The notes beneath the pieces are model-generated. The model worked only from the letters and a program-made list of their open reading frames with translations, was not told where the DNA came from and did no database searches. A stretch of DNA of 64,000 nt, from the NCBI RefSeq assembly GCF_001465345.1, contig NZ_CP013655.1, forward strand, positions 1-64,000. The letters run 5' to 3'. The stretch is from Enterococcus rotai (GTDB taxonomy: Bacteria > Bacillota > Bacilli > Lactobacillales > Enterococcaceae). A program made the translations under genes and the position numbers. Positions 1 to 64,000 of this stretch are shown here, in pieces. Within the stretch, counting starts at the first letter, position 1, and each line of letters starts with the position of its first letter.

Positions 1-439
1 CCCCATTTGTGAATTGTTTTGTTAATTCAGCTGATACTGTATAGTAGTTTGTGTCACCATCGGCACGAACATCTTGGAAACGTACAAAGTGCGGCATTAC
101 TGCTTTTGTTCCATCTTCATATGTCGTTTCAAAAGCTGTTGCATCATAGCTTTTGTCCGAGTCATTGGCAACAATTGCATGCGTGTCAAAATCCATATCT
201 GTTACTGAAACGATTTTTAGCGCGTTTGCTTCTGTATTTTGTGTTGGTTCTGTGATTTCTTGACCTGTTGACTCTCCCGGTTCTACATTTGATGGGTTTG
301 TACTGTTGTCTTGGGTAAAGTTAATTTTACCTTTCCCTGTCGTGTCACCTGGGGCTGCTTTTGTTACCGTTGGCAGTGCCAGTCCTAGTCCTATTACGGC
401 TAATAATGCGGCGCTTGCTACTTTTTGTGTGTACTTCAT
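1..439 (-). CDS. Small WxL-domain surface protein, N-terminal part (cut by window edge)
   Basis: The reading frame starts at an ATG (439-437) preceded by an AGGAGG ribosome binding site at 448-453 and runs off the left edge after about 146 codons. The product begins with a typical signal peptide (MKYTQKVASAALLAVIGLGL..., cleavage after a KAA-type site near residue 29), followed by a low-complexity segment rich in Thr, Asn and Glu and then the opening of a WxL-type beta-sandwich (ALKIVSVTDMDFDTHAI). WxL proteins bind peptidoglycan non-covalently through their C-terminal domain, which is outside the window, so the two WxL motifs cannot be checked. It lies about 100 bp downstream of the large WxL gene on the same strand, as in enterococcal and Listeria csc-like surface clusters, where small and large WxL proteins are thought to form complexes. 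Assignment rests on N-terminal pattern and context. Confidence 0.8.
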   Translation of the reverse strand, partial: MKYTQKVASAALLAVIGLGLALPTVTKAAPGDTTGKGKINFTQDNSTNPSNVEPGESTGQEITEPTQNTEANALKIVSVTDMDFDTHAIVANDSDKSYDATAFETTYEDGTKAVMPHFVRFQDVRADGDTNYYTVSAELTKQFTNG

Positions 440-540
440 TTGTATTTCCTCCTGAGTGTTTTTTTATTTATGTTTACTTGGCTTGATGCCAAGAGAACAA
501 CTTTAAGTGGTCGTTTATGAGACTTGAAAATACTTATTTA

Positions 541-3500
541 TCAGGGCGTATCCCCGAGTTGCCAAAGAATTGTAGCTTCATATTCGCCCAATTTTCTGAC
601 GCTTCCTGCAGGAACTTCTAACTGAAAGCCCGTTTCACCAGTTTGCCACTGTTCACTAACATCGTATGAACCGGATTTGCTATGAGTATGCGTAGTGATT
701 GCGAAAGCCGTATTGACTTCTAAGGATTCAACAACAGATGAATTCTTTCTAAATTGAATAGCTCCCGGCAAAATTTTAGTTGTATCTGCTTTATTTGTTA
801 ATGGCTGTTGTAAAGTGGCCGTTAGTGTCCAGCTTTTTAATTGAGCCCGATTGTCCCAAACAATAAATGGCGCTTCGTAAGTTGCTTTTTCAACTTTAAT
901 GGGAAAAATTCCTACGTTACTCGTGCCAAAATCCACCGTGTTTGGTGCAGATTCAATCGATAATGTTCCATAAAACTTATATTGTACGCTGGTTCCATTT
1001 GGGTTTATTAAAACAGCTTTTTCATCTACTGGTCGCTCATTTATTTGATATTTCTGTTGTAAAATCGAGTCTATACTATCAAGTATGCTTTGCTCTTTGG
1101 TTAAATCTACCGTCTCACCAATCAATTCTTCCATAGATATGGCCGGTATAATTTCTTCGCCGATTTCGTTAACAAAAGAAATCGTAAGGCTCGCAAACTT
1201 GTTAATGACAGTAAACGTGACTTGTTTTTTCTCATCTTCTAAACCACCAACATTTTCTTTTGGCACCATTAATGTGATTACATAAGTTCCAGCTTTTGAT
1301 GTTGAGGTTAGTCCGCCCATATCTGACACCACAATATTCTCTGTTAAATCAATAATTAAGCCATCTGCTATTTTATTTGCGGAAGCATTGCTGTTTTTTA
1401 GAATATAAGCTTCTATTTCTTCGCTTGTCATTTCAGGTAAAATATCCGTACCAATAGACAAATCTTCTCCGTTAAACTGGAATCCTGTTTCATGAACAAT
1501 CAGCATAGAGGTAATAGTTGTTTTGTTTTTTGCTTCATCAAACAGATCCACTTTTACCGTGTATGTTCCAGCTGTGGCTAGCATCTGCTCTATAGTAGAA
1601 ACTGGATTTTCTTCCGAAAAAGCATACGTAAAGTCTTGTTTCAGCGGATTGCTATCGGTTGGGTTTTGAACAAAGCTTTGTGGATCTGGAACAGCTGCCC
1701 CCTTTACGCTATGATAATCTTTCCCTTCTCCAATTGGTGGTGTTGCATCTATCACTGTTTGATACACAGAATCTCTATTGCCAGATAAATAAGCAAAAAC
1801 CTTTATTTTTGTCCCAGCAGAGAAATGTTTATTGCTGGGTAAAGTATAGGAATATTTTCCAGTTGCATCAGCTTTAATTGTATAATTACTCGATATATCC
1901 GAATTCTCTGAATCAGGAATTGGACTTACAATTGTATTATCCTTTGGATCAAATACAGTAGCAACTGCGTCAGTTACCGGTGTATCAGATAAACGAATGT
2001 AGGCACCTGGATCTGCAGTCCCTGAAACCGTTGTTGAGCTTATTGATGTAACATCATCTGTTGCTTTACTTGAAATTGTCACTAATGGGTTACGAATATT
2101 TAGCTTTACACTCGCCGTGTGATAGGATTTATCACTCCATGTTAACGTTGCTTTTGTATTATTTAGATATTTACTAAGATCCACTGGAAATGTCCAAGAG
2201 TCTTTTGAATCTGCTACATTGACTGTATACTTATCAGAACCTATCGTTAGGGTTAGAATTCCTGAATCTGAGTAGTCTGGTTCAAGTTCATTCGCAATGA
2301 AATAATCAATTTGTCCTGAAAATTCTTTTTTATTATTGAAGAGTTGGTATTCGTTATTTATCAAAGCTATATCAGGATCTAAACTAATTCCTGGAATAAA
2401 AATATTATTACTCCAGCGACTGCTACTATTAAGATTAAAAACAGATGTTGTGAAAGTTGCATCAGAAGAATTCGCTACAGTTAAACCACTCTCAGTAAGA
2501 TTATTCACCGTAAAATCTAAAGACTTCCAGTACTTATTTGGATTCCCTATCCCTTTTTGCGTATTTAACCATAAGCCAGTATTTGAGTTTTTGTGGTAAA
2601 TATTACTACTCCCACCAGCACCATATACATAAAAAAAACGTCCATTATTCCCAAGAAAAATAAAATCATACAATTTTGGGTTGTCAATATTAATATCCAT
2701 TTTGTAAGTATAAATCACCCCAAATGAAGCATTTGGACTAGAGACTTCGACTCGTGTATTTGAACCGGTATTCAAGTACATCTGGGTATTTGTTGTTCCT
2801 CCATTTTGTGAAGCAATACTTCTGAAGGCTGGTGCCATGTTTGTCTTAATATCTAATGTTCCATCTATCTTTATTGTTCGGTAGTTGGCAACAACATTTC
2901 CATACGTATCTGTCGCTGCAGAAGTAGCCATAACTGTTGCATTTTTTTGAACCCAAAAGATACGTTCATCCATCCGACTGTTAATACCCGTAATAGGGGG
3001 CTGGATTCCTTGAAAACCTAATGCAAAATTTACTGCTCCAGCGCCATCTGCCATAGCTCCAGCGCCGCCTATATAACTAGTACTACTATTGACTAGCGCA
3101 TTATCTGGATCATTGCTATCATTGGGATTCCCATAAGCAGTAATATTACTAGCTCTAATTCCCTGATAAACCACATTGATGTCAACCTTTCCTTTCATAA
3201 GAACCCCTTTTGAAAAATAAGTATTCAAAAAGCTGCCTTCTGATTGGACATTTAAGTCTTGTAGCGTCACAATAAGATTCACATTTTGACCATCAGTTGC
3301 TAACTGATTTTGACTGTTGGGCGCACCATCATAAATCAATCCACCAGCCCAGCCGTTATTGTAGTTGAATTTGCTATACAGTTTTCCTGTTCTTTCAGGA
3401 GAACTATCGTACAGTTTAAATTCAGTAAAGTCTTGGTATCCTTTTAAAATGATTCCTCCGTTATTTCCATCTCCGGTTGCTAAAAAATTTAATTGGAATC

Positions 3501-3744
3501 CATTCAAGTCAATTCTTTTATTAGTAGAAACAACTAAATTAGTGCCAATTGTCACGTCTAAATCATTCGCTAAGTAGTAATCTGTATTTGTTTTAGAGGT
3601 CATTGCTTGGTTAAAATCTGTTTGGTTAACAATCGGTATGCCGCTTGCCTCTTTTTCACTGGCTACAGCAACTTTACTGAAAAACACTAAAATAAAAAAT
3701 ACAAATAACCCTACAATTACTAGCATCTCTGTTTTTTTAATCAT
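541..3744 (-). CDS. Large WxL-domain cell-surface protein (1067 aa)
   Basis: A secreted surface protein with an N-terminal hydrophobic signal segment (residues about 6-29). The first 450 residues are Asn/Thr/Gly-rich with repeated short strands, as in parallel beta-helix or adhesin-like folds. A bacterial Ig-like segment follows (near TTVSGTADPGAYIRLSDTPV), then Ig-like modules, a MucBP-like stretch (ASLTISFVNEIGEE) and finally a WxL domain. Both hallmark motifs are visible: SWTLTATL about 100 residues from the end and ILWQLGDTP at the very C-terminus. There is no LPXTG sorting signal, so attachment should be non-covalent. The start is supported by GGTGAGG just upstream of the ATG. It sits between the small WxL gene and a winged-helix regulator on the same strand, with a gap of under 100 bp to the regulator. 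The ligand is unknown; adhesion or polymer binding would be inference. Confidence 0.85.
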   Translation of the reverse strand: MIKKTEMLVIVGLFVFFILVFFSKVAVASEKEASGIPIVNQTDFNQAMTSKTNTDYYLANDLDVTIGTNLVVSTNKRIDLNGFQLNFLATGDGNNGGIILKGYQDFTEFKLYDSSPERTGKLYSKFNYNNGWAGGLIYDGAPNSQNQLATDGQNVNLIVTLQDLNVQSEGSFLNTYFSKGVLMKGKVDINVVYQGIRASNITAYGNPNDSNDPDNALVNSSTSYIGGAGAMADGAGAVNFALGFQGIQPPITGINSRMDERIFWVQKNATVMATSAATDTYGNVVANYRTIKIDGTLDIKTNMAPAFRSIASQNGGTTNTQMYLNTGSNTRVEVSSPNASFGVIYTYKMDINIDNPKLYDFIFLGNNGRFFYVYGAGGSSNIYHKNSNTGLWLNTQKGIGNPNKYWKSLDFTVNNLTESGLTVANSSDATFTTSVFNLNSSSRWSNNIFIPGISLDPDIALINNEYQLFNNKKEFSGQIDYFIANELEPDYSDSGILTLTIGSDKYTVNVADSKDSWTFPVDLSKYLNNTKATLTWSDKSYHTASVKLNIRNPLVTISSKATDDVTSISSTTVSGTADPGAYIRLSDTPVTDAVATVFDPKDNTIVSPIPDSENSDISSNYTIKADATGKYSYTLPSNKHFSAGTKIKVFAYLSGNRDSVYQTVIDATPPIGEGKDYHSVKGAAVPDPQSFVQNPTDSNPLKQDFTYAFSEENPVSTIEQMLATAGTYTVKVDLFDEAKNKTTITSMLIVHETGFQFNGEDLSIGTDILPEMTSEEIEAYILKNSNASANKIADGLIIDLTENIVVSDMGGLTSTSKAGTYVITLMVPKENVGGLEDEKKQVTFTVINKFASLTISFVNEIGEEIIPAISMEELIGETVDLTKEQSILDSIDSILQQKYQINERPVDEKAVLINPNGTSVQYKFYGTLSIESAPNTVDFGTSNVGIFPIKVEKATYEAPFIVWDNRAQLKSWTLTATLQQPLTNKADTTKILPGAIQFRKNSSVVESLEVNTAFAITTHTHSKSGSYDVSEQWQTGETGFQLEVPAGSVRKLGEYEATILWQLGDTP

Positions 3745-3832
3745 TATAATTCCTCACCTTACTCTATATATTGCTACTGAACACCATTTTTACTTATATT
3801 TATAGAATAATTTTCCTCTTACTCTACACTGT

Positions 3833-4546
3833 TCAGGTAGATATTTCGTCAACTGATACTTCAATAAAATTTTCCTTGGCAAATATATATCCATTTGAAC
3901 GAACTGTTTTTATTAATTGAGGATGCTTACTATCTTCCTCAATTTTTTCTCTTAAATGAAAAACTAAATTATTTACTCGATAAAATTTTTGTGGGCTTAT
4001 GACATCCCATATGTATTTACTGATTTGCTCATAGGATAAAGCTCGATTTTCATTCTTGGTAAATAATTCCATTAATTTATATTCTAATCGGGTTAAAGAA
4101 ATCTCTTCCCCTTTTTCAGACTTAAAGGTTCTATTTTCTTTTATTAAACAACAGATAGACTCTCTTTCTTTTTCTGCGTTATTACTCTTAATCGCGGTTA
4201 CTCGATTTAATAACTTATTCAATTGAACAGCTAGTTCCTCTGTATCAGTTGATTTAGAAAAAATTATATCTACTCCCAGTTTAAAATATGCTATTCTTAT
4301 TGCGGGTGAAGAAATGGATGTTATTAAAATAATCAGAGAATTTGAAATTTTTCTGATCATCATAAGTTCTTCAAAAATACTTTCTTTACTTTCATTATCT
4401 TCAATGATAAATGCATCAATTCTTTTTTTTCTTTTTTCTTCATCAAATTTTTTCACAATATCTAGATGAATATCCTGTGATAACAATTCTCTACATAAAT
4501 TACTATTTAATAATCCATTACTCTTCAATATTTTAACGTTGAACAT
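3833..4546 (-). CDS. Atypical OmpR-type winged-helix regulator with degenerate receiver domain
   Basis: A 237-residue protein with a C-terminal trans-activation (PhoB/OmpR) winged helix at about residues 130-225 (ISLTRLEYKLMELF, then RVNNLVFHLREKIEED and IKTVRSNGYIF). The N-terminal 110 residues resemble a receiver fold, but the acidic pair near the N-terminus is missing and the phospho-acceptor position in DAFIIEDN aligns with Glu rather than Asp. Phosphorylation by a kinase is therefore doubtful, and no kinase gene is adjacent. The start has an AGGAGG 12 nt upstream. It reads in the same direction as the two WxL genes immediately downstream, so it is their most likely local regulator (inference). 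It also lies directly outside the left recombination site of the putative invertible recombinase segment, so its transcription may depend on the orientation of that segment. Confidence 0.8.
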   Translation of the reverse strand: MFNVKILKSNGLLNSNLCRELLSQDIHLDIVKKFDEEKRKKRIDAFIIEDNESKESIFEELMMIRKISNSLIILITSISSPAIRIAYFKLGVDIIFSKSTDTEELAVQLNKLLNRVTAIKSNNAEKERESICCLIKENRTFKSEKGEEISLTRLEYKLMELFTKNENRALSYEQISKYIWDVISPQKFYRVNNLVFHLREKIEEDSKHPQLIKTVRSNGYIFAKENFIEVSVDEIST

Positions 4547-4629
4547 GATGATATACTTCCTCCTGTATTATAGTTTGTTTTTTTTGCATTATTGTCATTT
4601 TAAATTTATAATCAAATTTGAAGACACTA

Positions 4630-4658
4630 ATATCTAGAATCAACTAAATTCTAGATAT
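4630..4658. repeat. Left inverted recombination-like site flanking the recombinase gene
   Basis: This 29-bp sequence is the exact reverse complement of 6092-6120. Internally it is palindromic: arms ATATCTAGAAT and ATTCTAGATAT surround the 7-bp asymmetric core CAACTAA (4642-4648). On this side the palindrome extends to 15 bp per arm (4627-4641 and 4649-4663). Short palindromic arms around a 6-8 bp core is the organisation of tyrosine recombinase crossover sites. The two cores are in opposite orientation, which predicts inversion rather than excision. Confidence 0.75.
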
Positions 4659-4739
4659 TAGTTATTTAATCCTTTAATACTAATGATTTTCAGCTTATTA
4701 TTGACCATCACTGTGACGGCGAAAATTTTTTTTATGTGA

Positions 4740-5849
4740 TTACACTTTTAACTGTTGATCTAATTGATCCAGTGCGATTTCTTGATTTTCCCATGATGAA
4801 TTTGTGTAAACATCTAATGTCATTTTTGTAGAAGTGTGTCCTAATATCTTACTTAAAGATGTAATATCGACACCTTTTTCGACACATCTAGTCGCAAAAG
4901 TATGTCTCAAAGAGTGAAAGGTCGTTTCATCTATTTGCGCCTGTGCAAGATGCTTTTTAAAGCGGTATGTGATAATTCTAGGCTCTGTGAAACTGTTGCG
5001 ACAACAAATTACGTACTCACTTGTAGCATTCGATTGCTTTTCGGATAAATATTTTTTTAAGTTTTTTGATAGAGGAATATTACGTTCACTACTTTTCGTC
5101 TTAGGTTTGTCAATATGAATTCTCGTTTTTTGCTGTTTGTCATCAACGGCTATTCTTGAAACGGTTCGTCTTACATGAATAATATTTTTTTTAAAGTCGA
5201 TATCTTGCCATTGAAGACCACTGATTTCACCAATTCTCATACCTGTATATAATGCAATGATTTCAGCAGAACATTCTTTTTTCTTTAAAACTATGACTTC
5301 TAATTTTCTTTGCTCATCTCTACTTAAACTTTCAATGTTCTTTTTCTTAAAACTTGGTATACTAACATTTCCTGTTGGGTTTCTTAGTAGATGATTGTCG
5401 TCCACTGCGCGGCTAAGTGAACTATGTAAAATAGACATAATACTTTTGATAGTACTTGAAGATAAATCTGACTGCTTCAACTTGGTAACAAAGTAACTGA
5501 TGTCGCTTGATTTGATATCTTTCATCTTTTGGTTTTTGAAATGTGGAAATATGTAGCTTGTCATTCTCTTCTTATAGATAGAGTAAGTAGATAATTTTAT
5601 ATTTTCTTTCAATAATATATCTAGCCAATAGGTCATCCAAGCTTGTAAGGTTCCAGAATACACGTCTAATGTATCATCTAAAAAAGGGTAATTTGATTGT
5701 TGAACAGTCATCTTTTTCTTTACATCATTGTATTTATGTCCATAAACATAACCATAAATAATATTGCCATTTGGGGTTCTTCCTTTTTTATATCTTCCTT
5801 CCCAGCGGCCATCTTTTCTTTTATAAATGTTTTCTCCTCTTTTCGGCAT
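4740..5849 (-). CDS. Tyrosine recombinase / phage-type integrase
   Basis: A 369-residue tyrosine recombinase of the Tn916-Int-like group. The chosen start (MPKRGENIYKRKDGRWEGRY) has AAAGGAG 7 nt upstream; an ATG five codons earlier overlaps that ribosome site. An N-terminal arm-binding-like segment (residues about 1-50) is followed by a SAM-like core-binding domain (about 65-160) and a catalytic domain with the expected residues: Arg in TGMRIGEISGLQW, His-x-x-Arg in HSLRHTFATRC, a second His in LGHTSTKMT and the nucleophile Tyr in DVYTNSS. All catalytic residues are present, so the enzyme should be active. No excisionase, relaxase or phage gene is next to it. Instead the gene is tightly enclosed by two 29-bp inverted sites (4630-4658 and 6092-6120), suggesting a site-specific invertase that flips its own gene and adjacent regulatory DNA. 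A solitary degraded mobile element is the alternative. Confidence 0.93.
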   Translation of the reverse strand: MPKRGENIYKRKDGRWEGRYKKGRTPNGNIIYGYVYGHKYNDVKKKMTVQQSNYPFLDDTLDVYSGTLQAWMTYWLDILLKENIKLSTYSIYKKRMTSYIFPHFKNQKMKDIKSSDISYFVTKLKQSDLSSSTIKSIMSILHSSLSRAVDDNHLLRNPTGNVSIPSFKKKNIESLSRDEQRKLEVIVLKKKECSAEIIALYTGMRIGEISGLQWQDIDFKKNIIHVRRTVSRIAVDDKQQKTRIHIDKPKTKSSERNIPLSKNLKKYLSEKQSNATSEYVICCRNSFTEPRIITYRFKKHLAQAQIDETTFHSLRHTFATRCVEKGVDITSLSKILGHTSTKMTLDVYTNSSWENQEIALDQLDQQLKV

Positions 5850-5911
5850 AGAAGCTCCTTTCATTTCTACAAAGTGATTTTGACGATTTTACGACGGCTA
5901 TTAATAACAAA

Positions 5912-6058
5912 TTATGACTCTCTAACTTCTTCCAATCGTAATTCGGCTATTTCGCTCATTGCTTCTTCGGAAAAAATCCATTTCCCTTTAATATATTTCT
6001 TTTTTTTATGTATTTTTTCTAATTCAACATATAGACTTTTATATTTTTTTAATGTAAA
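5912..6058 (-). pseudogene. Possible remnant of a small gene upstream of the recombinase
   Basis: On the minus strand an open frame of about 48 codons ends in a stop at 5912-5914, about 60 bp before the recombinase start. Its translation is highly charged (for example KYIKGKWIFSEEAMSEIAEL), which looks like the end of a small DNA-binding or excisionase-type protein, but there is no ATG, GTG or TTG start with a ribosome site; an in-frame stop limits it upstream. It lies inside the putative invertible segment. This may be a truncated gene or chance; I do not recognise the family. Confidence 0.25.
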
Positions 6059-6091
6059 CTACTTTTGTGAGCAAAATAATTTATTTTTTTC

Positions 6092-6120
6092 TATCTAGAA
6101 TTTAGTTGATTCTAGATATT
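6092..6120. repeat. Right inverted recombination-like site flanking the recombinase gene
   Basis: Exact reverse complement of 4630-4658. Palindromic arms of 10 bp (6092-6101 TATCTAGAAT and 6109-6118 ATTCTAGATA) flank the core TTAGTTG (6102-6108), which is the inverse of the left core. Identity stops abruptly on both sides, as expected for a site-specific recombination target rather than a general duplication. Confidence 0.75.
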
Positions 6121-6345
6121 TTTTTGCCCAAATAACAATATATAGACAAAAAAATAATTTAATGTTCTTTCTTTTTCATCTTATTTTATTTTTTTCTATG
6201 TAAATCATGTTATCATGTTCTTGTTTTGATTTGTTCATCAAAAAAAAGAGCCATTATCCTTTTTTCATCGAATAATGAATCCTTTTTTTTGCTTTTTGAG
6301 TTTATTTGTTATAAATTAGGATAACTAAACTTGGGAGGTGTTTTT

Positions 6346-7788
6346 ATGGAAGGTTTACTAAGTTCGAGTGAGAGAAAAGAATTACAACTATTTCAACTCA
6401 CTATACAGTCCGATGATTTTGTCTCAATCAATCAATTAAAAGAATTACTACATTCTTCTATAAGTAATGTTTGGCGGATCGTTAATAAGTTAGCTGAAAC
6501 TTACCCAAATTACGTAGAGCTTATTAAGCATAAGCAATTGGGTATTAAATTTGTTGAACTTGATCCTTCGCAAGATACATACCTTTTAATTAGAAGTGAT
6601 TATCTCAAAAGAAATATGAATTTTATTTTACTAGATGCCCTTTTTCATGAGGAATTTGATTCTGTTCAAGAATTTTGTGAGACTTATTATATCTCAGTAG
6701 GCGCTTTTTATAAGAAGAAAAAAGAGTTGGATACCATGCTTGAACAAAATAAACTTATTATTGATACTAAAAATTTTCGAATTTATTCTCACAATGATTT
6801 GTATGTTAGAGATTTTTTTTATTACGTTTATTGGGAAACATTTAAAACGGTGGAATGGCCATTTAAATTAATCGATAAACCAGAGTTGACTAGTGTTTTA
6901 TTTACATTTTTGAGCAACCATACTATTGAACTGAATACTTTAGAAAAAGAACAAGTACTTTATCGCTTTGCAATTATGTTTACAAGAGTGAGAAAAAGAC
7001 ATTTTTTCAACAAATCAATCTTAAATAAATTAATCCCACCTGAATTATCAGCTTTTTTGAGCAAGCTAAATGATTGGCTGATGAATTACATTCCTAAAGA
7101 ACAGATTGAGGATGAAGTTTTTTATTTATCATTTTTAATTATCTCTAATTATTCAAGCGCTTATATCAATTTACCGATATCAGAACACTATTTAGCTAGC
7201 TATTTTGGTTCCATTGACTCCATTGAGTGGCAGTTGACTATTAATTTTTTTGAGCAATTGAGAATTGTTTTTCCAGATCAACAATTGGAACTAGAGAATA
7301 ACGTTCATGAATTGGTTCACATAATGCACATCCACGTTTATTCTACCTTTTTTGACCATTCCTACATTCCCTCTTCTATTCCTCATTATTTAGAGGAAAT
7401 TTCGTCATTGAGTCAGGATGCTGCGATGAAGATAATTGAAACCATTGATTTAGCTAAGCATCCACAAAATACGAACTATTTAAAATACTACTATAGTTTA
7501 TTCATTGAAAGTTACTTCACTTTTAAAAAGGTAAATATTGCTTTAGACATGTCTTCAGATCGAATGTCAGCAAATCGAATAAAGAATAGATTACTAACTA
7601 TTTTCAAAGATAATATATCTTTTGTAGATCACTTAGACTGTGATAGTGAGTCAATCAACCTTGTGATTAGCGATACTTCGGTCTATTCAACTTCAAAAGT
7701 CTTCATTATTAAGCATCCATACTCTGAAAAAAGTTTCAAATTACTAAAAGACTATATTATGGAAGTTTTTTTTAAGTTAAATAAATAA
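6346..7788 (+). CDS. Mga-family helix-turn-helix transcriptional regulator
   Basis: A 480-residue protein matching the layout of Mga/AtxA-type virulence regulators: two N-terminal helix-turn-helix domains (first near FVSINQLKELLHSSISNVWRI, second near VQEFCETYYISVGAFYKKKK), two central PRD-like helical regions, and a C-terminal EIIB-like alpha/beta segment (SINLVISDTSVYSTSKVFII). Such proteins activate surface and virulence genes and are modulated by PTS phosphorylation in some species (family knowledge). The ATG at 6346 has GGGAGG just upstream; an in-frame TTG 15 nt earlier overlaps that site and is unlikely. It lies 226 bp to the right of the right inverted site and points away from the recombinase, so a promoter carried in the invertible segment could reach it. 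Two hairpin terminators follow. Confidence 0.85.
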   Translation: MEGLLSSSERKELQLFQLTIQSDDFVSINQLKELLHSSISNVWRIVNKLAETYPNYVELIKHKQLGIKFVELDPSQDTYLLIRSDYLKRNMNFILLDALFHEEFDSVQEFCETYYISVGAFYKKKKELDTMLEQNKLIIDTKNFRIYSHNDLYVRDFFYYVYWETFKTVEWPFKLIDKPELTSVLFTFLSNHTIELNTLEKEQVLYRFAIMFTRVRKRHFFNKSILNKLIPPELSAFLSKLNDWLMNYIPKEQIEDEVFYLSFLIISNYSSAYINLPISEHYLASYFGSIDSIEWQLTINFFEQLRIVFPDQQLELENNVHELVHIMHIHVYSTFFDHSYIPSSIPHYLEEISSLSQDAAMKIIETIDLAKHPQNTNYLKYYYSLFIESYFTFKKVNIALDMSSDRMSANRIKNRLLTIFKDNISFVDHLDCDSESINLVISDTSVYSTSKVFIIKHPYSEKSFKLLKDYIMEVFFKLNK

Positions 7789-7824
7789 ATTAGTGGATTA
7801 ACTTTTTCGATTAAGTATTTTTTA

Positions 7825-7858
7825 AATGATTGATACGTAATACATATCAATCATTTTT
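7825..7858 (+). terminator. Rho-independent terminator after first Mga-like gene
   Basis: AATGATTGATA (7825-7835) pairs perfectly with TATCAATCATT (7845-7855), followed by a short T run. Confidence 0.7.
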
Positions 7859-7889
7859 CTTCCTTTTATGAAAAAGGAAGTTTTTTTTT
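7859..7889 (+). terminator. Second tandem rho-independent terminator
   Basis: CTTCCTTTT (7859-7867) pairs with AAAAGGAAG (7872-7880) and is followed by nine T residues. Together with the preceding hairpin it isolates the first Mga-like gene from the second. Confidence 0.85.
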
Positions 7890-7978
7890 ATTTCTAGACA
7901 GCCTATAGTATTTAGATTTAAACTAAAACAAGTTTTAAAATCAATATACTCACGAGTATGAAGAATGGAGTTGAGTTC

Positions 7979-9457
7979 ATGAAAGAGATTCTATCTACAA
8001 AATCTAAACGTCAACTAGAATTAATGGAACTTCTAATTGACAATGAGTGGGTTAGTTTTAACATTGCTTCAATACAGTTAAGCGCCCCGGTTAAAACAAT
8101 CAAAAGCGATTCTATGGAATTGAACACGATTTTTGCTCCTACTTCTATTGAAACCTCAAAAAAATACGGGATTCGATTGACAGTAGATCCTACATTTTCA
8201 AAAGCGATGATTTACCAAAAATTTTTAGTTAATAGCATTGAATTTCAATTAATCGAAAAAATTTTTTTACATAACTTTTCCACAATTAATGATTTAGCAG
8301 ATGATCTCTATACGAGTATTTCTACCATTAAACGCCTTGTTTCTAGAATAAATCAAACACTTCAATTAAGCGGTTTTGTAATTAACCTAAAAAAAATGCA
8401 ACTGGTTGGCGATGCTCATAGTATTTGTAATTTTATGGAATATTATTTTTGTGAAAAATATAGTGTATCAGAACGTTTACTGACACCTATACAATTAAAT
8501 GTATTGGACAAAATTATTATGCATATATCCAATCAAGTATCTACATATCAGTCTATTAATGATATCGGATTTTCATCACTCAACCAGATTCGTTTTTCTG
8601 TGTTTACAGCAATCAACTTATTGAACAATAATGATGAAAATGTAATTAGTATAGATAAAAATTATACAGTCCCCTTTGGAGATAAATCGACTATCTACTA
8701 TGAATTTTATCGTCAATTTGGTTTTGCCTTGTCTTCTTCTAATATAGATAAACTATTTTCCCTCTATTATAACGAAAACTTTGTCGCTTCTTACGATACA
8801 TTAAAAAAACTTATTACAAAAAATAGACATCATTACTTAAAATATGAGAAAATTATTATTCTTATACAGAATTTGGAAAAAAGAATTGACTCTCAATGTT
8901 TCAGCTTCGAGAAAGTAGTCTTAGATTTGTATAACATAGAGTTTCAAGTAACTGGTCGTACACATATTTTATACGATCGAAATAAAGAATTTTATAATAA
9001 CCTAAAAATCACTTACGGAAATTTTCCTGTGGAAATTACTGATTTTTTGAAAGCAATATTTTATAATAGTCCAAATAAAGATTGCCTAATTTATGAAGCT
9101 ATTTTTATCTTATTTTCTAAGTATCCTGAGTTCTTACTTTGTCTTGAGCAAGCTACCCCAACTATGAAAGCTTGTCTTTTACTTAATACTGGAAGCTCTT
9201 ATATGACCATGATTTCTAAACAAATCGCCTATTATTTAAAAGGACGGTTTAGCTGTACTCCTTTAAATATAACTTCTTTAGATGAATTAGAAAAATCTAT
9301 TAACACATATGATTGCGTTATTACTAATATTCCAGATATACAATTACCTAACCACCCAATTGTCGTTATCCCCCTAGTACCAGACGCGAAGAGCTTCGAT
9401 AAATTAATGTTTGTTTATGAAAAACATTTTAAATTATCACAAGATAAATTAAGTTAA
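7979..9457 (+). CDS. Second Mga-family transcriptional regulator
   Basis: A 492-residue paralogue-like Mga protein. An N-terminal HTH (KRQLELMELLIDNEWVSFNI) is followed by the family's second HTH (STINDLADDLYTSISTIKRL), PRD-like helical modules and a C-terminal EIIB-like fold (ACLLLNTGSSYMTMISKQIA, then YDCVITNI). The ATG at 7979 is preferred because GGAGTTGAG lies directly upstream; an earlier in-frame ATG at 7958 lacks a ribosome site. It has no obvious partner gene. Sequence similarity to the first Mga-like protein is low by eye, so this is not a recent duplication. Target genes are unknown; the WxL surface genes nearby are plausible (inference). Confidence 0.82.
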   Translation: MKEILSTKSKRQLELMELLIDNEWVSFNIASIQLSAPVKTIKSDSMELNTIFAPTSIETSKKYGIRLTVDPTFSKAMIYQKFLVNSIEFQLIEKIFLHNFSTINDLADDLYTSISTIKRLVSRINQTLQLSGFVINLKKMQLVGDAHSICNFMEYYFCEKYSVSERLLTPIQLNVLDKIIMHISNQVSTYQSINDIGFSSLNQIRFSVFTAINLLNNNDENVISIDKNYTVPFGDKSTIYYEFYRQFGFALSSSNIDKLFSLYYNENFVASYDTLKKLITKNRHHYLKYEKIIILIQNLEKRIDSQCFSFEKVVLDLYNIEFQVTGRTHILYDRNKEFYNNLKITYGNFPVEITDFLKAIFYNSPNKDCLIYEAIFILFSKYPEFLLCLEQATPTMKACLLLNTGSSYMTMISKQIAYYLKGRFSCTPLNITSLDELEKSINTYDCVITNIPDIQLPNHPIVVIPLVPDAKSFDKLMFVYEKHFKLSQDKLS

Positions 9458-9503
9458 CGTTGTCTAGTTAAACGCTAAAAAAATACGCAAGTACTGAATT
9501 CAT

Positions 9504-9550
9504 AAAAAATACAAACAAGTCTTCTATATAAGAAGTCTGTTTGTATTTTT
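9504..9550 (+). terminator. Rho-independent terminator after second Mga-like gene
   Basis: A long near-perfect hairpin with arms AAAAAATACAAACA and GTTTGTATTTTT and an inner stem GTCTTCT/AGAAG. T and A runs lie on both sides, so it can act in both directions, towards the Mga-like gene and the persulfide operon. Confidence 0.8.
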
Positions 9551-9592
9551 CATCTTGAATATAACAGAGAGCCCATAGGTTGTTTTTTTATT

Positions 9593-9847
9593 TTATCTTG
9601 TTTTGACGATCATTTCCAACGCTTTTGCCATATCTTCACTAGTTAGATCGATACTTTCGTCTTCCATACATTGTTTCAGATTTTCAGTTACAACAAGCCC
9701 GATTACTTTATCAATGCTTGATCGAACAGCCATCAACTGTGTGACCACTTCTCGGCAATCTTTTCCTTCATCCATCATTTTTAAAATCCCGCGAATTTGT
9801 CCTTCCGAACGTTTTAATCGATTCGCTAACTTAGGATCACACGCCAT
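9593..9847 (-). CDS. cstR: CsoR-family repressor, CstR-like persulfide sensor
   Basis: An 84-residue all-helical CsoR/FrmR-family (DUF156) repressor. The first conserved Cys is in EGKDCREVV and the second in ENLKQCMED. In copper-sensing CsoR a His precedes the second Cys by four residues; here that position is Asn, which fits CstR-type sensors that react with persulfides through a Cys pair rather than binding Cu(I). The neighbours support this: three genes carrying rhodanese domains and a CoA-disulfide-reductase gene lie just upstream on the same strand. The ATG at 9847 overlaps the end of the upstream rhodanese gene by 11 bp, so translation is probably coupled. A matching operator lies at the head of the operon. 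Confidence 0.88.
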   Translation of the reverse strand: MACDPKLANRLKRSEGQIRGILKMMDEGKDCREVVTQLMAVRSSIDKVIGLVVTENLKQCMEDESIDLTSEDMAKALEMIVKTR

Positions 9848-10142
9848 CAATAACTTCCCCTCTCCACGCAGACATGCCGCCCATTACATTCGTTACATCA
9901 TACCCTAATGAAGCAAAATATTCACTAGCCATTTGTGAACGTCCACCAGCTTGACAGATAATATAGTAAGGTTGTGCTTTATCTAAGGATTCAGCCCTTT
10001 CTTGCAGCTTACTTAACGGCATACTTTTTGCCCCTTTGATATGTCCTGAAACATATTCATCGTCTTCACGCACATCTACGATTGCTAAGTCATTTCTTTT
10101 TTCTAGTTGTTCAAATTCATCGATCATGATTGATTTATACAT
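9837..10142 (-). CDS. Single-domain rhodanese (sulfurtransferase)
   Basis: A 101-residue rhodanese-like protein. It has the family's VDVREDDEYVSGHIKGA motif and an active-site loop CQAGGRS whose Cys would carry a persulfide. The start codon shares its A with the TAA stop of the upstream reductase (TAATG), indicating translational coupling. Its 3' end overlaps the CstR-like gene. In staphylococcal and enterococcal cst-type operons such rhodaneses move sulfane sulfur between low-molecular-weight persulfides and sulfite or thiols; the exact substrate here is inferred. Confidence 0.9.
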   Translation of the reverse strand: MYKSIMIDEFEQLEKRNDLAIVDVREDDEYVSGHIKGAKSMPLSKLQERAESLDKAQPYYIICQAGGRSQMASEYFASLGYDVTNVMGGMSAWRGEVIDGV

Positions 10143-11794
10143 TACTTAATAACCTCCTGAGGGTAAATTGTACTATATATTTGAAAAGCCCCATCTAAAT
10201 TTTTAACATCAAAACCATTGTTTTTCAAGATACGTTCAGCTAAATAACTACGTTGTCCACTTTGGCAGCTAACGATGATTTCTTTATTACCGGGAAGTTC
10301 CGATAAACGATCCCTTAATTCGTCTAATGGAATATTTTCAGCATGCGGTAATGAACCATTGTTTTTTAATTCTCCTGGATTTCTCACATCCAGTAAAATG
10401 GCGCCATTTTCTATTGTTTCTTTTAATTCGTAATATTGGATATTTTCAGAGAAACCTTCCACAATATTCGCTGCGGCATAACCGATCATATTAACAGGAT
10501 CTTTTGCTGAACCAAACGGCGGTGCATAAGTAAATTCTAACTCCGGTAGATCCATAACGGTCATGTCTGCTTTGATGGCTGTCGCAATGATATCGATTCG
10601 TTTATCCACGCCATCTTGACCAATTGCTTGAGCTCCATAAATTTTTCCTGACATAGGATGAAATAGAAGCTTCATCACGATGGGATGACTACCAGGAAAA
10701 TACCCTGCATGGCTTTTTGACGTTGTGTGAACAGCTTTATATTCTAAATTACTACTACGTAATTGGCGCTCACTCAAACCTGTACTAGCTGCTGCAAGAT
10801 CAAATACTCGAACAATTGCAGTGCTAATACTTCCTTTGTTTTTACGAGTAACTCCTACGATCACATCAGCCACTTGTCGACCTTGACGGTTTGCAGGAGA
10901 TGCCAGTGAAATCAATGCATCTTCTTTTGTGATTTGTTGTTTGACAACGATAGCATCGCCAACAGCGTAAATATCCGGATCATTGGTTTGGTAAGTTTCA
11001 TCAACAACGATTCCACCACGCAAGCCTGTTTTTAAATCAGCTGCAACAGCCAAATCACTGGATGGTTTAACCCCTATCGATAAGATCGTAAAATCACTTG
11101 AGATTGATTCTCCTGAACTTAATTCGATGACGTTACCTGACTCTTTAAACTCCGTTGCTCCAGCACCTGTAAAGACTGTAATTCCTTTTTCTTTTAATTC
11201 TTTTTCAACAAAGGCTGCCATTTCTTCATCTAATGGTGGTAAAATTTGCGGTGCAGCTTCCACAATTGTAACATCGATTCCTAAATGTTGTAAATTTTCC
11301 GCCATTTCCAAGCCAATGAATCCTGCACCAATCACAACAGCACGTTTAGGTTGTTCGTTTTTGACTGTCGCCACGATCTTATCGACATCTGGAACATTTC
11401 GTAAGGTATAAACATTTGTCGCTTCATCTAACCCTTTAATCGTTGGTATCACTGGTTGTGCTCCTGGTGAAAGGATCAATTTATCATAACTGATTACTTC
11501 TTCTTTGCCTTTTGAATTAGATAAAACCGTTTTATTCTTTCGATTGATGTTGATTGCTTCTGTTTCTGGATAAACATTGATATTGAACCTTTTTTTCAAT
11601 TGTTCTGGCGTTTGCAAAATCAATTCAGACCGTTCACTGATTTCTCCCGATACATAATACGGTAAGCCGCAATTTGCAAAAGAAACATACGGTCCTTTTT
11701 CTAACACAATGATTTCGATTTCTTCTGATAATCTTCTTAATCTAGTCGCAGCTGACATTCCCCCTGCAACACCACCAATAATCACGACTCGCAT
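10142..11794 (-). CDS. CoA-disulfide/CoA-persulfide reductase with C-terminal rhodanese domain
   Basis: A 550-residue FAD/NAD(P)H-dependent pyridine-nucleotide disulfide oxidoreductase. It opens with the FAD-binding motif VVIIGGVAGGMSAATRLRRL. The redox Cys lies in VSFANCGLPYY near residue 43, the single-Cys arrangement typical of CoA-disulfide reductases. A second nucleotide-binding site is visible in VVIGAGFIGLEMAE, a dimerisation domain follows, and residues about 460-550 form a rhodanese domain with CQSGQRS. Fusion with rhodanese is the signature of CoA-persulfide reductases. The start at 11794 is chosen because AGGAGG precedes it and its A is shared with the upstream TAA; an earlier in-frame ATG at 11827 lies inside the upstream gene. 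It should reduce CoA persulfides and release sulfide. Confidence 0.93.
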   Translation of the reverse strand: MRVVIIGGVAGGMSAATRLRRLSEEIEIIVLEKGPYVSFANCGLPYYVSGEISERSELILQTPEQLKKRFNINVYPETEAININRKNKTVLSNSKGKEEVISYDKLILSPGAQPVIPTIKGLDEATNVYTLRNVPDVDKIVATVKNEQPKRAVVIGAGFIGLEMAENLQHLGIDVTIVEAAPQILPPLDEEMAAFVEKELKEKGITVFTGAGATEFKESGNVIELSSGESISSDFTILSIGVKPSSDLAVAADLKTGLRGGIVVDETYQTNDPDIYAVGDAIVVKQQITKEDALISLASPANRQGRQVADVIVGVTRKNKGSISTAIVRVFDLAAASTGLSERQLRSSNLEYKAVHTTSKSHAGYFPGSHPIVMKLLFHPMSGKIYGAQAIGQDGVDKRIDIIATAIKADMTVMDLPELEFTYAPPFGSAKDPVNMIGYAAANIVEGFSENIQYYELKETIENGAILLDVRNPGELKNNGSLPHAENIPLDELRDRLSELPGNKEIIVSCQSGQRSYLAERILKNNGFDVKNLDGAFQIYSTIYPQEVIK

Positions 11795-12108
11795 TATAAT
11801 TTTCCTCCTCTGACAGCGCCACGCCAAGCACTCATGCCGCCTTTGACGTTGATTGCACCGATTCCTTTAGCCTTTAATTTTTTGACTGCTTGTCGACTTC
11901 TCATGCCGGATTGACAAATTACGTAAACAGCTTCTTCGCCTTTTTTAGTATAAGAAGTGACTTTACTTAGGGGTATATTTTTGGCACCAGGTATATGTCC
12001 AGATGCAAATTCGTTTTTTTCTCGAACATCGATCACTTCTGGTTTTGTTTCTAGTTTCGCTTGAAGTTCACTTGTAGTAATTGAATTTCCTTTAAAAAAT
12101 GAAAACAT
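11794..12108 (-). CDS. Rhodanese-like sulfurtransferase, first gene of the persulfide operon
   Basis: A 104-residue rhodanese with VIDVREKNEFASGHIPGA and the catalytic loop CQSGMRS. The chosen ATG (12108) has AAGGAGGAG immediately upstream; an in-frame ATG at 12153 would put the operator inside the coding region, so it is rejected. The C-terminus (GGMSAWRGAVRGG) is very similar to that of the second rhodanese (GGMSAWRGEVIDG), suggesting they are paralogues. It overlaps the reductase by one base. It is the operon's first gene and should be the most directly induced when the repressor is oxidised. Confidence 0.9.
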   Translation of the reverse strand: MFSFFKGNSITTSELQAKLETKPEVIDVREKNEFASGHIPGAKNIPLSKVTSYTKKGEEAVYVICQSGMRSRQAVKKLKAKGIGAINVKGGMSAWRGAVRGGKL

Positions 12109-12121
12109 ACGCTCCTCCTTT

Positions 12122-12137
12122 ATACCCTTTGGGGTAT
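12122..12137. promoter_or_regulatory. CsoR/CstR-type operator
   Basis: ATACCC-TTTG-GGGTAT, a near-perfect palindrome of the A/T-flanked CCC...GGG type used by CsoR/CstR repressors, lies between the predicted transcription start and the ribosome site of the first rhodanese gene. Confidence 0.75.
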
Positions 12138-12148
12138 TTACAAAAACA

Positions 12149-12177
12149 ATCATAAATGATTTGTTTAAAGTTGTAAA
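12149..12177 (-). promoter_or_regulatory. Promoter of the persulfide operon
   Basis: On the minus strand -35 TTTACA (12172-12177) and -10 TATGAT (12149-12154) are separated by 17 bp. Transcription would begin just before the palindromic operator at 12122-12137, allowing simple repression. Confidence 0.65.
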
Positions 12178-12276
12178 GAACTTTGTTTGCTATTTTTGTT
12201 TTTGACGCTTACCCAATGCGATCCTTAATCAAACTGAATTGTTTCTTAAGAAAGTCAAACAATTATTAACTTATTT

Positions 12277-12308
12277 GGCACATTTTTGTAACATTTAACC
12301 TCTATACT
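12277..12308 (+). promoter_or_regulatory. Promoter with shared upstream motif (copy 1)
   Basis: GGCA, 7 nt, GTAACATT, 7 nt, then -10 TATACT (12303-12308). The same elements with identical spacing occur at 15096-15127 before the glycosidase lipoprotein. There is no good -35 box, which suggests an activator, possibly the response regulator encoded in between. Confidence 0.55.
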
Positions 12309-12340
12309 GAATGTAACACTTTAAGAAAAGAGGGTACTAC

Positions 12341-12910
12341 ATGAATCAAGGAATTCTAAAAAAACAAAATATTTTACCATTACTATTGATTCTACTTCTT
12401 TCATTTGCTAGTCTTTTCCTTATTTTTAATAAAGAAGAACAACCAATCCAAGATGAAGCGACTGCTTATCAGCAGATTTTTATTAATGAAATAGCATCTG
12501 AAGCCAAACTTTTACAAAAACAAACTCATTTATTTGCTAGCATCACCATTGCTCAAGCAATTCTAGAGTCTGACTGGGGCCGCAGCGATCTAGCGGTAGA
12601 AGCAAAAAATTTATTTGGGATCAAAGGCACTTTTAACGACCAATCTAGTATTATGCCCACAGATGAGTTTATCGATGGCGAACGGATCACGATTGATGAT
12701 TCCTTTAAAAAATATGAAACGATCCAAGAATCAATGGTCGATCATATGGAATTTTTAAAAGGCAGCACGTATGAAGGAATCAAAACAAGTAAAAATTATC
12801 GAGAAGCAGCTGTCGCTTTGCAAAATGGTGGTTATGCAACCGATCCAGACTATGCTGATAAATTGATTCAATTGATCGATGAATTTAAACTATATAAATA
12901 TGATAAGTAA
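12341..12910 (+). CDS. Membrane-anchored GH73 N-acetylglucosaminidase-type autolysin
   Basis: A 189-residue protein with a single N-terminal transmembrane/signal-anchor segment (residues about 11-29, LLLILLLSFASLFLIF) and a glucosaminidase (GH73) domain from about residue 45. The catalytic Glu is in ITIAQAILESDWGRS, followed by the family signature NLFGIKG and the C-terminal YREAAVALQNGGYATDPDYADKL segment. It lacks cell-wall-binding repeats, so it should act close to the membrane on the glycan strands of peptidoglycan. It precedes a two-component system by 120 bp and shares an upstream motif with the lipoprotein glycosidase on the other side of that system, suggesting co-regulation. Confidence 0.9.
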   Translation: MNQGILKKQNILPLLLILLLSFASLFLIFNKEEQPIQDEATAYQQIFINEIASEAKLLQKQTHLFASITIAQAILESDWGRSDLAVEAKNLFGIKGTFNDQSSIMPTDEFIDGERITIDDSFKKYETIQESMVDHMEFLKGSTYEGIKTSKNYREAAVALQNGGYATDPDYADKLIQLIDEFKLYKYDK

Positions 12911-13030
12911 TCAAAGCATACCAAACACTGTTCTTAGCTAAACCTGTTATGCTTAATGCTAATTGGATTTTTCCCCTTTTACTTCTCTCCATAAACCAAA
13001 ATAACAAATTCTTAAAAGGAGTCAATACGT

Positions 13031-13675
13031 GTGAATATTTTAGTTGCGGATGATAGTCTGGAAATGGTTCAAATCGTTAGTGCCTATTTAAAAAAAGCTG
13101 GTTTTACGGTCTTTGCTGCGCTGGATGGTGAAGCAGCCATAGATATTTTTTATCAAGAAAAATTAGATTTAGCTATTATTGATTGGATGATGCCGAAAAT
13201 CGATGGTCTAGAGGTCATTAAAACAATCAAAGCTGAAAGTTCATTAAAGGTATTGATGCTAACAGCTAAATCAACAGGTGAAGACGAATTTCTTTCTTTA
13301 TCCGTCGGTGCAGATGATTACATCACCAAACCATTTCATCCCCAAGTGCTATTATTACGCGTTAAAAAATTGCTTGGTCTAACGCATTCGATTTATGTAA
13401 AAGATTTACTGATCGATCCTGCTAATTTAAAAGTTTGGAAAAATGAACACGTTCTGGATTTAACAAAAAAAGAATTTGATTTGCTGATGATACTCGTTAA
13501 AAACCGCGGAAGTATTATGACGAGGGAACAGCTTTTAGTCGGTGTTTGGGGAATGGATTATGATGGCGTAGCGCGGACTGTTGATACCCATATTAGACGA
13601 CTTCGTGAAAAAATTGGCGATGAGATCATCACCACAAAAAGAGGAGTGGGCTATCTCATTGAAAAAGAAAACTAG
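13031..13675 (+). CDS. OmpR/PhoB-family response regulator
   Basis: A 214-residue response regulator starting at GTG, supported by AAAGGAG about 10 nt upstream. The receiver has the acidic pair (VADDS), the phospho-acceptor Asp in IIDWMMP and the conserved Lys in ITKPF. The C-terminal winged helix is complete (LTKKEFDLLMILVKN through VDTHIRRLREKIG and RGVGYLIEKEN). The histidine kinase gene follows with overlapping ends. Likely targets are the two flanking enzyme genes, which carry the same upstream motif (inference). Confidence 0.93.
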   Translation: MNILVADDSLEMVQIVSAYLKKAGFTVFAALDGEAAIDIFYQEKLDLAIIDWMMPKIDGLEVIKTIKAESSLKVLMLTAKSTGEDEFLSLSVGADDYITKPFHPQVLLLRVKKLLGLTHSIYVKDLLIDPANLKVWKNEHVLDLTKKEFDLLMILVKNRGSIMTREQLLVGVWGMDYDGVARTVDTHIRRLREKIGDEIITTKRGVGYLIEKEN

Positions 13676-15065
13676 AAAAATCAGTACGACGCTCACGTTG
13701 ACCTTTTCATTGATCATCATTGGCAGCTTTATTATTATGTTTATTTTGAATAGTTTAATCGTCCCCCACTACTATTTTTCAAAAATGGAACATAAAGTTT
13801 CCTCTGTCATGACCGAGATTCAACATAGTGCCAGTTCACAACAACAATTAGCAGAATTAGAAGACAACAATCAAGTCACGATCATCACACGAAGGTTAGA
13901 TGGTACCTCACTTGATGATTTTAATGAAGCTTTGAATTTAGAGTTGAATCGAAAAAAAGTCGCATTAAATCGTTTCTGGATCACACAAGAAACAGTGGAT
14001 CAACTCAAAAATAGCCCTCAACCTGTTCAACGAAATTTCGATCAAGGGAAACAAAAATCCACTTTCTTAGTTGAGATGCGCGTGATTGGTAATACCTTTT
14101 ATTTGGTTGGTATTTCTACGGTGAATTTTTCAGAAACTGCGAGCTTGATCAATACGTTTAATTTTATTTCTTTAAGTATCACGTTATTGTTGATCATTGT
14201 GTTGATTTACATTTCTGTTCGAAAAATAACAGATCCTTTAGTCAATCTAAAAAAAGTAGCGGAAGAGATCACTGGATTGAGTTTTGTAACAACAAATGAT
14301 ATTCCAGCAAATGAAATTGGGGAGTTGGCTCTCAGCATCAACAAAATGAGTTACGCTTTGGCAACATATCAAAAAAATTTGCTTGCTAAAAATGAACAGC
14401 TGAAACAATTTACAGCTGATTTGACTCATGAGCTAAAAACGCCGATCGCCTTGATCAAAGCGTATGGTTCAGGAATTGAAGACGATTTAGATGACGGAAC
14501 TTATCTAAATGTAATTTTACAGCAAACTCAGCGATTAAATGATATCGTAGATCAGATGTTGGACTATGCAAAATTAGAACAGCAACAGCCTATTCATAAA
14601 GTACCGCTACAACTATCAGATACTTGGCGGCAAACTGTAACAGAACTTCGACCTACAATGGAAAAAGAAGAGATTTTGTTGCTGGAAGCAGATACAGACA
14701 CGCCTCTTTCATTGATTGAAGCAGATCCGATTTTACTCAAAAGAGTTTTTGATAATTTATTGACCAACAGCATTAAATACACCACAGACAAAGAGATCCA
14801 AGCAAGCTGGCGTGAAACAGAAGAATTTATCGAATTTACGATCAGTAATCAAACCTCTTTAACTTCGGATTTAGATGTAGATAAGCTTTGGGAAGCCTTT
14901 TATGTCCATGAAAAATCACGGAATAAAAACCTTTCTGGAACAGGACTCGGTTTATCGATCGTTCAGTCTATCATGAATGAACACGGCTTTACGATTGAAG
15001 CAAGATTAGTTCATAAGACATTGATTTTTGTTTTACATTTTTATAAAGTTAGCGAACAAGCGTAG
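13659..15065 (+). CDS. Sensor histidine kinase (HAMP-HisKA-HATPase)
   Basis: A 468-residue kinase when started at TTG 13659, which gives a natural Lys-rich N-terminus before the first membrane helix and overlaps the regulator by 17 bp; an ATG at 13620 is the alternative. Two transmembrane segments (about residues 12-35 and 165-190) bracket an extracellular loop of about 130 residues. A HAMP domain follows, then the H-box (TADLTHELKTPIALIKAYGS), N-box (DNLLTNSIKYT) and G-box (GTGLGLSIVQSIMNEHG). The signal is unknown, but the neighbouring cell-wall hydrolase and lipoprotein glycosidase suggest an envelope or glycan cue. Confidence 0.92.
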   Translation: MKKKTRKISTTLTLTFSLIIIGSFIIMFILNSLIVPHYYFSKMEHKVSSVMTEIQHSASSQQQLAELEDNNQVTIITRRLDGTSLDDFNEALNLELNRKKVALNRFWITQETVDQLKNSPQPVQRNFDQGKQKSTFLVEMRVIGNTFYLVGISTVNFSETASLINTFNFISLSITLLLIIVLIYISVRKITDPLVNLKKVAEEITGLSFVTTNDIPANEIGELALSINKMSYALATYQKNLLAKNEQLKQFTADLTHELKTPIALIKAYGSGIEDDLDDGTYLNVILQQTQRLNDIVDQMLDYAKLEQQQPIHKVPLQLSDTWRQTVTELRPTMEKEEILLLEADTDTPLSLIEADPILLKRVFDNLLTNSIKYTTDKEIQASWRETEEFIEFTISNQTSLTSDLDVDKLWEAFYVHEKSRNKNLSGTGLGLSIVQSIMNEHGFTIEARLVHKTLIFVLHFYKVSEQA

Positions 15066-15086
15066 TATTTTGCGCTTGTTTTTTAT
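15055..15086 (+). terminator. Terminator overlapping the kinase stop codon
   Basis: AACAAGCG (15055-15062) pairs with CGCTTGTT (15073-15080), followed by further T residues. The last codons of the kinase lie in the stem. Confidence 0.7.
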
Positions 15087-15095
15087 GATAATTTT

Positions 15096-15127
15096 GGCAT
15101 TTTTCTGTAACATTAAGTTGCTAGACT
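15096..15127 (+). promoter_or_regulatory. Promoter with shared upstream motif (copy 2)
   Basis: GGCA, 7 nt, GTAACATT, 7 nt, then -10 TAGACT (15122-15127), with exactly the same spacing as copy 1 at 12277-12308. Confidence 0.55.
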
Positions 15128-15206
15128 TAGTTTATGTTATTAAGATTCACGGCTTGTTCCAACAGGATTAGCCCACTAAGCTTGTAAAATAGGAGGAAAG
15201 TTATCA

Positions 15207-17543
15207 ATGAAAAAATACACTATCTATCTAAGTCTAGCCGCAATCACACTCTCTCTATCAGCTTGTAACTTCAACAAAACAAATGCGTCTAACAAATCAG
15301 AAGAGCTGATCGTCAACAAAGAAATCGAGAAAAATAAAACGTATGCTAAAACAGATTTCTCTTTTGATGTTGATCCTGCAACTTTTACTGTTTCGATTAC
15401 CGAAAATGGTAAAAAAGCAGAAGTATCAAAACCACAAGAAGCAAAAGAAGTGACTGATTTAAAAAAGAGCAAAGATGAAATCAGTTGGACTTATCCGACT
15501 GAACAGATCAACGTCAAATTGAAAAAGGAAAAGAATCATCTAGCTGTGGCGCTCACAAGTTTATCCGATGAAGATACAACGTTTATCTGGCCTAAACTAG
15601 ACGCTAAAAATTATGTATTACCAATTGCAGAAGGTAAAACCATTCCGAATAATCAAAAAGAGTGGCTTGCTTATTTTAAACAAAACGAAGAATTATCAAT
15701 GAGTGAAGCTTTTTCAATGAGTTTTTTCTCGACCAACCAAGAAACATTCGCTACAACATTTGTAATGGATAACACGTTTAATAGTGATATGCTAACATCT
15801 ACCGAACCCCACCTTAAGTTGACTGCGAATCATCATTTTATTGGTTTCGACAAAAATAAAACATTGAATTATCGTCTTTATGTTACCGATAATGACCCTG
15901 TTGCGATCGCCAAAACGTATCAAATGGATCGGATCAATTTAGGTGAATTTAAGACACTAGATGAAAAAGAAAAAGATAATCCTGAAATCAAAAAAATGCG
16001 TGGTGCAATCCAAGTTTACTATTGGAATAGTCGTATCTTAACAACAGAAGATATCAAATGGGGTAAATTACCTAAAATGGTCGATGAACCTATTTTCCAA
16101 TGGATCGGTGAATTATTAACTCAGTATGGCGAAGATGGTTCTGAGGAATACCTAAAAGCACTAGCGGCATTTAAAAATAATGAAGGCTATAAATATGAAA
16201 AAAACACCTTCTTAACATCGATCAATTATGTACTGCTTTATCCACAATTTTACAATAAAGAAATTTTCAAAAATCCTGATGCACAAGCGCAAAAACTGAT
16301 TGACAAAGGGATCGATAAGCTAAGTGAACAAGAACGTTACGACTTAAATAAACATCTATTAGCTGGTGTTCTTGGTGATTTGACACCACCAATCAAACAA
16401 TGGGGACAAGCCACTTCTTCTGATGTTTTTAAAGAGATGAAAACATCAGGTGTCGAAAATGCTTGGATCGGTTTACCCAATTGGGCCAATGGTTTGATGA
16501 ATCCAACAATGGTCAAAACAGCAGCTGATGAAGGTTATCTGATCGGACCATATGATTCTTATCAGTCTATACAAGAAAATGCTAGTATTGATTGGAACAC
16601 AGCCTCATTTCCTAACCAAGAACTCTATGAACATGCCACTGTAACCAAGAAAAACGGCGAAAAAGTTGCTGGTTTCTTAGGGAAAGGTCGTAAATTAAAC
16701 CCAACACTGATTTTTCCTGATGTAGAAGAACGGTTTAAAGGGATCACTCAAAATGGGATACCATTTAATTCATGGTTCTTAGACACCGATGCAGCTGGTG
16801 AAATTTATAATGACTACAGCCCTGATCACCTAACTACGCAAACCGAAGATGTTGCTGGTCGTTTAAAACGCATGACTTATTTCGATCAAAATGGTCTTGT
16901 TGTGGGTTCTGAAGGCGGTAATGATTTTGCTTCAAAAGAAATGGCCTTTGCACACGGGATTGAAACTCCTGTGATCATGTGGTCAGATCCTGATATGCGA
17001 GAAAATAAAGAAAGTGAATATTATGTAGGAAGTTACGCTGCACTAGATGGCGGGATTCCTTCAAAATATAAAAAAGTTGTCCCGATCAAAGAAGAATATA
17101 AAGCCATTTATACTGATCCAGTTTATTCCCTACCACTTTATAAACTTGTTTATAACCGTTCTGTGATCACTTCTCATCAATGGGAATGGGATAGTTATAA
17201 AATCAAAGGCCAAGTTGGCGAGCGTCGCATGAGAGAATATTTATACAATACACCGCCAATGATGCATCTTGACAAAGAGGCTTGGGAAGAACACAAGCAA
17301 GATATTTCTGATAATGCGAAAATTTGGAGTCCTTTCCAAAAAGCGGCTTTACAACATGAAATGACCGATTTTAAGGTACTGACTGATGATCGTTTAGTTC
17401 AAAAAACGGAGTTTGGCGAAAACTTGTCTGTCATTGCTAATTTCTCAGATCAAGATTACGAAGCGGATGGGTTAAAAGTTGCCGGACAGACTGCTTTGAT
17501 TATTCATGATGGGAAAGAAACCGTTGTAAAAACGGAAGGATAA
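15207..17543 (+). CDS. Secreted lipoprotein, glycoside hydrolase of the GH101/GH129-like type
   Basis: A 778-residue lipoprotein. The signal peptide ends in the lipobox LSLSAC with Cys20 as lipidation site. An N-terminal beta-rich domain (residues about 30-250) is followed by a large (beta/alpha)-barrel-like catalytic region. Candidate acidic residues are in FNSWFLDTDAAGE and about 40 residues later in VVGSEGGNDFASKE, an Asp...Glu spacing reminiscent of retaining enzymes related to GH101/GH129, which act on alpha-linked GalNAc structures. The C-terminus is a small beta domain. AGGAGG precedes the ATG. Its promoter shares a motif with the GH73 autolysin gene, linking it to the two-component system between them. 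The family placement is from memory of pattern only, and the substrate is unproven. Confidence 0.7.
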   Translation: MKKYTIYLSLAAITLSLSACNFNKTNASNKSEELIVNKEIEKNKTYAKTDFSFDVDPATFTVSITENGKKAEVSKPQEAKEVTDLKKSKDEISWTYPTEQINVKLKKEKNHLAVALTSLSDEDTTFIWPKLDAKNYVLPIAEGKTIPNNQKEWLAYFKQNEELSMSEAFSMSFFSTNQETFATTFVMDNTFNSDMLTSTEPHLKLTANHHFIGFDKNKTLNYRLYVTDNDPVAIAKTYQMDRINLGEFKTLDEKEKDNPEIKKMRGAIQVYYWNSRILTTEDIKWGKLPKMVDEPIFQWIGELLTQYGEDGSEEYLKALAAFKNNEGYKYEKNTFLTSINYVLLYPQFYNKEIFKNPDAQAQKLIDKGIDKLSEQERYDLNKHLLAGVLGDLTPPIKQWGQATSSDVFKEMKTSGVENAWIGLPNWANGLMNPTMVKTAADEGYLIGPYDSYQSIQENASIDWNTASFPNQELYEHATVTKKNGEKVAGFLGKGRKLNPTLIFPDVEERFKGITQNGIPFNSWFLDTDAAGEIYNDYSPDHLTTQTEDVAGRLKRMTYFDQNGLVVGSEGGNDFASKEMAFAHGIETPVIMWSDPDMRENKESEYYVGSYAALDGGIPSKYKKVVPIKEEYKAIYTDPVYSLPLYKLVYNRSVITSHQWEWDSYKIKGQVGERRMREYLYNTPPMMHLDKEAWEEHKQDISDNAKIWSPFQKAALQHEMTDFKVLTDDRLVQKTEFGENLSVIANFSDQDYEADGLKVAGQTALIIHDGKETVVKTEG

Positions 17544-17582
17544 TAAATGAAGCAAGAGCTTATAAAATAAGTTTGAATCTAC

Positions 17583-17628
17583 AAAAAGCAGACTGAAAAT
17601 CGTTAGATTGATTTTCAGTCTGCTTTTT
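17583..17628 (+). terminator. Strong rho-independent terminator
   Basis: AAAAAGCAGACTGAAAATC and its exact complement GATTTTCAGTCTGCTTTTT form a 19-bp stem with an 8-nt loop. It is symmetrical and can work in both directions. Confidence 0.92.
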
Positions 17629-17809
17629 ACATATATGATGAGTCTCAACTTTCTCTTTGAATACTTCAAGCCGCTCCTATTCTTTATTTGAATGTCAAAA
17701 CAAAATCTTACTTACTAATTTGTAAGGATCACCATTCAATTGTAAGTATGATTGGCCAATGATGAATGATATGATTTGTTTATCAAATAAAGAAAGAGGT
17801 TATTTACCT

Positions 17810-18079
17810 ATGGATATCCCAACTACTGTTAGTTTCGCTATGCTTATTTCAACACTTTATTGCTCACTCTCAAAAAAGAAATCAAAGACAGTTTATTTAG
17901 TTCCAATCCTTTGTAGTACTGTTCTAATTATCTATAATATTTCAAAAAATCCGAATCCTTTAACCACTACAACAATTATTGCTGGTATTGCTGGAACTCT
18001 GATTTTAAGCTTTTCTCTTTGTAGCATTCTCTATTTTTTCAGAAGAGCACAAAAGAGTTCCGTTAGTAACACAAAATAA
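17810..18079 (+). CDS. Small integral membrane protein of unknown function
   Basis: An 89-residue protein with about three hydrophobic helices (TVSFAMLISTLYCSL, VYLVPILCSTVLIIY and IIAGIAGTLILSFSLCSILY) and a basic C-terminal tail. The ATG at 17810 is chosen because AAAGAGG lies 12 nt upstream; an earlier ATG (17759) lacks a ribosome site. No family is recognised. It stands alone between terminator-bounded neighbours. Confidence 0.5.
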   Translation: MDIPTTVSFAMLISTLYCSLSKKKSKTVYLVPILCSTVLIIYNISKNPNPLTTTTIIAGIAGTLILSFSLCSILYFFRRAQKSSVSNTK

Positions 18080-18107
18080 CCACATTTGATCATTTGTTAG
18101 CCTATTG

Positions 18108-18275
18108 CTAGTTCTCAATCAGATATGGGTCGTATTCTTTGAATTCTTCAAGACTGCATTCACTACATATGAGGATTTTTATTACATCATTTCCTATGAT
18201 TCCACCGGTTCTTAAATTCTTTTGATTTACTGGAACATATGACTCTATCCCCTGAGAAATACCATTTTCCTTTTT
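18108..18275 (-). pseudogene. Possible decayed gene fragment
   Basis: On the minus strand a coherent reading frame of about 55 codons without a start ends at a TAG (18108-18110). Its translation includes SYVPVNQKNLRTGGIIGNDV and ICSECSLEEFKEYDPYLI, with a CxxC pair. A second overlapping frame continues upstream, as expected after a frameshift. No family is recognised. The rest of the 18080-18482 gap shows only a promoter-like TATACT near 18447 before the next gene. Confidence 0.25.
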
Positions 18276-18482
18276 TTATTTTATTATCAATTTGATGAGA
18301 GCAACGAATACTATATTTTATGAATTGAAGTAAGTAATCATTTTTTCTTATGATTTAATCAGAGTTATTTATTTTAGACACTCTCCAAAAAAATGTTTTT
18401 AGCAAAAGCACAACTTGTACTTTAATTCACTTTTCTGTGTATGTTATACTGTACTAACAAGATACACTAAAGGAGTTAACTT

Positions 18483-18995
18483 ATGATTATTGTCCCTACA
18501 AAAAAATCATTACCACTTTTCAATGAATTTCCCGTCTCTACTAATACTTCAAGTTCAACTGAACGTTCTTTTTTCTCTTGGCATGCTAATTATTTTACTT
18601 TAGATAGAAAAAAGATCTTAGTGCTAGTAAACGATTTGTCCTTTTCCCCTATTGTGTTAGCTGATATTAATGCAACAAACAGACAGCATCTTTCTGATTA
18701 CATAAAAGAAGGCATCGAACATGTTTTTAGTTATAGTACAGACAAACCTTATCAACTAAAAAAATATTTTCTGAGAGCTGGCAGAATGGAAATTTCTTAT
18801 GCCCATAACCGCTCGATCAGCGGTATTAACAACAACATGATTCAAACATTGAAATCTTATCCTGAAGACATTGACCTGAATTCACGACTACAGACTTCTG
18901 TAATGGAATCCCTCGCCAAAACGCCCTATCGTAGTATGACTCCTGAATATTCTTTTAGTATTGATGTTGTAAAAAAAGAATTAGATAAGTTATAG
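18483..18995 (+). CDS. DUF6933-like protein of unknown function
   Basis: A 170-residue soluble protein with AAAGGAG 8 nt before the ATG. The pattern MIIVPTKKSLPLF, then RSFFSWHANYFTLDRKKILVLVND and later FLRAGRMEISYAHNRSISGI resembles the conserved unknown family DUF6933, in which an N-terminal beta-sheet segment precedes helices. No catalytic motif is evident and there is no signal peptide. It is bounded on the right by a bidirectional hairpin. Confidence 0.7.
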   Translation: MIIVPTKKSLPLFNEFPVSTNTSSSTERSFFSWHANYFTLDRKKILVLVNDLSFSPIVLADINATNRQHLSDYIKEGIEHVFSYSTDKPYQLKKYFLRAGRMEISYAHNRSISGINNNMIQTLKSYPEDIDLNSRLQTSVMESLAKTPYRSMTPEYSFSIDVVKKELDKL

Positions 18996-19024
18996 ACTGA
19001 AGCGACCCTATTAAACATTTCAAA

Positions 19025-19066
19025 ATCCAAACAGAAACCTCATTAAATAAAGGCTTCCGTTTGGAT
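19025..19066. terminator. Bidirectional terminator hairpin
   Basis: ATCCAAACAGAA and TTCCGTTTGGAT form an imperfect 12-bp stem between two convergent transcription units. Confidence 0.6.
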
Positions 19067-19108
19067 CGTTTAGTATATCTCTTATATTTTTATTTGGGAA
19101 TTGTACTT

Positions 19109-19366
19109 TTAAAACTTATCTAAATTTTCACTTTGCTTTTTAAATGTCTCTTTAACTTTTTTTCCAAATTGTCCTTTAACAGAATTACCCATACTCTCGG
19201 AAACAGTTGCCATGTTTGTTTTAACTGAAGCTAGCTTCGTTTCTCCACTTTGCTTTGCTTTTTGCTGATTGGTTTGCTTTTTCTGATTCATAGAATGACC
19301 TATTGCTGAAGCAATCGAATCTTTTTGTGCCTTTTTTTTAAGATCCTTTGTTACATCGTCTAACAT
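19109..19366 (-). CDS. Small helical protein, putative T7SS effector partner
   Basis: An 85-residue Lys/Gln/Ser-rich protein predicted to be helical (KKKAQKDSIASAIGHSMNQK, KGQFGKKVKETFKKQSENLD). The ATG overlaps the stop of the upstream gene by one base (TGATG), so the two are translationally coupled. It has no signal peptide or enzymatic motif. Its place directly after a TslA-like effector and another small coiled protein is like the paired targeting/chaperone proteins (TlaA/TlaB type) that accompany staphylococcal TslA. That role is inferred from gene order and size only. Confidence 0.6.
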   Translation of the reverse strand: MLDDVTKDLKKKAQKDSIASAIGHSMNQKKQTNQQKAKQSGETKLASVKTNMATVSESMGNSVKGQFGKKVKETFKKQSENLDKF

Positions 19367-19704
19367 CAAAAATCACTCTCTTTCTTTGCTAATTCCTGAT
19401 CAGATAATGTACGTAGTGCACGATAATAAGTTTCGTCTAACTCTTCTGTCTCTCGTTCAATTTGCTTTCGATCTTGTTTTGCAGCTTCATAAACCTCTTC
19501 TTTTAACCTATCTAACTTATGTACAGCTTGTATAATAAATTCTTGATCTGGAACGTAGTCTTTTAAATAATAGTGTGTCATATCTGCCACTTCTTCTAAA
19601 TCATGTATTCCCTGGTCTCTTTGAAAAAGAATATCGTCTTCTTTCTCTTCAAATTGGCGTTTTTTATTAAGATAATCTAGTTTTAATACTTCTTCTTGAT
19701 CCAA
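19366..19704 (-). CDS. Small coiled-coil protein, putative T7SS effector chaperone
   Basis: A 112-residue, strongly charged helical protein (KRQFEEKEDDILFQRDQGIH, RKQIERETEELDETYYRALR). It starts at TTG (19704) with AAGGAG 7 nt before. It lies 14 bp after the lipase-like effector and overlaps the next small gene. Two long helices without enzymatic motifs suit a WXG100-like partner that masks or presents the effector's C-terminal helical domain to the type VII secretion machine. No secretion ATPase or Ess gene is within the window. Confidence 0.6.
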   Translation of the reverse strand: MDQEEVLKLDYLNKKRQFEEKEDDILFQRDQGIHDLEEVADMTHYYLKDYVPDQEFIIQAVHKLDRLKEEVYEAAKQDRKQIERETEELDETYYRALRTLSDQELAKKESDF

Positions 19705-19718
19705 TAGAACACTCCTTC

Positions 19719-21026
19719 CTAGAAAAGTTGACTAGCCAAATCTTTATCACTTTGAACAAGTTTATCGATACCCGATTTAATTTCAGAAACGAGACTATCA
19801 AAGCTCTCACCCAACTGTTTCGCTTTAGCTATCTGTTCGTTATAAAAAGTGGTAGGTTCAGTCACAATACTAGCTTCTGTTGCACTAACTGAAGCTAATG
19901 CATCCATGATTTCAGATTCATTCAATTCTGTTCCTATTGATCGAGCATGTTGCAAGCCTTCAGACCAAACTCCTTCTGCTTCTGTAATCGCATCTTGATA
20001 GATTGTGATCACATCAATTAATCCGTCTTTCATTGTTTGAGAAGCAGTTGTTACAGCTAATAAAGCTTCACTATTATCTAAATAAATTTCTTCATTCTTT
20101 GATAAACCACCACTACTAGCTTTAAGTTTCTTTCTTAATTTTTTCAGTTCAGCAAGGTCCATTATTTTATAAGTACCATATAATTTCAAATACTCTTTTA
20201 CACGGGCTTTCGCTTCAGCATCATCACCTGTCCAGAATTTTCCATCACCATTTTTCTTTGCCCAATTTTTGGCAGCCAGTTCTACTTGCGCTTTTGTCAT
20301 ACCAGGGGCAAAGATACCATCTTTGGCTAAACGATCTAAATTTAGCGTGTCCCCGTCAAAGTATTTAGCAAGGGTATTATGTTCATTGAATCCTATTCCT
20401 TCAATACGTGAAACAGTTCCATACATATGATCACGTCCTGAAAGATTCGCCCAAGAATCATTTTGATATCGACGCAACATTTCAGGATTATTTTTTAGCC
20501 ATTTTAGTTGATCATCTGTGAGCGTTCCAAACTGATCTCGTCCCCAATCATCAAAACTTGTTGTTTGAAAACCCATTTTTTTACCATGTTCTGCGGCCAT
20601 TTTCATCATGTAGCCACCAGATTGACTAAAACCAGCAACATCAGTAATCAACCCGTTATGTTTAGCTATTTTATTTTGCGTTTCGTTTAAAAAGGCTTGT
20701 GCACCTTCATATTCGCCTGAAAGACCACCTGTGAAAGCACCACCTGCAGTACCAAAACCATTGGCTCCTGTTTCATTATGCATATTAGTTCCAGCATAGA
20801 CGACGGCTACATTATTATAATCAGGTTTACCATTGACTATCGGAGCGATAGCCATTGCGTTTAGTTGGCTATCTTCATCACTGGCTGCTTTGTTTATGAT
20901 TTGGTAATCTTGTTTCGTATTTGATATATCTAATCTAAGTTTACTGCCAATATTTTTATTTTGAACAGTATCTTTTGTCTCATCAATTGCTTTAGCTAAA
21001 ACTTCTGTTGTAATTTCATTATTCAC
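19719..21026 (-). CDS. TslA-like type VII secretion effector: N-terminal lipase fold, C-terminal LXG-like helical domain
   Basis: A 435-residue protein without a signal peptide. The N-terminal part has an alpha/beta-hydrolase fold: the nucleophile elbow is AGFSQSGGYM with Ser134, and a candidate catalytic His is His216 in GFNEHNTLAKY. The C-terminal 150 residues are long amphipathic helices (EEIYLDNSEALLAVTTASQT onward, ending IDKLVQSDKDLASQLF) resembling an LXG/WXG secretion domain. This reversed order, toxin first and targeting domain last, is that of the staphylococcal phospholipase effector TslA (family knowledge). Two small helical genes follow, as in tsl loci, and two membrane-anchored candidate immunity genes precede. 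A truncated copy of its N-terminus lies upstream at 21602-21958. Substrate specificity is inferred. Confidence 0.72.
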   Translation of the reverse strand: MNNEITTEVLAKAIDETKDTVQNKNIGSKLRLDISNTKQDYQIINKAASDEDSQLNAMAIAPIVNGKPDYNNVAVVYAGTNMHNETGANGFGTAGGAFTGGLSGEYEGAQAFLNETQNKIAKHNGLITDVAGFSQSGGYMMKMAAEHGKKMGFQTTSFDDWGRDQFGTLTDDQLKWLKNNPEMLRRYQNDSWANLSGRDHMYGTVSRIEGIGFNEHNTLAKYFDGDTLNLDRLAKDGIFAPGMTKAQVELAAKNWAKKNGDGKFWTGDDAEAKARVKEYLKLYGTYKIMDLAELKKLRKKLKASSGGLSKNEEIYLDNSEALLAVTTASQTMKDGLIDVITIYQDAITEAEGVWSEGLQHARSIGTELNESEIMDALASVSATEASIVTEPTTFYNEQIAKAKQLGESFDSLVSEIKSGIDKLVQSDKDLASQLF

Positions 21027-21039
21027 AGACTATTCCCTC

Positions 21040-21585
21040 CTAATATTCTAGCTCATGAATTTCCAGATTATAAATAATTTTAGCCTTAGGGCTACCTTCT
21101 CTAGATTTTTTTATTTTTTTAGAACCTAATTGATCTAGCTTGTCTCCTATATTAAAATTTCCAACAGCATTCTCTATCTCTAATTCAAGGAGAGAATCTA
21201 TATTATTAGGATTCAAAGAATGCTTTAGAATATATTTGTTTAAATCACCATCATATTCCGCTTCGTCAGTTAATGTGAACCTTACAGTAAAGAATTTATC
21301 TGAAGAAACAAATATTTTAGCTTTACTATTCACGTAATTTCCTAAAATAGAACTTCCCAAAATAGGTGAACTACGCCATTCAACTCCTACCCCTTCCCAC
21401 TCAATTTTTTCAATACCTTCATAATTTTTAACCAAATAATCAGTTACATAGTTTTGAATGAGTTCAATCCCATCTTGATAGCTTTTTTCTACAGCTTTCT
21501 TATCCATATATTTTTTTCCTCCTATACATATAATGAAGAGCAGAACCATTCCTAGTAATGTTGCTAAAATCCATTTCTTTTTCAT
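21040..21585 (-). CDS. Membrane-anchored candidate immunity protein (copy B)
   Basis: A 181-residue protein with an N-terminal hydrophobic anchor (WILATLLGMVLLFIICIGG, no lipobox Cys spacing) and an extracytoplasmic alpha/beta domain of about 150 residues. It is closely similar to the protein at 21975-22505; both share DKKAVEKSYQDG and KNYEGIEKIEW. It sits 13 bp before the lipase-like effector. In TslA systems a cell-surface cystatin-like protein neutralises the effector; the size, location and one-helix-plus-four-strand look fit that role, but this is inference. Confidence 0.6.
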   Translation of the reverse strand: MKKKWILATLLGMVLLFIICIGGKKYMDKKAVEKSYQDGIELIQNYVTDYLVKNYEGIEKIEWEGVGVEWRSSPILGSSILGNYVNSKAKIFVSSDKFFTVRFTLTDEAEYDGDLNKYILKHSLNPNNIDSLLELEIENAVGNFNIGDKLDQLGSKKIKKSREGSPKAKIIYNLEIHELEY

Positions 21586-21601
21586 TTCTTCACCACCTAA
21601 A

Positions 21602-21958
21602 TTAATGCCCTGTTCTTATGTAAGAATAACAATATGATCGACATATAGCAATCTTTTTCGTACGTCCCCTTCTTGACTGTCTATGTAACTTATTTTCTTC
21701 TGTCTTATTATGTCCGTTGCTTCCAGCATAGACGACGGCTACATTATTATAATCAGGTTTACCATTGACTATCGGAGCGATAGCCATTGCATTTAGTTGG
21801 CTATCTTCATCACTGGCTGCTTTGTTTAGAATTTGGTAGTCTTTTGATGAGTTTTCAATTTCTAATTTAATTGTATCTCCGATATTTTGATTTTGAACAG
21901 TATCCTTGGTTTTATCAATAGCTTTTGCTAGAACCTCTGTTGTAATTTCGTTACTCAT
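21602..21958 (-). pseudogene. Truncated duplicate of the TslA-like effector N-terminus
   Basis: The first about 82 residues (EITTEVLAKAIDKTKDTVQN through GKPDYNNVAVVYAGSNGHN) are nearly identical to the start of the full effector at 19719-21026. The frame then passes into unrelated basic sequence and ends at 118 residues, before the catalytic Ser region. It is flanked by the two paralogous immunity-like genes. This is the product of a tandem duplication of an immunity-effector pair followed by loss of most of one effector, or a recombination reservoir for swapping effector ends. Confidence 0.75.
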
Positions 21959-21974
21959 AAAATATCTACCCCCA

Positions 21975-22505
21975 CTAGTAAGTCAACTCATGAATTTCTT
22001 TATTGTAAATAACTTGAGCGTTTGGACTTCCTGAACTATTTTTCTTTATATTCTTAAAAACTAGCTTGTCTTTTTCTTTAAGCTGTCTAGTGGTATTTCC
22101 TATCTCCATTTCTATAATCGAATCTAAGTTAGTAGGGTTCAGATAGTCTTTTAAAACATATTTTTTTGAATTATCATCATACTCTGCTTCCTCAGTAAGA
22201 GTAAATCTTATAATGAAAAAGTCCTTTTCAGAAACAAATATTCTAGCTTTACTATTCACATAATTTCCTAAAATAGAAGCGCCAAAAGTAGGAGAACTTC
22301 GCCATTCTACCCCTACCCCTTGCCACTCAATTTTTTCAATTCCTTCATAATTTTTAACTAAATAATCTGTTACATAGTTTTGGACAAGTTCCATTCCATC
22401 TTGATAACTTTTTTCTACTGCTTTTTTATCCATATATTTTTTCCCTCCCATAAGTAAACTGACAAATAAAATAATTCCTAATATAATCCCAAGCTTCTTC
22501 TTCAA
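21975..22505 (-). CDS. Membrane-anchored candidate immunity protein (copy A)
   Basis: A 176-residue paralogue of the protein at 21040-21585. An N-terminal transmembrane anchor (LGIILGIILFVSLLMGG) is followed by the shared domain (KNYEGIEKIEWQGVGVEWRS, then GNYVNSKARIFVSEKDFF). Divergence is concentrated in the C-terminal third, as in immunity proteins co-evolving with different effectors. It is followed by the truncated effector copy. A terminator separates it from the WXG100 pseudogene upstream, so it needs its own promoter or read-through. Confidence 0.6.
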   Translation of the reverse strand: MKKKLGIILGIILFVSLLMGGKKYMDKKAVEKSYQDGMELVQNYVTDYLVKNYEGIEKIEWQGVGVEWRSSPTFGASILGNYVNSKARIFVSEKDFFIIRFTLTEEAEYDDNSKKYVLKDYLNPTNLDSIIEMEIGNTTRQLKEKDKLVFKNIKKNSSGSPNAQVIYNKEIHELTY

Positions 22506-22535
22506 TTCCTCACCACCGAATATTTTAGATTACTA

Positions 22536-22568
22536 GAAAAAAGATCTGGAGACAATCGCTCCAGATCT
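22536..22568 (-). terminator. Terminator after the WXG100 gene
   Basis: AGATCTGGAG (22542-22551) pairs with CTCCAGATCT (22559-22568). On the minus strand the stem is followed by six T residues. Confidence 0.88.
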
Positions 22569-22579
22569 CTCTAAAATTC

Positions 22580-22883
22580 TTATAGCCCACGACCAATCGC
22601 AGAAGAAATATTTTGATCTGTTTCTTCTACAATAGTTGCAACTTCGTTCAATTGTTTGTTAATCTGCTCTAACAGCTCCGCAAACTCACTTACTTTTGGT
22701 TTCAAGGCAGTGAATTGATCATTAAAGCTGTCAAACCCTGAACAAGATACAATTCCCTTGAATTGTATCTTGTTCAGATTGTAGTTTTTGTAGAATGTCT
22801 TGAACCTGTTGTGATCCATCCGTATATTTTGTAGCGGACGTGCGTAGCTCTTGTGGTGATAATTTAATGCGATCTCCAGCCAT
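22580..22883 (-). pseudogene. WXG100-family protein gene, disrupted at the WxG motif
   Basis: The ATG at 22883 has GGAG upstream and the product starts MAGDRIKLSPQELRTSATKY, a typical WXG100/EsxA-like N-terminus. At about codon 41, where the hallmark Trp-x-Gly should follow IQGN, the sequence is replaced by an inverted copy of the preceding 18 bp. This removes the motif, shifts frame by +1 and gives an early stop. The second half continues in another frame (GFDSFNDQFTALKPKVSEF to the end at 22580). The total of 304 bp versus 303 expected for about 100 codons shows a replacement, not an insertion. The reading of lost function is firm unless the sequence is an assembly artefact. Confidence 0.8.
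22738..22777. repeat. Perfect 18-bp inverted repeat inside the WXG100 gene
   Basis: CTGAACAAGATACAATTC (22738-22755), spacer CCTT, then its exact complement (22760-22777). The inner 6 bp (CAATTC...GAATTG) may have been present originally and primed a templated template-switch mutation. Confidence 0.9.
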
Positions 22884-23032
22884 ATTTAATTTCTCCTTTT
22901 AGAGTGAATTTCATTTTGTTATTAGTTTAACACATAAAGAGAAATATTTTTATCTAAATATTGAATAAAATACTAATTTTCTGATAAAAACCAAATTTAA
23001 ATTTCTTTAACTAAATTGAAGACATTTACATC

Positions 23033-23086
23033 AAAAAAGTGATCTCATCACAGCTGCATAGGATCACTTTTGAGTATACTCAAAAG
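23033..23086. terminator. Overlapping hairpins in the non-coding gap
   Basis: AAAAGTGATC (23035-23044) pairs with GATCACTTTT (23062-23071), and an adjoining 20-bp palindrome runs 23067-23086. They could terminate transcription in either direction. The gap 22884-23776 otherwise holds only gene remnants. Confidence 0.5.
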
Positions 23087-23151
23087 TTACATTTTAAGAA
23101 TAAACTAAAATAATCATTCTATCCTTCCCGAAAATAGTCTATTTTATATTG

Positions 23152-23352
23152 CTAGATCATATAACCCATCACATCAATATCCGAGGCATTTAGTTCAGTG
23201 ATTTCTACATCATTTTCTTTTGTGGAGAAGTGATTATTCGTAATTAACGATATACCTTTTTTTGTGCTACCACGTATCTTGTATACCTTTGGATGAACCC
23301 TTGTTATCTTTGATTGTTCTCTTTTTACTGTATCAAAAAAATCCCCTTGTAC
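23152..23352 (-). pseudogene. Remnant of an unrecognised gene, C-terminal part
   Basis: A 66-codon open frame without a start codon ends in TAG at 23152. The translation is well formed (VKREQSKITRVHPKVYKIRG, then FSTKENDVEITELNASDIDV), unlike random AT-rich DNA, and an in-frame stop precedes it. Further upstream, at about 23450-23690, other short frames resemble decayed small T7SS-associated proteins (GIETETSNAITGDLQTNVQI). The region appears to be the decayed edge of the secretion-effector island. Confidence 0.4.
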
Positions 23353-23705
23353 TCATGTAAATACAATACATAAAATCCTGTTTTCATAAATAATTTCTTT
23401 TCCCAAAAAAGTCATTTTCTGTACACTAAATTTAAATAAAACAATTAAGTACTTTATCTATAGACCATTTACCAAGAGAAATAGTACTCCATTAAAAAAG
23501 GAATTGACATTATTATTGATTTTAATCATTTTTACAGTAATCTCTTGATCACTTAATAAACATTTGCTTGTATCGCTGTCAATATGTTTGCTTAGCTACA
23601 CTTGAATCTGAACGTTCGTTTGAAGGTCTCCAGTTATAGCATTAGATGTTTCTGTTTCTATTCCTTCTAGTTATTTTTATTCTAGCAAGTACAACTTAGT
23701 TCTAA

Positions 23706-23754
23706 AAAAAAGATTCAGATACCAATCATTCTCGATTGCTACCTGAATCTTTTT
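23706..23754. terminator. Bidirectional terminator after the EEP-family gene
   Basis: AAAAAGATTCAG pairs with CTGAATCTTTTT, with an inner AATC/GATT stem. T runs lie on both strands. Confidence 0.8.
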
Positions 23755-23776
23755 CACTATTACATATAATCCACTT

Positions 23777-24859
23777 CTATTGTCTCAACTTAAACGTCAT
23801 TTCAACTGGATTATGATCTGAATTTTCAAACTCAGCATCAATCACTTTTCCACTAACATTCTCAACATTATCTGAAACGATAAATCCATCAATCAACGCT
23901 ACAAAGGACTCCCCTTTTGTATATGGTTTATCTAAATTACGCACTGAAGGAACTGGCATTTTCGTTTCACTTAAAGCTGCAACTTGTAAATTTTTCGGTA
24001 GCTCTTCTTTTGGAAAAGGCTGTAACCATGTGTACTCTTCTGTTGTGTCGTTTTTAAAAGTCTTAGTCGAAGAATCGAGTAAATCATGATTAAAATCACC
24101 ACCACCAACGACATAATTGCCTTTTTTGTATTCATTTTCCATATGATCGAATAATTTATGCACTTGTTCTTTTTGGATTTTTTGATCCTTGATATAGGCC
24201 GATAGATGAACATTATACAGCATCAAATATTTGCCATTTTCAACTGGAATTTTTGAGACCGTAAAGGCACGATCTAAATCAAAGAATTTATTGAAATTCG
24301 TTTCGATTGGCAAACTATAACGGATACTTGTTTCAATCTCATGATTGCTCAATGTTAAGATGCCTGATTTCGATTTACCAATTGGATCTAATACAGGGTA
24401 CATCAGAAAAGCTGAATCATAATTCGTAGCAAACACACTAGAGTAATCGGAAAATTGCTGATTGATTTGTGTCACTTCATCTACACCACGACTACGGGTG
24501 GCTTGTTCATCAACCTCTTGAAATAAAGCAAAATCTGGATTGATTTTTTTAGTCGTATTGATTACGCCAGAGATATTTTTAACAACACTTGCTTCACTGA
24601 CTGCTTTAGATTGTTTACCGCCATCCATGAAAAAGGTGTAATCTGGCGTGTAAGAACCGTAGCCTATGTTAAACGTTGTGATTTTGTATTCTTTATTTGT
24701 TGTTGCTTGGTTCATTTTAGCCTTTTGAGTGATTTCAACAGGCTTGTTATCCGCAATTCTTCCATAACTAAAAAAAACATAGCTGACATAAACTAGAATG
24801 ATGGCGATAAAAATGGATAGAACACTTAAAAATATTTTGATACTTTTCTTTAAATTCAT
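23777..24859 (-). CDS. Membrane-anchored endonuclease/exonuclease/phosphatase-family hydrolase
   Basis: A 360-residue protein with an N-terminal transmembrane segment (IFLSVLSIFIAIILVYVSYV) and an EEP (DNase I-like) domain. Family motifs are in order: TFNIGYG, then ALFQEVDEQATRS (metal-binding Glu), LYNVHLSAY (catalytic His), VVGGGDFNHD (Asp-Asn pair) and the final SDHNPVEM (catalytic His). Members include nucleases, phosphodiesterases and sphingomyelinase-type enzymes; with an outward-facing domain a phospholipid or extracellular nucleic-acid substrate is possible. It is followed at 15 bp upstream by a zinc-ribbon membrane protein gene on the same strand, probably co-transcribed. Confidence 0.88.
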   Translation of the reverse strand: MNLKKSIKIFLSVLSIFIAIILVYVSYVFFSYGRIADNKPVEITQKAKMNQATTNKEYKITTFNIGYGSYTPDYTFFMDGGKQSKAVSEASVVKNISGVINTTKKINPDFALFQEVDEQATRSRGVDEVTQINQQFSDYSSVFATNYDSAFLMYPVLDPIGKSKSGILTLSNHEIETSIRYSLPIETNFNKFFDLDRAFTVSKIPVENGKYLMLYNVHLSAYIKDQKIQKEQVHKLFDHMENEYKKGNYVVGGGDFNHDLLDSSTKTFKNDTTEEYTWLQPFPKEELPKNLQVAALSETKMPVPSVRNLDKPYTKGESFVALIDGFIVSDNVENVSGKVIDAEFENSDHNPVEMTFKLRQ

Positions 24860-24874
24860 GATTTTCTCAACTTT

Positions 24875-25354
24875 CTACTGTGTACTTTCCATTCTACAAT
24901 AAGAACAAACACTTTCGTTTGAAGGCATCGGTGCACCGCAAAAATGACAGATTTTGTTTCCTACTTTGATCGTGTTTTCCTGATCAGCTCTTATCTTAAT
25001 ACGCTCTTTTTGGGTTTCGTTAGACTTTTCTTTTGAGACATCCTTTGTTACTGCAGCTCTCGTTACCTTATGTCTATCTTCAACCGTTTGCTTTTTTGGT
25101 TCTGGTTCTCGATAAAAAAGGCTCGTAACAGCATCAAACACCCCAATCCAAATAAGTATGTCGTTATCCCAATCACTTGTAACGATAAATACAAAGAGTA
25201 AAATACCACCTGAAATAAAATTTCTATTTAAAATCCTTGGAATCCCAGTTGCCCCAAGTATTAAAGTAAGTAAAAACGTATTTCTAGGTTTCATGTTGTA
25301 CAACAACCCAGCTCTTTTGATCATAAATAGATTATCTTTTATAAACTGCCACAT
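24875..25354 (-). CDS. Membrane protein with C-terminal zinc ribbon
   Basis: A 159-residue protein with two hydrophobic segments in the N-terminal half (NTFLLTLILGATGIPRIL; FISGGILLFVFIVT) and a charged linker. A C-terminal zinc ribbon with two CxxC pairs is visible: ICHFCGAPMPSNESVCSYC. The start at 25354 is preferred for the GGGGGAT sequence before it; two ATGs lie 21 and 27 nt further upstream. Such ribbons usually mediate protein contacts. The function is unknown; it precedes the EEP-family gene by 15 bp. Confidence 0.6.
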   Translation of the reverse strand: MWQFIKDNLFMIKRAGLLYNMKPRNTFLLTLILGATGIPRILNRNFISGGILLFVFIVTSDWDNDILIWIGVFDAVTSLFYREPEPKKQTVEDRHKVTRAAVTKDVSKEKSNETQKERIKIRADQENTIKVGNKICHFCGAPMPSNESVCSYCRMESTQ

Positions 25355-25436
25355 TCTTCTTATCCCCCAACACATTTCCATCTTTTTAACGTAATATTTA
25401 TTATAAGCGTAAAATGAGTTAGTTTCAATATAGGAT

Positions 25437-25478
25437 AAAAAAGCAGAAAGACCTTTTCACAGGGCTTTCCACTTTTCT
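25437..25478 (-). terminator. Terminator after the SDR-merR operon
   Basis: On the minus strand GGAAAGCCC pairs imperfectly with GGTCTTTC and is followed by TGCTTTTTT. Confidence 0.7.
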
Positions 25479-25493
25479 TATTTTTTATGTCAC

Positions 25494-25892
25494 TTAGTCT
25501 ATCTTAGGTTTCATCTTATTGATCATCGCAGTCGTCTTAGGTAATAAATCTTCATAATAATCAGCAATTTTAAAATTTATTGTCGCTAATCTATCCTGTA
25601 GCTCTTCGATTTTCGCTGTAATCCGTTCCTGTTCTTCTTCCAGCAATTGTTTTCTTGCTTCAATCGTAGAGTCACCTACATTCGCTAAACGAACATATTC
25701 AATGATCATTTCCAATGTCATGCCAGACGCTTTTAATTTTAAGATCGACTGAATCCACTCAAGGTGAATCTCATCATAATCGCGAACGCCATGAACTGTT
25801 CTTGTAACAGATGGGATTACGCCAATTCTTTCGTAATACCTTAATGTATCCGCAGAAATGCCTACTAGCTCTGCCATTTCTTTGATCGTCAT
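25494..25892 (-). CDS. MerR-family transcriptional regulator
   Basis: A 132-residue MerR protein. The N-terminal winged HTH reads MTIKEMAELVGISADTLRYY-ERIGVIP, and a long coiled coil forms residues 80-115. There are no conserved Cys, so an organic effector is likelier than a metal. The ATG directly follows the SDR stop codon. Similar MerR-SDR pairs respond to reactive aldehydes or other small molecules. The operon promoter carries an 18-bp palindrome inside a 19-bp spacer, the standard MerR architecture, so autoregulation is likely. Confidence 0.9.
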   Translation of the reverse strand: MTIKEMAELVGISADTLRYYERIGVIPSVTRTVHGVRDYDEIHLEWIQSILKLKASGMTLEMIIEYVRLANVGDSTIEARKQLLEEEQERITAKIEELQDRLATINFKIADYYEDLLPKTTAMINKMKPKID

Positions 25893-26741
25893 CTATTTCT
25901 CCTTTTGTATAAAATCAATTGACTCTGACAATTCTTTATATTGCTCAGTCATTTGTATTTTCTGATTTGCCATATTTAAAGCTAACTCGTATGCATCACT
26001 ACCTACCATTAACTCTAAAGGTGGTTGTGTCATTTCAACGACATCCATATAAAGTGCAGCAACTTTTTCAGGGTCTCCTGCTTGATTCCCATTCATCGCA
26101 GTAACAAAACCTAAACGTTCTTCTACTGATTTTTTGTATGGCTCGCTGATTGTATGAGACATCGCATAGGAATTTTCTGATAAAAATTCTGTTCGTAAAT
26201 ACCCTGGTGCTGCATTGATGACGTGGATTCCAACTGGTTTAACTTCTTCTGCAACAGCTTGGCAAATTCCATTGATTGCAAATTTCGTTCCTGCATAGGT
26301 TGATTCAAATGCGCCTGCATAAAGGCCAGAAATCGAGGATGTATTGATGATATAACCCGATTTTTGACTTCGCATGATCGGTATAATAGCTCTCATCATA
26401 TTCAATGTCCCGAACACATTGACATCAAAACAGGCACGAACTTCCTCATCTGTTAAATCCTCTGCAGCTCCTGCTACCATAAACCCTGCATTATTTACTA
26501 AGACATCGATCCTACCGAATTTTTCAACGGCTAACGCAATTACACGTTTGATATCTGTCTCATCTGTAAGCGACAAGCTAACAGGTAAAAAAGAGGGACT
26601 TTCAGCTCCCACCTTTTGAATTAAACTTTCTTTGTCACGACTTGTTGTGATAACTTGATGCCCATTATTTAGCAACGCTTTTGTTAAAATTAATCCTAAC
26701 CCTTTTGAACCTCCTGTTACGAACCAGACCTTTTTACTCAT
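25893..26741 (-). CDS. Short-chain dehydrogenase/reductase
   Basis: A 282-residue classical SDR. The cofactor motif is FVTGGSKGLGL, the NNAG motif is in VLVNNAGFMVAG, the catalytic Ser in INTSSISGLYAG and the Tyr-x-x-x-Lys in STYAGTKFAING. The C-terminal extension matches the subgroup often annotated as SDR oxidoreductases acting on carbonyl compounds. It is the first gene of a two-gene unit with the MerR regulator, driven by the promoter at 26787-26817. The natural substrate is unknown; induction through MerR suggests a detoxification role. Confidence 0.9.
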   Translation of the reverse strand: MSKKVWFVTGGSKGLGLILTKALLNNGHQVITTSRDKESLIQKVGAESPSFLPVSLSLTDETDIKRVIALAVEKFGRIDVLVNNAGFMVAGAAEDLTDEEVRACFDVNVFGTLNMMRAIIPIMRSQKSGYIINTSSISGLYAGAFESTYAGTKFAINGICQAVAEEVKPVGIHVINAAPGYLRTEFLSENSYAMSHTISEPYKKSVEERLGFVTAMNGNQAGDPEKVAALYMDVVEMTQPPLELMVGSDAYELALNMANQKIQMTEQYKELSESIDFIQKEK

Positions 26742-26786
26742 CTCTATACTTCCTCTCTTTTTGTTGTTTGATCGATCAACAAGGAA

Positions 26787-26817
26787 AGTATAAACCTTGG
26801 AGGTACCTCCAAGACAA
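26787..26817 (-). promoter_or_regulatory. MerR-type promoter with palindromic operator
   Basis: On the minus strand -35 TTGTCT (26812-26817) and -10 TATACT (26787-26792) are separated by 19 bp, and the 18-bp palindrome CTTGGAGGTACCTCCAAG (26796-26813) fills the spacer. A long spacer with a centred palindrome is the hallmark of MerR-activated promoters. Confidence 0.85.
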
Positions 26818-26825
26818 GTTCTTTT

Positions 26826-27374
26826 TTAATTATTTTTTTGCACTAGCTCCGCAAGCTTATTTACAGTGTTTGCATTTCTGATTGTAATTCGACTGTACAT
26901 CTTTGTTCCAACGATTTTTGACCAACGGCTTCTTGAGAAGGTTTTGATCGGTGCCGACCAGAAAATGACTCGTTCGTGATAAGCAACTTTTTCGTACTCC
27001 GCTTTAGCCTCGCCGACAGATTCGATTACTTCCTCGGTTGTTGTTGGCGGGATCACAAAAATCACATTGTGCTTTGATTCTTTATCTGTATTCCACCATT
27101 CTGGCATCTGCTCTAATGCTTCCAGTAACATTTTGGCAGACACAATCGTCACAATGATTTTAAGCCCAAACTCAGATTCAATTAGTTTTTCACAATCTTC
27201 TGTGAGTTGTAAACTATTCGTTTCTTCACTAGAAAAAAGAACATTGCCACTATTTAAAAACGTACTAACATTTGTAAATCCATGCTGTTCAAACCGTTCT
27301 TTCAACGTTGCCATGACCACACGATTTTTCCCACCCACATTAACGCCACGTAATAAAGCAATATAAGTTGTCAT
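26826..27374 (-). CDS. DUF1697 domain protein
   Basis: A 182-residue protein of the DUF1697 family. It begins YIALLRGVNVGGKNRVVMAT with the family's RGxNVGG motif and NSGNVLFSS, and ends with RNANTVNKLAEL. Members are widespread and of unknown biochemical function, resembling ferredoxin-like folds. The gene stands alone; its stop lies 38 bp from the MerR-type promoter of the next unit on the same strand. Confidence 0.88.
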   Translation of the reverse strand: MTTYIALLRGVNVGGKNRVVMATLKERFEQHGFTNVSTFLNSGNVLFSSEETNSLQLTEDCEKLIESEFGLKIIVTIVSAKMLLEALEQMPEWWNTDKESKHNVIFVIPPTTTEEVIESVGEAKAEYEKVAYHERVIFWSAPIKTFSRSRWSKIVGTKMYSRITIRNANTVNKLAELVQKNN

Positions 27375-27487
27375 ATGTAACTCCCTTCACCTTAATAATT
27401 CATCCTCACTAAAGCAAATAGTTTCTTCAATATTGTCCCTATATTATAATAGAGAAAACAATAACTAGAAAGAAAAGAGGGCGTATC

Positions 27488-27859
27488 ATGAAAGATATCA
27501 ATGAATTTTTTTCAAGCATTAATGAACCGGAACATCGTGAGCGTTTAGAAGAATTATTTGAATGGACGATGAAAACTTATCCGCAATTTAGTGTTGTAAT
27601 CAAATGGAATCAGCCAATGTTTACGGATCATGGTACTTTTATCATTGCGTATAGTACTTCAAAAAAACATCTTTCCATTGCACCAGAAACTGTGACGATT
27701 TCTACATTTAAAGAGGACATTGAGAAATCAGGCTATCAACACACAGATAATATCATCAAAATCACGTGGGAGCAGCCAATTGACTATTCATTACTAAAAA
27801 AAATAATCGATTTTAACGTTCAAGAAAAAATCGATTACACGAAATTTTGGCGTGAATAA
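27488..27859 (+). CDS. DUF1801 / YdhG-type frataxin-like protein
   Basis: A 123-residue protein with the DUF1801 pattern: EWTMKTYPQFSVVIKWNQPM, then GTFIIAYSTSKKHLSIAPE and a C-terminal YSLLKKIIDFNVQEKIDY. Firmicute homologues are annotated as iron chaperones with a frataxin-like fold, though the iron role rests on few members. AAGAGGG lies just before the ATG. It is divergent from the DUF1697 gene and followed by a terminator. Confidence 0.85.
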   Translation: MKDINEFFSSINEPEHRERLEELFEWTMKTYPQFSVVIKWNQPMFTDHGTFIIAYSTSKKHLSIAPETVTISTFKEDIEKSGYQHTDNIIKITWEQPIDYSLLKKIIDFNVQEKIDYTKFWRE

Positions 27860-27995
27860 CTTCTATAAAACGACCTTTATTCAAAAAAGTTTTATCGATA
27901 AGAAATTATTGAAGTAGCAAAATCAGCGTACATCTATTATTATTTAGACATAGAGAGTTACTTAATTATCTTCCCCAAAGATAAAATAAGAACCG

Positions 27996-28028
27996 ATCCT
28001 ATCTTGGCTGAGATAGGATTTTTTTTGA
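27996..28028 (+). terminator. Rho-independent terminator
   Basis: TCCTATCT pairs with AGATAGGA around a 6-nt loop, followed by eight T residues. Confidence 0.85.
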
Positions 28029-28146
28029 CCTCACTTTCCCCTCAGTAAAATATAAAGCGGAAAAATTAACAAAAGACTTTCTCTCTCTAGTGTCTGGTGT
28101 CCAGACCGAACAAAATGTTAAGAATTTCTTTAGAGGAAAAATAGCA

Positions 28147-28239
28147 ATGCTGATAACACAAGCATATTTTTTACTCTATCGACTTATTTTTTTACTATTT
28201 AACGAAATTATATTGACTATATTCTCATCTTTAAGTTAA
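28147..28239 (+). CDS. Possible 30-residue hydrophobic peptide
   Basis: An ATG with AGAGGAA 9 nt upstream opens a 30-codon frame of very hydrophobic composition (TQAYFLLYRLIFLLFNEIIL). It reads towards the terminator of the first small-RNA unit, an arrangement seen in type I toxin-antitoxin loci. It does not match the Fst or holin-like toxin patterns I know, and AT-rich DNA yields such peptides by chance, so support is weak. Confidence 0.2.
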   Translation: MLITQAYFLLYRLIFLLFNEIILTIFSSLS

Positions 28240-28257
28240 TATAGTGTTACAATATTA

Positions 28258-28365
28258 AATAAAAAAAGGCGCTCTGCTGGAGGACCGCAAATCATCCCGC
28301 AGAGCCCTGTATTATCAGCACAAACTAATAATACAAGTTGCCTCCGTCAATAGTGTTTATTGACT
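28258..28365 (-). ncRNA. Small RNA unit 1 (paralogue of unit 2)
   Basis: On the minus strand a -10 TACAAT (28372-28377) is followed by about 108 nt that fold into three hairpins. They are TCAAT...ATTGA at the 5' end, TGTATTAT..AG pairing with CTGATAATACA in the middle, and a GC-rich terminator (GGGCTCTGC...GCAGAGCGCC) followed by seven T. The same structure with different stem bases occurs at 28530-28627, which supports a real RNA. It has the size and layout of an antisense antitoxin or other regulatory RNA; no open frame is conserved between the copies. Confidence 0.65.
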
Positions 28366-28455
28366 ATTCTCATTGTACTAAAAGTAAGAAAAGATTACTA
28401 GTCTTTTTTACAAATTCAGTGTGTTTAGTTGACACTTTATTTAGCGAACGCTTCA

Positions 28456-28487
28456 TGGTATTAGTTGCTGACTGATACCATTTTTTT
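28456..28487 (+). terminator. Plus-strand terminator between the small-RNA units
   Basis: TGGTATTAGT pairs with ACTGATACCA and is followed by seven T. An equivalent hairpin lies at 28723-28755 after unit 2, so each unit includes a convergent plus-strand terminator. Confidence 0.75.
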
Positions 28488-28529
28488 AGTTTTGTCTTGC
28501 TTATTTAGATAATTAGAGCGAAAAACAAA

Positions 28530-28627
28530 ATAAACAGGCACTCTGCAAGAAGACCGCAAATCCTCTTACAGAGCCCTGTATCGTCAGCACAAACTGACAA
28601 TACAAGTTGCCCAGTCAATGCATTGAC
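28530..28627 (-). ncRNA. Small RNA unit 2 (paralogue of unit 1)
   Basis: Homologue of unit 1 in the same orientation, about 270 bp away. A -10 TAAAAT (28634-28639) precedes a 5' hairpin TCAATGCATTGA, a conserved middle hairpin (TGTATTGTCAG...CTGACGATACA) and a terminator hairpin with GGGCTCTG...CAGAGTGCC. Between the copies stems change on both sides while loops such as TTTGTG and GATTTGCGGTC are conserved, the mark of a structured RNA with loop-based target recognition. Confidence 0.65.
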
Positions 28628-28722
28628 TTATTCATTTTACCTAATTTTTGTAAGAAATACTAGTATTTTTTGCAAACTTTTAATATTTTGGATAGTCGAT
28701 GGTTATTCATTGAACTTTTGCA

Positions 28723-28755
28723 CGGTATTGGTTGGTGGCAAATACTGTTTTTTTT
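28723..28755 (+). terminator. Plus-strand terminator after small-RNA unit 2
   Basis: CGGTATT pairs with AATACTG and is followed by eight T. Confidence 0.7.
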
Positions 28756-28772
28756 CGCTCTTTTTATAAATA

Positions 28773-28831
28773 GTAAACACCAAGTTCTCCTTTTTCTCAT
28801 TACTTTCTTAAAGTAATCTCTCGGTGTTTAC
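28773..28831. other. Long nested hairpin in non-coding DNA
   Basis: GTAAACACC (28773-28781) pairs with GGTGTTTAC (28823-28831), with an inner stem ATTACTTT/AAAGTAAT. No gene is seen from 28760 to 29238; a short stretch near 28889-28907 (GTTGCCGAGTCAATGCGT) resembles the 5' part of the small-RNA units and may be a broken third copy. Confidence 0.4.
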
Positions 28832-29238
28832 GAGCTTGTGTTCCTAGAATCGATCGCTACCATACTTTTTACTTAGTCTGAAAAAGGTTGCCGAGTCAAT
28901 GCGTACAACGAGAACCAATCGAAAAAATAACATGCAAACAAATAATTTCCGAGATCTACAAGGCTAAGTAATGAAAAGTAACGAACAATTCTATGTTCAC
29001 AAGTAATAGTTAGAATTAATCTGGCGGATTAGTGATTCTAACTTTCAAAACAAGCAGGTTAGCAGAGCCTGTTCGTTCAAGCAGCTGTTTATCCAAATGC
29101 TATTCCTTTTTTGTAAACTACCAACCCAACCATTTTACCAACATAAGGGTAGACAGCTGTTTGTTTTTAATTCTATTTTCTTTTCAATTTTACAAATTAA
29201 TCTAAAATGGCACAATCGTTTCGTTTCTTACCCCCGTT

Positions 29239-29817
29239 CTATAAATCTTCTATAAAATGCTCTGAATATCTATCCCAATATTCCGTGTAGATTCTTTCTT
29301 GATTATTATCTAAATTCAATTGATACAATCTAAACGTCACTTCTACATTCTTAGGTTGCCACAGCTCTTTGTAAGAATATTTGTAGCTCATACCAATTTT
29401 TTGCATGACCTTACCGCTACCAATATTATGGATATCATGCGTAGCTGTAATATAGAGCCACCCCTGGATTCTTAAAAAATCGATAATTGCCTCACTAGCC
29501 TCTGTCACCAGTCCTAAGCCCCAATACTCTTTCAATAAACCATAACCAAAATCATGGCTTTTTGCGCCACTTACTGCAATATAGCCAACTGGGTGTGGAT
29601 TTTCTTTCAGGCAAATGACAAAATAATAACCCCCTTGTTTTTGGTAATTCGATTCAATCTGAGATTCATAAAACTGCTTCGCTTCGTCTTTATCCTTTAT
29701 AGGGTACCAAGGAAGATACTTATTTACCTCTTCATCAGATAATAGGGTGTATAACGCATTCAGATCTATTTCTGTTTTTTCAACGGTCCGAATGATCAAT
29801 CGTTTTGTTTCTATCAA
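29239..29817 (-). CDS. GNAT-family N-acetyltransferase (RimJ/RimL-like)
   Basis: A 192-residue acetyltransferase. It starts IETKRLIIRTVEKTEIDL, as do RimJ/RimL-type proteins, with beta-strand 4/5 motifs in GYYFVICLKENPHPVGYIAV and FGYGLLKEYWGLGLVTEASE; the acetyl-CoA loop is weakly conserved (YWGLGLVTEA). The partner NIGSGKVMQKIGMSYKYSYK is typical of this subgroup. The substrate (small amine or protein N-terminus) cannot be told. It stands alone. Confidence 0.85.
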   Translation of the reverse strand: MIETKRLIIRTVEKTEIDLNALYTLLSDEEVNKYLPWYPIKDKDEAKQFYESQIESNYQKQGGYYFVICLKENPHPVGYIAVSGAKSHDFGYGLLKEYWGLGLVTEASEAIIDFLRIQGWLYITATHDIHNIGSGKVMQKIGMSYKYSYKELWQPKNVEVTFRLYQLNLDNNQERIYTEYWDRYSEHFIEDL

Positions 29818-29944
29818 TGCAATTCCCCTTATTTTTGTATATATTTACCTATAACCTCTTCATTCTATTTAGATTACATAGCCATAACTCTAATCAATTC
29901 TAACTTATATTTGATAGAATTGATTAGAATTATCGTTCTTTTTT

Positions 29945-30172
29945 CTACTCATTATCCTCTAGTTTTTCAAAACTAACCAGTTCCTCAATTGTCGTTCCCA
30001 ATTCTTCTGAAATAGCGTACATCAATAGTAAAGATGGGTTATGCTTATTTTTTTCTAAATTAATAATCGTTTGTCTTGCAACCCCCACTTTCATTGCAAG
30101 GTCGTTTTGAGACATTTCGGTCTCTGATCGGTAAGTACCTACATGCACACTGGTTATTTTACTTTTGACCAT
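29945..30172 (-). CDS. Small XRE-family helix-turn-helix regulator
   Basis: A 75-residue Cro/CI-type protein almost entirely made of the HTH (EMSQNDLAMKVGVARQTIIN followed by LEKNKHNPSLLLMYAISEEL). It resembles the YgzD-like regulators that usually accompany a small membrane protein gene; no such partner is next to it here. The first 15 residues are poorly conserved. The gap to the MerR gene (30173-30468) holds only that gene's promoter. Confidence 0.85.
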   Translation of the reverse strand: MVKSKITSVHVGTYRSETEMSQNDLAMKVGVARQTIINLEKNKHNPSLLLMYAISEELGTTIEELVSFEKLEDNE

Positions 30173-30406
30173 TATACTCTCCTTTCTTTTTTCTCGTTTA
30201 TAAGTATGTATTTTTTGTCATTTATCCTAAAATTGACACCTTAATGTTAACATAAAACGATAAAGTGGGGAATACTTTTGGTCTATACTTGTTGAGTATT
30301 CAGAATTTTTTTATTTTTCACAACAAACTCTCTCTTTTAAACATTACTTTAAAGAAAAAAACTCAACGCTTTGATTATTCTTAACCCAAAATACTTTTAA
30401 TTCTAT

Positions 30407-30437
30407 TTGACCTAGAGTTAACTCTAAGTGGTACACT
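30407..30437 (+). promoter_or_regulatory. MerR-type promoter with palindrome in a 19-bp spacer
   Basis: -35 TTGACC (30407-30412) and -10 TACACT (30432-30437) are 19 bp apart, and TAGAGTTAACTCTA (30413-30426) is a perfect 14-bp palindrome within the spacer. It drives only the merR gene itself on this strand. Confidence 0.75.
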
Positions 30438-30468
30438 AGACATAGTGATACTAAGGGAGGAATGTTCA

Positions 30469-30843
30469 TTGGCTTATAAAATTCATGAATTTTCAAAAAT
30501 GACTGGTCTTACACCCTATACTCTACGTTTTTATGAAAAAGAAGGACTAATCACCGTTAAAAGAGATTTGAATAATATTCGGATTTACGATGATCGAAAT
30601 AAAGAATGGATCGATTTTTTTATGCATTTGAAAAAAACAGGTATGACGATCGAAGATTTAAAACAATACTTAATTTGGTGGCATGAAGGAGAAGCCACGA
30701 ATCAAAATCGATTAGATCTCTTAAAAAAACAAAAGCAGATTGCCCTTGAAGAAATGAAACAAATTCAAGAAGGAATTGACATGTTAGATTATAAAATAGG
30801 TGTGTATACCGAACGAGTGAAAAACAGTCCTATAAAAAAATAA
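30469..30843 (+). CDS. MerR-family transcriptional regulator
   Basis: A 124-residue MerR protein starting at TTG (30469) with GGGAGG 9 nt upstream. The HTH is YKIHEFSKMTGLTPYTLRFY and is followed by the wing and a coiled coil (QKQIALEEMKQIQEGIDMLD). There are no Cys-rich metal site residues. It is transcribed from a MerR-type promoter and followed by a bidirectional terminator, so it is a single-gene autoregulated unit; its target could be elsewhere. Size and pattern match the subgroup that often controls SDR or aldo-keto reductase genes. Confidence 0.87.
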   Translation: MAYKIHEFSKMTGLTPYTLRFYEKEGLITVKRDLNNIRIYDDRNKEWIDFFMHLKKTGMTIEDLKQYLIWWHEGEATNQNRLDLLKKQKQIALEEMKQIQEGIDMLDYKIGVYTERVKNSPIKK

Positions 30844-30848
30844 AAAAG

Positions 30849-30895
30849 CGTACAATAAAACAAAAATGAATCTTTTGTCTTATTGTACGTTTTTT
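30849..30895. terminator. Bidirectional terminator
   Basis: CGTACAATAA and TTATTGTACG, with inner ACAAAA/TTTTGT, form a long stem between the convergent merR and ydcF-like genes. Confidence 0.85.
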
Positions 30896-30897
30896 CT

Positions 30898-32072
30898 CTA
30901 CATATACTTATATAAAAAGTAAGCTACAATCATCATCACAATCATAATGAGTAAACTTATAATGAGATGTCTTTTTTTCTTCATCATCACAATGGCAATA
31001 AATTCTCTTAAAAAGGCAGTTGGTAAAAAGTAAAAAGCGGTCTTAGCTCCAATCCCATCTGCTTTTAAATGTGCTTTTCGTGCAAATATGCCAGCACGAA
31101 ATAGATGATAGTTATTCGTTGAAAAAATGGCTTGATAGCTCTGATTGTCTGACTGTTTATCCATGATTTTTTTGGAAAACATCATATTTTCCAACGTATT
31201 TCTAGATTTTGTTTCAACCAAAATCATTTCTTCTGGGATTCCTTGTGCCATAGCATATGCTTTCATCGCTTCACTTTCTGGTAAAGCTTCATCTGAACCT
31301 TGTCCGCCAGACATCACGAGAATTGGACGCTTAGATGTCCATTTGGCCTGTTCATGATAAAATTGAATCGCTCTTTCAATTCTTTTTCCTAAGAGAGGAG
31401 AGACTTGTTCACCATTTATTAGACCTGCACCTAGCACAACAATAAAATCTTGTTCGTATTTTGGTTGGTTAAACTGATAAAGAATTGAAATCGTCACAAA
31501 ATTATAAAATACCACAAAGAAATAGGCAATCACGAGTAACACACTACTGAAAAGGGCTGCCCCCCACAGCGGTAATGATAATGAGAAATAAGAATAAAAC
31601 GCTAGAATCGCCGTTAAACCAACTGCCATCACCAAAGTAAGCATGTTAGAAAGTGAGCGGGATTCTTTTCTTGAAAGTACAATAGCGTTCCCATATAAAA
31701 AAGTAATCAATGCATAACTACCAAAAAAGACCAATACCGTAAGAGCTGCTGCAACAATTTCTAAAATGAATAGGAGTAATTGATCACGAGTTTCAGCATA
31801 GACGACTGCCGTAACGATTCCTAAACTTAGTAAAAATAGATTGAACAATGCCCCATTGATCAGCAATCGCTTTTCTAAAAATAGACGAGTAAGAATAATC
31901 CTAAAAATCCTAATGGAATGAAGAAATAATAGATGCCTACTTTCAATTCCAGAAAGGCAGTATAGAGCATAAAATAAGCTCCTGTCCAGATAAAAAGCAA
32001 TGGTTCAAAGAACGGTTTCTCTTTCTTTTTTGACCATATTCCTAGTCCTAGTAGACTAAGCAAGTAAATCAA
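30898..32072 (-). pseudogene. YdcF/ElyC-family membrane protein gene with a single-base frameshift
   Basis: Two minus-strand frames are parts of one gene. The upstream part (32072-31875) encodes three hydrophobic segments ending LGLFLLVYF and a TAG. The downstream part continues LLINGALFNLFLLSLGI and contains the DUF218 domain: VVLGAGLINGEQVSPLLGKR, then VMSGGQGSDEALPESEAM and the family's NTLENM and STNNYHLFRA motifs. At 31874-31882 the minus strand reads TATTTTTAG; one more T would give YFLEKRLLING in a single frame. So a T has been lost from a run of six, or the run was mis-sequenced. The intact protein would be about 390 residues with six or more membrane helices. The start of the upstream part is unclear (TTG at 32072). 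YdcF-type proteins affect envelope polymer metabolism. Confidence 0.75.
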
Positions 32073-32120
32073 AAGAACAGAATAATTGAGTTGAGTAATT
32101 TTTCTCCTTTGTTGTTTTTT

Positions 32121-32168
32121 TTCCCTTTAAACACTATTTATTATAGCGTTTAAAGGGAATAGTTTAAA
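32121..32168 (-). promoter_or_regulatory. Promoter enclosed by a 12-bp palindrome, upstream of the ydcF-like gene
   Basis: TTCCCTTTAAAC (32121-32132) and GTTTAAAGGGAA (32148-32159) are exact complements. The minus-strand -10 TATAAT (32140-32145) lies between them, with a -35-like TTTAAA 17 bp upstream (32163-32168). A dyad around the -10 suggests a repressor operator. Confidence 0.4.
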
Positions 32169-32194
32169 TAAATTACTCTATTTTAGACTATTCA

Positions 32195-32237
32195 CTAAAA
32201 AGACTAAGGTATCCCTCTAGGGGTTTACCTTAGTCTT
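32195..32237 (-). terminator. Terminator after the rlmD unit
   Basis: AAGACTAAGGTA (32200-32211) and TACCTTAGTCTT (32226-32237) form a 12-bp stem; on the minus strand five T follow. Confidence 0.85.
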
Positions 32238-32294
32238 CTGTTATTTTGATAACTGATAACAGACTAGACGTCATCGGTTTCATCTGACCCGTTA

Positions 32295-32423
32295 CTACTT
32301 ATTGTAGATTTTTGGCCCTTTACGCATGTTTTTACGGTCGTTTTTAGGTGTTTCCATTTGTTTTGAACGACCACCACTTTGTTTCTTTTTGATTAATTCA
32401 AGCATTTTCTTTTTCGTATCCAT
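32295..32423 (-). CDS. Small basic 42-residue protein coupled to rlmD
   Basis: The ATG (32423-32421) shares its A with the TAA stop of the rRNA methyltransferase gene (TAATG), so translation is coupled. The product (begins MDTKKKMLELIKKKQSGGRS, ends KNMRKGPKIYNK) is highly basic, without hydrophobic segments, and looks like an RNA- or ribosome-associated peptide. Its composition and tight coupling argue for a real gene. No domain is recognised. Confidence 0.65.
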   Translation of the reverse strand: MDTKKKMLELIKKKQSGGRSKQMETPKNDRKNMRKGPKIYNK

Positions 32424-33796
32424 TATTGCACCGCCCTTGTCAATAGAGTCACTGACTCGATATGTGTTGTTTGCGGGAAGTTATCAACTGGTTGGACTTC
32501 TTTGACTTCAAAGCCGCCTTCAACAAGTAAAGCCAAATCACGTGCCAAGGTTGCTGGATTACAGCTCACATAAACGATTCGTGCTGGTTTCGTTTCAATC
32601 AAGGTCTCAACTAAACTTGCTTCTAACCCTTTACGTGGTGGATCAACGATGACAACATCAGGCTTGATGTCATTTTCGATCATTCTTGGTAATGCTTCTT
32701 CCGCTAAACCAGCAGTAAAGGTTGCGTTTGTGATCTCGTTCAATTTGGCATTGCTTTCTGCATTTTTCACTGCTTCTTCAATGACTTCCACACCATAAAC
32801 GTGTTTGGCATCTTTGGCTAAGGTTAAACCAATCGTACCGATTCCACAATATGCGTCTACAACGATTTCATCGCCCGTTAAAGCAGCGTATTCTTTCACT
32901 TTATTGTACATTACTTCTGTTTGTTGCGGATTTACTTGATAGAACGAACGAGAAGAGATTTCAAATTTCAAATCAAAAATCGTATCGATCATTTTATCTT
33001 CACCATGTAATAAAATCGTTTCGTCCCCAAAAATCACGTTGGTTTTCTTCGGATTGACGTTTTGCACAATACTGACTACTTCTGGTAAAGCTTCTAAAAT
33101 ATCAGGAATAATTTTACTTGTTGGGAATAATTTTGGTGTTCTTGTAATCAACACAACCATCATCTCACCCGTGTGGTAGCCACGACGAACAACAATATGA
33201 CGTAAGTTTCCTGTGTTATCTGATTCGTTATAAGGTTTGATGCTGTAACGTCTCATGATATCACGGATCTTAATCACTGCTTCATCGATTTTTGGATCTT
33301 GAATATAGAAATGTTCTAAAGGAATTAGATCATGACTATTTTTTCTGAAGAAACCAGTTTGTAGTTTATCTTCAATTTTCCGAACAGGAATCTGTGCTTT
33401 ATTACGGTAACCCCAAGGATTGTTCATGCCTAATGCATCTAAAACAGGAACATCTGGTAACTTGGCTACGCGTTGCATCACATTTTTTACTTGATCTGTT
33501 TTAAATCTTAGTTGTGCGCCATAAGCTAAATGCTGTAACGGACTAATACCAACTTTTGTGAAATTTGCATCCTTAACTGGAACACGGTCTTCACTTGATT
33601 TTAAAATCGTCATCACTTTTCCATAGCCAAAACTTTTTCCGACTTTCAGCACTTTGATTTCAACTTTTTCACCAGGCAAAGCATTTTCTATAAAAAGCGG
33701 GTAGCCATCCACTTTGGCAACACCCATTCCTTCATGTGTCAAATCAATAATATCAACTTCGATTGTTTCATTTTTGTTTACTGGAAAATTATTCAT
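32423..33796 (-). CDS. rlmD: 23S rRNA (uracil-C5)-methyltransferase, RlmD/RlmCD type
   Basis: A 457-residue RNA m5U methyltransferase. An N-terminal TRAM domain (residues about 8-65: EVDIIDLTHEGMGVAKVDGY) is followed by the central RNA-binding part. A SAM-binding motif lies in VVDAYCGIGTIGLTLA, the DPPR motif in VIVDPPRKGLE, and the catalytic Cys in YVSCNPATLARDLALL. It methylates U1939 (and U747 in RlmCD-type enzymes of Gram-positives) of 23S rRNA. The four N-terminal Fe-S cysteines of E. coli RlmD are not evident, as in the Gram-positive enzyme. It is followed by the coupled 42-residue gene. Confidence 0.93.
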   Translation of the reverse strand: MNNFPVNKNETIEVDIIDLTHEGMGVAKVDGYPLFIENALPGEKVEIKVLKVGKSFGYGKVMTILKSSEDRVPVKDANFTKVGISPLQHLAYGAQLRFKTDQVKNVMQRVAKLPDVPVLDALGMNNPWGYRNKAQIPVRKIEDKLQTGFFRKNSHDLIPLEHFYIQDPKIDEAVIKIRDIMRRYSIKPYNESDNTGNLRHIVVRRGYHTGEMMVVLITRTPKLFPTSKIIPDILEALPEVVSIVQNVNPKKTNVIFGDETILLHGEDKMIDTIFDLKFEISSRSFYQVNPQQTEVMYNKVKEYAALTGDEIVVDAYCGIGTIGLTLAKDAKHVYGVEVIEEAVKNAESNAKLNEITNATFTAGLAEEALPRMIENDIKPDVVIVDPPRKGLEASLVETLIETKPARIVYVSCNPATLARDLALLVEGGFEVKEVQPVDNFPQTTHIESVTLLTRAVQ

Positions 33797-33917
33797 AAGT
33801 CGCTCCTTCTTTAATGCGCTTCTCCCATTCTAATGAAAAAATGCTAGAAAAGCAATAGAGAGTTTGTTTCTCCAGCTAAAAGAAGCAATTATTTTGTTAG
33901 AATTTTGGGCAGTCTGT

Positions 33918-34559
33918 TTAATCGATTTCAGCTAGCTTGTTTTCGATCATTTGAACTACTTGTTTTTTGGCTACTTCACTTTCGATAAAATCATACTTAT
34001 CCCCATCAATTTGGATTTTGGGACTTTCATTATATTCCTCAAACCATCTCTCATAACGTTCATTTAATTCCTTATAGTAATCATATAATGCTGGATCTTG
34101 CTCTACTTGTTCATAAGCTCGACCTCGTTTTTGAATTCGTTCTAACATCTTAGGGAAAGATATTTTAATATGCACTAATAGATCAGGACGCTTTTTTTGA
34201 GCTGCATAAGGTAACTCTTGTAACATATTCTCTAATAGTGAATCATAAACTTTTACTTCTGTTTCATTTGCTCTCCCTAAATCGGCATTTAAATGAAATA
34301 ATAAAGAATCTTCATAGATCGAGCGATCCAAGACATTATTTTCATGAGAGAGGGCTTGTTTAATACTGTCAAAACGCTTATTCAAGAAATAAATTTGTAG
34401 TAAAAATGCGTATTTTTTAGGATCTGCATAAAATAAAGGCAAGACTTCATTATCATCCACTGATTCATAAAAAGCCTCCGAACCTAAATGTTCTGAAATA
34501 ATTTCTGTTAAACTAGATTTCCCTGCACCAATTGTACCTGCTAAAACGATCACTGCCAT
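33918..34559 (-). CDS. Deoxynucleoside kinase-family enzyme
   Basis: A 213-residue kinase of the deoxyadenosine/deoxyguanosine kinase type. The P-loop is LAGTIGAGKSSL, the ERS/DRS motif is VLDRSIYED, and the lid is rich in Arg (RIQKRGRAYEQ). It phosphorylates nucleosides with ATP. Its start is 8 bp after the PnuC-like transporter stop, so both are co-transcribed. Because PnuC imports nicotinamide riboside or related nucleosides, the kinase may trap the imported nucleoside; whether that is nicotinamide riboside or a deoxynucleoside is inference. Confidence 0.88.
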   Translation of the reverse strand: MAVIVLAGTIGAGKSSLTEIISEHLGSEAFYESVDDNEVLPLFYADPKKYAFLLQIYFLNKRFDSIKQALSHENNVLDRSIYEDSLLFHLNADLGRANETEVKVYDSLLENMLQELPYAAQKKRPDLLVHIKISFPKMLERIQKRGRAYEQVEQDPALYDYYKELNERYERWFEEYNESPKIQIDGDKYDFIESEVAKKQVVQMIENKLAEID

Positions 34560-34567
34560 CGAACTCC

Positions 34568-35263
34568 CTACCTATTATTGTTTATTTTTTTTAATTTTAA
34601 CCAATGAATCATACCGTAAATAGAATTAAATGTATACATACAATACATAACAAACAAAGCATAGTCTCCACCAGCATGTGTTCCTGCTCTAAACCATAAG
34701 AGTAAAGAAAAGATATTTCCTAGTAACCAAAATACAAATTGTGACTGGTATCTTTTGATCATCAATAGCATTCCAGTTGCCGAAACACTGAATGTTATGG
34801 CATCTAACGTTTGCTGGGCGTCATTGACAAAGCCTAAAAGAAAATAGGCGATCATACCGATTGCCAGCCACACAAGTCCAGCATATAACCATTGAATCCC
34901 TCTCAACGTTTTTACATCAGTCACATTGCCAGATCCATCTTCACTAGCTTTTAGCCATGCATACAACCCGGTAATATCCATTATAATATAAAAGCTTTGA
35001 AGCAAAACTTCAGCATATACTCGCGTTTTAAATCCAAAATATCCTATGATCAATGCACTTATAAACCCAAAAATATAATTGCTCGCCTTGCCTTGAGCAA
35101 TTAGGTTAACACAAATAATACCAGATAATCCGCCTACTAAAGTGATCCAGTTAGAAGGGTTAAACGAAAACGCAACTAATTGTGCACCAATCATCGTAAG
35201 TAAAAAAAGATAATTCTTTCGCTCCCATCCTTTAAAATCATTTATAATAAAATTTGAACTCAT
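34568..35263 (-). CDS. pnuC: PnuC-type nicotinamide riboside/nucleoside transporter
   Basis: A 231-residue membrane protein with about seven to eight helices. PnuC-family signatures are visible: GLSGIICVNLIAQGKASNYI, then VYAEVLLQSFYIIMDITGLYAW and the C-terminal FRAGTHAGGDYALFVMYCMYTF-type helix. The start at 35263 follows GAGAGG; an earlier in-frame ATG at 35281 overlaps that site. It probably moves nicotinamide riboside by facilitated diffusion, driven by phosphorylation inside by the adjacent kinase. A sigma-A promoter and a Fur-like dyad lie upstream. Confidence 0.9.
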   Translation of the reverse strand: MSSNFIINDFKGWERKNYLFLLTMIGAQLVAFSFNPSNWITLVGGLSGIICVNLIAQGKASNYIFGFISALIIGYFGFKTRVYAEVLLQSFYIIMDITGLYAWLKASEDGSGNVTDVKTLRGIQWLYAGLVWLAIGMIAYFLLGFVNDAQQTLDAITFSVSATGMLLMIKRYQSQFVFWLLGNIFSLLLWFRAGTHAGGDYALFVMYCMYTFNSIYGMIHWLKLKKINNNR

Positions 35264-35322
35264 TCCAAACAAACCTCTCACTTGTCCTATTTATCATTTT
35301 CTGCAGAGATGACGACTTATTT

Positions 35323-35351
35323 AATTTACCTCTGTTTCAAACACAAGTCAA
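35323..35351 (-). promoter_or_regulatory. Promoter of the pnuC-kinase operon
   Basis: On the minus strand -35 TTGACT (35346-35351) and -10 TAAATT (35323-35328) have a 17-bp spacer. Confidence 0.65.
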
Positions 35352-35366
35352 TGAGAATCCTTCTCA
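35352..35366. promoter_or_regulatory. Fur/PerR-like dyad abutting the pnuC promoter
   Basis: TGAGAATCCTTCTCA, a 7-1-7 type dyad with one mismatch pair, touches the -35 box. It resembles the short inverted repeats bound by Fur-family repressors; which member is unknown. Confidence 0.4.
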
Positions 35367-35475
35367 ATTATTGATTATGAGACTTTTTTTATACAACATA
35401 TTGTGTTTTTTAATTTTCAATATCTATATATTGTGCATCGCTTATTTTTCATTTTCCAGTTATATCTAGCAAAAC

Positions 35476-35514
35476 AAAAAATATCTAAGACAAATTTGTC
35501 TTAGATATTTTTTT
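35476..35514. terminator. Bidirectional terminator, perfect palindrome
   Basis: AAAAATATCTAAGACAAA and its exact complement form an uninterrupted dyad between dagK and the pnuC promoter region. Confidence 0.85.
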
Positions 35515-35520
35515 GAACGC

Positions 35521-36582
35521 TTAACCAATTTTTCCATTATTATCAATATCTTCTTCTGTCAAACGTTCTACTTCTTTTACAAACTCTTTACTTGTTTCCA
35601 GATATTCATCTTCTTCATCTGAATCATCATCGTAATCATCTAAAACAGTTCCCATGATTGCGTTAGAGGGAATAGCATCTGCATTGGCAAACATCTCGAT
35701 ATGCTGATGTAAATTCGTAAATTCCATCGGTGCATCACCGCCGTATTCTCCATCTAAATTGATCATCATACGGCTGTTTGGCTCCAGTGTTTCAGCATGT
35801 AAATGGCTAGTTTTTGTATAGATCAGACGGTTATCTTCAATGTGTTTGCCACCGTTTAACATCAGTGCTGCTAAATGTAAAATTTCAAACACGTTAGCCG
35901 TTTTTACAATGATCAGTGAAAATTTACCATCATCGAGTTTTGCATCAGGTGCAATTTGTTCAAAACCACCCACTGAATTAGTCAATCCTAGGAAAAACAT
36001 CGAAGCATTCCCCTCATAAACACCTTCGTCATACTCCATCCGCATTTTGATTGGTTTGACACGAGGTAACATTTCGGCTCCTTTAGCTAAATAAGCTAAG
36101 TAACCAAAAATACTTTTCAGTTCTGAAGGAACTTCATAGGTCAATTCCGTTAAATGACCACCGGCTGCAATATTGATAAAGTAGCTATCTTGCGCTTTAC
36201 CAATATCCATTTTGACGGTTTGATTTTTTTTAATGACTTCTGCGGCTTTAAGAATATTATCTCTAGGGATTTTTAATGCTCTTGCATAATCATTGGTTGT
36301 TCCAGCAGGAATGATCGCCATTGTCGGTCTTTTTTCTAAAGGAGCAATCCCATTTACAACTTCATTGATCGTTCCGTCACCGCCGGCTGCAACAATTAGG
36401 TCAAAGCCTAACTCTGCTACGCGGCGAGCTTCGTTTTTTGCAGAATTCTCTTCTGGAGTTGTAGCAAAAGCACTGGTTTCATATCCGCATTCTTCCACTA
36501 CAGAAAGAATATCAGCTAGGTTTTTCTTCACTAACTCTTTGCCTGAAGTTGGATTATAAATCACTCTTGCTTTTTTCATCAT
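35521..36582 (-). CDS. dagK: Diacylglycerol kinase-family lipid kinase
   Basis: A 353-residue soluble DagK/YegS-family kinase. The N-terminal NAD-kinase-like fold carries YNPTSGKELV and the ATP-binding GGDGTINEVVNGI motif, and the lid ends in PAGTTNDYARAL. The second beta-rich domain has SVGGFEQIAPDAKLDDGKFS. A C-terminal acidic tail (DDYDDDSDEEDEYLE) is unusual compared with the about 300-residue core. It recycles diacylglycerol left by lipoteichoic-acid synthesis to phosphatidic acid. It lies 13 bp after gatB on the same strand, the usual enterococcal order, and is likely co-transcribed. Confidence 0.92.
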   Translation of the reverse strand: MMKKARVIYNPTSGKELVKKNLADILSVVEECGYETSAFATTPEENSAKNEARRVAELGFDLIVAAGGDGTINEVVNGIAPLEKRPTMAIIPAGTTNDYARALKIPRDNILKAAEVIKKNQTVKMDIGKAQDSYFINIAAGGHLTELTYEVPSELKSIFGYLAYLAKGAEMLPRVKPIKMRMEYDEGVYEGNASMFFLGLTNSVGGFEQIAPDAKLDDGKFSLIIVKTANVFEILHLAALMLNGGKHIEDNRLIYTKTSHLHAETLEPNSRMMINLDGEYGGDAPMEFTNLHQHIEMFANADAIPSNAIMGTVLDDYDDDSDEEDEYLETSKEFVKEVERLTEEDIDNNGKIG

Positions 36583-36595
36583 CTTTCGCTGCTTT

Positions 36596-38026
36596 CTAGC
36601 GTTTTGCTAATTCTTCTTGGAGCAATTTGTTCACAACGCCCGGATTGGCTTGTCCTTTGGTAGCTTTCATAATTTGACCAACTAAAAAGCCAACCGCACG
36701 ATCTTTCCCATTTTTGAAATCATCGACAGATTGTTGGTTATTATCCAGCACCTCATTGATGATCGGCAATAATTGTGATGGATCAGATAATTGAACTAAC
36801 CCTTTGGCTTCAACCACTTCTTTGGCATCGCCACCGTTTTCAATCAACTCTTTAAAGACTTTTTTAGCGATTTTCGAACTAATTGTTCCATCTTCGATCA
36901 AGGTGATCATACCAGCTAAATTAGCAGGTGTTAATTTAGTGTCTGGTAATTCGATTTTCTCGCTGTTTAGATACGCTGATACTTCACCCATCAACCAGTT
37001 AGACACTTGTTTCGCATCAGCACCTTCGTTTAATGCTTCTTCAAAGAAATCAGACATTTCTTTAGTTAGTGTTAGAACCATTGCATCGTATTCTGGTAAG
37101 CCTAATTCTTTAATATAACGAGCACGACGAGAGGCCGGCATTTCTGGTAAGCTATGACGAACTTTTTCAATCCATTCATCATCGATTGCAAAACGTGGCA
37201 CATCTGGTTCTGGGAAGTAACGGTAATCACTTGATCCTTCTTTAACACGCATCAATAATGTTTTATTGGTTGTTTCATCAAAGCGACGTGTTTCTTGTTG
37301 GATTTCTCCACCAGATAGCAACACTTTTGCTTGGCGTTTTTCTTCAAAGGCAAGACCTTTTTTAACGAAACTCATTGAGTTTAAGTTTTTAAGCTCTGCT
37401 TTTGTACCGAATTCTTCTTGGCCATAAGGACGTAAAGAGATATTGGCATCACAACGCATTGAGCCTTCTTCCATTTTCACATCAGAAACGCCTGTAAATA
37501 GAATGATTGAACGAATAGCTTCTAAATACGCATAGGCTTCTTCTGGTGAACGCATATCTGCTTCTGAAACGATTTCGATCAGTGGTGTACCTTGACGGTT
37601 TAAATCAACATAAGAATAACCGCCATCACCGTGAATATTTTTACCAGCATCTTCTTCTAAATGGACACGTTCAATACGAATACGTTTTGTTTTGCCTTCC
37701 ACTTCGATATCGATCCAGCCATCGTGACCGATTGGTTGATCGAATTGAGAAATTTGGTAAGCTTTGGGATTATCTGGGTAGAAATAGTTTTTACGGTCAA
37801 AATGAGTGTCTTTTGAAATCTCACAATTTAACGCAAGCGCTGCTTTCATCCCAAACTCAAGTGCTTGTTTATTCATAACAGGTAATACGCCTGGGTAACC
37901 CCAGTCGATCACATTAGTATTGCTATTTGGTTCTGCACCAAAATGAGCTGGCGCAGGTGAAAAGATTTTAGAATTTGTCTTTAATTCTACATGGACCTCA
38001 AGTCCAATGACAGTTTCAAAATTCAT
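36596..38026 (-). CDS. gatB: Asp-tRNA(Asn)/Glu-tRNA(Gln) amidotransferase subunit B
   Basis: A 476-residue GatB. It begins [20 protein letters not shown] and includes the [18 protein letters not shown] and [15 protein letters not shown] signatures; the C-terminal YqeY-like tail ends in [19 protein letters not shown]. It binds tRNA, phosphorylates the misacylated residue and receives ammonia from GatA. Its start overlaps the gatA stop (TAATG). Length is normal for Gram-positive GatB. Confidence 0.97.
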
Positions 38027-39495
38027 TAGTCATTCCCCCCTAAGATCACAGGTTTTTTCGTATGGAAATCCGTTGCTTGTTCAAATGCATACGCTGCTTT
38101 ATACATCGTACTTTCATCGAATGGTTTCCCAATAATTTGTAAGCCGACTGGCAAGCCTTCTGAAAATCCTGCTGGTACTGACATACCAGGTAGTCCAGCT
38201 AAGTTCACTGGAATTGTCAATAAGTCATTCATGTACATGGTAATTGGATCATTGATATTTTCTCCTAAACCAAATGCTACAGTCGGTGAAGCAGGACCAA
38301 TAATGATATCGTATTTTTCAAAAACATTATCGAAATCTTGTTTGATCAAGGTTCTAACTTGTCCAGCCTTTTTGAAGTAGGCATCGTAATAGCCAGCACT
38401 TAATGAGAAAGTACCTAACATAATACGACGTTTTACTTCGATACCGAATCCTTCAGATCGAGAATTTACATAAACATCTTCAAGATTTTTTACGTTTTCT
38501 GAACGGTAACCATAACGAATACCATCGAAACGTTGTAAGTTTGAACTTGCTTCTGATGAAGCGATAATATAATACACAGCAACCCCATATTTAGAATGCG
38601 GTAAGCTAACTTCTTCTACTGTTGCACCTAATGCTTTAAATGTTTCTGCTGCTTTCAGAACCGCTTCACGAACGCCAGCATCCACACCTTCACCAAGATA
38701 TTCTTTAGGTAAAGCCACTTTCATGCCTTTGATATCACCTGTTAAACCAGCTGTAAAGTCAGGAACAGACGCGCCAGCAGATGTACCATCTTTTTCATCA
38801 AAACCGCTAATAGCATTTAAAGCTAAAGCATTGTCTTGAACGTTTCTTGTCATTGGACCAATTTGATCTAAACTTGAAGAAAATGCAATCAAACCAAAAC
38901 GTGAAACACGTCCATAAGTCGGTTTCATCCCAACGATGCCGTTGAATGAAGCAGGTTGACGAATACTTCCGCCAGTATCACTTCCTAAAGAAACTGGGAT
39001 TTGTCCTGCTGCAACAGCTGCTGCTGAACCACCAGAAGAACCACCGGGAACTTTGGAATGATCCCAAGCGTTTTTCGTTTTCTTAAAGTATGATGTTTCT
39101 GTACTTGCGCCCATCGCAAATTCATCCATGTTTAATTTTCCAACAGGGATCATATCTGCTTGATAGACTTTATCCATTACTGTTGCATCATAGATTGGAT
39201 TAAAGTTGTGCAGCATTTTTGACGCTGCTGTTGTTAAAATATCTTTGGTTACGATATTATCTTTGATCCCGATCGGAATACCCGCTAAAGGATTTGATTC
39301 TGTGATGCCTTTAAGGTCGATAGCTTTCGCTAATTCTAAAGCTTTTTCATCGCTGATCGTAATAAACGAATCCACGTCTTTTTCTGTCTCATTGATACGA
39401 TTTAACGTAGCATGTGTTAAATCTGTTGCAGTGATCTCTTTAGAAACAAGTAAATCATGCAATTCTGTTAGTGACTTATCATATAATTTTTCCAT
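38026..39495 (-). CDS. gatA: Asp-tRNA(Asn)/Glu-tRNA(Gln) amidotransferase subunit A
   Basis: A 489-residue amidase-signature enzyme. The catalytic Lys is in [10 protein letters not shown], with the cis-Ser and nucleophile Ser in [20 protein letters not shown] and [14 protein letters not shown]. It hydrolyses glutamine and channels ammonia to GatB. It overlaps gatC upstream and gatB downstream by one base each, as is standard for gatCAB operons. Confidence 0.97.
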
Positions 39496-39800
39496 TATGC
39501 ACCAGCCTCCCCATTGTCGATAATTGCTGGCACTTTGATATAGCCATTTTCTGATTCAGGTACGTTTTTCATTAATTCATTGCGATCCATACCAGGTGTA
39601 ACGACATCTTCTCTCATCACATTGATCGATTGCGCTACATTAGAGGTAAATGGAACACCTTCTGTATCTACTTCTTCCAATAATTCTACCATGTCGATAA
39701 TTTTACCTAGTTGATCGGTAAAGTCTTTTAATTCTCCATCGGAAAAAGACAATTTAGACAACTTGGCTACATGTTTTGCTTGTTCTTCACTGATTGCCAT
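39495..39800 (-). CDS. gatC: Asp-tRNA(Asn)/Glu-tRNA(Gln) amidotransferase subunit C
   Basis: A 101-residue GatC starting [20 protein letters not shown] with the typical C-terminal RxDxV...[14 protein letters not shown] region. The ATG at 39800 is preferred over the one at 39818 because it matches GatC N-termini and has GAAGG upstream. GatC wraps around GatA and GatB and stabilises the complex. Confidence 0.95.
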
Positions 39801-40000
39801 GGGTACCCTTCTTTCCATTAGAAAAACTCAATTAAGAGCTCACTAGTTCATTTTTTGTACTGTTGAACGATGTTTCACGTTAAGAAAACAGCTTTTTTCT
39901 TATTCTATCATAAAATTCTAAGAATTTTTGAAAGAGATGAAAGAAAATACACTGTAAATGTAAAAATACAGCTGAAAACTTACTTTATTTCACTTTCAAG

Positions 40001-44333
<4,333 letters not shown>

Positions 44334-44633
44334 CAACGTCCTCTCTCTTTTTTCAATCTTATACATTATACCAAAAAAAACACAAAAGCTGAACAGATTG
44401 ACCAAACCTTGAGTAATAACATATAAAAAAATTTATTGGTGCTTGCCACCATGAATTTTTTTTAGAATATTACCGAAAGGTTTAATCTGTAAAGCTAGAT
44501 GATAGTAGGAAAATTCTTCAATAATGTTACTGTTTTATAGGACAATCTTTTCTTTTGATCAACCTGCTATTTTTCTACAACAATTTATTTTAGTTATTGG
44601 TTTCATGATAACAAGTTTGAACATACGTCAAAC
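44334..44633. other. Gap between pcrA and CRISPR array, no gene seen
   Basis: About 300 bp of AT-rich DNA. It contains a short GGTG...CACC dyad near 44443 and a weak resemblance to the intergenic hairpin units found elsewhere (AAAGCTAGATGA... at 44501), possibly a decayed copy. No open frame with a ribosome site was found. Confidence 0.4.
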
Positions 44634-44682
44634 ATAAAAAAACGAAGACAAAAAAATCATAGAAATGATTTTTGTCTTCGTT
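44634..44682 (-). terminator. Terminator-like hairpin at the distal end of the CRISPR array
   Basis: AACGAAGACAAAAA (from 44641) pairs with TTTTTGTCTTCGTT (to 44682), with inner ATCAT/ATGAT. On the minus strand it is followed by seven T, so it can end the pre-crRNA transcript. Confidence 0.7.
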
Positions 44683-44899
44683 AAAGAGTGAGACCACTGC
44701 CGAACAGATAGCGGAGTTTAAACGTGCGATTTCAATCCACTCACTCAATAAAGAGTGAGACTTAGATTACACAACACTAGTTTAAGGATGGGATAATATA
44801 TTTCAATCCACTCACTCAATAAAGAGTGAGACTTGGAGGCGCGAGGACGCATGGATCAAGAACAACATTTCAATCCACTCACTCAATAAAGAGTGAGAC
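44682..44899 (-). CRISPR. Short CRISPR array, type I-C-like repeat, three spacers
   Basis: Three identical 33-bp repeats lie at 44729-44761, 44800-44832 and 44867-44899, plus a truncated 13-bp copy at 44682-44694. Spacers are 34, 38 and 34 bp (44695-44728, 44762-44799, 44833-44866). On the minus strand the repeat begins GTCTCACTCTTTATTGAGTG and ends TGGATTGAAAT; that ending, length and inner dyad are typical of type I-C. The degenerate repeat marks the old end on the left, so the leader is on the right and transcription is leftward. No cas gene is in the window. Confidence 0.93.
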
Positions 44900-45070
44900 C
44901 GTGAAAAAGCAATAAAAACATTACACTTTTACTACCTTCCCACACTAATCATTCAAAAAAGTGTGAATTCAATGAGAAAAACAGGAACTTTACTCCTAAT
45001 TTCCCTCAAAAATTGGTACGAATCCCCTAGTGTTTTCATGTGCACTTGGGGTTCGCACCAAAATTACAGC
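44900..45070 (-). promoter_or_regulatory. Putative type I-C CRISPR leader
   Basis: Adjacent to the first repeat, AT-rich, and containing on the minus strand TTTGGTGCGAACCCCAAGTG followed by CACATGAAAACAC and then GGATTCGTACCA. The GGTGCGAACC...GGTTCGCACC-like dyad with AAGTGCACATGAAA is the pattern I associate with type I-C leaders. Its preservation suggests the array was recently functional or is used in trans. Confidence 0.75.
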
Positions 45071-45131
45071 CTTCATCCTTTTATCTATTACATTTAGTAT
45101 AGTTACTCTACCAAAAAAAGTCACGCACTAT

Positions 45132-46625
45132 TTATTTTCCAGCAAAAGTCTCCGTAACTCCTTTACTTAATTTTTCTACAATTTCTTCATTTACATAGAC
45201 AGAAATCGCTCCGTCATTTACAGGAAACGTTCCACTACCCGATTCATCCAACATTACTTTTGTTGAATTGTTCCCCAATATGTCAACAAAGACTTTCCCA
45301 GCATGGAGCGCACTGATCGTCATATTTTTTGCCCCAGCCTTTGCGTTGGTCATGACAACCGCATAACCAGATGTTTCACGGTCAAATGTCCCTGTTCTTA
45401 TCCAACCGACCACATCGGGATCATCAAAGTAATCCATTTCACTCCCATAAGCTAGTTTTTCTCGAATTTTTAACAGTAGTTCTAAATTTTTACCTACTGG
45501 ATTCACGTTTTGAGTTGGAATTCCAAATAGATCTCCCCAAAAAACAACTGGAGTTCCAGCTTTTCGTAGCAAAATCAGTGCATATGCGTGAACTTTAAAC
45601 CAACCTGCGATCCATGATTCTAAACTTTGTCCTTGTTGAGTATCATGATTATCTACAAACGTAACAGCCCATTCTGAACGTTCTTTGATTAGTGTTCCTG
45701 CAAAAATATTCCGCATATCAAAGCGACCATCCGAATTTGCCGCCTCATAGAAACGATAATGTAATGGAACATCAAATAATGAAATCAACGTTCCAGAACT
45801 ATCAATATAATTCATTAATTTCTTACAATCACCATGCCAATACTCACCGACTACAAACAGTTCTTTGCCTTTTTCTTTTCTTCTATTTAATAACCACTCG
45901 ACAAAATAGTTGAATCGAATATGTTTGACCGCATCTAAACGATAGCCATCAATATCTGTCAAACGTTGATGCCATTCTCCCCATTTGTCTAGCTGTTGAA
46001 CTGTTTCAGGGTATTCCATATCCAGATTACAGCCCATCAAATAATCAAAGTTACCATTTTCCTGATCCACTTCCGGCTCCCAACCTTTGCCACTAAAGTT
46101 GAAAATACCATGATCCTGCCGCCGATCATCATAATCAACCCCAGAAAAATTTCTCCACGTCCAAATATAGTCATTATATTGATGGTTTCTTCCAGGAAAA
46201 GTAAATTTTGTCCAAGCTGAAATTTCTTCCTCACCACTTGTTGGGATAGTTCGATTATCTGGTCGATATTTTATTGCAGACACAGTTTCCTCCTCATCCG
46301 CTCCCATAAAATGGTCAAAGACAATATCACAGTACACTTCCATTCCAACTTTTTTTAAAGCTTGTACACATTCTAAATACTCATTTTTTGTGCCATATTT
46401 TGTGGTAATCGTTCCTTTTTGATCAAATTCTCCTAAATCATACAAATCATAAGGTGCATAGCCAACATCTTCTATTCCATTGGCGCCTTTATAAGCTGGG
46501 GGTAACCAAACACTATTAATTCCAATTTTCTGTAATTTCTCAGCTAATTCAGTCAATCGTTGCCAATGTTTGCCGTCAGCTGGTAAATACCATTCAAATC
46601 CTTGCAATATTGTACGATTCTTCAT
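45132..46625 (-). CDS. Cytoplasmic alpha-amylase (GH13)
   Basis: A 497-residue GH13 enzyme without a signal peptide, similar to cytoplasmic AmyS/AmyA-type amylases (ILQGFEWYLPADGKHWQRL start). Catalytic residues are the nucleophile Asp in DGYRLDAVKHI, acid/base Glu in VVGEYWHGD and the third Asp in TFVDNHDTQ. The ATG at 46625 has GGAGGGATCAGG directly before; an ATG 45 nt upstream is not supported. It would cleave alpha-1,4-glucans or maltodextrins inside the cell. It is divergent from fruR with a 185-bp region holding FruR-like repeats. Confidence 0.93.
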   Translation of the reverse strand: MKNRTILQGFEWYLPADGKHWQRLTELAEKLQKIGINSVWLPPAYKGANGIEDVGYAPYDLYDLGEFDQKGTITTKYGTKNEYLECVQALKKVGMEVYCDIVFDHFMGADEEETVSAIKYRPDNRTIPTSGEEEISAWTKFTFPGRNHQYNDYIWTWRNFSGVDYDDRRQDHGIFNFSGKGWEPEVDQENGNFDYLMGCNLDMEYPETVQQLDKWGEWHQRLTDIDGYRLDAVKHIRFNYFVEWLLNRRKEKGKELFVVGEYWHGDCKKLMNYIDSSGTLISLFDVPLHYRFYEAANSDGRFDMRNIFAGTLIKERSEWAVTFVDNHDTQQGQSLESWIAGWFKVHAYALILLRKAGTPVVFWGDLFGIPTQNVNPVGKNLELLLKIREKLAYGSEMDYFDDPDVVGWIRTGTFDRETSGYAVVMTNAKAGAKNMTISALHAGKVFVDILGNNSTKVMLDESGSGTFPVNDGAISVYVNEEIVEKLSKGVTETFAGK

Positions 46626-46720
46626 CCTGATCCCTCCGATTTTTCCTACCTTCATTAAGCCAAAGGTCAAACATCTTTGTCAAATGATAGAATCCTACAT
46701 AATAAGTGCCCGCCTTGAAC

Positions 46721-46756
46721 GTTTTTAACTAAAAATGAATGTTTTTGACCGTTTTT
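46721..46756. promoter_or_regulatory. Putative FruR operator repeats
   Basis: GTTTTT occurs at 46721, 46741 and 46751, each within a longer match (AACGTTTTTAAC, AATGTTTTTGAC, ACCGTTTTTAAT). Spacings of 20 and 10 bp put all three on the same helix face. They lie upstream of a -10 TATAAT (46785-46790) before fruR, as expected for a DeoR-type repressor. Confidence 0.5.
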
Positions 46757-46810
46757 AATTGCATCATTAATTTGAATATGCTATTATAATCAGTGAAAAG
46801 AGGTGTGAAA

Positions 46811-47563
46811 ATGCTTACAGAAGAAAGACATCAAGCAATTTTACGTTTATTAGATCAACAATCCGTTGTGAAATCACATGAATTGTCTACTCTTTTAAAC
46901 GCATCAGAATCAACGATCAGACGTGATTTACAAGAACTAGAAAATGCTGGATTATTAGAACGAGTTCATGGCGGTGCTAAACGTATTTTAAATTTAGGCT
47001 TTGAACAAGACATGATTGAAAAATCAACCAAAAACACGCAAGAGAAACAAAGAATCGCTGCATTAGCGGCTACATTTGTTCATGACGGCGATGTTATTTA
47101 TCTGGATGCAGGATCTACCACTTTAGAAATGCTCCCGTTTTTAGTCGGTAAAGATATCACTGTTGTGACCAATTCTGTTCATCACGCTGCAAAACTGGGG
47201 GATTTGAATATCAAGACTATTATCTTAGGCGGCTCACTAAAACTTTCTACAAAAGCGATCATTGGAGCAGTTGGCATGGAACAACTTAGTCATTTTCGTT
47301 TTAATAAAGCATTCATGGGAATGAACGGTGCTCATCTTGAATTTGGTTTGACAACACCTGATCCTGAAGAAGCTGCCTTAAAACGCTTAGCGATTGAACA
47401 AGCAGATGAAGCTTATATTTTAATCGATCAGACAAAATTAAACAAAGTCACTTTCACAAAAGTAACGGACCTTGATAAGGTGATCTTGCTTATCAACCAT
47501 TGTTCCCCTGAGTTACTGGAACAATTCCAGAAAAAAACAACGATCAAGGAGGCAGCACAATGA
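46811..47563 (+). CDS. fruR: DeoR-family repressor of the fructose operon
   Basis: A 250-residue DeoR protein. The N-terminal HTH is HQAILRLLDQQSVVKSHELS with the family signature STIRRDLQELENAGLLERVHGGA. The C-terminal sugar-phosphate sensor has YLDAGSTTLEMLPF, VVTNSVHHAAKL and ILIDQTKLNKV. The ATG at 46811 follows AGAGG. It overlaps fruK by four bases. By family knowledge it senses fructose-1-phosphate (or FBP) and represses fruRKA. Confidence 0.93.
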   Translation: MLTEERHQAILRLLDQQSVVKSHELSTLLNASESTIRRDLQELENAGLLERVHGGAKRILNLGFEQDMIEKSTKNTQEKQRIAALAATFVHDGDVIYLDAGSTTLEMLPFLVGKDITVVTNSVHHAAKLGDLNIKTIILGGSLKLSTKAIIGAVGMEQLSHFRFNKAFMGMNGAHLEFGLTTPDPEEAALKRLAIEQADEAYILIDQTKLNKVTFTKVTDLDKVILLINHCSPELLEQFQKKTTIKEAAQ

Positions 47564-48474
47564 TTTATACAGTCACTTTAAATCCTTCAATAGACTACAT
47601 TGTTCATGTTGAAGAGTTAAAATTAGGCGAATTAAACCGGATGACCAATGACTTAAAATTACCTGGTGGAAAAGGCATCAATGTTTCTAGGATTTTGAAA
47701 CGAATCCAAGCAGAATCAACAGCGCTAGGATTTTTAGGTGGTTTTACCGGGACATTCATTTCTGACTGGCTAGCGAAAGAAGAAATTACAACAAAATTTA
47801 CATCGGTTCTTGAAGATACACGAATCAATATCAAATTGAAATCTGAAGCAGAAACAGAAATCAACGGTTTAGGTCCTGCAATCTGCAACGAAGAAATGCA
47901 AGAACTAAAACAATCATTAAGCATGATTTCTGCTGGTGATATTGTCGTTTTATCGGGCAGCACACCTGCAACATTGCGTGACGGTTTTTATGAAGAATTA
48001 ATACAAATCATCAAAGATAAACAGGCTGAATTTGTCATTGACACCACAGGTAAAGATTTACTCAATGCACTACCACAAAAGCCTTTATTAATCAAACCAA
48101 ACAACCATGAATTAGCTGAATTATTTGATGTTGAATTTCAAACGATGGCGGATATTTTACCATTTGGCGAACGTTTATTGGGAGACGGTGCTCAACATGT
48201 GATCATCTCAATGGCTGGGGATGGTGCTTTGTTATTTACTAACGATGGTATCTATCGCTCAAATGTGTTGAAGCGACCTTTGAAAAATTCAGTTGGTGCT
48301 GGAGATTCTATGATCGCAGGTTTTGTGGGAAGCTTCGCTAAGCATAATGATCCTATTGAAGCATTTAAATGGGGCGTTGCTTGTGGTAGCGCGACTGCAT
48401 TTTCAGATGATTTGGCTTCAGCTGAGCTAATTAATGAATTGATTGCAGAAGTGGTAATTGAAAAAATTAGATAG
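47560..48474 (+). CDS. fruK: 1-phosphofructokinase
   Basis: A 304-residue PfkB-family sugar kinase. It begins IYTVTLNPSIDYIVHVEELK and has the GGKGINVSRIL motif; the C-terminal signature with catalytic Asp is NSVGAGDSMIAGFVGSF. It converts fructose-1-phosphate from the PTS to fructose-1,6-bisphosphate. The ATG overlaps the fruR stop (ATGA). A three-unit hairpin array separates it from fruA. Confidence 0.96.
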   Translation: MIYTVTLNPSIDYIVHVEELKLGELNRMTNDLKLPGGKGINVSRILKRIQAESTALGFLGGFTGTFISDWLAKEEITTKFTSVLEDTRINIKLKSEAETEINGLGPAICNEEMQELKQSLSMISAGDIVVLSGSTPATLRDGFYEELIQIIKDKQAEFVIDTTGKDLLNALPQKPLLIKPNNHELAELFDVEFQTMADILPFGERLLGDGAQHVIISMAGDGALLFTNDGIYRSNVLKRPLKNSVGAGDSMIAGFVGSFAKHNDPIEAFKWGVACGSATAFSDDLASAELINELIAEVVIEKIR

Positions 48475-48525
48475 ATTTTTCTGTTGAAAAGTACAAGGTA
48501 CAGCGAAGCGGAACGTTGTTACCAT

Positions 48526-48892
48526 ATCTAGCTTCAAGAGCTAGCCTTTCGGGAAAAAGACAAAATCCGATTGTGGCAAAAAATCGCCACCCTCTGATCT
48601 TACTATTTTCCTGTCAAGGCTGATCAAGCTCTTTCAGCTTTTAAAACTATCTAGCTACGCGGGCTAGCTCCTCGGAAAAAAGATAAAATCTGATTGTGGC
48701 AAAGAGCGCCACCCTCATATTTTCCTATTTTTCTGTCAGAACTGAACGAGCCCACTACGCTTTTATTGTTATCTAGCTACGCGGGCTAGCTCCTCGGAAA
48801 AAAGATAAAATCTGATTGTGGCAAAGAGCGCCACCCTCATATTTTCCTATTTTTCTGTCGGAGCTGGACGAGCCCGCTGCGCTTTTAAAATT
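48526..48892 (+). repeat. Tandem array of three hairpin units between fruK and fruA
   Basis: Units begin with ATCTAGC at 48526, 48649 and 48771 (period about 122 bp). Each unit is a long imperfect hairpin. In the second and third, GCGGGCTAGCTCC near the start pairs with GGAGCTGGACGAGCCCGC near the end, and GTGGC/GCCAC forms the tip. The first is a variant with AAGAGCTAGCCTT pairing with AAGGCT...AGCTCTT, so stems differ but pairing is kept. Units two and three are almost identical. The same family recurs at 56253-56605 and 62501-62986. Confidence 0.9.
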
Positions 48893-48905
48893 AGGAGGAA
48901 AAGTA

Positions 48906-50825
48906 ATGAACATTAAAGACTTATTAGTCAAAGACGTAATGATCATGGATTTGCAAGCGACTGATAAAAAAGGCGCAATCGATGAAATGGTTCAAAAAAT
49001 GTACGATGGCGGACGTATTTCAGATATTGAAACGTATAAAGAAGGCATTTTAGCTAGAGAAGCGCAGACTTCAACGGGTCTTGGTGACGGAATCGCCATG
49101 CCACATGCTAAAAATAGTGCGGTTAAAGAAGCAACTGTCCTATTTGCCAAAAGTAATAAAGGGGTAGATTATGAAGCGTTAGATGGTCAGCCAACTTATT
49201 TATTCTTTATGATTGCAGCTCCAGAAGGCGCTAACGACACTCATCTTCAAGCCTTAGCTGCTTTGTCTCGATTATTGATCGATCCAGATTTTGTCGCACA
49301 ATTAAAAGAAACGAAAACCCCTGAAGCAGTCCAAAACTTGTTTCAATCAGCCGAGGAAGCAAAAGAAGCTGAAGAAAAACAAGAACAGCAAGAACAAAAC
49401 GTAAACACAGATGATTCAGCTCGTAAATTTGTTGTAGCAGTTACGGCTTGTCCAACTGGAATTGCGCATACGTATATGGCTGAAGATGCCTTGAAGAAAA
49501 AAGCCAAAGAAATGGGTATTGAGATCAAAGTTGAAACAAATGGTTCTGAAGGAATCAAAAACCGTTTAACAGCTGAAGACATTGCCCGAGCTGATGGTGT
49601 GATCGTTGCAGCCGATAAAAAAGTAGAAATGAATCGCTTTGATGGTAAAGAACTTGTCAATCGTCCGGTGAGCGACGGTATTCGTAAAACAGAAGAACTG
49701 ATCACGATCGCAACAAACGGTTCAGCACCTATTTTCCATAGTTCTGAATCTGATTCTAGCGAAGAAGATGACTCAGCAGAGGGTTCGATTGGTTCTAGAA
49801 TTTATAAAGACTTGATGAACGGTGTCTCACATATGCTTCCCTTTGTGATTGGTGGCGGAATTGCGATTGCACTCTCATTTATGATCGATCAATTTATTGG
49901 TGTTCCTCAAGATCAACTAAGCATGCTTGGGAATTATAATGAAGCAGCTTCTTGGTTTAACCAAATCGGTGGTGCTGCTTTTGGCTTTATGTTACCAGTC
50001 TTAGCTGGATTTATTGCTTCAAGTATTGCTGATAGACCAGGACTTGTGGCTGGTTTTGCTGCTGGTGCTTTAGCCAATACTGGTGGAGCTGGTTTCTTAG
50101 GTGCTTTAGTCGGTGGTTTCCTAGCAGGTTATGTCATTATTTTCTTGAAAAAAGTATTCAAAGGATTGCCTAAGTCACTAGACGGCATCAAAACGATTTT
50201 ATTTTATCCAGTCTTTGGTTTGTTAATCACTGGTGGTCTGATGCTTTTGATCAATATTCCAATGAAAGTCATCAATGATGGATTGAATAATTTCTTATTA
50301 GGTTTAGATGGTACAAACGCAGCACTTTTAGGGGCATTACTTGGTGGTATGATGGCCATTGACTTAGGTGGTCCGATCAATAAAGCGGCTTACGTATTCG
50401 GTACTGCTTCAATCGCTGCAACTGTTACAGAAGGCGGCAGTATTATTATGGCTTCTGTTATGGCCGGTGGTATGGTTCCTCCATTAGCTATTTTCATTGC
50501 AACATTGATCTTTAAAAATAAATTTACGAAAGACCAAAAAGATGCAGGATTAACAAACTTGGTGATGGGCTTGTCATTCGTTACTGAAGGAGCAATTCCT
50601 TTTGCAGCCGCTGATCCTTTACGGACGATTCCAAGTTTTGTTGTTGGATCAGCCTTAGCTGGCGGGTTAGTTGGTGGATTCGGTATCCGCTTATTAGCTC
50701 CTCATGGTGGTATCTTCGTAGCACTTTTATTGAGTCACCCACTTTTATATTTAGTCTTTATCGCAATTGGCGCAGTTGTCTCTGCCCTTGTTTTAGGTAT
50801 CGTGAAAAAACCAGTTCCACAATAA
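48906..50825 (+). CDS. fruA: Fructose-specific PTS transporter, EIIABC fusion
   Basis: A 639-residue three-domain PTS permease. EIIA-Fru is at residues 1-150 with the phospho-His in GIAMPHAKNS. EIIB-Fru is at about 175-275 with the phospho-Cys in VAVTACPTGIAHTYMAEDAL. EIIC-Fru forms the C-terminal half with about nine membrane helices (FVIGGGIAIALSFMIDQFIG, FVTEGAIPFAAADPLRTIPS). The ATG at 48906 follows TTAGGAGGAAAAG. It imports fructose as fructose-1-phosphate for FruK. The leader contains the hairpin array and the gene ends in a strong terminator. Confidence 0.96.
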   Translation: MNIKDLLVKDVMIMDLQATDKKGAIDEMVQKMYDGGRISDIETYKEGILAREAQTSTGLGDGIAMPHAKNSAVKEATVLFAKSNKGVDYEALDGQPTYLFFMIAAPEGANDTHLQALAALSRLLIDPDFVAQLKETKTPEAVQNLFQSAEEAKEAEEKQEQQEQNVNTDDSARKFVVAVTACPTGIAHTYMAEDALKKKAKEMGIEIKVETNGSEGIKNRLTAEDIARADGVIVAADKKVEMNRFDGKELVNRPVSDGIRKTEELITIATNGSAPIFHSSESDSSEEDDSAEGSIGSRIYKDLMNGVSHMLPFVIGGGIAIALSFMIDQFIGVPQDQLSMLGNYNEAASWFNQIGGAAFGFMLPVLAGFIASSIADRPGLVAGFAAGALANTGGAGFLGALVGGFLAGYVIIFLKKVFKGLPKSLDGIKTILFYPVFGLLITGGLMLLINIPMKVINDGLNNFLLGLDGTNAALLGALLGGMMAIDLGGPINKAAYVFGTASIAATVTEGGSIIMASVMAGGMVPPLAIFIATLIFKNKFTKDQKDAGLTNLVMGLSFVTEGAIPFAAADPLRTIPSFVVGSALAGGLVGGFGIRLLAPHGGIFVALLLSHPLLYLVFIAIGAVVSALVLGIVKKPVPQ

Positions 50826-50840
50826 GTAAAATGACGGTCT

Positions 50841-50887
50841 CCAAAGTAACAGACTCTTCCCTTCTGTTACTTTGGGGGCTTCTTTTT
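50841..50887 (+). terminator. Terminator after fruA
   Basis: CCAAAGTAACAG pairs exactly with CTGTTACTTTGG, followed by a T-rich tail. Confidence 0.9.
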
Positions 50888-51035
50888 ATAAAAAATACTA
50901 TTTTTGGTTTATATCATTCGCTTTAAAAAAATATCTATATTAAACTTATACATAAGAAATGCGCATTCTTTACACATTAAATTATGTCACTAGCAAGATG
51001 ATCATTGTTTAGAATACTTAGAAAGGATAACTATA

Positions 51036-51812
51036 ATGAGCGTTCATTATAGCGGTTTTTTTATTATGAATAGATTATCAGGTAAAGTAATGTTAATCAC
51101 AGACGGCCCAAGCAGTCTCGGTGCTGCAACAGCTAAATTAGCGGCCAAAGAAGGAGCAATCGTTGTTTGTACAGGCAAATATGTGGAGAAAATGGCCACT
51201 ATCATTTCTACTATCATCGAAACAGGTGGTATTGCAACCGCCTTTAAACACGATGTCCGTTCAGTCCTTAGTTGGCGTAAAGTCCTCGCCGAAACCGTAA
51301 AAAAATATGGGAAAATCGATATTTTAGTTAATAATGCCGGTATCTCTTCACCAAAAATAATTTTGGATCTATCCGTAAAAGACTGGGAAAAAATTCAAGA
51401 AATCGACTTAAATAGTCTTACATATGGTTTAAAAGAAGTGATTCCTCTTATGATAAAAAATAATGGTGGATCGATCATCAATGTTTCATCTCTTCAAGGG
51501 TTAGTCGGTCTTTCAGACAGCAATCCTTATGTTGCAGCCAAAGATGTGATCCGTTCACTATCACTTGATGCTGCATTTGAATATGCTGAGCATAATATTC
51601 GGGTAAATTCAATTTGTCCAGGTACGATCGAAACGCCTTTGATAGAAACAACCTTTCCGACTATCAGTCCATACTATAAAAAAAGTGTCCAATTCCCTTA
51701 TTTAGGAAAATCAGAAGATATCGCCAATGGAATTATTTATTTAGCTTGCGATGAAGCTAGTTTCGTTACAGGGGCAGAACTTGTGATCAATGGAGATAGA
51801 GTTGCTTTATAA
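51036..51812 (+). CDS. Short-chain dehydrogenase/reductase
   Basis: A 258-residue SDR. The cofactor loop is altered to ITDGPSSLGAATAKLAAKEG (TDGPSSLG in place of TGxxxGIG), NNAG is in ILVNNAGISSPK, the catalytic Ser in NVSSLQGLVG, and Tyr-x-x-x-Lys in PYVAAKDVIRSL. The C-terminal FVTGAELVINGD is typical of classical SDRs such as 3-beta- or 20-beta-hydroxysteroid dehydrogenase-like and FabG-like enzymes. The ATG at 51036 follows AAAGGATAAC. An internal ATG (MNRLSGKV) is a possible alternative start. The substrate is unknown; the gene is monocistronic. Confidence 0.88.
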   Translation: MSVHYSGFFIMNRLSGKVMLITDGPSSLGAATAKLAAKEGAIVVCTGKYVEKMATIISTIIETGGIATAFKHDVRSVLSWRKVLAETVKKYGKIDILVNNAGISSPKIILDLSVKDWEKIQEIDLNSLTYGLKEVIPLMIKNNGGSIINVSSLQGLVGLSDSNPYVAAKDVIRSLSLDAAFEYAEHNIRVNSICPGTIETPLIETTFPTISPYYKKSVQFPYLGKSEDIANGIIYLACDEASFVTGAELVINGDRVAL

Positions 51813-51842
51813 ACCATTATCTAAAGGCTGTTTCAGCAATTC

Positions 51843-51883
51843 AAAAAACCACACAATGCAGAAGTCATTGTGTGGTTTTTTTT
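51843..51883. terminator. Bidirectional terminator
   Basis: AAAACCACACAATG pairs exactly with CATTGTGTGGTTTT, with A and T runs on the two sides. Confidence 0.9.
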
Positions 51884-51918
51884 AAATTGATCGTCGGATT
51901 TAATTTGTTCCACTTTTC

Positions 51919-53250
51919 CTATTCACTAATATCGATCGTCTGATTGATCGTCTCCAAATAACTAGAATCTAGAAATACAACACGCAGATGATTCTTCGCT
52001 TTTTCCAAATCAAATCTTGTAGAAGATTCCTTTTGCTTTAAATTACTGATATTCACATCAAACAATTTATCCCACAATGCATCTAAAGGAAGCTGTTGAA
52101 TCGCTTCTTTTGGTAAATAAAAACGTAAGACCGAAACAAAATCTTCATATTTTTTATCCAACACATTAATTTCCAGAAATTGCCGAATATAAAATTCATA
52201 CGCTGACAGACCATCATCGATAGCCATCTTAGGATCCAATACCCGATAATTCATCATCTTGCGGCTCTTTTCATCGATCCAAGGAAAATAAGCTTGCGCA
52301 TTTAAGATTCCTTTCGTACGATTCACTACATATTTTTGCCGCCTATTGTCATAGCTTCTTGTAACAAAATAGGTAGCATTTTTCTTTTCAACTGGTTGAT
52401 AGTAATTATTTTGATATTGTACTGTTTGAATAACCTCTTCAACAAAAGCATACTCGATAAACGGTGGTCTTAGGACCCCTGTGCCATTATTCCAAGCCAA
52501 TTGATCATAACCCATCTGATCTCTAAATAAGCGTTGGTACTTTTGATTGACTGGCAAATCCCAGTTGAACGGATCATTGAATAAGGTTATCTTGAAGACT
52601 TGACTTCCCAACTCTTCAATTGCTTGAACTTGTTGCACTTCCATAAAAATCGGTTTAGGAATAATCTGAGTATATAAACTTGAATAATACATCTTCCAAC
52701 AAGAGGTCAAACACAACCCTTTGAAATAAACATCGTAACCCGCTAGCTGATTACAATCAATGATCACTGCTTTTTTATGATCATATCGTTTCGGCAATTG
52801 TTTGATTTCACTGTCTGTTTCAAAGGTTCTTTTTTCAATATTTTCAACATTATTATATAAATAGTCATCTAACGAACGAATATATCCATACATACCATTT
52901 CTAACCATTCGAGTATCATAATAATCCTCAATCATTGTTTGATAAGCTGAAAAAGTACTGCCAGCTATAATTGTTTGTTCGCGAAGCGTTAACTTTGAGA
53001 TATGGAGCTGAAATTCGCCGTTTTCAGCGTTTACTTTGATCCATAGATTTTCTTCTTCGGTAAGATGTTGAATTTGACTTGAGATGGCTTGTAAGCTAAA
53101 TTGCCGCACTTCTTCATCACCAAAACGATAAGTTTCGGGAATCGTTACTATTCGTAACAAACTCAACCAATCAAAAACATCTTGTTTCAATTCATTTAAC
53201 GAAACATTCACCCGAGTCATAACCATATAGATTTTCTTTGTTTTTTTCAT
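51919..53250 (-). CDS. Unrecognised 443-residue protein
   Basis: No family is recognised. The protein is soluble, without signal peptide or membrane helix, and rich in Tyr, Asn and Gln. Visible blocks include WLSLLRIVTIPETYRFGDEE, RSLDDYLYNNVENI, VIIDCNQLAGYDVYFKGLCL and FPWIDEKSRKMMNYRVLDPK. There are no Walker, nuclease or HTH motifs that I can see. An upstream GAGGTGG-type ribosome site supports the ATG. It lies alone between a bidirectional terminator and the 240-bp gap before the allantoin cluster, in which no gene or strong hairpin was seen. Confidence 0.75.
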   Translation of the reverse strand: MKKTKKIYMVMTRVNVSLNELKQDVFDWLSLLRIVTIPETYRFGDEEVRQFSLQAISSQIQHLTEEENLWIKVNAENGEFQLHISKLTLREQTIIAGSTFSAYQTMIEDYYDTRMVRNGMYGYIRSLDDYLYNNVENIEKRTFETDSEIKQLPKRYDHKKAVIIDCNQLAGYDVYFKGLCLTSCWKMYYSSLYTQIIPKPIFMEVQQVQAIEELGSQVFKITLFNDPFNWDLPVNQKYQRLFRDQMGYDQLAWNNGTGVLRPPFIEYAFVEEVIQTVQYQNNYYQPVEKKNATYFVTRSYDNRRQKYVVNRTKGILNAQAYFPWIDEKSRKMMNYRVLDPKMAIDDGLSAYEFYIRQFLEINVLDKKYEDFVSVLRFYLPKEAIQQLPLDALWDKLFDVNISNLKQKESSTRFDLEKAKNHLRVVFLDSSYLETINQTIDISE

Positions 53251-53491
53251 TTTGCTCCACCTCGTTCCTTACGTTAAGTATAACGAAAAAAAAGAGAGAC
53301 TTCATCTAATATACTTATGAAATTATATAAGAGAGGTTTTTTAGAGTTATTATCAAAGAAAGTCCATTTAAAAAATTAATTTTACTAAAAATAGGATAAA
53401 AATAATGATTTCAGTCAAACTAAAAAAACACCTTATTTCTTACAAATCATAATAATTTGAGAGAAATAAAGTATCTTTTTATTTAGCCATT

Positions 53492-54736
53492 TTAATTTAT
53501 CTGTTTACTTTTTTGATCCACAATACGATTAATTATATAAAACAAGAGTGTCCCGAAGCCGATAATTACAATTGCCAAATAAAACGCATAGAGTTTTGAG
53601 CCAGTAATATCTGAAATTTTCCCAGTTAACGATGGAACAATTACTGAAGCGGACATTCCAAAAAAGTTAAACACTCCGTACATTGTTGCAACGCTGCCTT
53701 TAGGTGCTGATTCTCCTAGCCAAGAAATGATGATCGGTTCGACCGCTAACTTTCCAAAAAAACCATATGCCATAATACCAATTACTAAAATCGTTTGATT
53801 CGTTGTCGTGACAGTCAGAAACAACACACTAGCAGCTAAAATTTCAAGGATGATGATCAATTGTACCTTTTTCATGGGAATTCCATCTGCAATCCGGCTA
53901 AAAATCAACGCACCAGGTATCGCAGTAAAAAATACGAGCGAGGATGCTAACCCCACTGACGTTCCAGAAAACCCTTTTTCGGTTTCTAAAAAATTGGGCA
54001 ACCATGTATCGATCAGATAATATGTGTATAACGTTGAAAAATATAAAATATAAGCTGAAATCATTCGAGGTTTAAACAACGCCTTGATCGAAACTTGCTT
54101 TTTCTCTTCGGAATATTTACTAACACTTGATGCCTTTTTCGGTTTTTCTAAATGGATATAACGTAAAAACATGACTATAGCCATTAGAATCAACACGATT
54201 GTCGCAAAAATCAAGGCTTGCCACGGCAATATTCCTGTTCCAACTAAATAACTCGAAGAAATTAGCCCAAGACCGCTACCAATTGCAGTTCCGCTATTGA
54301 CAATGGCAGTCGACAAGCTTCGTTTAGAGACTGGTACATATTCTGCAGTCAATGAATAAGCTACTCCATAGTATGTACCACACCCTAGCCCCGCTAAAAT
54401 ACTTCCAATAAACACGATCCCAATAGTTTGAGACAACCCAACAATCAACGCACCAAGTCCAAACAATAAAAAACCAGGAATCAAGATCTGTTTTTTCCCC
54501 AATCTATCTACAAGCAGTCCTGATGGAATTTGCATACACACATAACCTAGAAAATAAAAACTTGAAATATGGCCTAGCTGCGCATCCGTTGCCCCACCAA
54601 AATATTCACTAATGATTGGATAAATAGGGGTCAATACCGTTCGATAAATCCATATGACGATCCAACCGACAGTTAATATATAGATAATTTGTTTCCAATA
54701 AGGAGTTTGTCTATTTCTAGTTTTGAGTTCATCCAT
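53492..54736 (-). CDS. Major facilitator superfamily transporter (paralogue 2)
   Basis: A 414-residue MFS permease with about 12 helices. The motif between helices 2 and 3 is GLLVDRLGKKQILIPG, matching sugar-phosphate/anion:cation-type MFS members, and AIVNSGTAIGSGLGL lies in helix 5. It is closely similar throughout to the MFS protein at 59546-60820 in the same cluster (both have EPIIISWLGE and GVFNFFGM). It is the last gene of the allantoin/purine cluster; uptake or export of a pathway intermediate such as a ureide or oxamate is plausible but inferred. Confidence 0.88.
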   Translation of the reverse strand: MDELKTRNRQTPYWKQIIYILTVGWIVIWIYRTVLTPIYPIISEYFGGATDAQLGHISSFYFLGYVCMQIPSGLLVDRLGKKQILIPGFLLFGLGALIVGLSQTIGIVFIGSILAGLGCGTYYGVAYSLTAEYVPVSKRSLSTAIVNSGTAIGSGLGLISSSYLVGTGILPWQALIFATIVLILMAIVMFLRYIHLEKPKKASSVSKYSEEKKQVSIKALFKPRMISAYILYFSTLYTYYLIDTWLPNFLETEKGFSGTSVGLASSLVFFTAIPGALIFSRIADGIPMKKVQLIIILEILAASVLFLTVTTTNQTILVIGIMAYGFFGKLAVEPIIISWLGESAPKGSVATMYGVFNFFGMSASVIVPSLTGKISDITGSKLYAFYLAIVIIGFGTLLFYIINRIVDQKSKQIN

Positions 54737-54807
54737 AATCTGGTCTCCTTTTTCAGTTAAATCACTAACTAAGTTGTATTTCTATTTTCCCTCCAAAATA
54801 AGAAAAA

Positions 54808-54841
54808 CCAGACAATAAAAATAATTATTTTTATGTCTGAT
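54808..54841. terminator. Hairpin between allantoinase and MFS genes
   Basis: CAGACAATAAAAATAA pairs with TTATTTTTATGTCTG with one mismatch. It is AT-rich; it may attenuate transcription into the last gene. Confidence 0.45.
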
Positions 54842-54866
54842 CTTCCCAACCACTCTATTAACTTAA

Positions 54867-56234
54867 TTACTTCTTGATAAAGGTACCCACAAAATCAGTA
54901 GCAACTCCTAATTCTTGCGAATAGATAACATGACCTCTTAGAATTGTTTGCACAACTTGAGCACCAATTTCACGCCCAATATAAGGACTGATTTTATTAC
55001 GATATTCCAAATCTTCTGCTTTTAGCGTATATGGCGCGTTAGGTTTGATCAATACAAAGTCAGCGTCTTTGCCAATACTGATCCGACCTTTTTGGTCTAA
55101 GTCATAACGGTCTGCTGGATTTGTAGCAATGATATCAGCAAATTGTTTTAGCGACATTCCTCTTTTTTGAACCCCTTCATCAAAAAGAACATCTACATTA
55201 TTTTGAACGCCAGAAATACCGCCCCACGCTTCAAATGCATTATCTTTGTCCTTTAAATCCGGTGTACATGGAGAATGATCAGATGTTACAAAATCGATTT
55301 CTCCAGATAAAACTTTTTCCCACATGCCATTTTGATTTTCTTTATCACGGATTGGCGGTGAACATTTTACAACTGGTCCAATTGCATCCAACTCATCTGT
55401 ATCAAAATATAGATAGTGCGTACAAGTTTCACACGTAACATCAACACCTGCTTCTCTAGCCTTCGTTACTTCCTCTACACCTTCTGGACAAGCAATATGA
55501 CAAATATGAATACGACATCCCGTTTCTTTGGCAAACAAAATTGCTCGGCGAATTGGTTCTACTTCTGTGAAAACTGGACGGCTGGCTACATAAGCTTTCA
55601 GCGTTGTTTCACCATTTTTATACGCAATTTCACCTAATTTATCGGTAATTGCTGCATTTTCAGCATGAATCGCCAAAACTTTACCTGTTTTAGCAACTTG
55701 TTTCATCCCTTCGTAAAGAGAGTAATCATCAACATTCATAAAATCACCATCGATGCTACGATCACCGCAAGTTGCCATAAAACATTTATACGCTGCTACT
55801 CCTCCATCATCTAATTCTTGGATTCCGCCTTTTAAATTGAATGGTACTAAACCACCAAATGAGCCTACATCTGATTTTAACTTTCCTTTTCCCGCCTCAT
55901 ATTTGATTTCCAGAGACTTACCATCAACAGTGGCTGGTACTTGGTTTAAAGGCATTTCCATAAATGAGGTAACGCCACCTTTGGCACAAGAAGCTGTTCC
56001 TGTGATATAGCCTTCCCATTGATCACGATAACCACCACCAGGATCAGTAATATGCACATGAGCATCTACCATACCAGGACTGACCACTAAGCCTACCGCA
56101 TCAATGACTTTATCCGCTTCTCCAAGGTCATTCCCAATTGCTGCAATCAAACCATCTTTTACGGCAACATCTATTTTAACTTCACCAGAATCCAAAATAA
56201 CTAAACCATTTTTGATTACTAAATCATAACTCAT
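54867..56234 (-). CDS. allB: Allantoinase
   Basis: A 455-residue cyclic amidohydrolase of the dihydroorotase/allantoinase group. Metal ligands are visible: the His-x-His in VDAHVHITDPG, the carboxylated Lys in AAYKCFMATCG, His in LAIHAENAAI and HICHIACPEG, and Asp in VTSDHSPCTPD. The residue pattern matches AllB (GGxxRDQWEGY rather than the dihydroorotase version). It opens the hydantoin ring of allantoin to allantoate. AGGAGG precedes the ATG. It lies downstream of the NCS1 permease, separated by a hairpin-unit array. Confidence 0.93.
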   Translation of the reverse strand: MSYDLVIKNGLVILDSGEVKIDVAVKDGLIAAIGNDLGEADKVIDAVGLVVSPGMVDAHVHITDPGGGYRDQWEGYITGTASCAKGGVTSFMEMPLNQVPATVDGKSLEIKYEAGKGKLKSDVGSFGGLVPFNLKGGIQELDDGGVAAYKCFMATCGDRSIDGDFMNVDDYSLYEGMKQVAKTGKVLAIHAENAAITDKLGEIAYKNGETTLKAYVASRPVFTEVEPIRRAILFAKETGCRIHICHIACPEGVEEVTKAREAGVDVTCETCTHYLYFDTDELDAIGPVVKCSPPIRDKENQNGMWEKVLSGEIDFVTSDHSPCTPDLKDKDNAFEAWGGISGVQNNVDVLFDEGVQKRGMSLKQFADIIATNPADRYDLDQKGRISIGKDADFVLIKPNAPYTLKAEDLEYRNKISPYIGREIGAQVVQTILRGHVIYSQELGVATDFVGTFIKK

Positions 56235-56252
56235 ATACTTTCCTCCTAAATT

Positions 56253-56605
56253 TAAAAGCAGAACAAATCGGTTAATCCTGTAGAAAATTAGGAAATTAAC
56301 ATGGAAACGTTCTTTGTTTCACTGTTAATTTATCTATTTTCCTAAGGATTGATTTGTGCAGCTAGATAATATTAAAAGCTGAACAGGCTCGTTTAGGCTC
56401 GTAGAAAAATAGGAAAATATGATTGTGACGCTTTTTGTCACCAGCATATTTTATCTTTTTTCATAGAGACTAGCCTGTGAAGCTAGATACTGTTAAAAGC
56501 GTAGCGGGCTCGTTCATCTCTGACAAAAAAATAGGAAAATCTAACTGAGGTGTTTTTTGCCTCATTCATATTTCACCTTTTTCAGATTAGTGAGAGCGTA
56601 CCCCA
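56253..56605 (-). repeat. Tandem array of three hairpin units between permease and allantoinase genes
   Basis: Same family as 48526-48892 but in the opposite orientation, matching the direction of the flanking genes. Units end in GCTAGAT at about 56368, 56487 and 56600 and repeat every about 119 bp. Sequences are more diverged than at the fru site, but the TAAAAGC...GCTAGAT borders, the TAGGAAAAT arm and a short inner dyad (for example GTGACG...GTCAC) persist. Confidence 0.8.
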
Positions 56606-56613
56606 TACAACTA

Positions 56614-58074
56614 TTATTTTTTATCAAAGAATTTTCTTAATACCAAATATAAAACAAAAGCTGATACAAAACCTGAGATCCAAGAAATGTCAGAAATCAC
56701 CTTCAATGCCGGGATAAAATTACCACTTAAACAAATAACTAAAGCCACAATAGTTGCCACATAAGCAGGTTTATTCAGACCTTTATAACTATTTTGACTA
56801 TTATCTGCCTTTGGATCCATATATAACTGATTCAAGTCGATCTTTTGTTTTTGAACAAAATAGTAATTTGCAATCATTACTCCTGCAACTGGTCCTAAAA
56901 CTGCACCAATCGTATTCAAGAAGATAAAGATACTTGCTGCATTTTCCATCAATTTCCACGGCATAATTAGAAAGCTAATCACACTAGCAAGTAAGACCCC
57001 TTTTTTATAATCAATTTTCTTAGGGAATAAGGCACACAGCTGATAGGCAGCTGGAATAATATTTCCTGTAGCATTAGTAGAGACAGTCGTTAATAAGAAT
57101 ACTAGCATTGCTACAATAATTGCAAATGAATTATCCCAACGGTCAACGATATTTAGAATATTCCATTCTTGAATACCATAACGGATTGATCCACCAATCA
57201 AAATCACTACACTTGAAAAAGCAAATATCCCATAACCAACTAAAAAACTAGCTGTTTGACCGATTGTTTGATCTTTGGTTGATTTTGCATTTTGAGTAAA
57301 ATCTGAAACGCTAGCCCCTGGTGCTGCCCAAACAGCTAAAACAGAATTGATGATCATCAGATAAACAAATACTGGCGAAATATTATGAGCTGCACCGGGA
57401 ACATCATAAGATAAAATTGGACCAAGTCCGCCGGCCGCACCAATCGCCCAAATAGCCATGCCACCAAAAACAATATAGATCAGCGGACTTAAAATTGCTG
57501 TAAACTTATTAAGAATCTTCCCCCCGCCAAAACCAATCAGCATATTCACAACCCAAAATAACGTGAAAGCAATCAATCCAGGAACCGAAATCCCTAAGAT
57601 CATCGTGTCTCCTCCAAGAGTCAAAAATCCCGGCCAAATTTTACCAATCAAAATCAACAACGCCAACGAACCTGTATAATTCTGTAATCCAAACCAAGCG
57701 ATTGCTGCCACACAACCTCTAAGAAATCCTGGAAGCTTCGCTCCTACATCTCCATAAGTTGACCGCAAGTGAATGGCAAAAGGAATGCCATACTTTGATC
57801 CTGCTCGACCATTTAATGTCATAAACAAAGCAACTGCTAGCGCACTAATTATCAAAGCCAGCATAATGTTGATAGGAGAAAGGCCTAAAAATAAAAATCC
57901 TCCGACCGCTGTGTAGTTGGGGATATTATGAACGGATCCCATCCATAAGGTAAAATAATTCAATTTCCCCATCATTCTCTTTGATAACGACTTGGGAAGT
58001 AGATCTTCATTATAGCCACGCTCTCGATAACATTGAAGTTCTTCTTCCGTGATTTGATAATCTTGGTTTTCCAT
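56614..58074 (-). CDS. NCS1-family permease, probable allantoin transporter
   Basis: A 486-residue protein with about 12 helices and the nucleobase:cation symporter-1 pattern: an N-terminal SKRMMGKLNYFTLWMGSVHN segment, GIPFAIHLRSTYGDVGAKLP, and AAIAWFGLQNYTGSLAL in helix 3. This subgroup includes PucI/AllP allantoin permeases, and the allantoinase gene is next downstream. A GGAGG ribosome site is present. It likely imports allantoin with Na+ or H+. Confidence 0.9.
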   Translation of the reverse strand: MENQDYQITEEELQCYRERGYNEDLLPKSLSKRMMGKLNYFTLWMGSVHNIPNYTAVGGFLFLGLSPINIMLALIISALAVALFMTLNGRAGSKYGIPFAIHLRSTYGDVGAKLPGFLRGCVAAIAWFGLQNYTGSLALLILIGKIWPGFLTLGGDTMILGISVPGLIAFTLFWVVNMLIGFGGGKILNKFTAILSPLIYIVFGGMAIWAIGAAGGLGPILSYDVPGAAHNISPVFVYLMIINSVLAVWAAPGASVSDFTQNAKSTKDQTIGQTASFLVGYGIFAFSSVVILIGGSIRYGIQEWNILNIVDRWDNSFAIIVAMLVFLLTTVSTNATGNIIPAAYQLCALFPKKIDYKKGVLLASVISFLIMPWKLMENAASIFIFLNTIGAVLGPVAGVMIANYYFVQKQKIDLNQLYMDPKADNSQNSYKGLNKPAYVATIVALVICLSGNFIPALKVISDISWISGFVSAFVLYLVLRKFFDKK

Positions 58075-58190
58075 TAATTCGCCTCCTTTTTAAATGTTTT
58101 TATTACGAAAATTTTTTTCGCTAAATAATAGTAAGCCTATCTAAAAAAATCCTAAAGAAAAACTTGACTAAAATAATTTTACTATAAAAT

Positions 58191-58231
58191 AACCCTTGAA
58201 AATTAGCAAGTAAATCCAATTTTCAAGGGTT
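58191..58231 (-). terminator. Terminator between symporter and permease genes
   Basis: AACCCTTGAAAATT pairs exactly with AATTTTCAAGGGTT; a T-rich stretch follows on the minus strand. The permease and allantoinase may therefore have their own promoter or receive only partial read-through. Confidence 0.75.
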
Positions 58232-58251
58232 TATTCCATTATTATTAATAT

Positions 58252-59472
58252 TTATGAATTAAACACATCATAATTTAACTCTTTTTCATCAGCTGCAATA
58301 ATTAACGCTACGGTTGTATCTGCATCAACATTCAGTAAGGTTCTGAACATCCCAGAAAACCAATCGATTCCAGCCAATAATGCAATACTTTCTGTTGGTA
58401 AACCTAACATAGGCATAACTGTCGCAAGTGCTACTAAACCACCGCCTGGCACAACAACTGTCCCTAAACAAGCTAATGTTGATAATAAAACAGCTTTGAT
58501 CAACTCGCCAACACCCATCTGAATATTGTAAAACTGGGCAAATGTTACGATCGCTAGCGATAAAAACATCGCTAAGCCATTACTGTTTAATGTCATTCCT
58601 AGTGGCATCACCAATTTTGAAATACGGTCGCTGATTCCTAATTTATCACGACCATCTTCTATCTGAATTGGTAACGTAATAGCTGAAGATGTCGTAGTAA
58701 ATGCAACAATGGACATTCTCCACATATTTTGAGCTAGTTTTTTTACACTTACTTTACAGTACAACGCAGTTATCAATAACCAAACAACTAAAAATAGTAA
58801 GGCGCTGATTGCAAGTGTGAGTAAAAACTTCATTAATGTTAGTAAAACACCTGTACCGATTGTTCCTATAACAGGAGCAATTAGACAAAATATACCGATT
58901 GGCGCAAGTTTCATGATCAATGTTACCATTTTTAAGATCACGTTATTAAACGCTGACACAACATCTAGTAAAATCGAGTTTTTATCTTTGTCTTTGATCA
59001 AGCTTAACGCTAAACCAAACAATAACGAAAAGATGATAACTTGAATCATATTAGCTTGTGCCATTGCTTCAATAATATTTTTAGGAATAAAATCAATGAT
59101 GATTTCTTGTAAACTTTCTGTGCTGGCACTTATTGTCCCCATTTCAATGTTAGAAGTTTCTAACCCTTTCCCCGGTTGAATCAATAAACCAAACACAACA
59201 CCAATAATAGCAGCTAAAATGGTTGAACCCATGAACCATACAAAAACTTTTAAGCCGATTTTTCCAAGTTCTTTTGCTTCTAAACTTCCGACTGCTTCGA
59301 TGACTGCCCCCATAATCAATACGACTACAGACATCTGAATCAGTCGTAAGAATAAATCTCCTATGACTTTAAATGATTCCACTTTGTCTTGGAAAATGAT
59401 TCCCACTAGGACGCCTAATATAGTGGCTAACATTACCTGATTGGTCATACTCATGTTACGAATTTTTTTCAT
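58252..59472 (-). CDS. Dicarboxylate/amino acid:cation symporter (DAACS family)
   Basis: A 406-residue symporter with about eight helices and two re-entrant loops. Family motifs include AFTTTSSAITLPIQIE in the first hairpin-loop region and MTLNSNGLAMF (a variant of the Na+-binding NMDGT motif), then VVPGGGLVALATVMPMLGLP. The start at 59472 follows GTGAGG; an ATG 15 nt upstream is possible. In this cluster it may carry an organic acid such as malate, or an amino-acid product of ureide breakdown (inference). Confidence 0.88.
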   Translation of the reverse strand: MKKIRNMSMTNQVMLATILGVLVGIIFQDKVESFKVIGDLFLRLIQMSVVVLIMGAVIEAVGSLEAKELGKIGLKVFVWFMGSTILAAIIGVVFGLLIQPGKGLETSNIEMGTISASTESLQEIIIDFIPKNIIEAMAQANMIQVIIFSLLFGLALSLIKDKDKNSILLDVVSAFNNVILKMVTLIMKLAPIGIFCLIAPVIGTIGTGVLLTLMKFLLTLAISALLFLVVWLLITALYCKVSVKKLAQNMWRMSIVAFTTTSSAITLPIQIEDGRDKLGISDRISKLVMPLGMTLNSNGLAMFLSLAIVTFAQFYNIQMGVGELIKAVLLSTLACLGTVVVPGGGLVALATVMPMLGLPTESIALLAGIDWFSGMFRTLLNVDADTTVALIIAADEKELNYDVFNS

Positions 59473-59545
59473 GACTGGTTTCCTCACTTTTAAGATATCA
59501 TTGGATGATTTATATAATCACAAGTTATTAGAAATCTAGTCTTTA

Positions 59546-60820
59546 TTAAGCTTTTTGTTTTTTGTTAAGATTCGCTAACAAGAATAAAATGGTTCCAACC
59601 ACTAATAGAATAACTGAAATATAAAAGCCCATTACTTTTGAACCAGTAGCATCTGAAATCGATCCTGTTAATGTTGGAGCGATAACTGAAGACATCATTC
59701 CGAAAAAGTTAAATACACCAAGTGTTGTACCAATTCCAACTTTAGGCGCATTTTCGCCAAGCCATGAAATAATGATTGGCTCCACTGCAAGTTTTCCTAA
59801 AAATCCATACATGATCAAGCTAATCAATAAAAATGTTGAATTAGTTGCTTGAACTGTAAACAACAGCATTGCCGCAGCTAGAAGTTCTAAAATCACGATA
59901 AATTGAACTTTTTTATGCATATATTTATCTGCTAAACGACTAAAGAACAACGCTCCTGGAATTGAAGCAAATGCAACCAATGATGCAGAGAAACCAATTG
60001 CTGCACCTTCAAAACCTCTTTCAGTACCCAAGAAGTTTGGTAACCAAGTAACTGTCATATAATAGCCGTAACATGTTGCAAAGTATAAAATATAAGCGAA
60101 TAACATTTTTGGTGCAAATAATTTTTTAACTGATACATGTTCTTTTTCTACAACTGGAGCGTCTTTCGCAACAGCTGCCGCTTCTGCTTCTGCAACTTCT
60201 GATTGTGCTAAAAATTCAGCATCTTCTTTATTATTACGAATAATTGCTACAAATGCGATTAACATTACAACAATCAATGCTACAGAAATATACATCATTG
60301 TTTGCCATGGGAATTGTAACTGAACAACTAAGAAACTTGATAAAATCAACCCTAAACCTGAACCAACGGCTGATCCACTATTCACGATAGCAGTAGAGAA
60401 ACTTCTTTTTTCTTTAGGAATATTTTGAGATGTTAGAGAATACGCTGAACCATAAAATGATCCACAACCTAAACCAGCTAAAACACTTCCGATATAAATC
60501 ATTGAAATGCTTGTTGCTTGAGAAATCAGTAACGCTGCTAAACCGAAAACAATAAAACCTGGAATCAATACTTTTTTCTTTCCAATTTTATCTACTAAAA
60601 AACCTGCTGGAATCTGCATTGCTACATATCCAAAAAAGTAACAAGTAGAGATAAAGCCTAACGCTGTATCCGTGATATTTCCGCCTAATGATGCATTAAT
60701 CTGCGGATATGCAGGTGATAAAGCTGAACGATAAACCCAGATTGTTACCCAACCAGCACATAACAAAATAACAATTTTTTTCCAATAATCCATTCCTGAA
60801 CCCTTACTTTTTGCATCCAT
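59546..60820 (-). CDS. Major facilitator superfamily transporter (paralogue 1)
   Basis: A 424-residue MFS permease with 12 helices. The start (MDAKSKGSGMDYWKK) follows TGGAGG; upstream in-frame codons are not supported. It has GFLVDKIGKKKVLIPGF between helices 2 and 3 and a basic, Glu/Ala-rich central loop (about residues 200-235). It is a close paralogue of the protein at 53492-54736. A cre-like site and a pair of competing hairpins lie in its 213-bp leader, suggesting carbon-catabolite control and attenuation. Confidence 0.9.
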   Translation of the reverse strand: MDAKSKGSGMDYWKKIVILLCAGWVTIWVYRSALSPAYPQINASLGGNITDTALGFISTCYFFGYVAMQIPAGFLVDKIGKKKVLIPGFIVFGLAALLISQATSISMIYIGSVLAGLGCGSFYGSAYSLTSQNIPKEKRSFSTAIVNSGSAVGSGLGLILSSFLVVQLQFPWQTMMYISVALIVVMLIAFVAIIRNNKEDAEFLAQSEVAEAEAAAVAKDAPVVEKEHVSVKKLFAPKMLFAYILYFATCYGYYMTVTWLPNFLGTERGFEGAAIGFSASLVAFASIPGALFFSRLADKYMHKKVQFIVILELLAAAMLLFTVQATNSTFLLISLIMYGFLGKLAVEPIIISWLGENAPKVGIGTTLGVFNFFGMMSSVIAPTLTGSISDATGSKVMGFYISVILLVVGTILFLLANLNKKQKA

Positions 60821-60923
60821 GTCTTTTCCTCCATATGTTATTTTTTTATATGTCTGATAATAAAAATGTTTGTGCAATTTCACTTCAAACTTATAAAAGA
60901 ATAACTTCTTATTCACTAATAAT

Positions 60924-60937
60924 TGTAAGCGGTAGCA
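60924..60937. promoter_or_regulatory. cre-like catabolite-response element
   Basis: TGTAAGCGGTAGCA matches the CcpA cre consensus TGWAANCGNTNWCA at 13 of 14 positions. It lies 104 bp before the MFS gene on the leader side. Confidence 0.5.
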
Positions 60938-60960
60938 AACTTTCACGCATCATTATTTTT

Positions 60961-61018
60961 CACAAACTTGTCAAAAAGTTTGTGCAAAGCGAACAATCAC
61001 TTGTTCTTTCACACAAAC
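60961..61018 (-). promoter_or_regulatory. Possible transcription attenuator with alternative hairpins
   Basis: On the minus strand GTTTGTGTGAA...TTCGCTTTGCACAAAC (61018-60978) forms a hairpin followed by five T. The terminator's 3' arm CACAAACTT (60984-60976) can instead pair with the following AAGTTTGTG (60969-60961). The two structures exclude each other, as in an attenuator between pucG and the MFS gene. Confidence 0.45.
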
Positions 61019-61033
61019 AATTTAACATCAATT

Positions 61034-62242
61034 CTATTTTTTATAGATATTTAATGCCGCTTTGACAGCTTCACCTTTGTTGATTTGGGCACCATAATAA
61101 TTAAGTGCACCTTCCAAAGCTGATAATACATGCAGTACATTTGATTTTCTACTGCTGTAACCCATATTGCCAATACGCCAGACTTTTCCTTGAAGCGCAC
61201 CAAAAGAAGAGGCAATTTCTACGCCAAATTCGTCTAACATTAATGCTCGGACTTGTTCGCCATCAATGCCATCTGGAATCATAATTGGTGTAACAGTGGG
61301 CATCTTAGTTGATAGATCTCCATAAAAACCTAAGCCCATTGCTTTTATCCCAGCAACGATTGCTTGATCATTTTGAGCATGGCGAGCATAAACATTGTCC
61401 ATACCTTCTTTAATCATCATGCGTAAGCCCTCATGCAGGCCGTAGATCATGCTTGTAGCTTCTGTATGATGATTGATTCGCTCTTCACTCCAATAACGCT
61501 GTAACTGGCTTAAATCAAGATAATTACTACTGATGTGATTGTCATTACGGATATCTTTACTTAAACCCAATTCTTTTTGATAACGACTTGTTAACACTTT
61601 TTCTACTCGGTCATTATAAGTAATCAATGATAAACCTGATGGTACACTCACACATTTTTGTGTTCCTGCAATCGCGATATCTACGCCCCAAGCATCGACT
61701 TCAAGCGGCACACCACCATATGTTGCAACCATATCTACAACGAAGAAAATATCGTTAGCTTGACAATGTTGCCCAATTTTTTCCATTGCTTGCATTTGTC
61801 CATTAGCAGTTTCACCATGGACCATAGCAACGATTTTTGGTTGATATTTTTTGATTTCCTCAATGACTGTTTCTTGTTCAAATGGCGCATCCCATTCTTT
61901 TTCAAGATAATGAATTTCAGCTTGTGCACGCTCACAGATTTCGCCTAAAAGATAAGCAAAACGACCATAGACTGGAATCAAAACTTTATCACCAGGTTCA
62001 ATCAAAGCAATCAAAGCAGCTTCTAAGCCAGAACGAGATGTTCCATCGACAGCAAAAGCTTGCTCATTCTTTGTTCCAAAAGGAATCTTGATCATTTCTT
62101 TTACTTCATCCATAATTTGTAAAAAGGCTGGATCAAATTGACCTAAAATTGAAGCAGACATTGCTCTCAATGCTACAGGATGAGCCTCAACAGGTCCTGG
62201 CGTCATAATAGTTCTACTTGGTACTGATATTTCTGAAAACAT
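61034..62242 (-). CDS. pucG: PucG-like ureidoglycine-glyoxylate aminotransferase (class V, PLP-dependent)
   Basis: A 402-residue class V aminotransferase. It begins SRTIMTPGPVEAHPVALRAM with the PGP motif of the alanine-glyoxylate family. The PLP Lys is in AIAGTQKCVSVPSGLSLI, the PLP-binding Asp in FFVVDMVATYGGVPLEVD, and the Arg in VWRIGNMGYSSRKSN. In allantoin operons the homologue PucG transfers the amino group of ureidoglycine to glyoxylate, giving glycine and oxalurate. It is the first gene of the leftward cluster and is divergent from the PucR-type regulator. Confidence 0.9.
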   Translation of the reverse strand: MFSEISVPSRTIMTPGPVEAHPVALRAMSASILGQFDPAFLQIMDEVKEMIKIPFGTKNEQAFAVDGTSRSGLEAALIALIEPGDKVLIPVYGRFAYLLGEICERAQAEIHYLEKEWDAPFEQETVIEEIKKYQPKIVAMVHGETANGQMQAMEKIGQHCQANDIFFVVDMVATYGGVPLEVDAWGVDIAIAGTQKCVSVPSGLSLITYNDRVEKVLTSRYQKELGLSKDIRNDNHISSNYLDLSQLQRYWSEERINHHTEATSMIYGLHEGLRMMIKEGMDNVYARHAQNDQAIVAGIKAMGLGFYGDLSTKMPTVTPIMIPDGIDGEQVRALMLDEFGVEIASSFGALQGKVWRIGNMGYSSRKSNVLHVLSALEGALNYYGAQINKGEAVKAALNIYKK

Positions 62243-62500
62243 AACGATTCCCTCTTTTCCGTTTTAGTTTCATCCTACCCTTATATCTGAAAAAGTCATT
62301 GTCACTTTTGAATAAAAAATATGAATTTTCGGTTATTATGTACAAACCCTTCTTGAATCTGCATGCGCTATCATTTAGAATAGGAGATATGATGAGAAAT
62401 ACAGCTATTTAAATTAGTAATCTTGATTATTTTTACCCCCAAGCATCATGCTGAAATGATTGGTGTAACTTGATTAAGATACATACTAAAATAATTTATT
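62243..62500. other. Upstream region between pucG and the hairpin array
   Basis: About 260 bp with no open frame. AGAGGGAATCG before pucG is its ribosome site. A confident promoter pair was not found. It should hold the regulatory sites for the divergent pucG and pucR genes. Confidence 0.4.
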
Positions 62501-62986
62501 ATCTAGCTTCAAGAGCTAGCCTTTCGGGAAAAAGATAAAAAATAGATGAGATAAAAAGCACCTCAGGCATTTTTTCCTATTTTCCTGTCAAGGCTAAATG
62601 AGCTCTTTCAGCTTTAAATGTTATCTAGCTACTCGGGCTAGCTCCTCGGAAAAAAGATAAAATCTGATTGTGGCAAAAAGCACCTCAGTTATATTTTCCT
62701 ATATTTCTGTCGGAGCTGAACGAGCACATTATGCTTTTAAATTTATCTAGTTATGCGGGCTAGCTCCTCGGAAAAAAGATAAAATCTGATTGTGGCAAAA
62801 AGCACCTCAGTTATATTTTCCTATATTTCTGTCGGAGCTGAACGAGCACATTATGCTTTTAAATTTATCTAGCTACGCGGACTAGCTCCTCGGAAAAAAG
62901 ATAAAATCTGATTGTGGCAAAGAGCGCCACCCTCATATTTTCCTATTTTTCTGTCGGAGCTGAGCGAGCCCGCTTCGCTTTTAATA
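62501..62986 (+). repeat. Tandem array of four hairpin units upstream of pucR
   Basis: Units begin with ATCTAG at 62501, 62623, 62745 and 62867, an exact 122-bp period. The first is the AAGAGCTAGCCTT variant, the others the GGGCTAGCTCC variant, the same order as in the fruK-fruA array 14 kb away. Units two and three are nearly identical, and the fourth is almost identical to units at the fru locus, suggesting sequence exchange between loci. The last unit ends about 5 bp before the pucR ribosome site. Confidence 0.92.
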
Positions 62987-63001
62987 TTAGGAGGGAATCC
63001 A

Positions 63002-64000
63002 TTGACCACTTTAGAAGATTTGTTAAAAATACCAAGATTTTCTGATCTAAAATTATTAACTAACCCTACAAATGCCAATACCATCGTTGAAAGTATTGAA
63101 ATTTCTGAGACACCTGATGTGGCCAATTTTATTCCGAAGAAAATTTTTCTTTTAACGACCGCGATGGTTTACAAAAATAATCAAATAGAACTTTTTACCT
63201 TGATTGATTCTTTAAAAGAACAAGAAGCAGCTGGGATCGGTATCAAGGTTGGGCGTTTTATTGAAACAATTGATCCTGCTATTATCGATTATGCCAATGA
63301 GATCAATTTTCCTGTCGTTCAAGTGCCTAGCACTCAGCCTTTAGGGGCTTTGTTGCACCAATTGCTAAATTACTTGTGGGATACTAAAACAGAGCAGTTA
63401 AGTTATGCGTTAGATATTCAAAAGCGCTTTTCTGATTTGCTGATTCATGATGTAAGTATTGCTCGTTTTATCGCAGATTTTGGTAAAATGATCAATACAC
63501 CTGTGATTTTATTAAGTCCTTATCGTAAAGTGATTGCTCATTCAAAACATTTTACCCAGACGTCAAAGCCTGCTGAATATTATGTTGAACAACTCGTTAG
63601 TAAATATGACAACTGGAATGAAGATAATCATGCCTCCTTTATGATCAAAGATCTAAATCAAGAACCATTACAGATTGCCGGATTTTCAGTTACGGTAAAT
63701 AGCTATTTTCCACATCACTTACTGATTTTAAACCCACAGCAAGTTCCTTATCCAATGTCGGAGTTTGCAGTTGAACAGGCCTGTTTAGTCTTGTCTTTTA
63801 TGTTGTATAAGAATCAAAAAGTTCAGGAATCACTAGATTTTCTTAAAAGTGATTTTTTAGGTCAACTCGTTGAATACCAACAAACACCTCATCAGTCCAG
63901 ACGTGATTGGCTCGATCTTGGTACCAATTATGGATTAAAGAAAAGTACACAGTATCAGGTTGTTTATGCTGCATGTAGTCAAACTACTGCTACTGCTACA
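63002..64000 (+). CDS. pucR: PucR-family transcriptional regulator (cut by window end)
   Basis: The frame starts at TTG (63002) with TTAGGAGGG 6 nt upstream and stays open to the window end (333 codons). The N-terminal domain (TTLEDLLKIPRFSDLKLLTN, then IFLLTTAMVYKNNQIELFTL, GIGIKVGRFIETIDPAIIDY and INFPVVQVPSTQPLGALLHQ) is that of PucR-type purine-catabolism activators. A GAF-like middle part follows, and the C-terminal HTH (HTH_30) would lie beyond the window. It is divergent from the allantoin cluster and probably activates it, with allantoin or a related ureide as effector (family knowledge). Confidence 0.85.
   Translation, partial: MTTLEDLLKIPRFSDLKLLTNPTNANTIVESIEISETPDVANFIPKKIFLLTTAMVYKNNQIELFTLIDSLKEQEAAGIGIKVGRFIETIDPAIIDYANEINFPVVQVPSTQPLGALLHQLLNYLWDTKTEQLSYALDIQKRFSDLLIHDVSIARFIADFGKMINTPVILLSPYRKVIAHSKHFTQTSKPAEYYVEQLVSKYDNWNEDNHASFMIKDLNQEPLQIAGFSVTVNSYFPHHLLILNPQQVPYPMSEFAVEQACLVLSFMLYKNQKVQESLDFLKSDFLGQLVEYQQTPHQSRRDWLDLGTNYGLKKSTQYQVVYAACSQTTATAT

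Follow-up and report, generated by a model that had tools for sequence, protein, structure and literature searches.

The first 64,000 nucleotides of Enterococcus rotai contig NZ_CP013655.1 (assembly GCF_001465345.1; this whole stretch is referred to below as the window) contain a 1.46-kb segment that is probably, at roughly three chances in four, a self-inverting promoter cassette. It would have been sequenced in the OFF state, and its inversion would turn on an adjoining regulator gene, here called Reg, together with a WxL surface-protein operon. In the proposed mechanism, a tyrosine recombinase would recombine two inverted core sites and so flip the 1.46-kb segment. The promoter would sit at the cassette's upstream end, divergent from the recombinase gene and reading out through the right site; in the present orientation it would point away from Reg, leaving Reg and the WxL operon OFF, and after inversion it would face Reg across a leader of some 135 nt, turning them ON. 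The recombinase gene would flip with the segment, and since the inner half-sites, arms and gene stay together, the reaction would be reversible.

The left crossover site (4629–4657, downstream of the recombinase) and the right crossover site (6092–6120, upstream of it), neither assigned to a strand, are reverse complements of each other over 29 nt without mismatch; the match ends exactly there, with no further base on either side. Each site is a palindrome round an asymmetric 7-nt core, CAACTAA on the left (core 4641–4647, palindrome 4626–4662) and TTAGTTG on the right (core 6102–6108). The sites are inverted and not directly repeated as the att sites of a mobile integrative element are. The sequence ATCTAGAAT-N7-ATTCTAGAT without mismatch was found at exactly two places in the whole 3,746,111-bp genome, both of them the window sites, and the backwards control gave 0. 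The original prediction of a recombinase enclosed by two perfect 29-bp inverted copies with opposed cores was therefore borne out, with the left copy at 4629–4657, shifted by one base from the coordinates first given.

The enclosed gene, on the minus strand, had been described as a full-length tyrosine recombinase at 4740–5849; the identification held, and the open reading frame is 4740–5864 (374 aa), the ATG at 5849 being an internal alternative that gives 369 aa. Its protein consists of an N-terminal GENIYKRKDGRWEGR segment, a SAM-like core-binding domain and a catalytic domain. Phage_integrase (1.5e-27) and SAM_3 were matched in Pfam, and no serine-recombinase model was among the Pfam families matched. 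Residues R205, H312, R315, H338 and Y348, which we take to be the catalytic residues of a tyrosine recombinase, are invariant in 14/14 aligned recombinases, and the GENIYKRKDGRWEGR segment is kept in the same 14 apart from one K/R change. The best matches among solved structures were the 'Int protein' chains 6emy, 6en0 and 6emz, presumably Tn1549 Int, with E values of 1e-28 to 6e-28 over profile positions 83–363 only. Single-sequence structure predictions were of low confidence for both the recombinase (pLDDT 34) and Reg (pLDDT 42).

Reg (3833–4546, minus strand) encodes a 237-aa regulator with an OmpR-type C-terminal DNA-binding domain (Trans_reg_C) and is the predicted direct target of the invertible promoter. 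Weak NCBIfam matches cover its receiver region, and Pfam gives the DNA-binding domain alone; Reg resembles a response regulator, and its N-terminal half may be a pseudo-receiver. Downstream of Reg is a 1,067-aa WxL surface protein (541–3744, minus strand), which Reg would be expected to activate. Two WxL genes had been proposed on this side; one was the 541–3744 gene, and the second is cut by the window edge and has no WxL profile match. Beyond the right site are a Mga-domain regulator (6331–7788, plus strand), which may be a second target in the present orientation, and a second Mga-domain regulator (7958–9457), to the right of the cassette and reading away from it; only the latter passed the cut-off of the AcpB/EbpR/MafR model. 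Reg and the WxL protein thus read leftward off the cassette and the two Mga-domain regulators rightward, and the domain matches agree with the earlier description of divergent transcription outside the sites, with a regulator and WxL genes on the left and two Mga-type regulators on the right. A second whole module, consisting of a Mga-type gene, a cassette, Reg and two WxL genes, is present in the same genome at C1:959000–975000 (L067). Its recombinase is a 73% paralogue of that in the window, with a homologous regulator in the position of the window Mga gene, and the module is apparently an old duplication of the window locus with diverged sites.

Recombinase relatives were collected by profile search of genomes of the genus (79 + 117 = 196 rows, fragments counted in). 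All 22 genomes searched, the E. rotai genome included, carry 6–13 relatives; E. rotai itself has nine copies, the nearest to the window recombinase being 73% identical. A family-level search was positive in 37/105 genomes and 4/17 genera, with at least 19 rows in the richest genome. Placement in the Enterococcaceae agrees with copies on named E. raffinosus, E. gilvus and E. faecalis plasmids and with ribosomal protein S7 of a congener, whose best match was chain 7nhk, presumably E. faecalis. The set used for counting comprised 181 loci (WIN, L067–L086 and L099–L258) with 187 full copies (match >900 bp) and two broken ones (L128 and L161, the latter close to an arm pair); these copies are related by descent, so that counts are not independent, and L255 and L256 are one locus entered twice in the totals. 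Two contigs of another assembly (L272 and L273; G019:C16 and C15) start a few hundred bases from a cassette recombinase, and assemblies may break at such switches.

Inverted repeats were searched for within 700 bp on each side of each copy, with a matching score of >=16 taken as enclosure. By this measure, 153/187 full copies are enclosed, compared with 15/600 in a control in which the left flank of one copy was matched to the right flank of another, so the enclosure in the window is not due to chance. A later set of five more congener copies had repeats in 5/5 (scores 20–25), and six copies from other genera scored 15–30, three of the six being at 15, just below the threshold. Of the 34 copies without flanking repeats at a score of >=16, 28 had no adjoining Reg. 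The sites follow a theme of approximately ATTTCTTGTTTTTnnTAAAAACAAGAAA that varies from locus to locus, and the window site is a far variant of it. Tyrosine recombination requires an identical overlap and tolerates differences in the arms. Among the 133 pairs with a clear palindrome, the 7-nt core was the same in both copies in 130 (random pairs, 1.1%) and the site arms were 87% identical within pairs; because the search for repeats was based on similarity and so favours identity along their whole length, and because the core falls in the middle of the repeat, some of this core/arm contrast may be derived from the search. Site similarity rises with recombinase similarity, and 0/500 permutations gave a value as high.

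Two pairs of CCGTCA repeats lie on the recombinase strand, one immediately before the start of the recombinase gene and the other after its stop codon, ahead of the downstream site. Where two exact upstream copies are present their spacing is 10–12 bp; among the 187 copies, two or more exact upstream CCGTCA were counted in 113, one in 43 and none in 31. No exact downstream CCGTCA was found in 17/153 cassettes, nor in 28 of the 34 copies without sites. Using a relaxed arm-pair pattern, both inner sides were matched in 116/153 cassettes and each outer flank in 0/153. The window matches this relaxed pattern on both sides with variants of the family repeat, as a putative arm-type pair at 5880–5897 (minus strand, immediately 5' of the recombinase start; a variant of CCGTCA-N5/6-CCGTCA) and another at 4701–4719 (minus strand, between the recombinase stop and the left site; a CCGTCA ... 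TGGTCAA variant). Mean recombinase identity is 0.66 in the N-terminal stretch, 0.35 in the core-binding stretch and 0.51 in the catalytic domain, and the higher conservation of the N-terminal stretch fits a shared arm sequence combined with private cores. The CCGTCA pairs inside the cassette would probably serve as arm sites for the recombinase N-terminal domain. No Pfam arm-binding match was obtained for any of the 14 recombinases; according to the portion of PMC8138268 cited here, arm-binding domains are tied to mobile-element integrases, and Pfam can miss such domains.

In 100/153 cassettes the interval from the upstream site to the recombinase carries an outward-facing promoter-like element, T-n-GAC-n-17-TAnnnT, on the strand opposite to the recombinase. 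The same pattern was found on the other strand in 3/153, and shuffled sequences gave a mean of 3.0 and a maximum of 6 over 20 rounds. Scanning the spacing of the TAGAC form gave a peak at 17 (47 cassettes), the next highest being 20 cassettes at a spacing of 12. After collapsing the recombinases at 60% identity into 29 clusters, the outward element was present in at least one member of 22/29, vs 1/29 on the other strand. It is absent from 53/153 cassettes, including the flipped L166, and present in the flipped L157 and in L256. In the window the element is TAGACT-17-TAAACT (6032–6060, plus strand), 31 bp inside the right site; it reads right now and after inversion would read left into Reg. 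On the Reg strand the same pattern was found in 0/153 cassettes between the recombinase and the downstream site, and likewise in 0/153 within the 200 bp past that site. At that end of the cassette, 11/153 have it on the opposite strand, where the reversed arm repeat supplies TTGAC. By this measure, Reg would lack such a promoter when the cassette lies the usual way round, and inversion would supply one. Scanning the window for sigma-70 promoters in general was uninformative (12 found vs 11.8 expected), and a search for a -10 box of the recombinase's own promoter gave no clear signal (30/148 in the bin 11–20 bp before the arm pair, other bins 3–40).

Recombinase and Reg share one direction in 133 of the 136 enclosed cassettes that adjoin Reg, and three are flipped. 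As the recombinase usually reads towards Reg, the divergent promoter would point away from it, and with the outward promoter-like element in 100/153 cassettes the usual orientation is predicted to be OFF for the regulator and WxL side. A WxL or LPXTG-type open reading frame lies downstream on the same strand in 108/153 cassettes, within the fetched flank.

Inversion has occurred in related cassettes. In genome G021, the same locus is present near both ends of one contig (C1; L255 and L256) with the cassette opposite ways round. The flanks of this pair are 99.96% identical, the 1,560-bp middle is inverted and the crossover falls within a 14-bp stretch spanning the core. The contig ends have an apparent 40-kb terminal redundancy, which when sampled at both ends was 99.8% and 100% identical over 6 kb each; the pair represents either a culture containing both forms, which is the simplest explanation, or a true duplication. 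Between species, the cassette of L157 is inverted relative to L070 and L250, and that of L166 relative to L104, L127 and L211, in each case with collinear flanks. Both orientations were therefore found for L255/L256, L157 and L166, and the window copy is known in one orientation. The original prediction had been that the window segment inverts; the anatomy, the 3/136 flipped sister cassettes and the two forms in G021 agree with it, the inverted form of the window copy itself was not seen, and the orientation comparison among related genomes that had been proposed gave alternative orientations at these loci. The 133:3 skew could mean that inversion is rare. As the arms, the gene and the inner half-sites invert together, the recombinase would meet almost the same substrate in either state, and we infer that selection, low recombinase activity or feedback by Reg is a more likely source of the skew than the DNA substrate.

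One group of recombinase copies without sites adjoins a conserved GTPase gene, which we take to be YchF-like. In this group, some 6–7 kb upstream, arm repeats and exact 19–25-bp inverted repeats bound a segment of 0.55–0.8 kb, and these repeats were found in 13/13 loci examined (of 16 fetched). The E. rotai genome has such a 0.78-kb segment (L286:1190–2948; C1:1186442–1188200) with exact inverted repeats and two arm pairs, located between a gene assumed to be ParB-like and a Reg gene, and presumably served by the non-enclosed recombinase at C1:1193430. The outward promoter pattern was found between the repeats in the expected direction in 1/13 of these loci (L287). From its layout, the group appears to be a switch with no recombinase inside, the promoter and arms having been separated from the gene.

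Other explanations of the window locus were weighed against a self-inverting promoter cassette. It had been suggested that read-through from the recombinase might act as the switch, its transcript continuing into Reg and the WxL genes in the present orientation, which would then be ON, and running away from them when flipped. This is quite improbable. The shared direction of recombinase and Reg in 133/136 would fit, as would the 82-bp interval from stop codon to site in the window, where no clear terminator was found, a lack common to all 27 cassettes of shortest recombinase–site spacing, the window included. However, an intrinsic terminator lies between the recombinase and the site in 56/153 cassettes (shuffles, 0.4), which rules out recombinase read-through as the general mechanism; the conserved promoter-like element is directed the opposite way, and the non-enclosed group keeps an invertible-looking segment with no recombinase gene in it. 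The read-through proposal is accordingly not supported, given the terminators and the outward element on the opposite strand. The same prediction held that the cassette could toggle read-through or an outward promoter between two regulators; in the promoter form of this reading, the outward promoter would now drive the Mga-type regulator at 6331 and would drive Reg and the WxL genes when flipped, alternating two surface programmes. As a general design this did not hold, since upstream neighbours vary in kind and direction across the family. At the window itself it is possible, if unlikely: the element at 6032–6060 faces the Mga gene, the hairpin before that gene is weak and not convincing (z -1.05), and in L067, the 73% paralogue, a homologous regulator occupies the same place, but in the corresponding stretch of L067 a strong hairpin followed by a T run precedes that regulator.

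The cassette might instead be a small mobile element, an integrase between inverted repeats that spread by hopping to many positions and plays no part in switching. The family is multi-copy, its recombinase is related to the integrases of phages and of Tn916/Tn1549-like elements, and there are copies on plasmids. Such copies occur on megaplasmids of E. raffinosus and E. gilvus and on a plasmid of E. faecalis; their inverted repeats score 18, 17 and 22, and arm repeats are present as well. The E. faecalis plasmid (LR962555.1, L089), whose cassette has inverted repeats and arm pairs and a large open reading frame downstream, is typed as mobilizable. Against such an element, 136/153 enclosed copies adjoin Reg, which is not random placement, sites change along with the recombinase, and inversion was seen in related cassettes. 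Moreover, inversely oriented sites in site-specific recombination lead to inversion and not excision, so that the sites found here would invert the segment and not release it. We regard this explanation as scarcely credible. Nor is it at all likely that inversion has ceased, with the sites and arms persisting as conserved relics or as transcription terminators. The nearly uniform orientation (133 to 3) would suit this, and the RNA of the window site would form a hairpin (-11.3 kcal/mol); set against it, one assembly holds both orientations, most recombinase copies among the matches listed have no internal stop and core identity within pairs is retained (130/133).

Beyond the genus, scanning named genomes with the window recombinase gave 14 distant relatives, most of them from Clostridia. 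In 10/10 of those with a match of >=600 bp, neither flanking repeats nor arm repeats were found, the absence being weak for those near a contig edge (L005, 23 bp upstream). Recombinase matches were also found on Vescimonas and Ruminococcus plasmid sequences and in 83 phage records, the phage matches listed being 26–36% identical; the site survey covered the Enterococcaceae copies and the 10 distant relatives. On the E. raffinosus plasmid NZ_CP081847.1 (L087), the target side of the cassette consists of a Reg gene followed by secA2/asp accessory-Sec genes, so the targets are not only WxL operons. For the family as a whole, we lean towards a reading in which arm-binding tyrosine recombinases have turned from integrases into self-inverting promoter cassettes, about ten per genome, that with shared arms and private cores would form independent, non-cross-reacting ON/OFF switches over surface-protein operons.

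In the Salmonella Hin system, the invertible segment contains a promoter that is directed outwards across one site and switches surface genes. The cassette is like Hin and its H segment in enclosing the recombinase gene and in having a candidate promoter that reads out through one site. Unlike Hin, which is a serine invertase, it has a tyrosine recombinase and arm-like repeats, and a genome holds many such cassettes, most of them upstream of a dedicated regulator and every one with a site of its own. In the fim switch of Escherichia coli and the RecV switches of Clostridioides difficile, the recombinase gene lies outside the flipped piece. The cassette shares with them a tyrosine recombinase, short inverted repeats, an invertible control segment and a surface-structure target, and differs in its enclosed recombinase with a conserved N-terminal extension and a private site. 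In the passages of PMC5903667 relied on here, Hin is given as an example of a recombinase within the invertible segment, and RecV is described as serving several switches. The pneumococcal PsrA is likewise a Gram-positive tyrosine recombinase encoded in the locus being inverted, psrA being one of the four genes of the hsdS inverton in the sections used of PMC4948785 and of a 2025 paper (PMC12324116). There, hsdS coding segments are swapped at 15-, 85- and 298-bp repeats with no promoter flipped, and those sections describe no multi-locus family with private sites (PMC4948785, PMC12324116). The IntTn916 subgroup, as presented in the cited part of PMC8138268, has an arm-binding domain and arm sites, which the N-terminal extension and the near-site repeat pairs of the cassettes resemble; the N-terminal domain of the cassette recombinase has no family match. 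Tn916/Tn1549 integrases move elements; the cassettes, with their inverted sites, are found at regulator loci.

A survey of gut invertons, in the text available from it, makes no mention of Enterococcus and reports that, one possible exception apart, invertons do not generally control the recombinases near them (PMC11892184). Among the matches listed from the open-access literature, no title or abstract described an enterococcal inverting tyrosine-recombinase cassette, and phase variation of enterococcal surface proteins or WxL proteins by DNA inversion was not found; an earlier description in a subscription journal is possible. This agrees with the statement accompanying the original prediction that no enterococcal system of this design was known. 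One paper on hsdS gene inversions (PMC7394358) reportedly names Enterococcus.

The cassette design, its multiplicity and the rule of private sites were unexpected. The combination of shared arms and diverged cores makes the family well suited to testing how core specificity changes among tyrosine recombinases, and the approximately 150 recombinase/site pairs would, if the reading is true, be a natural library and a possible source for genome engineering. For the genus, it would mean that 22/22 genomes searched carry several heritable switches, mostly beside operons for WxL or other surface proteins. Such switches would be mostly OFF in sequenced isolates, and genomes and transcriptomes of single isolates would therefore miss the ON state.
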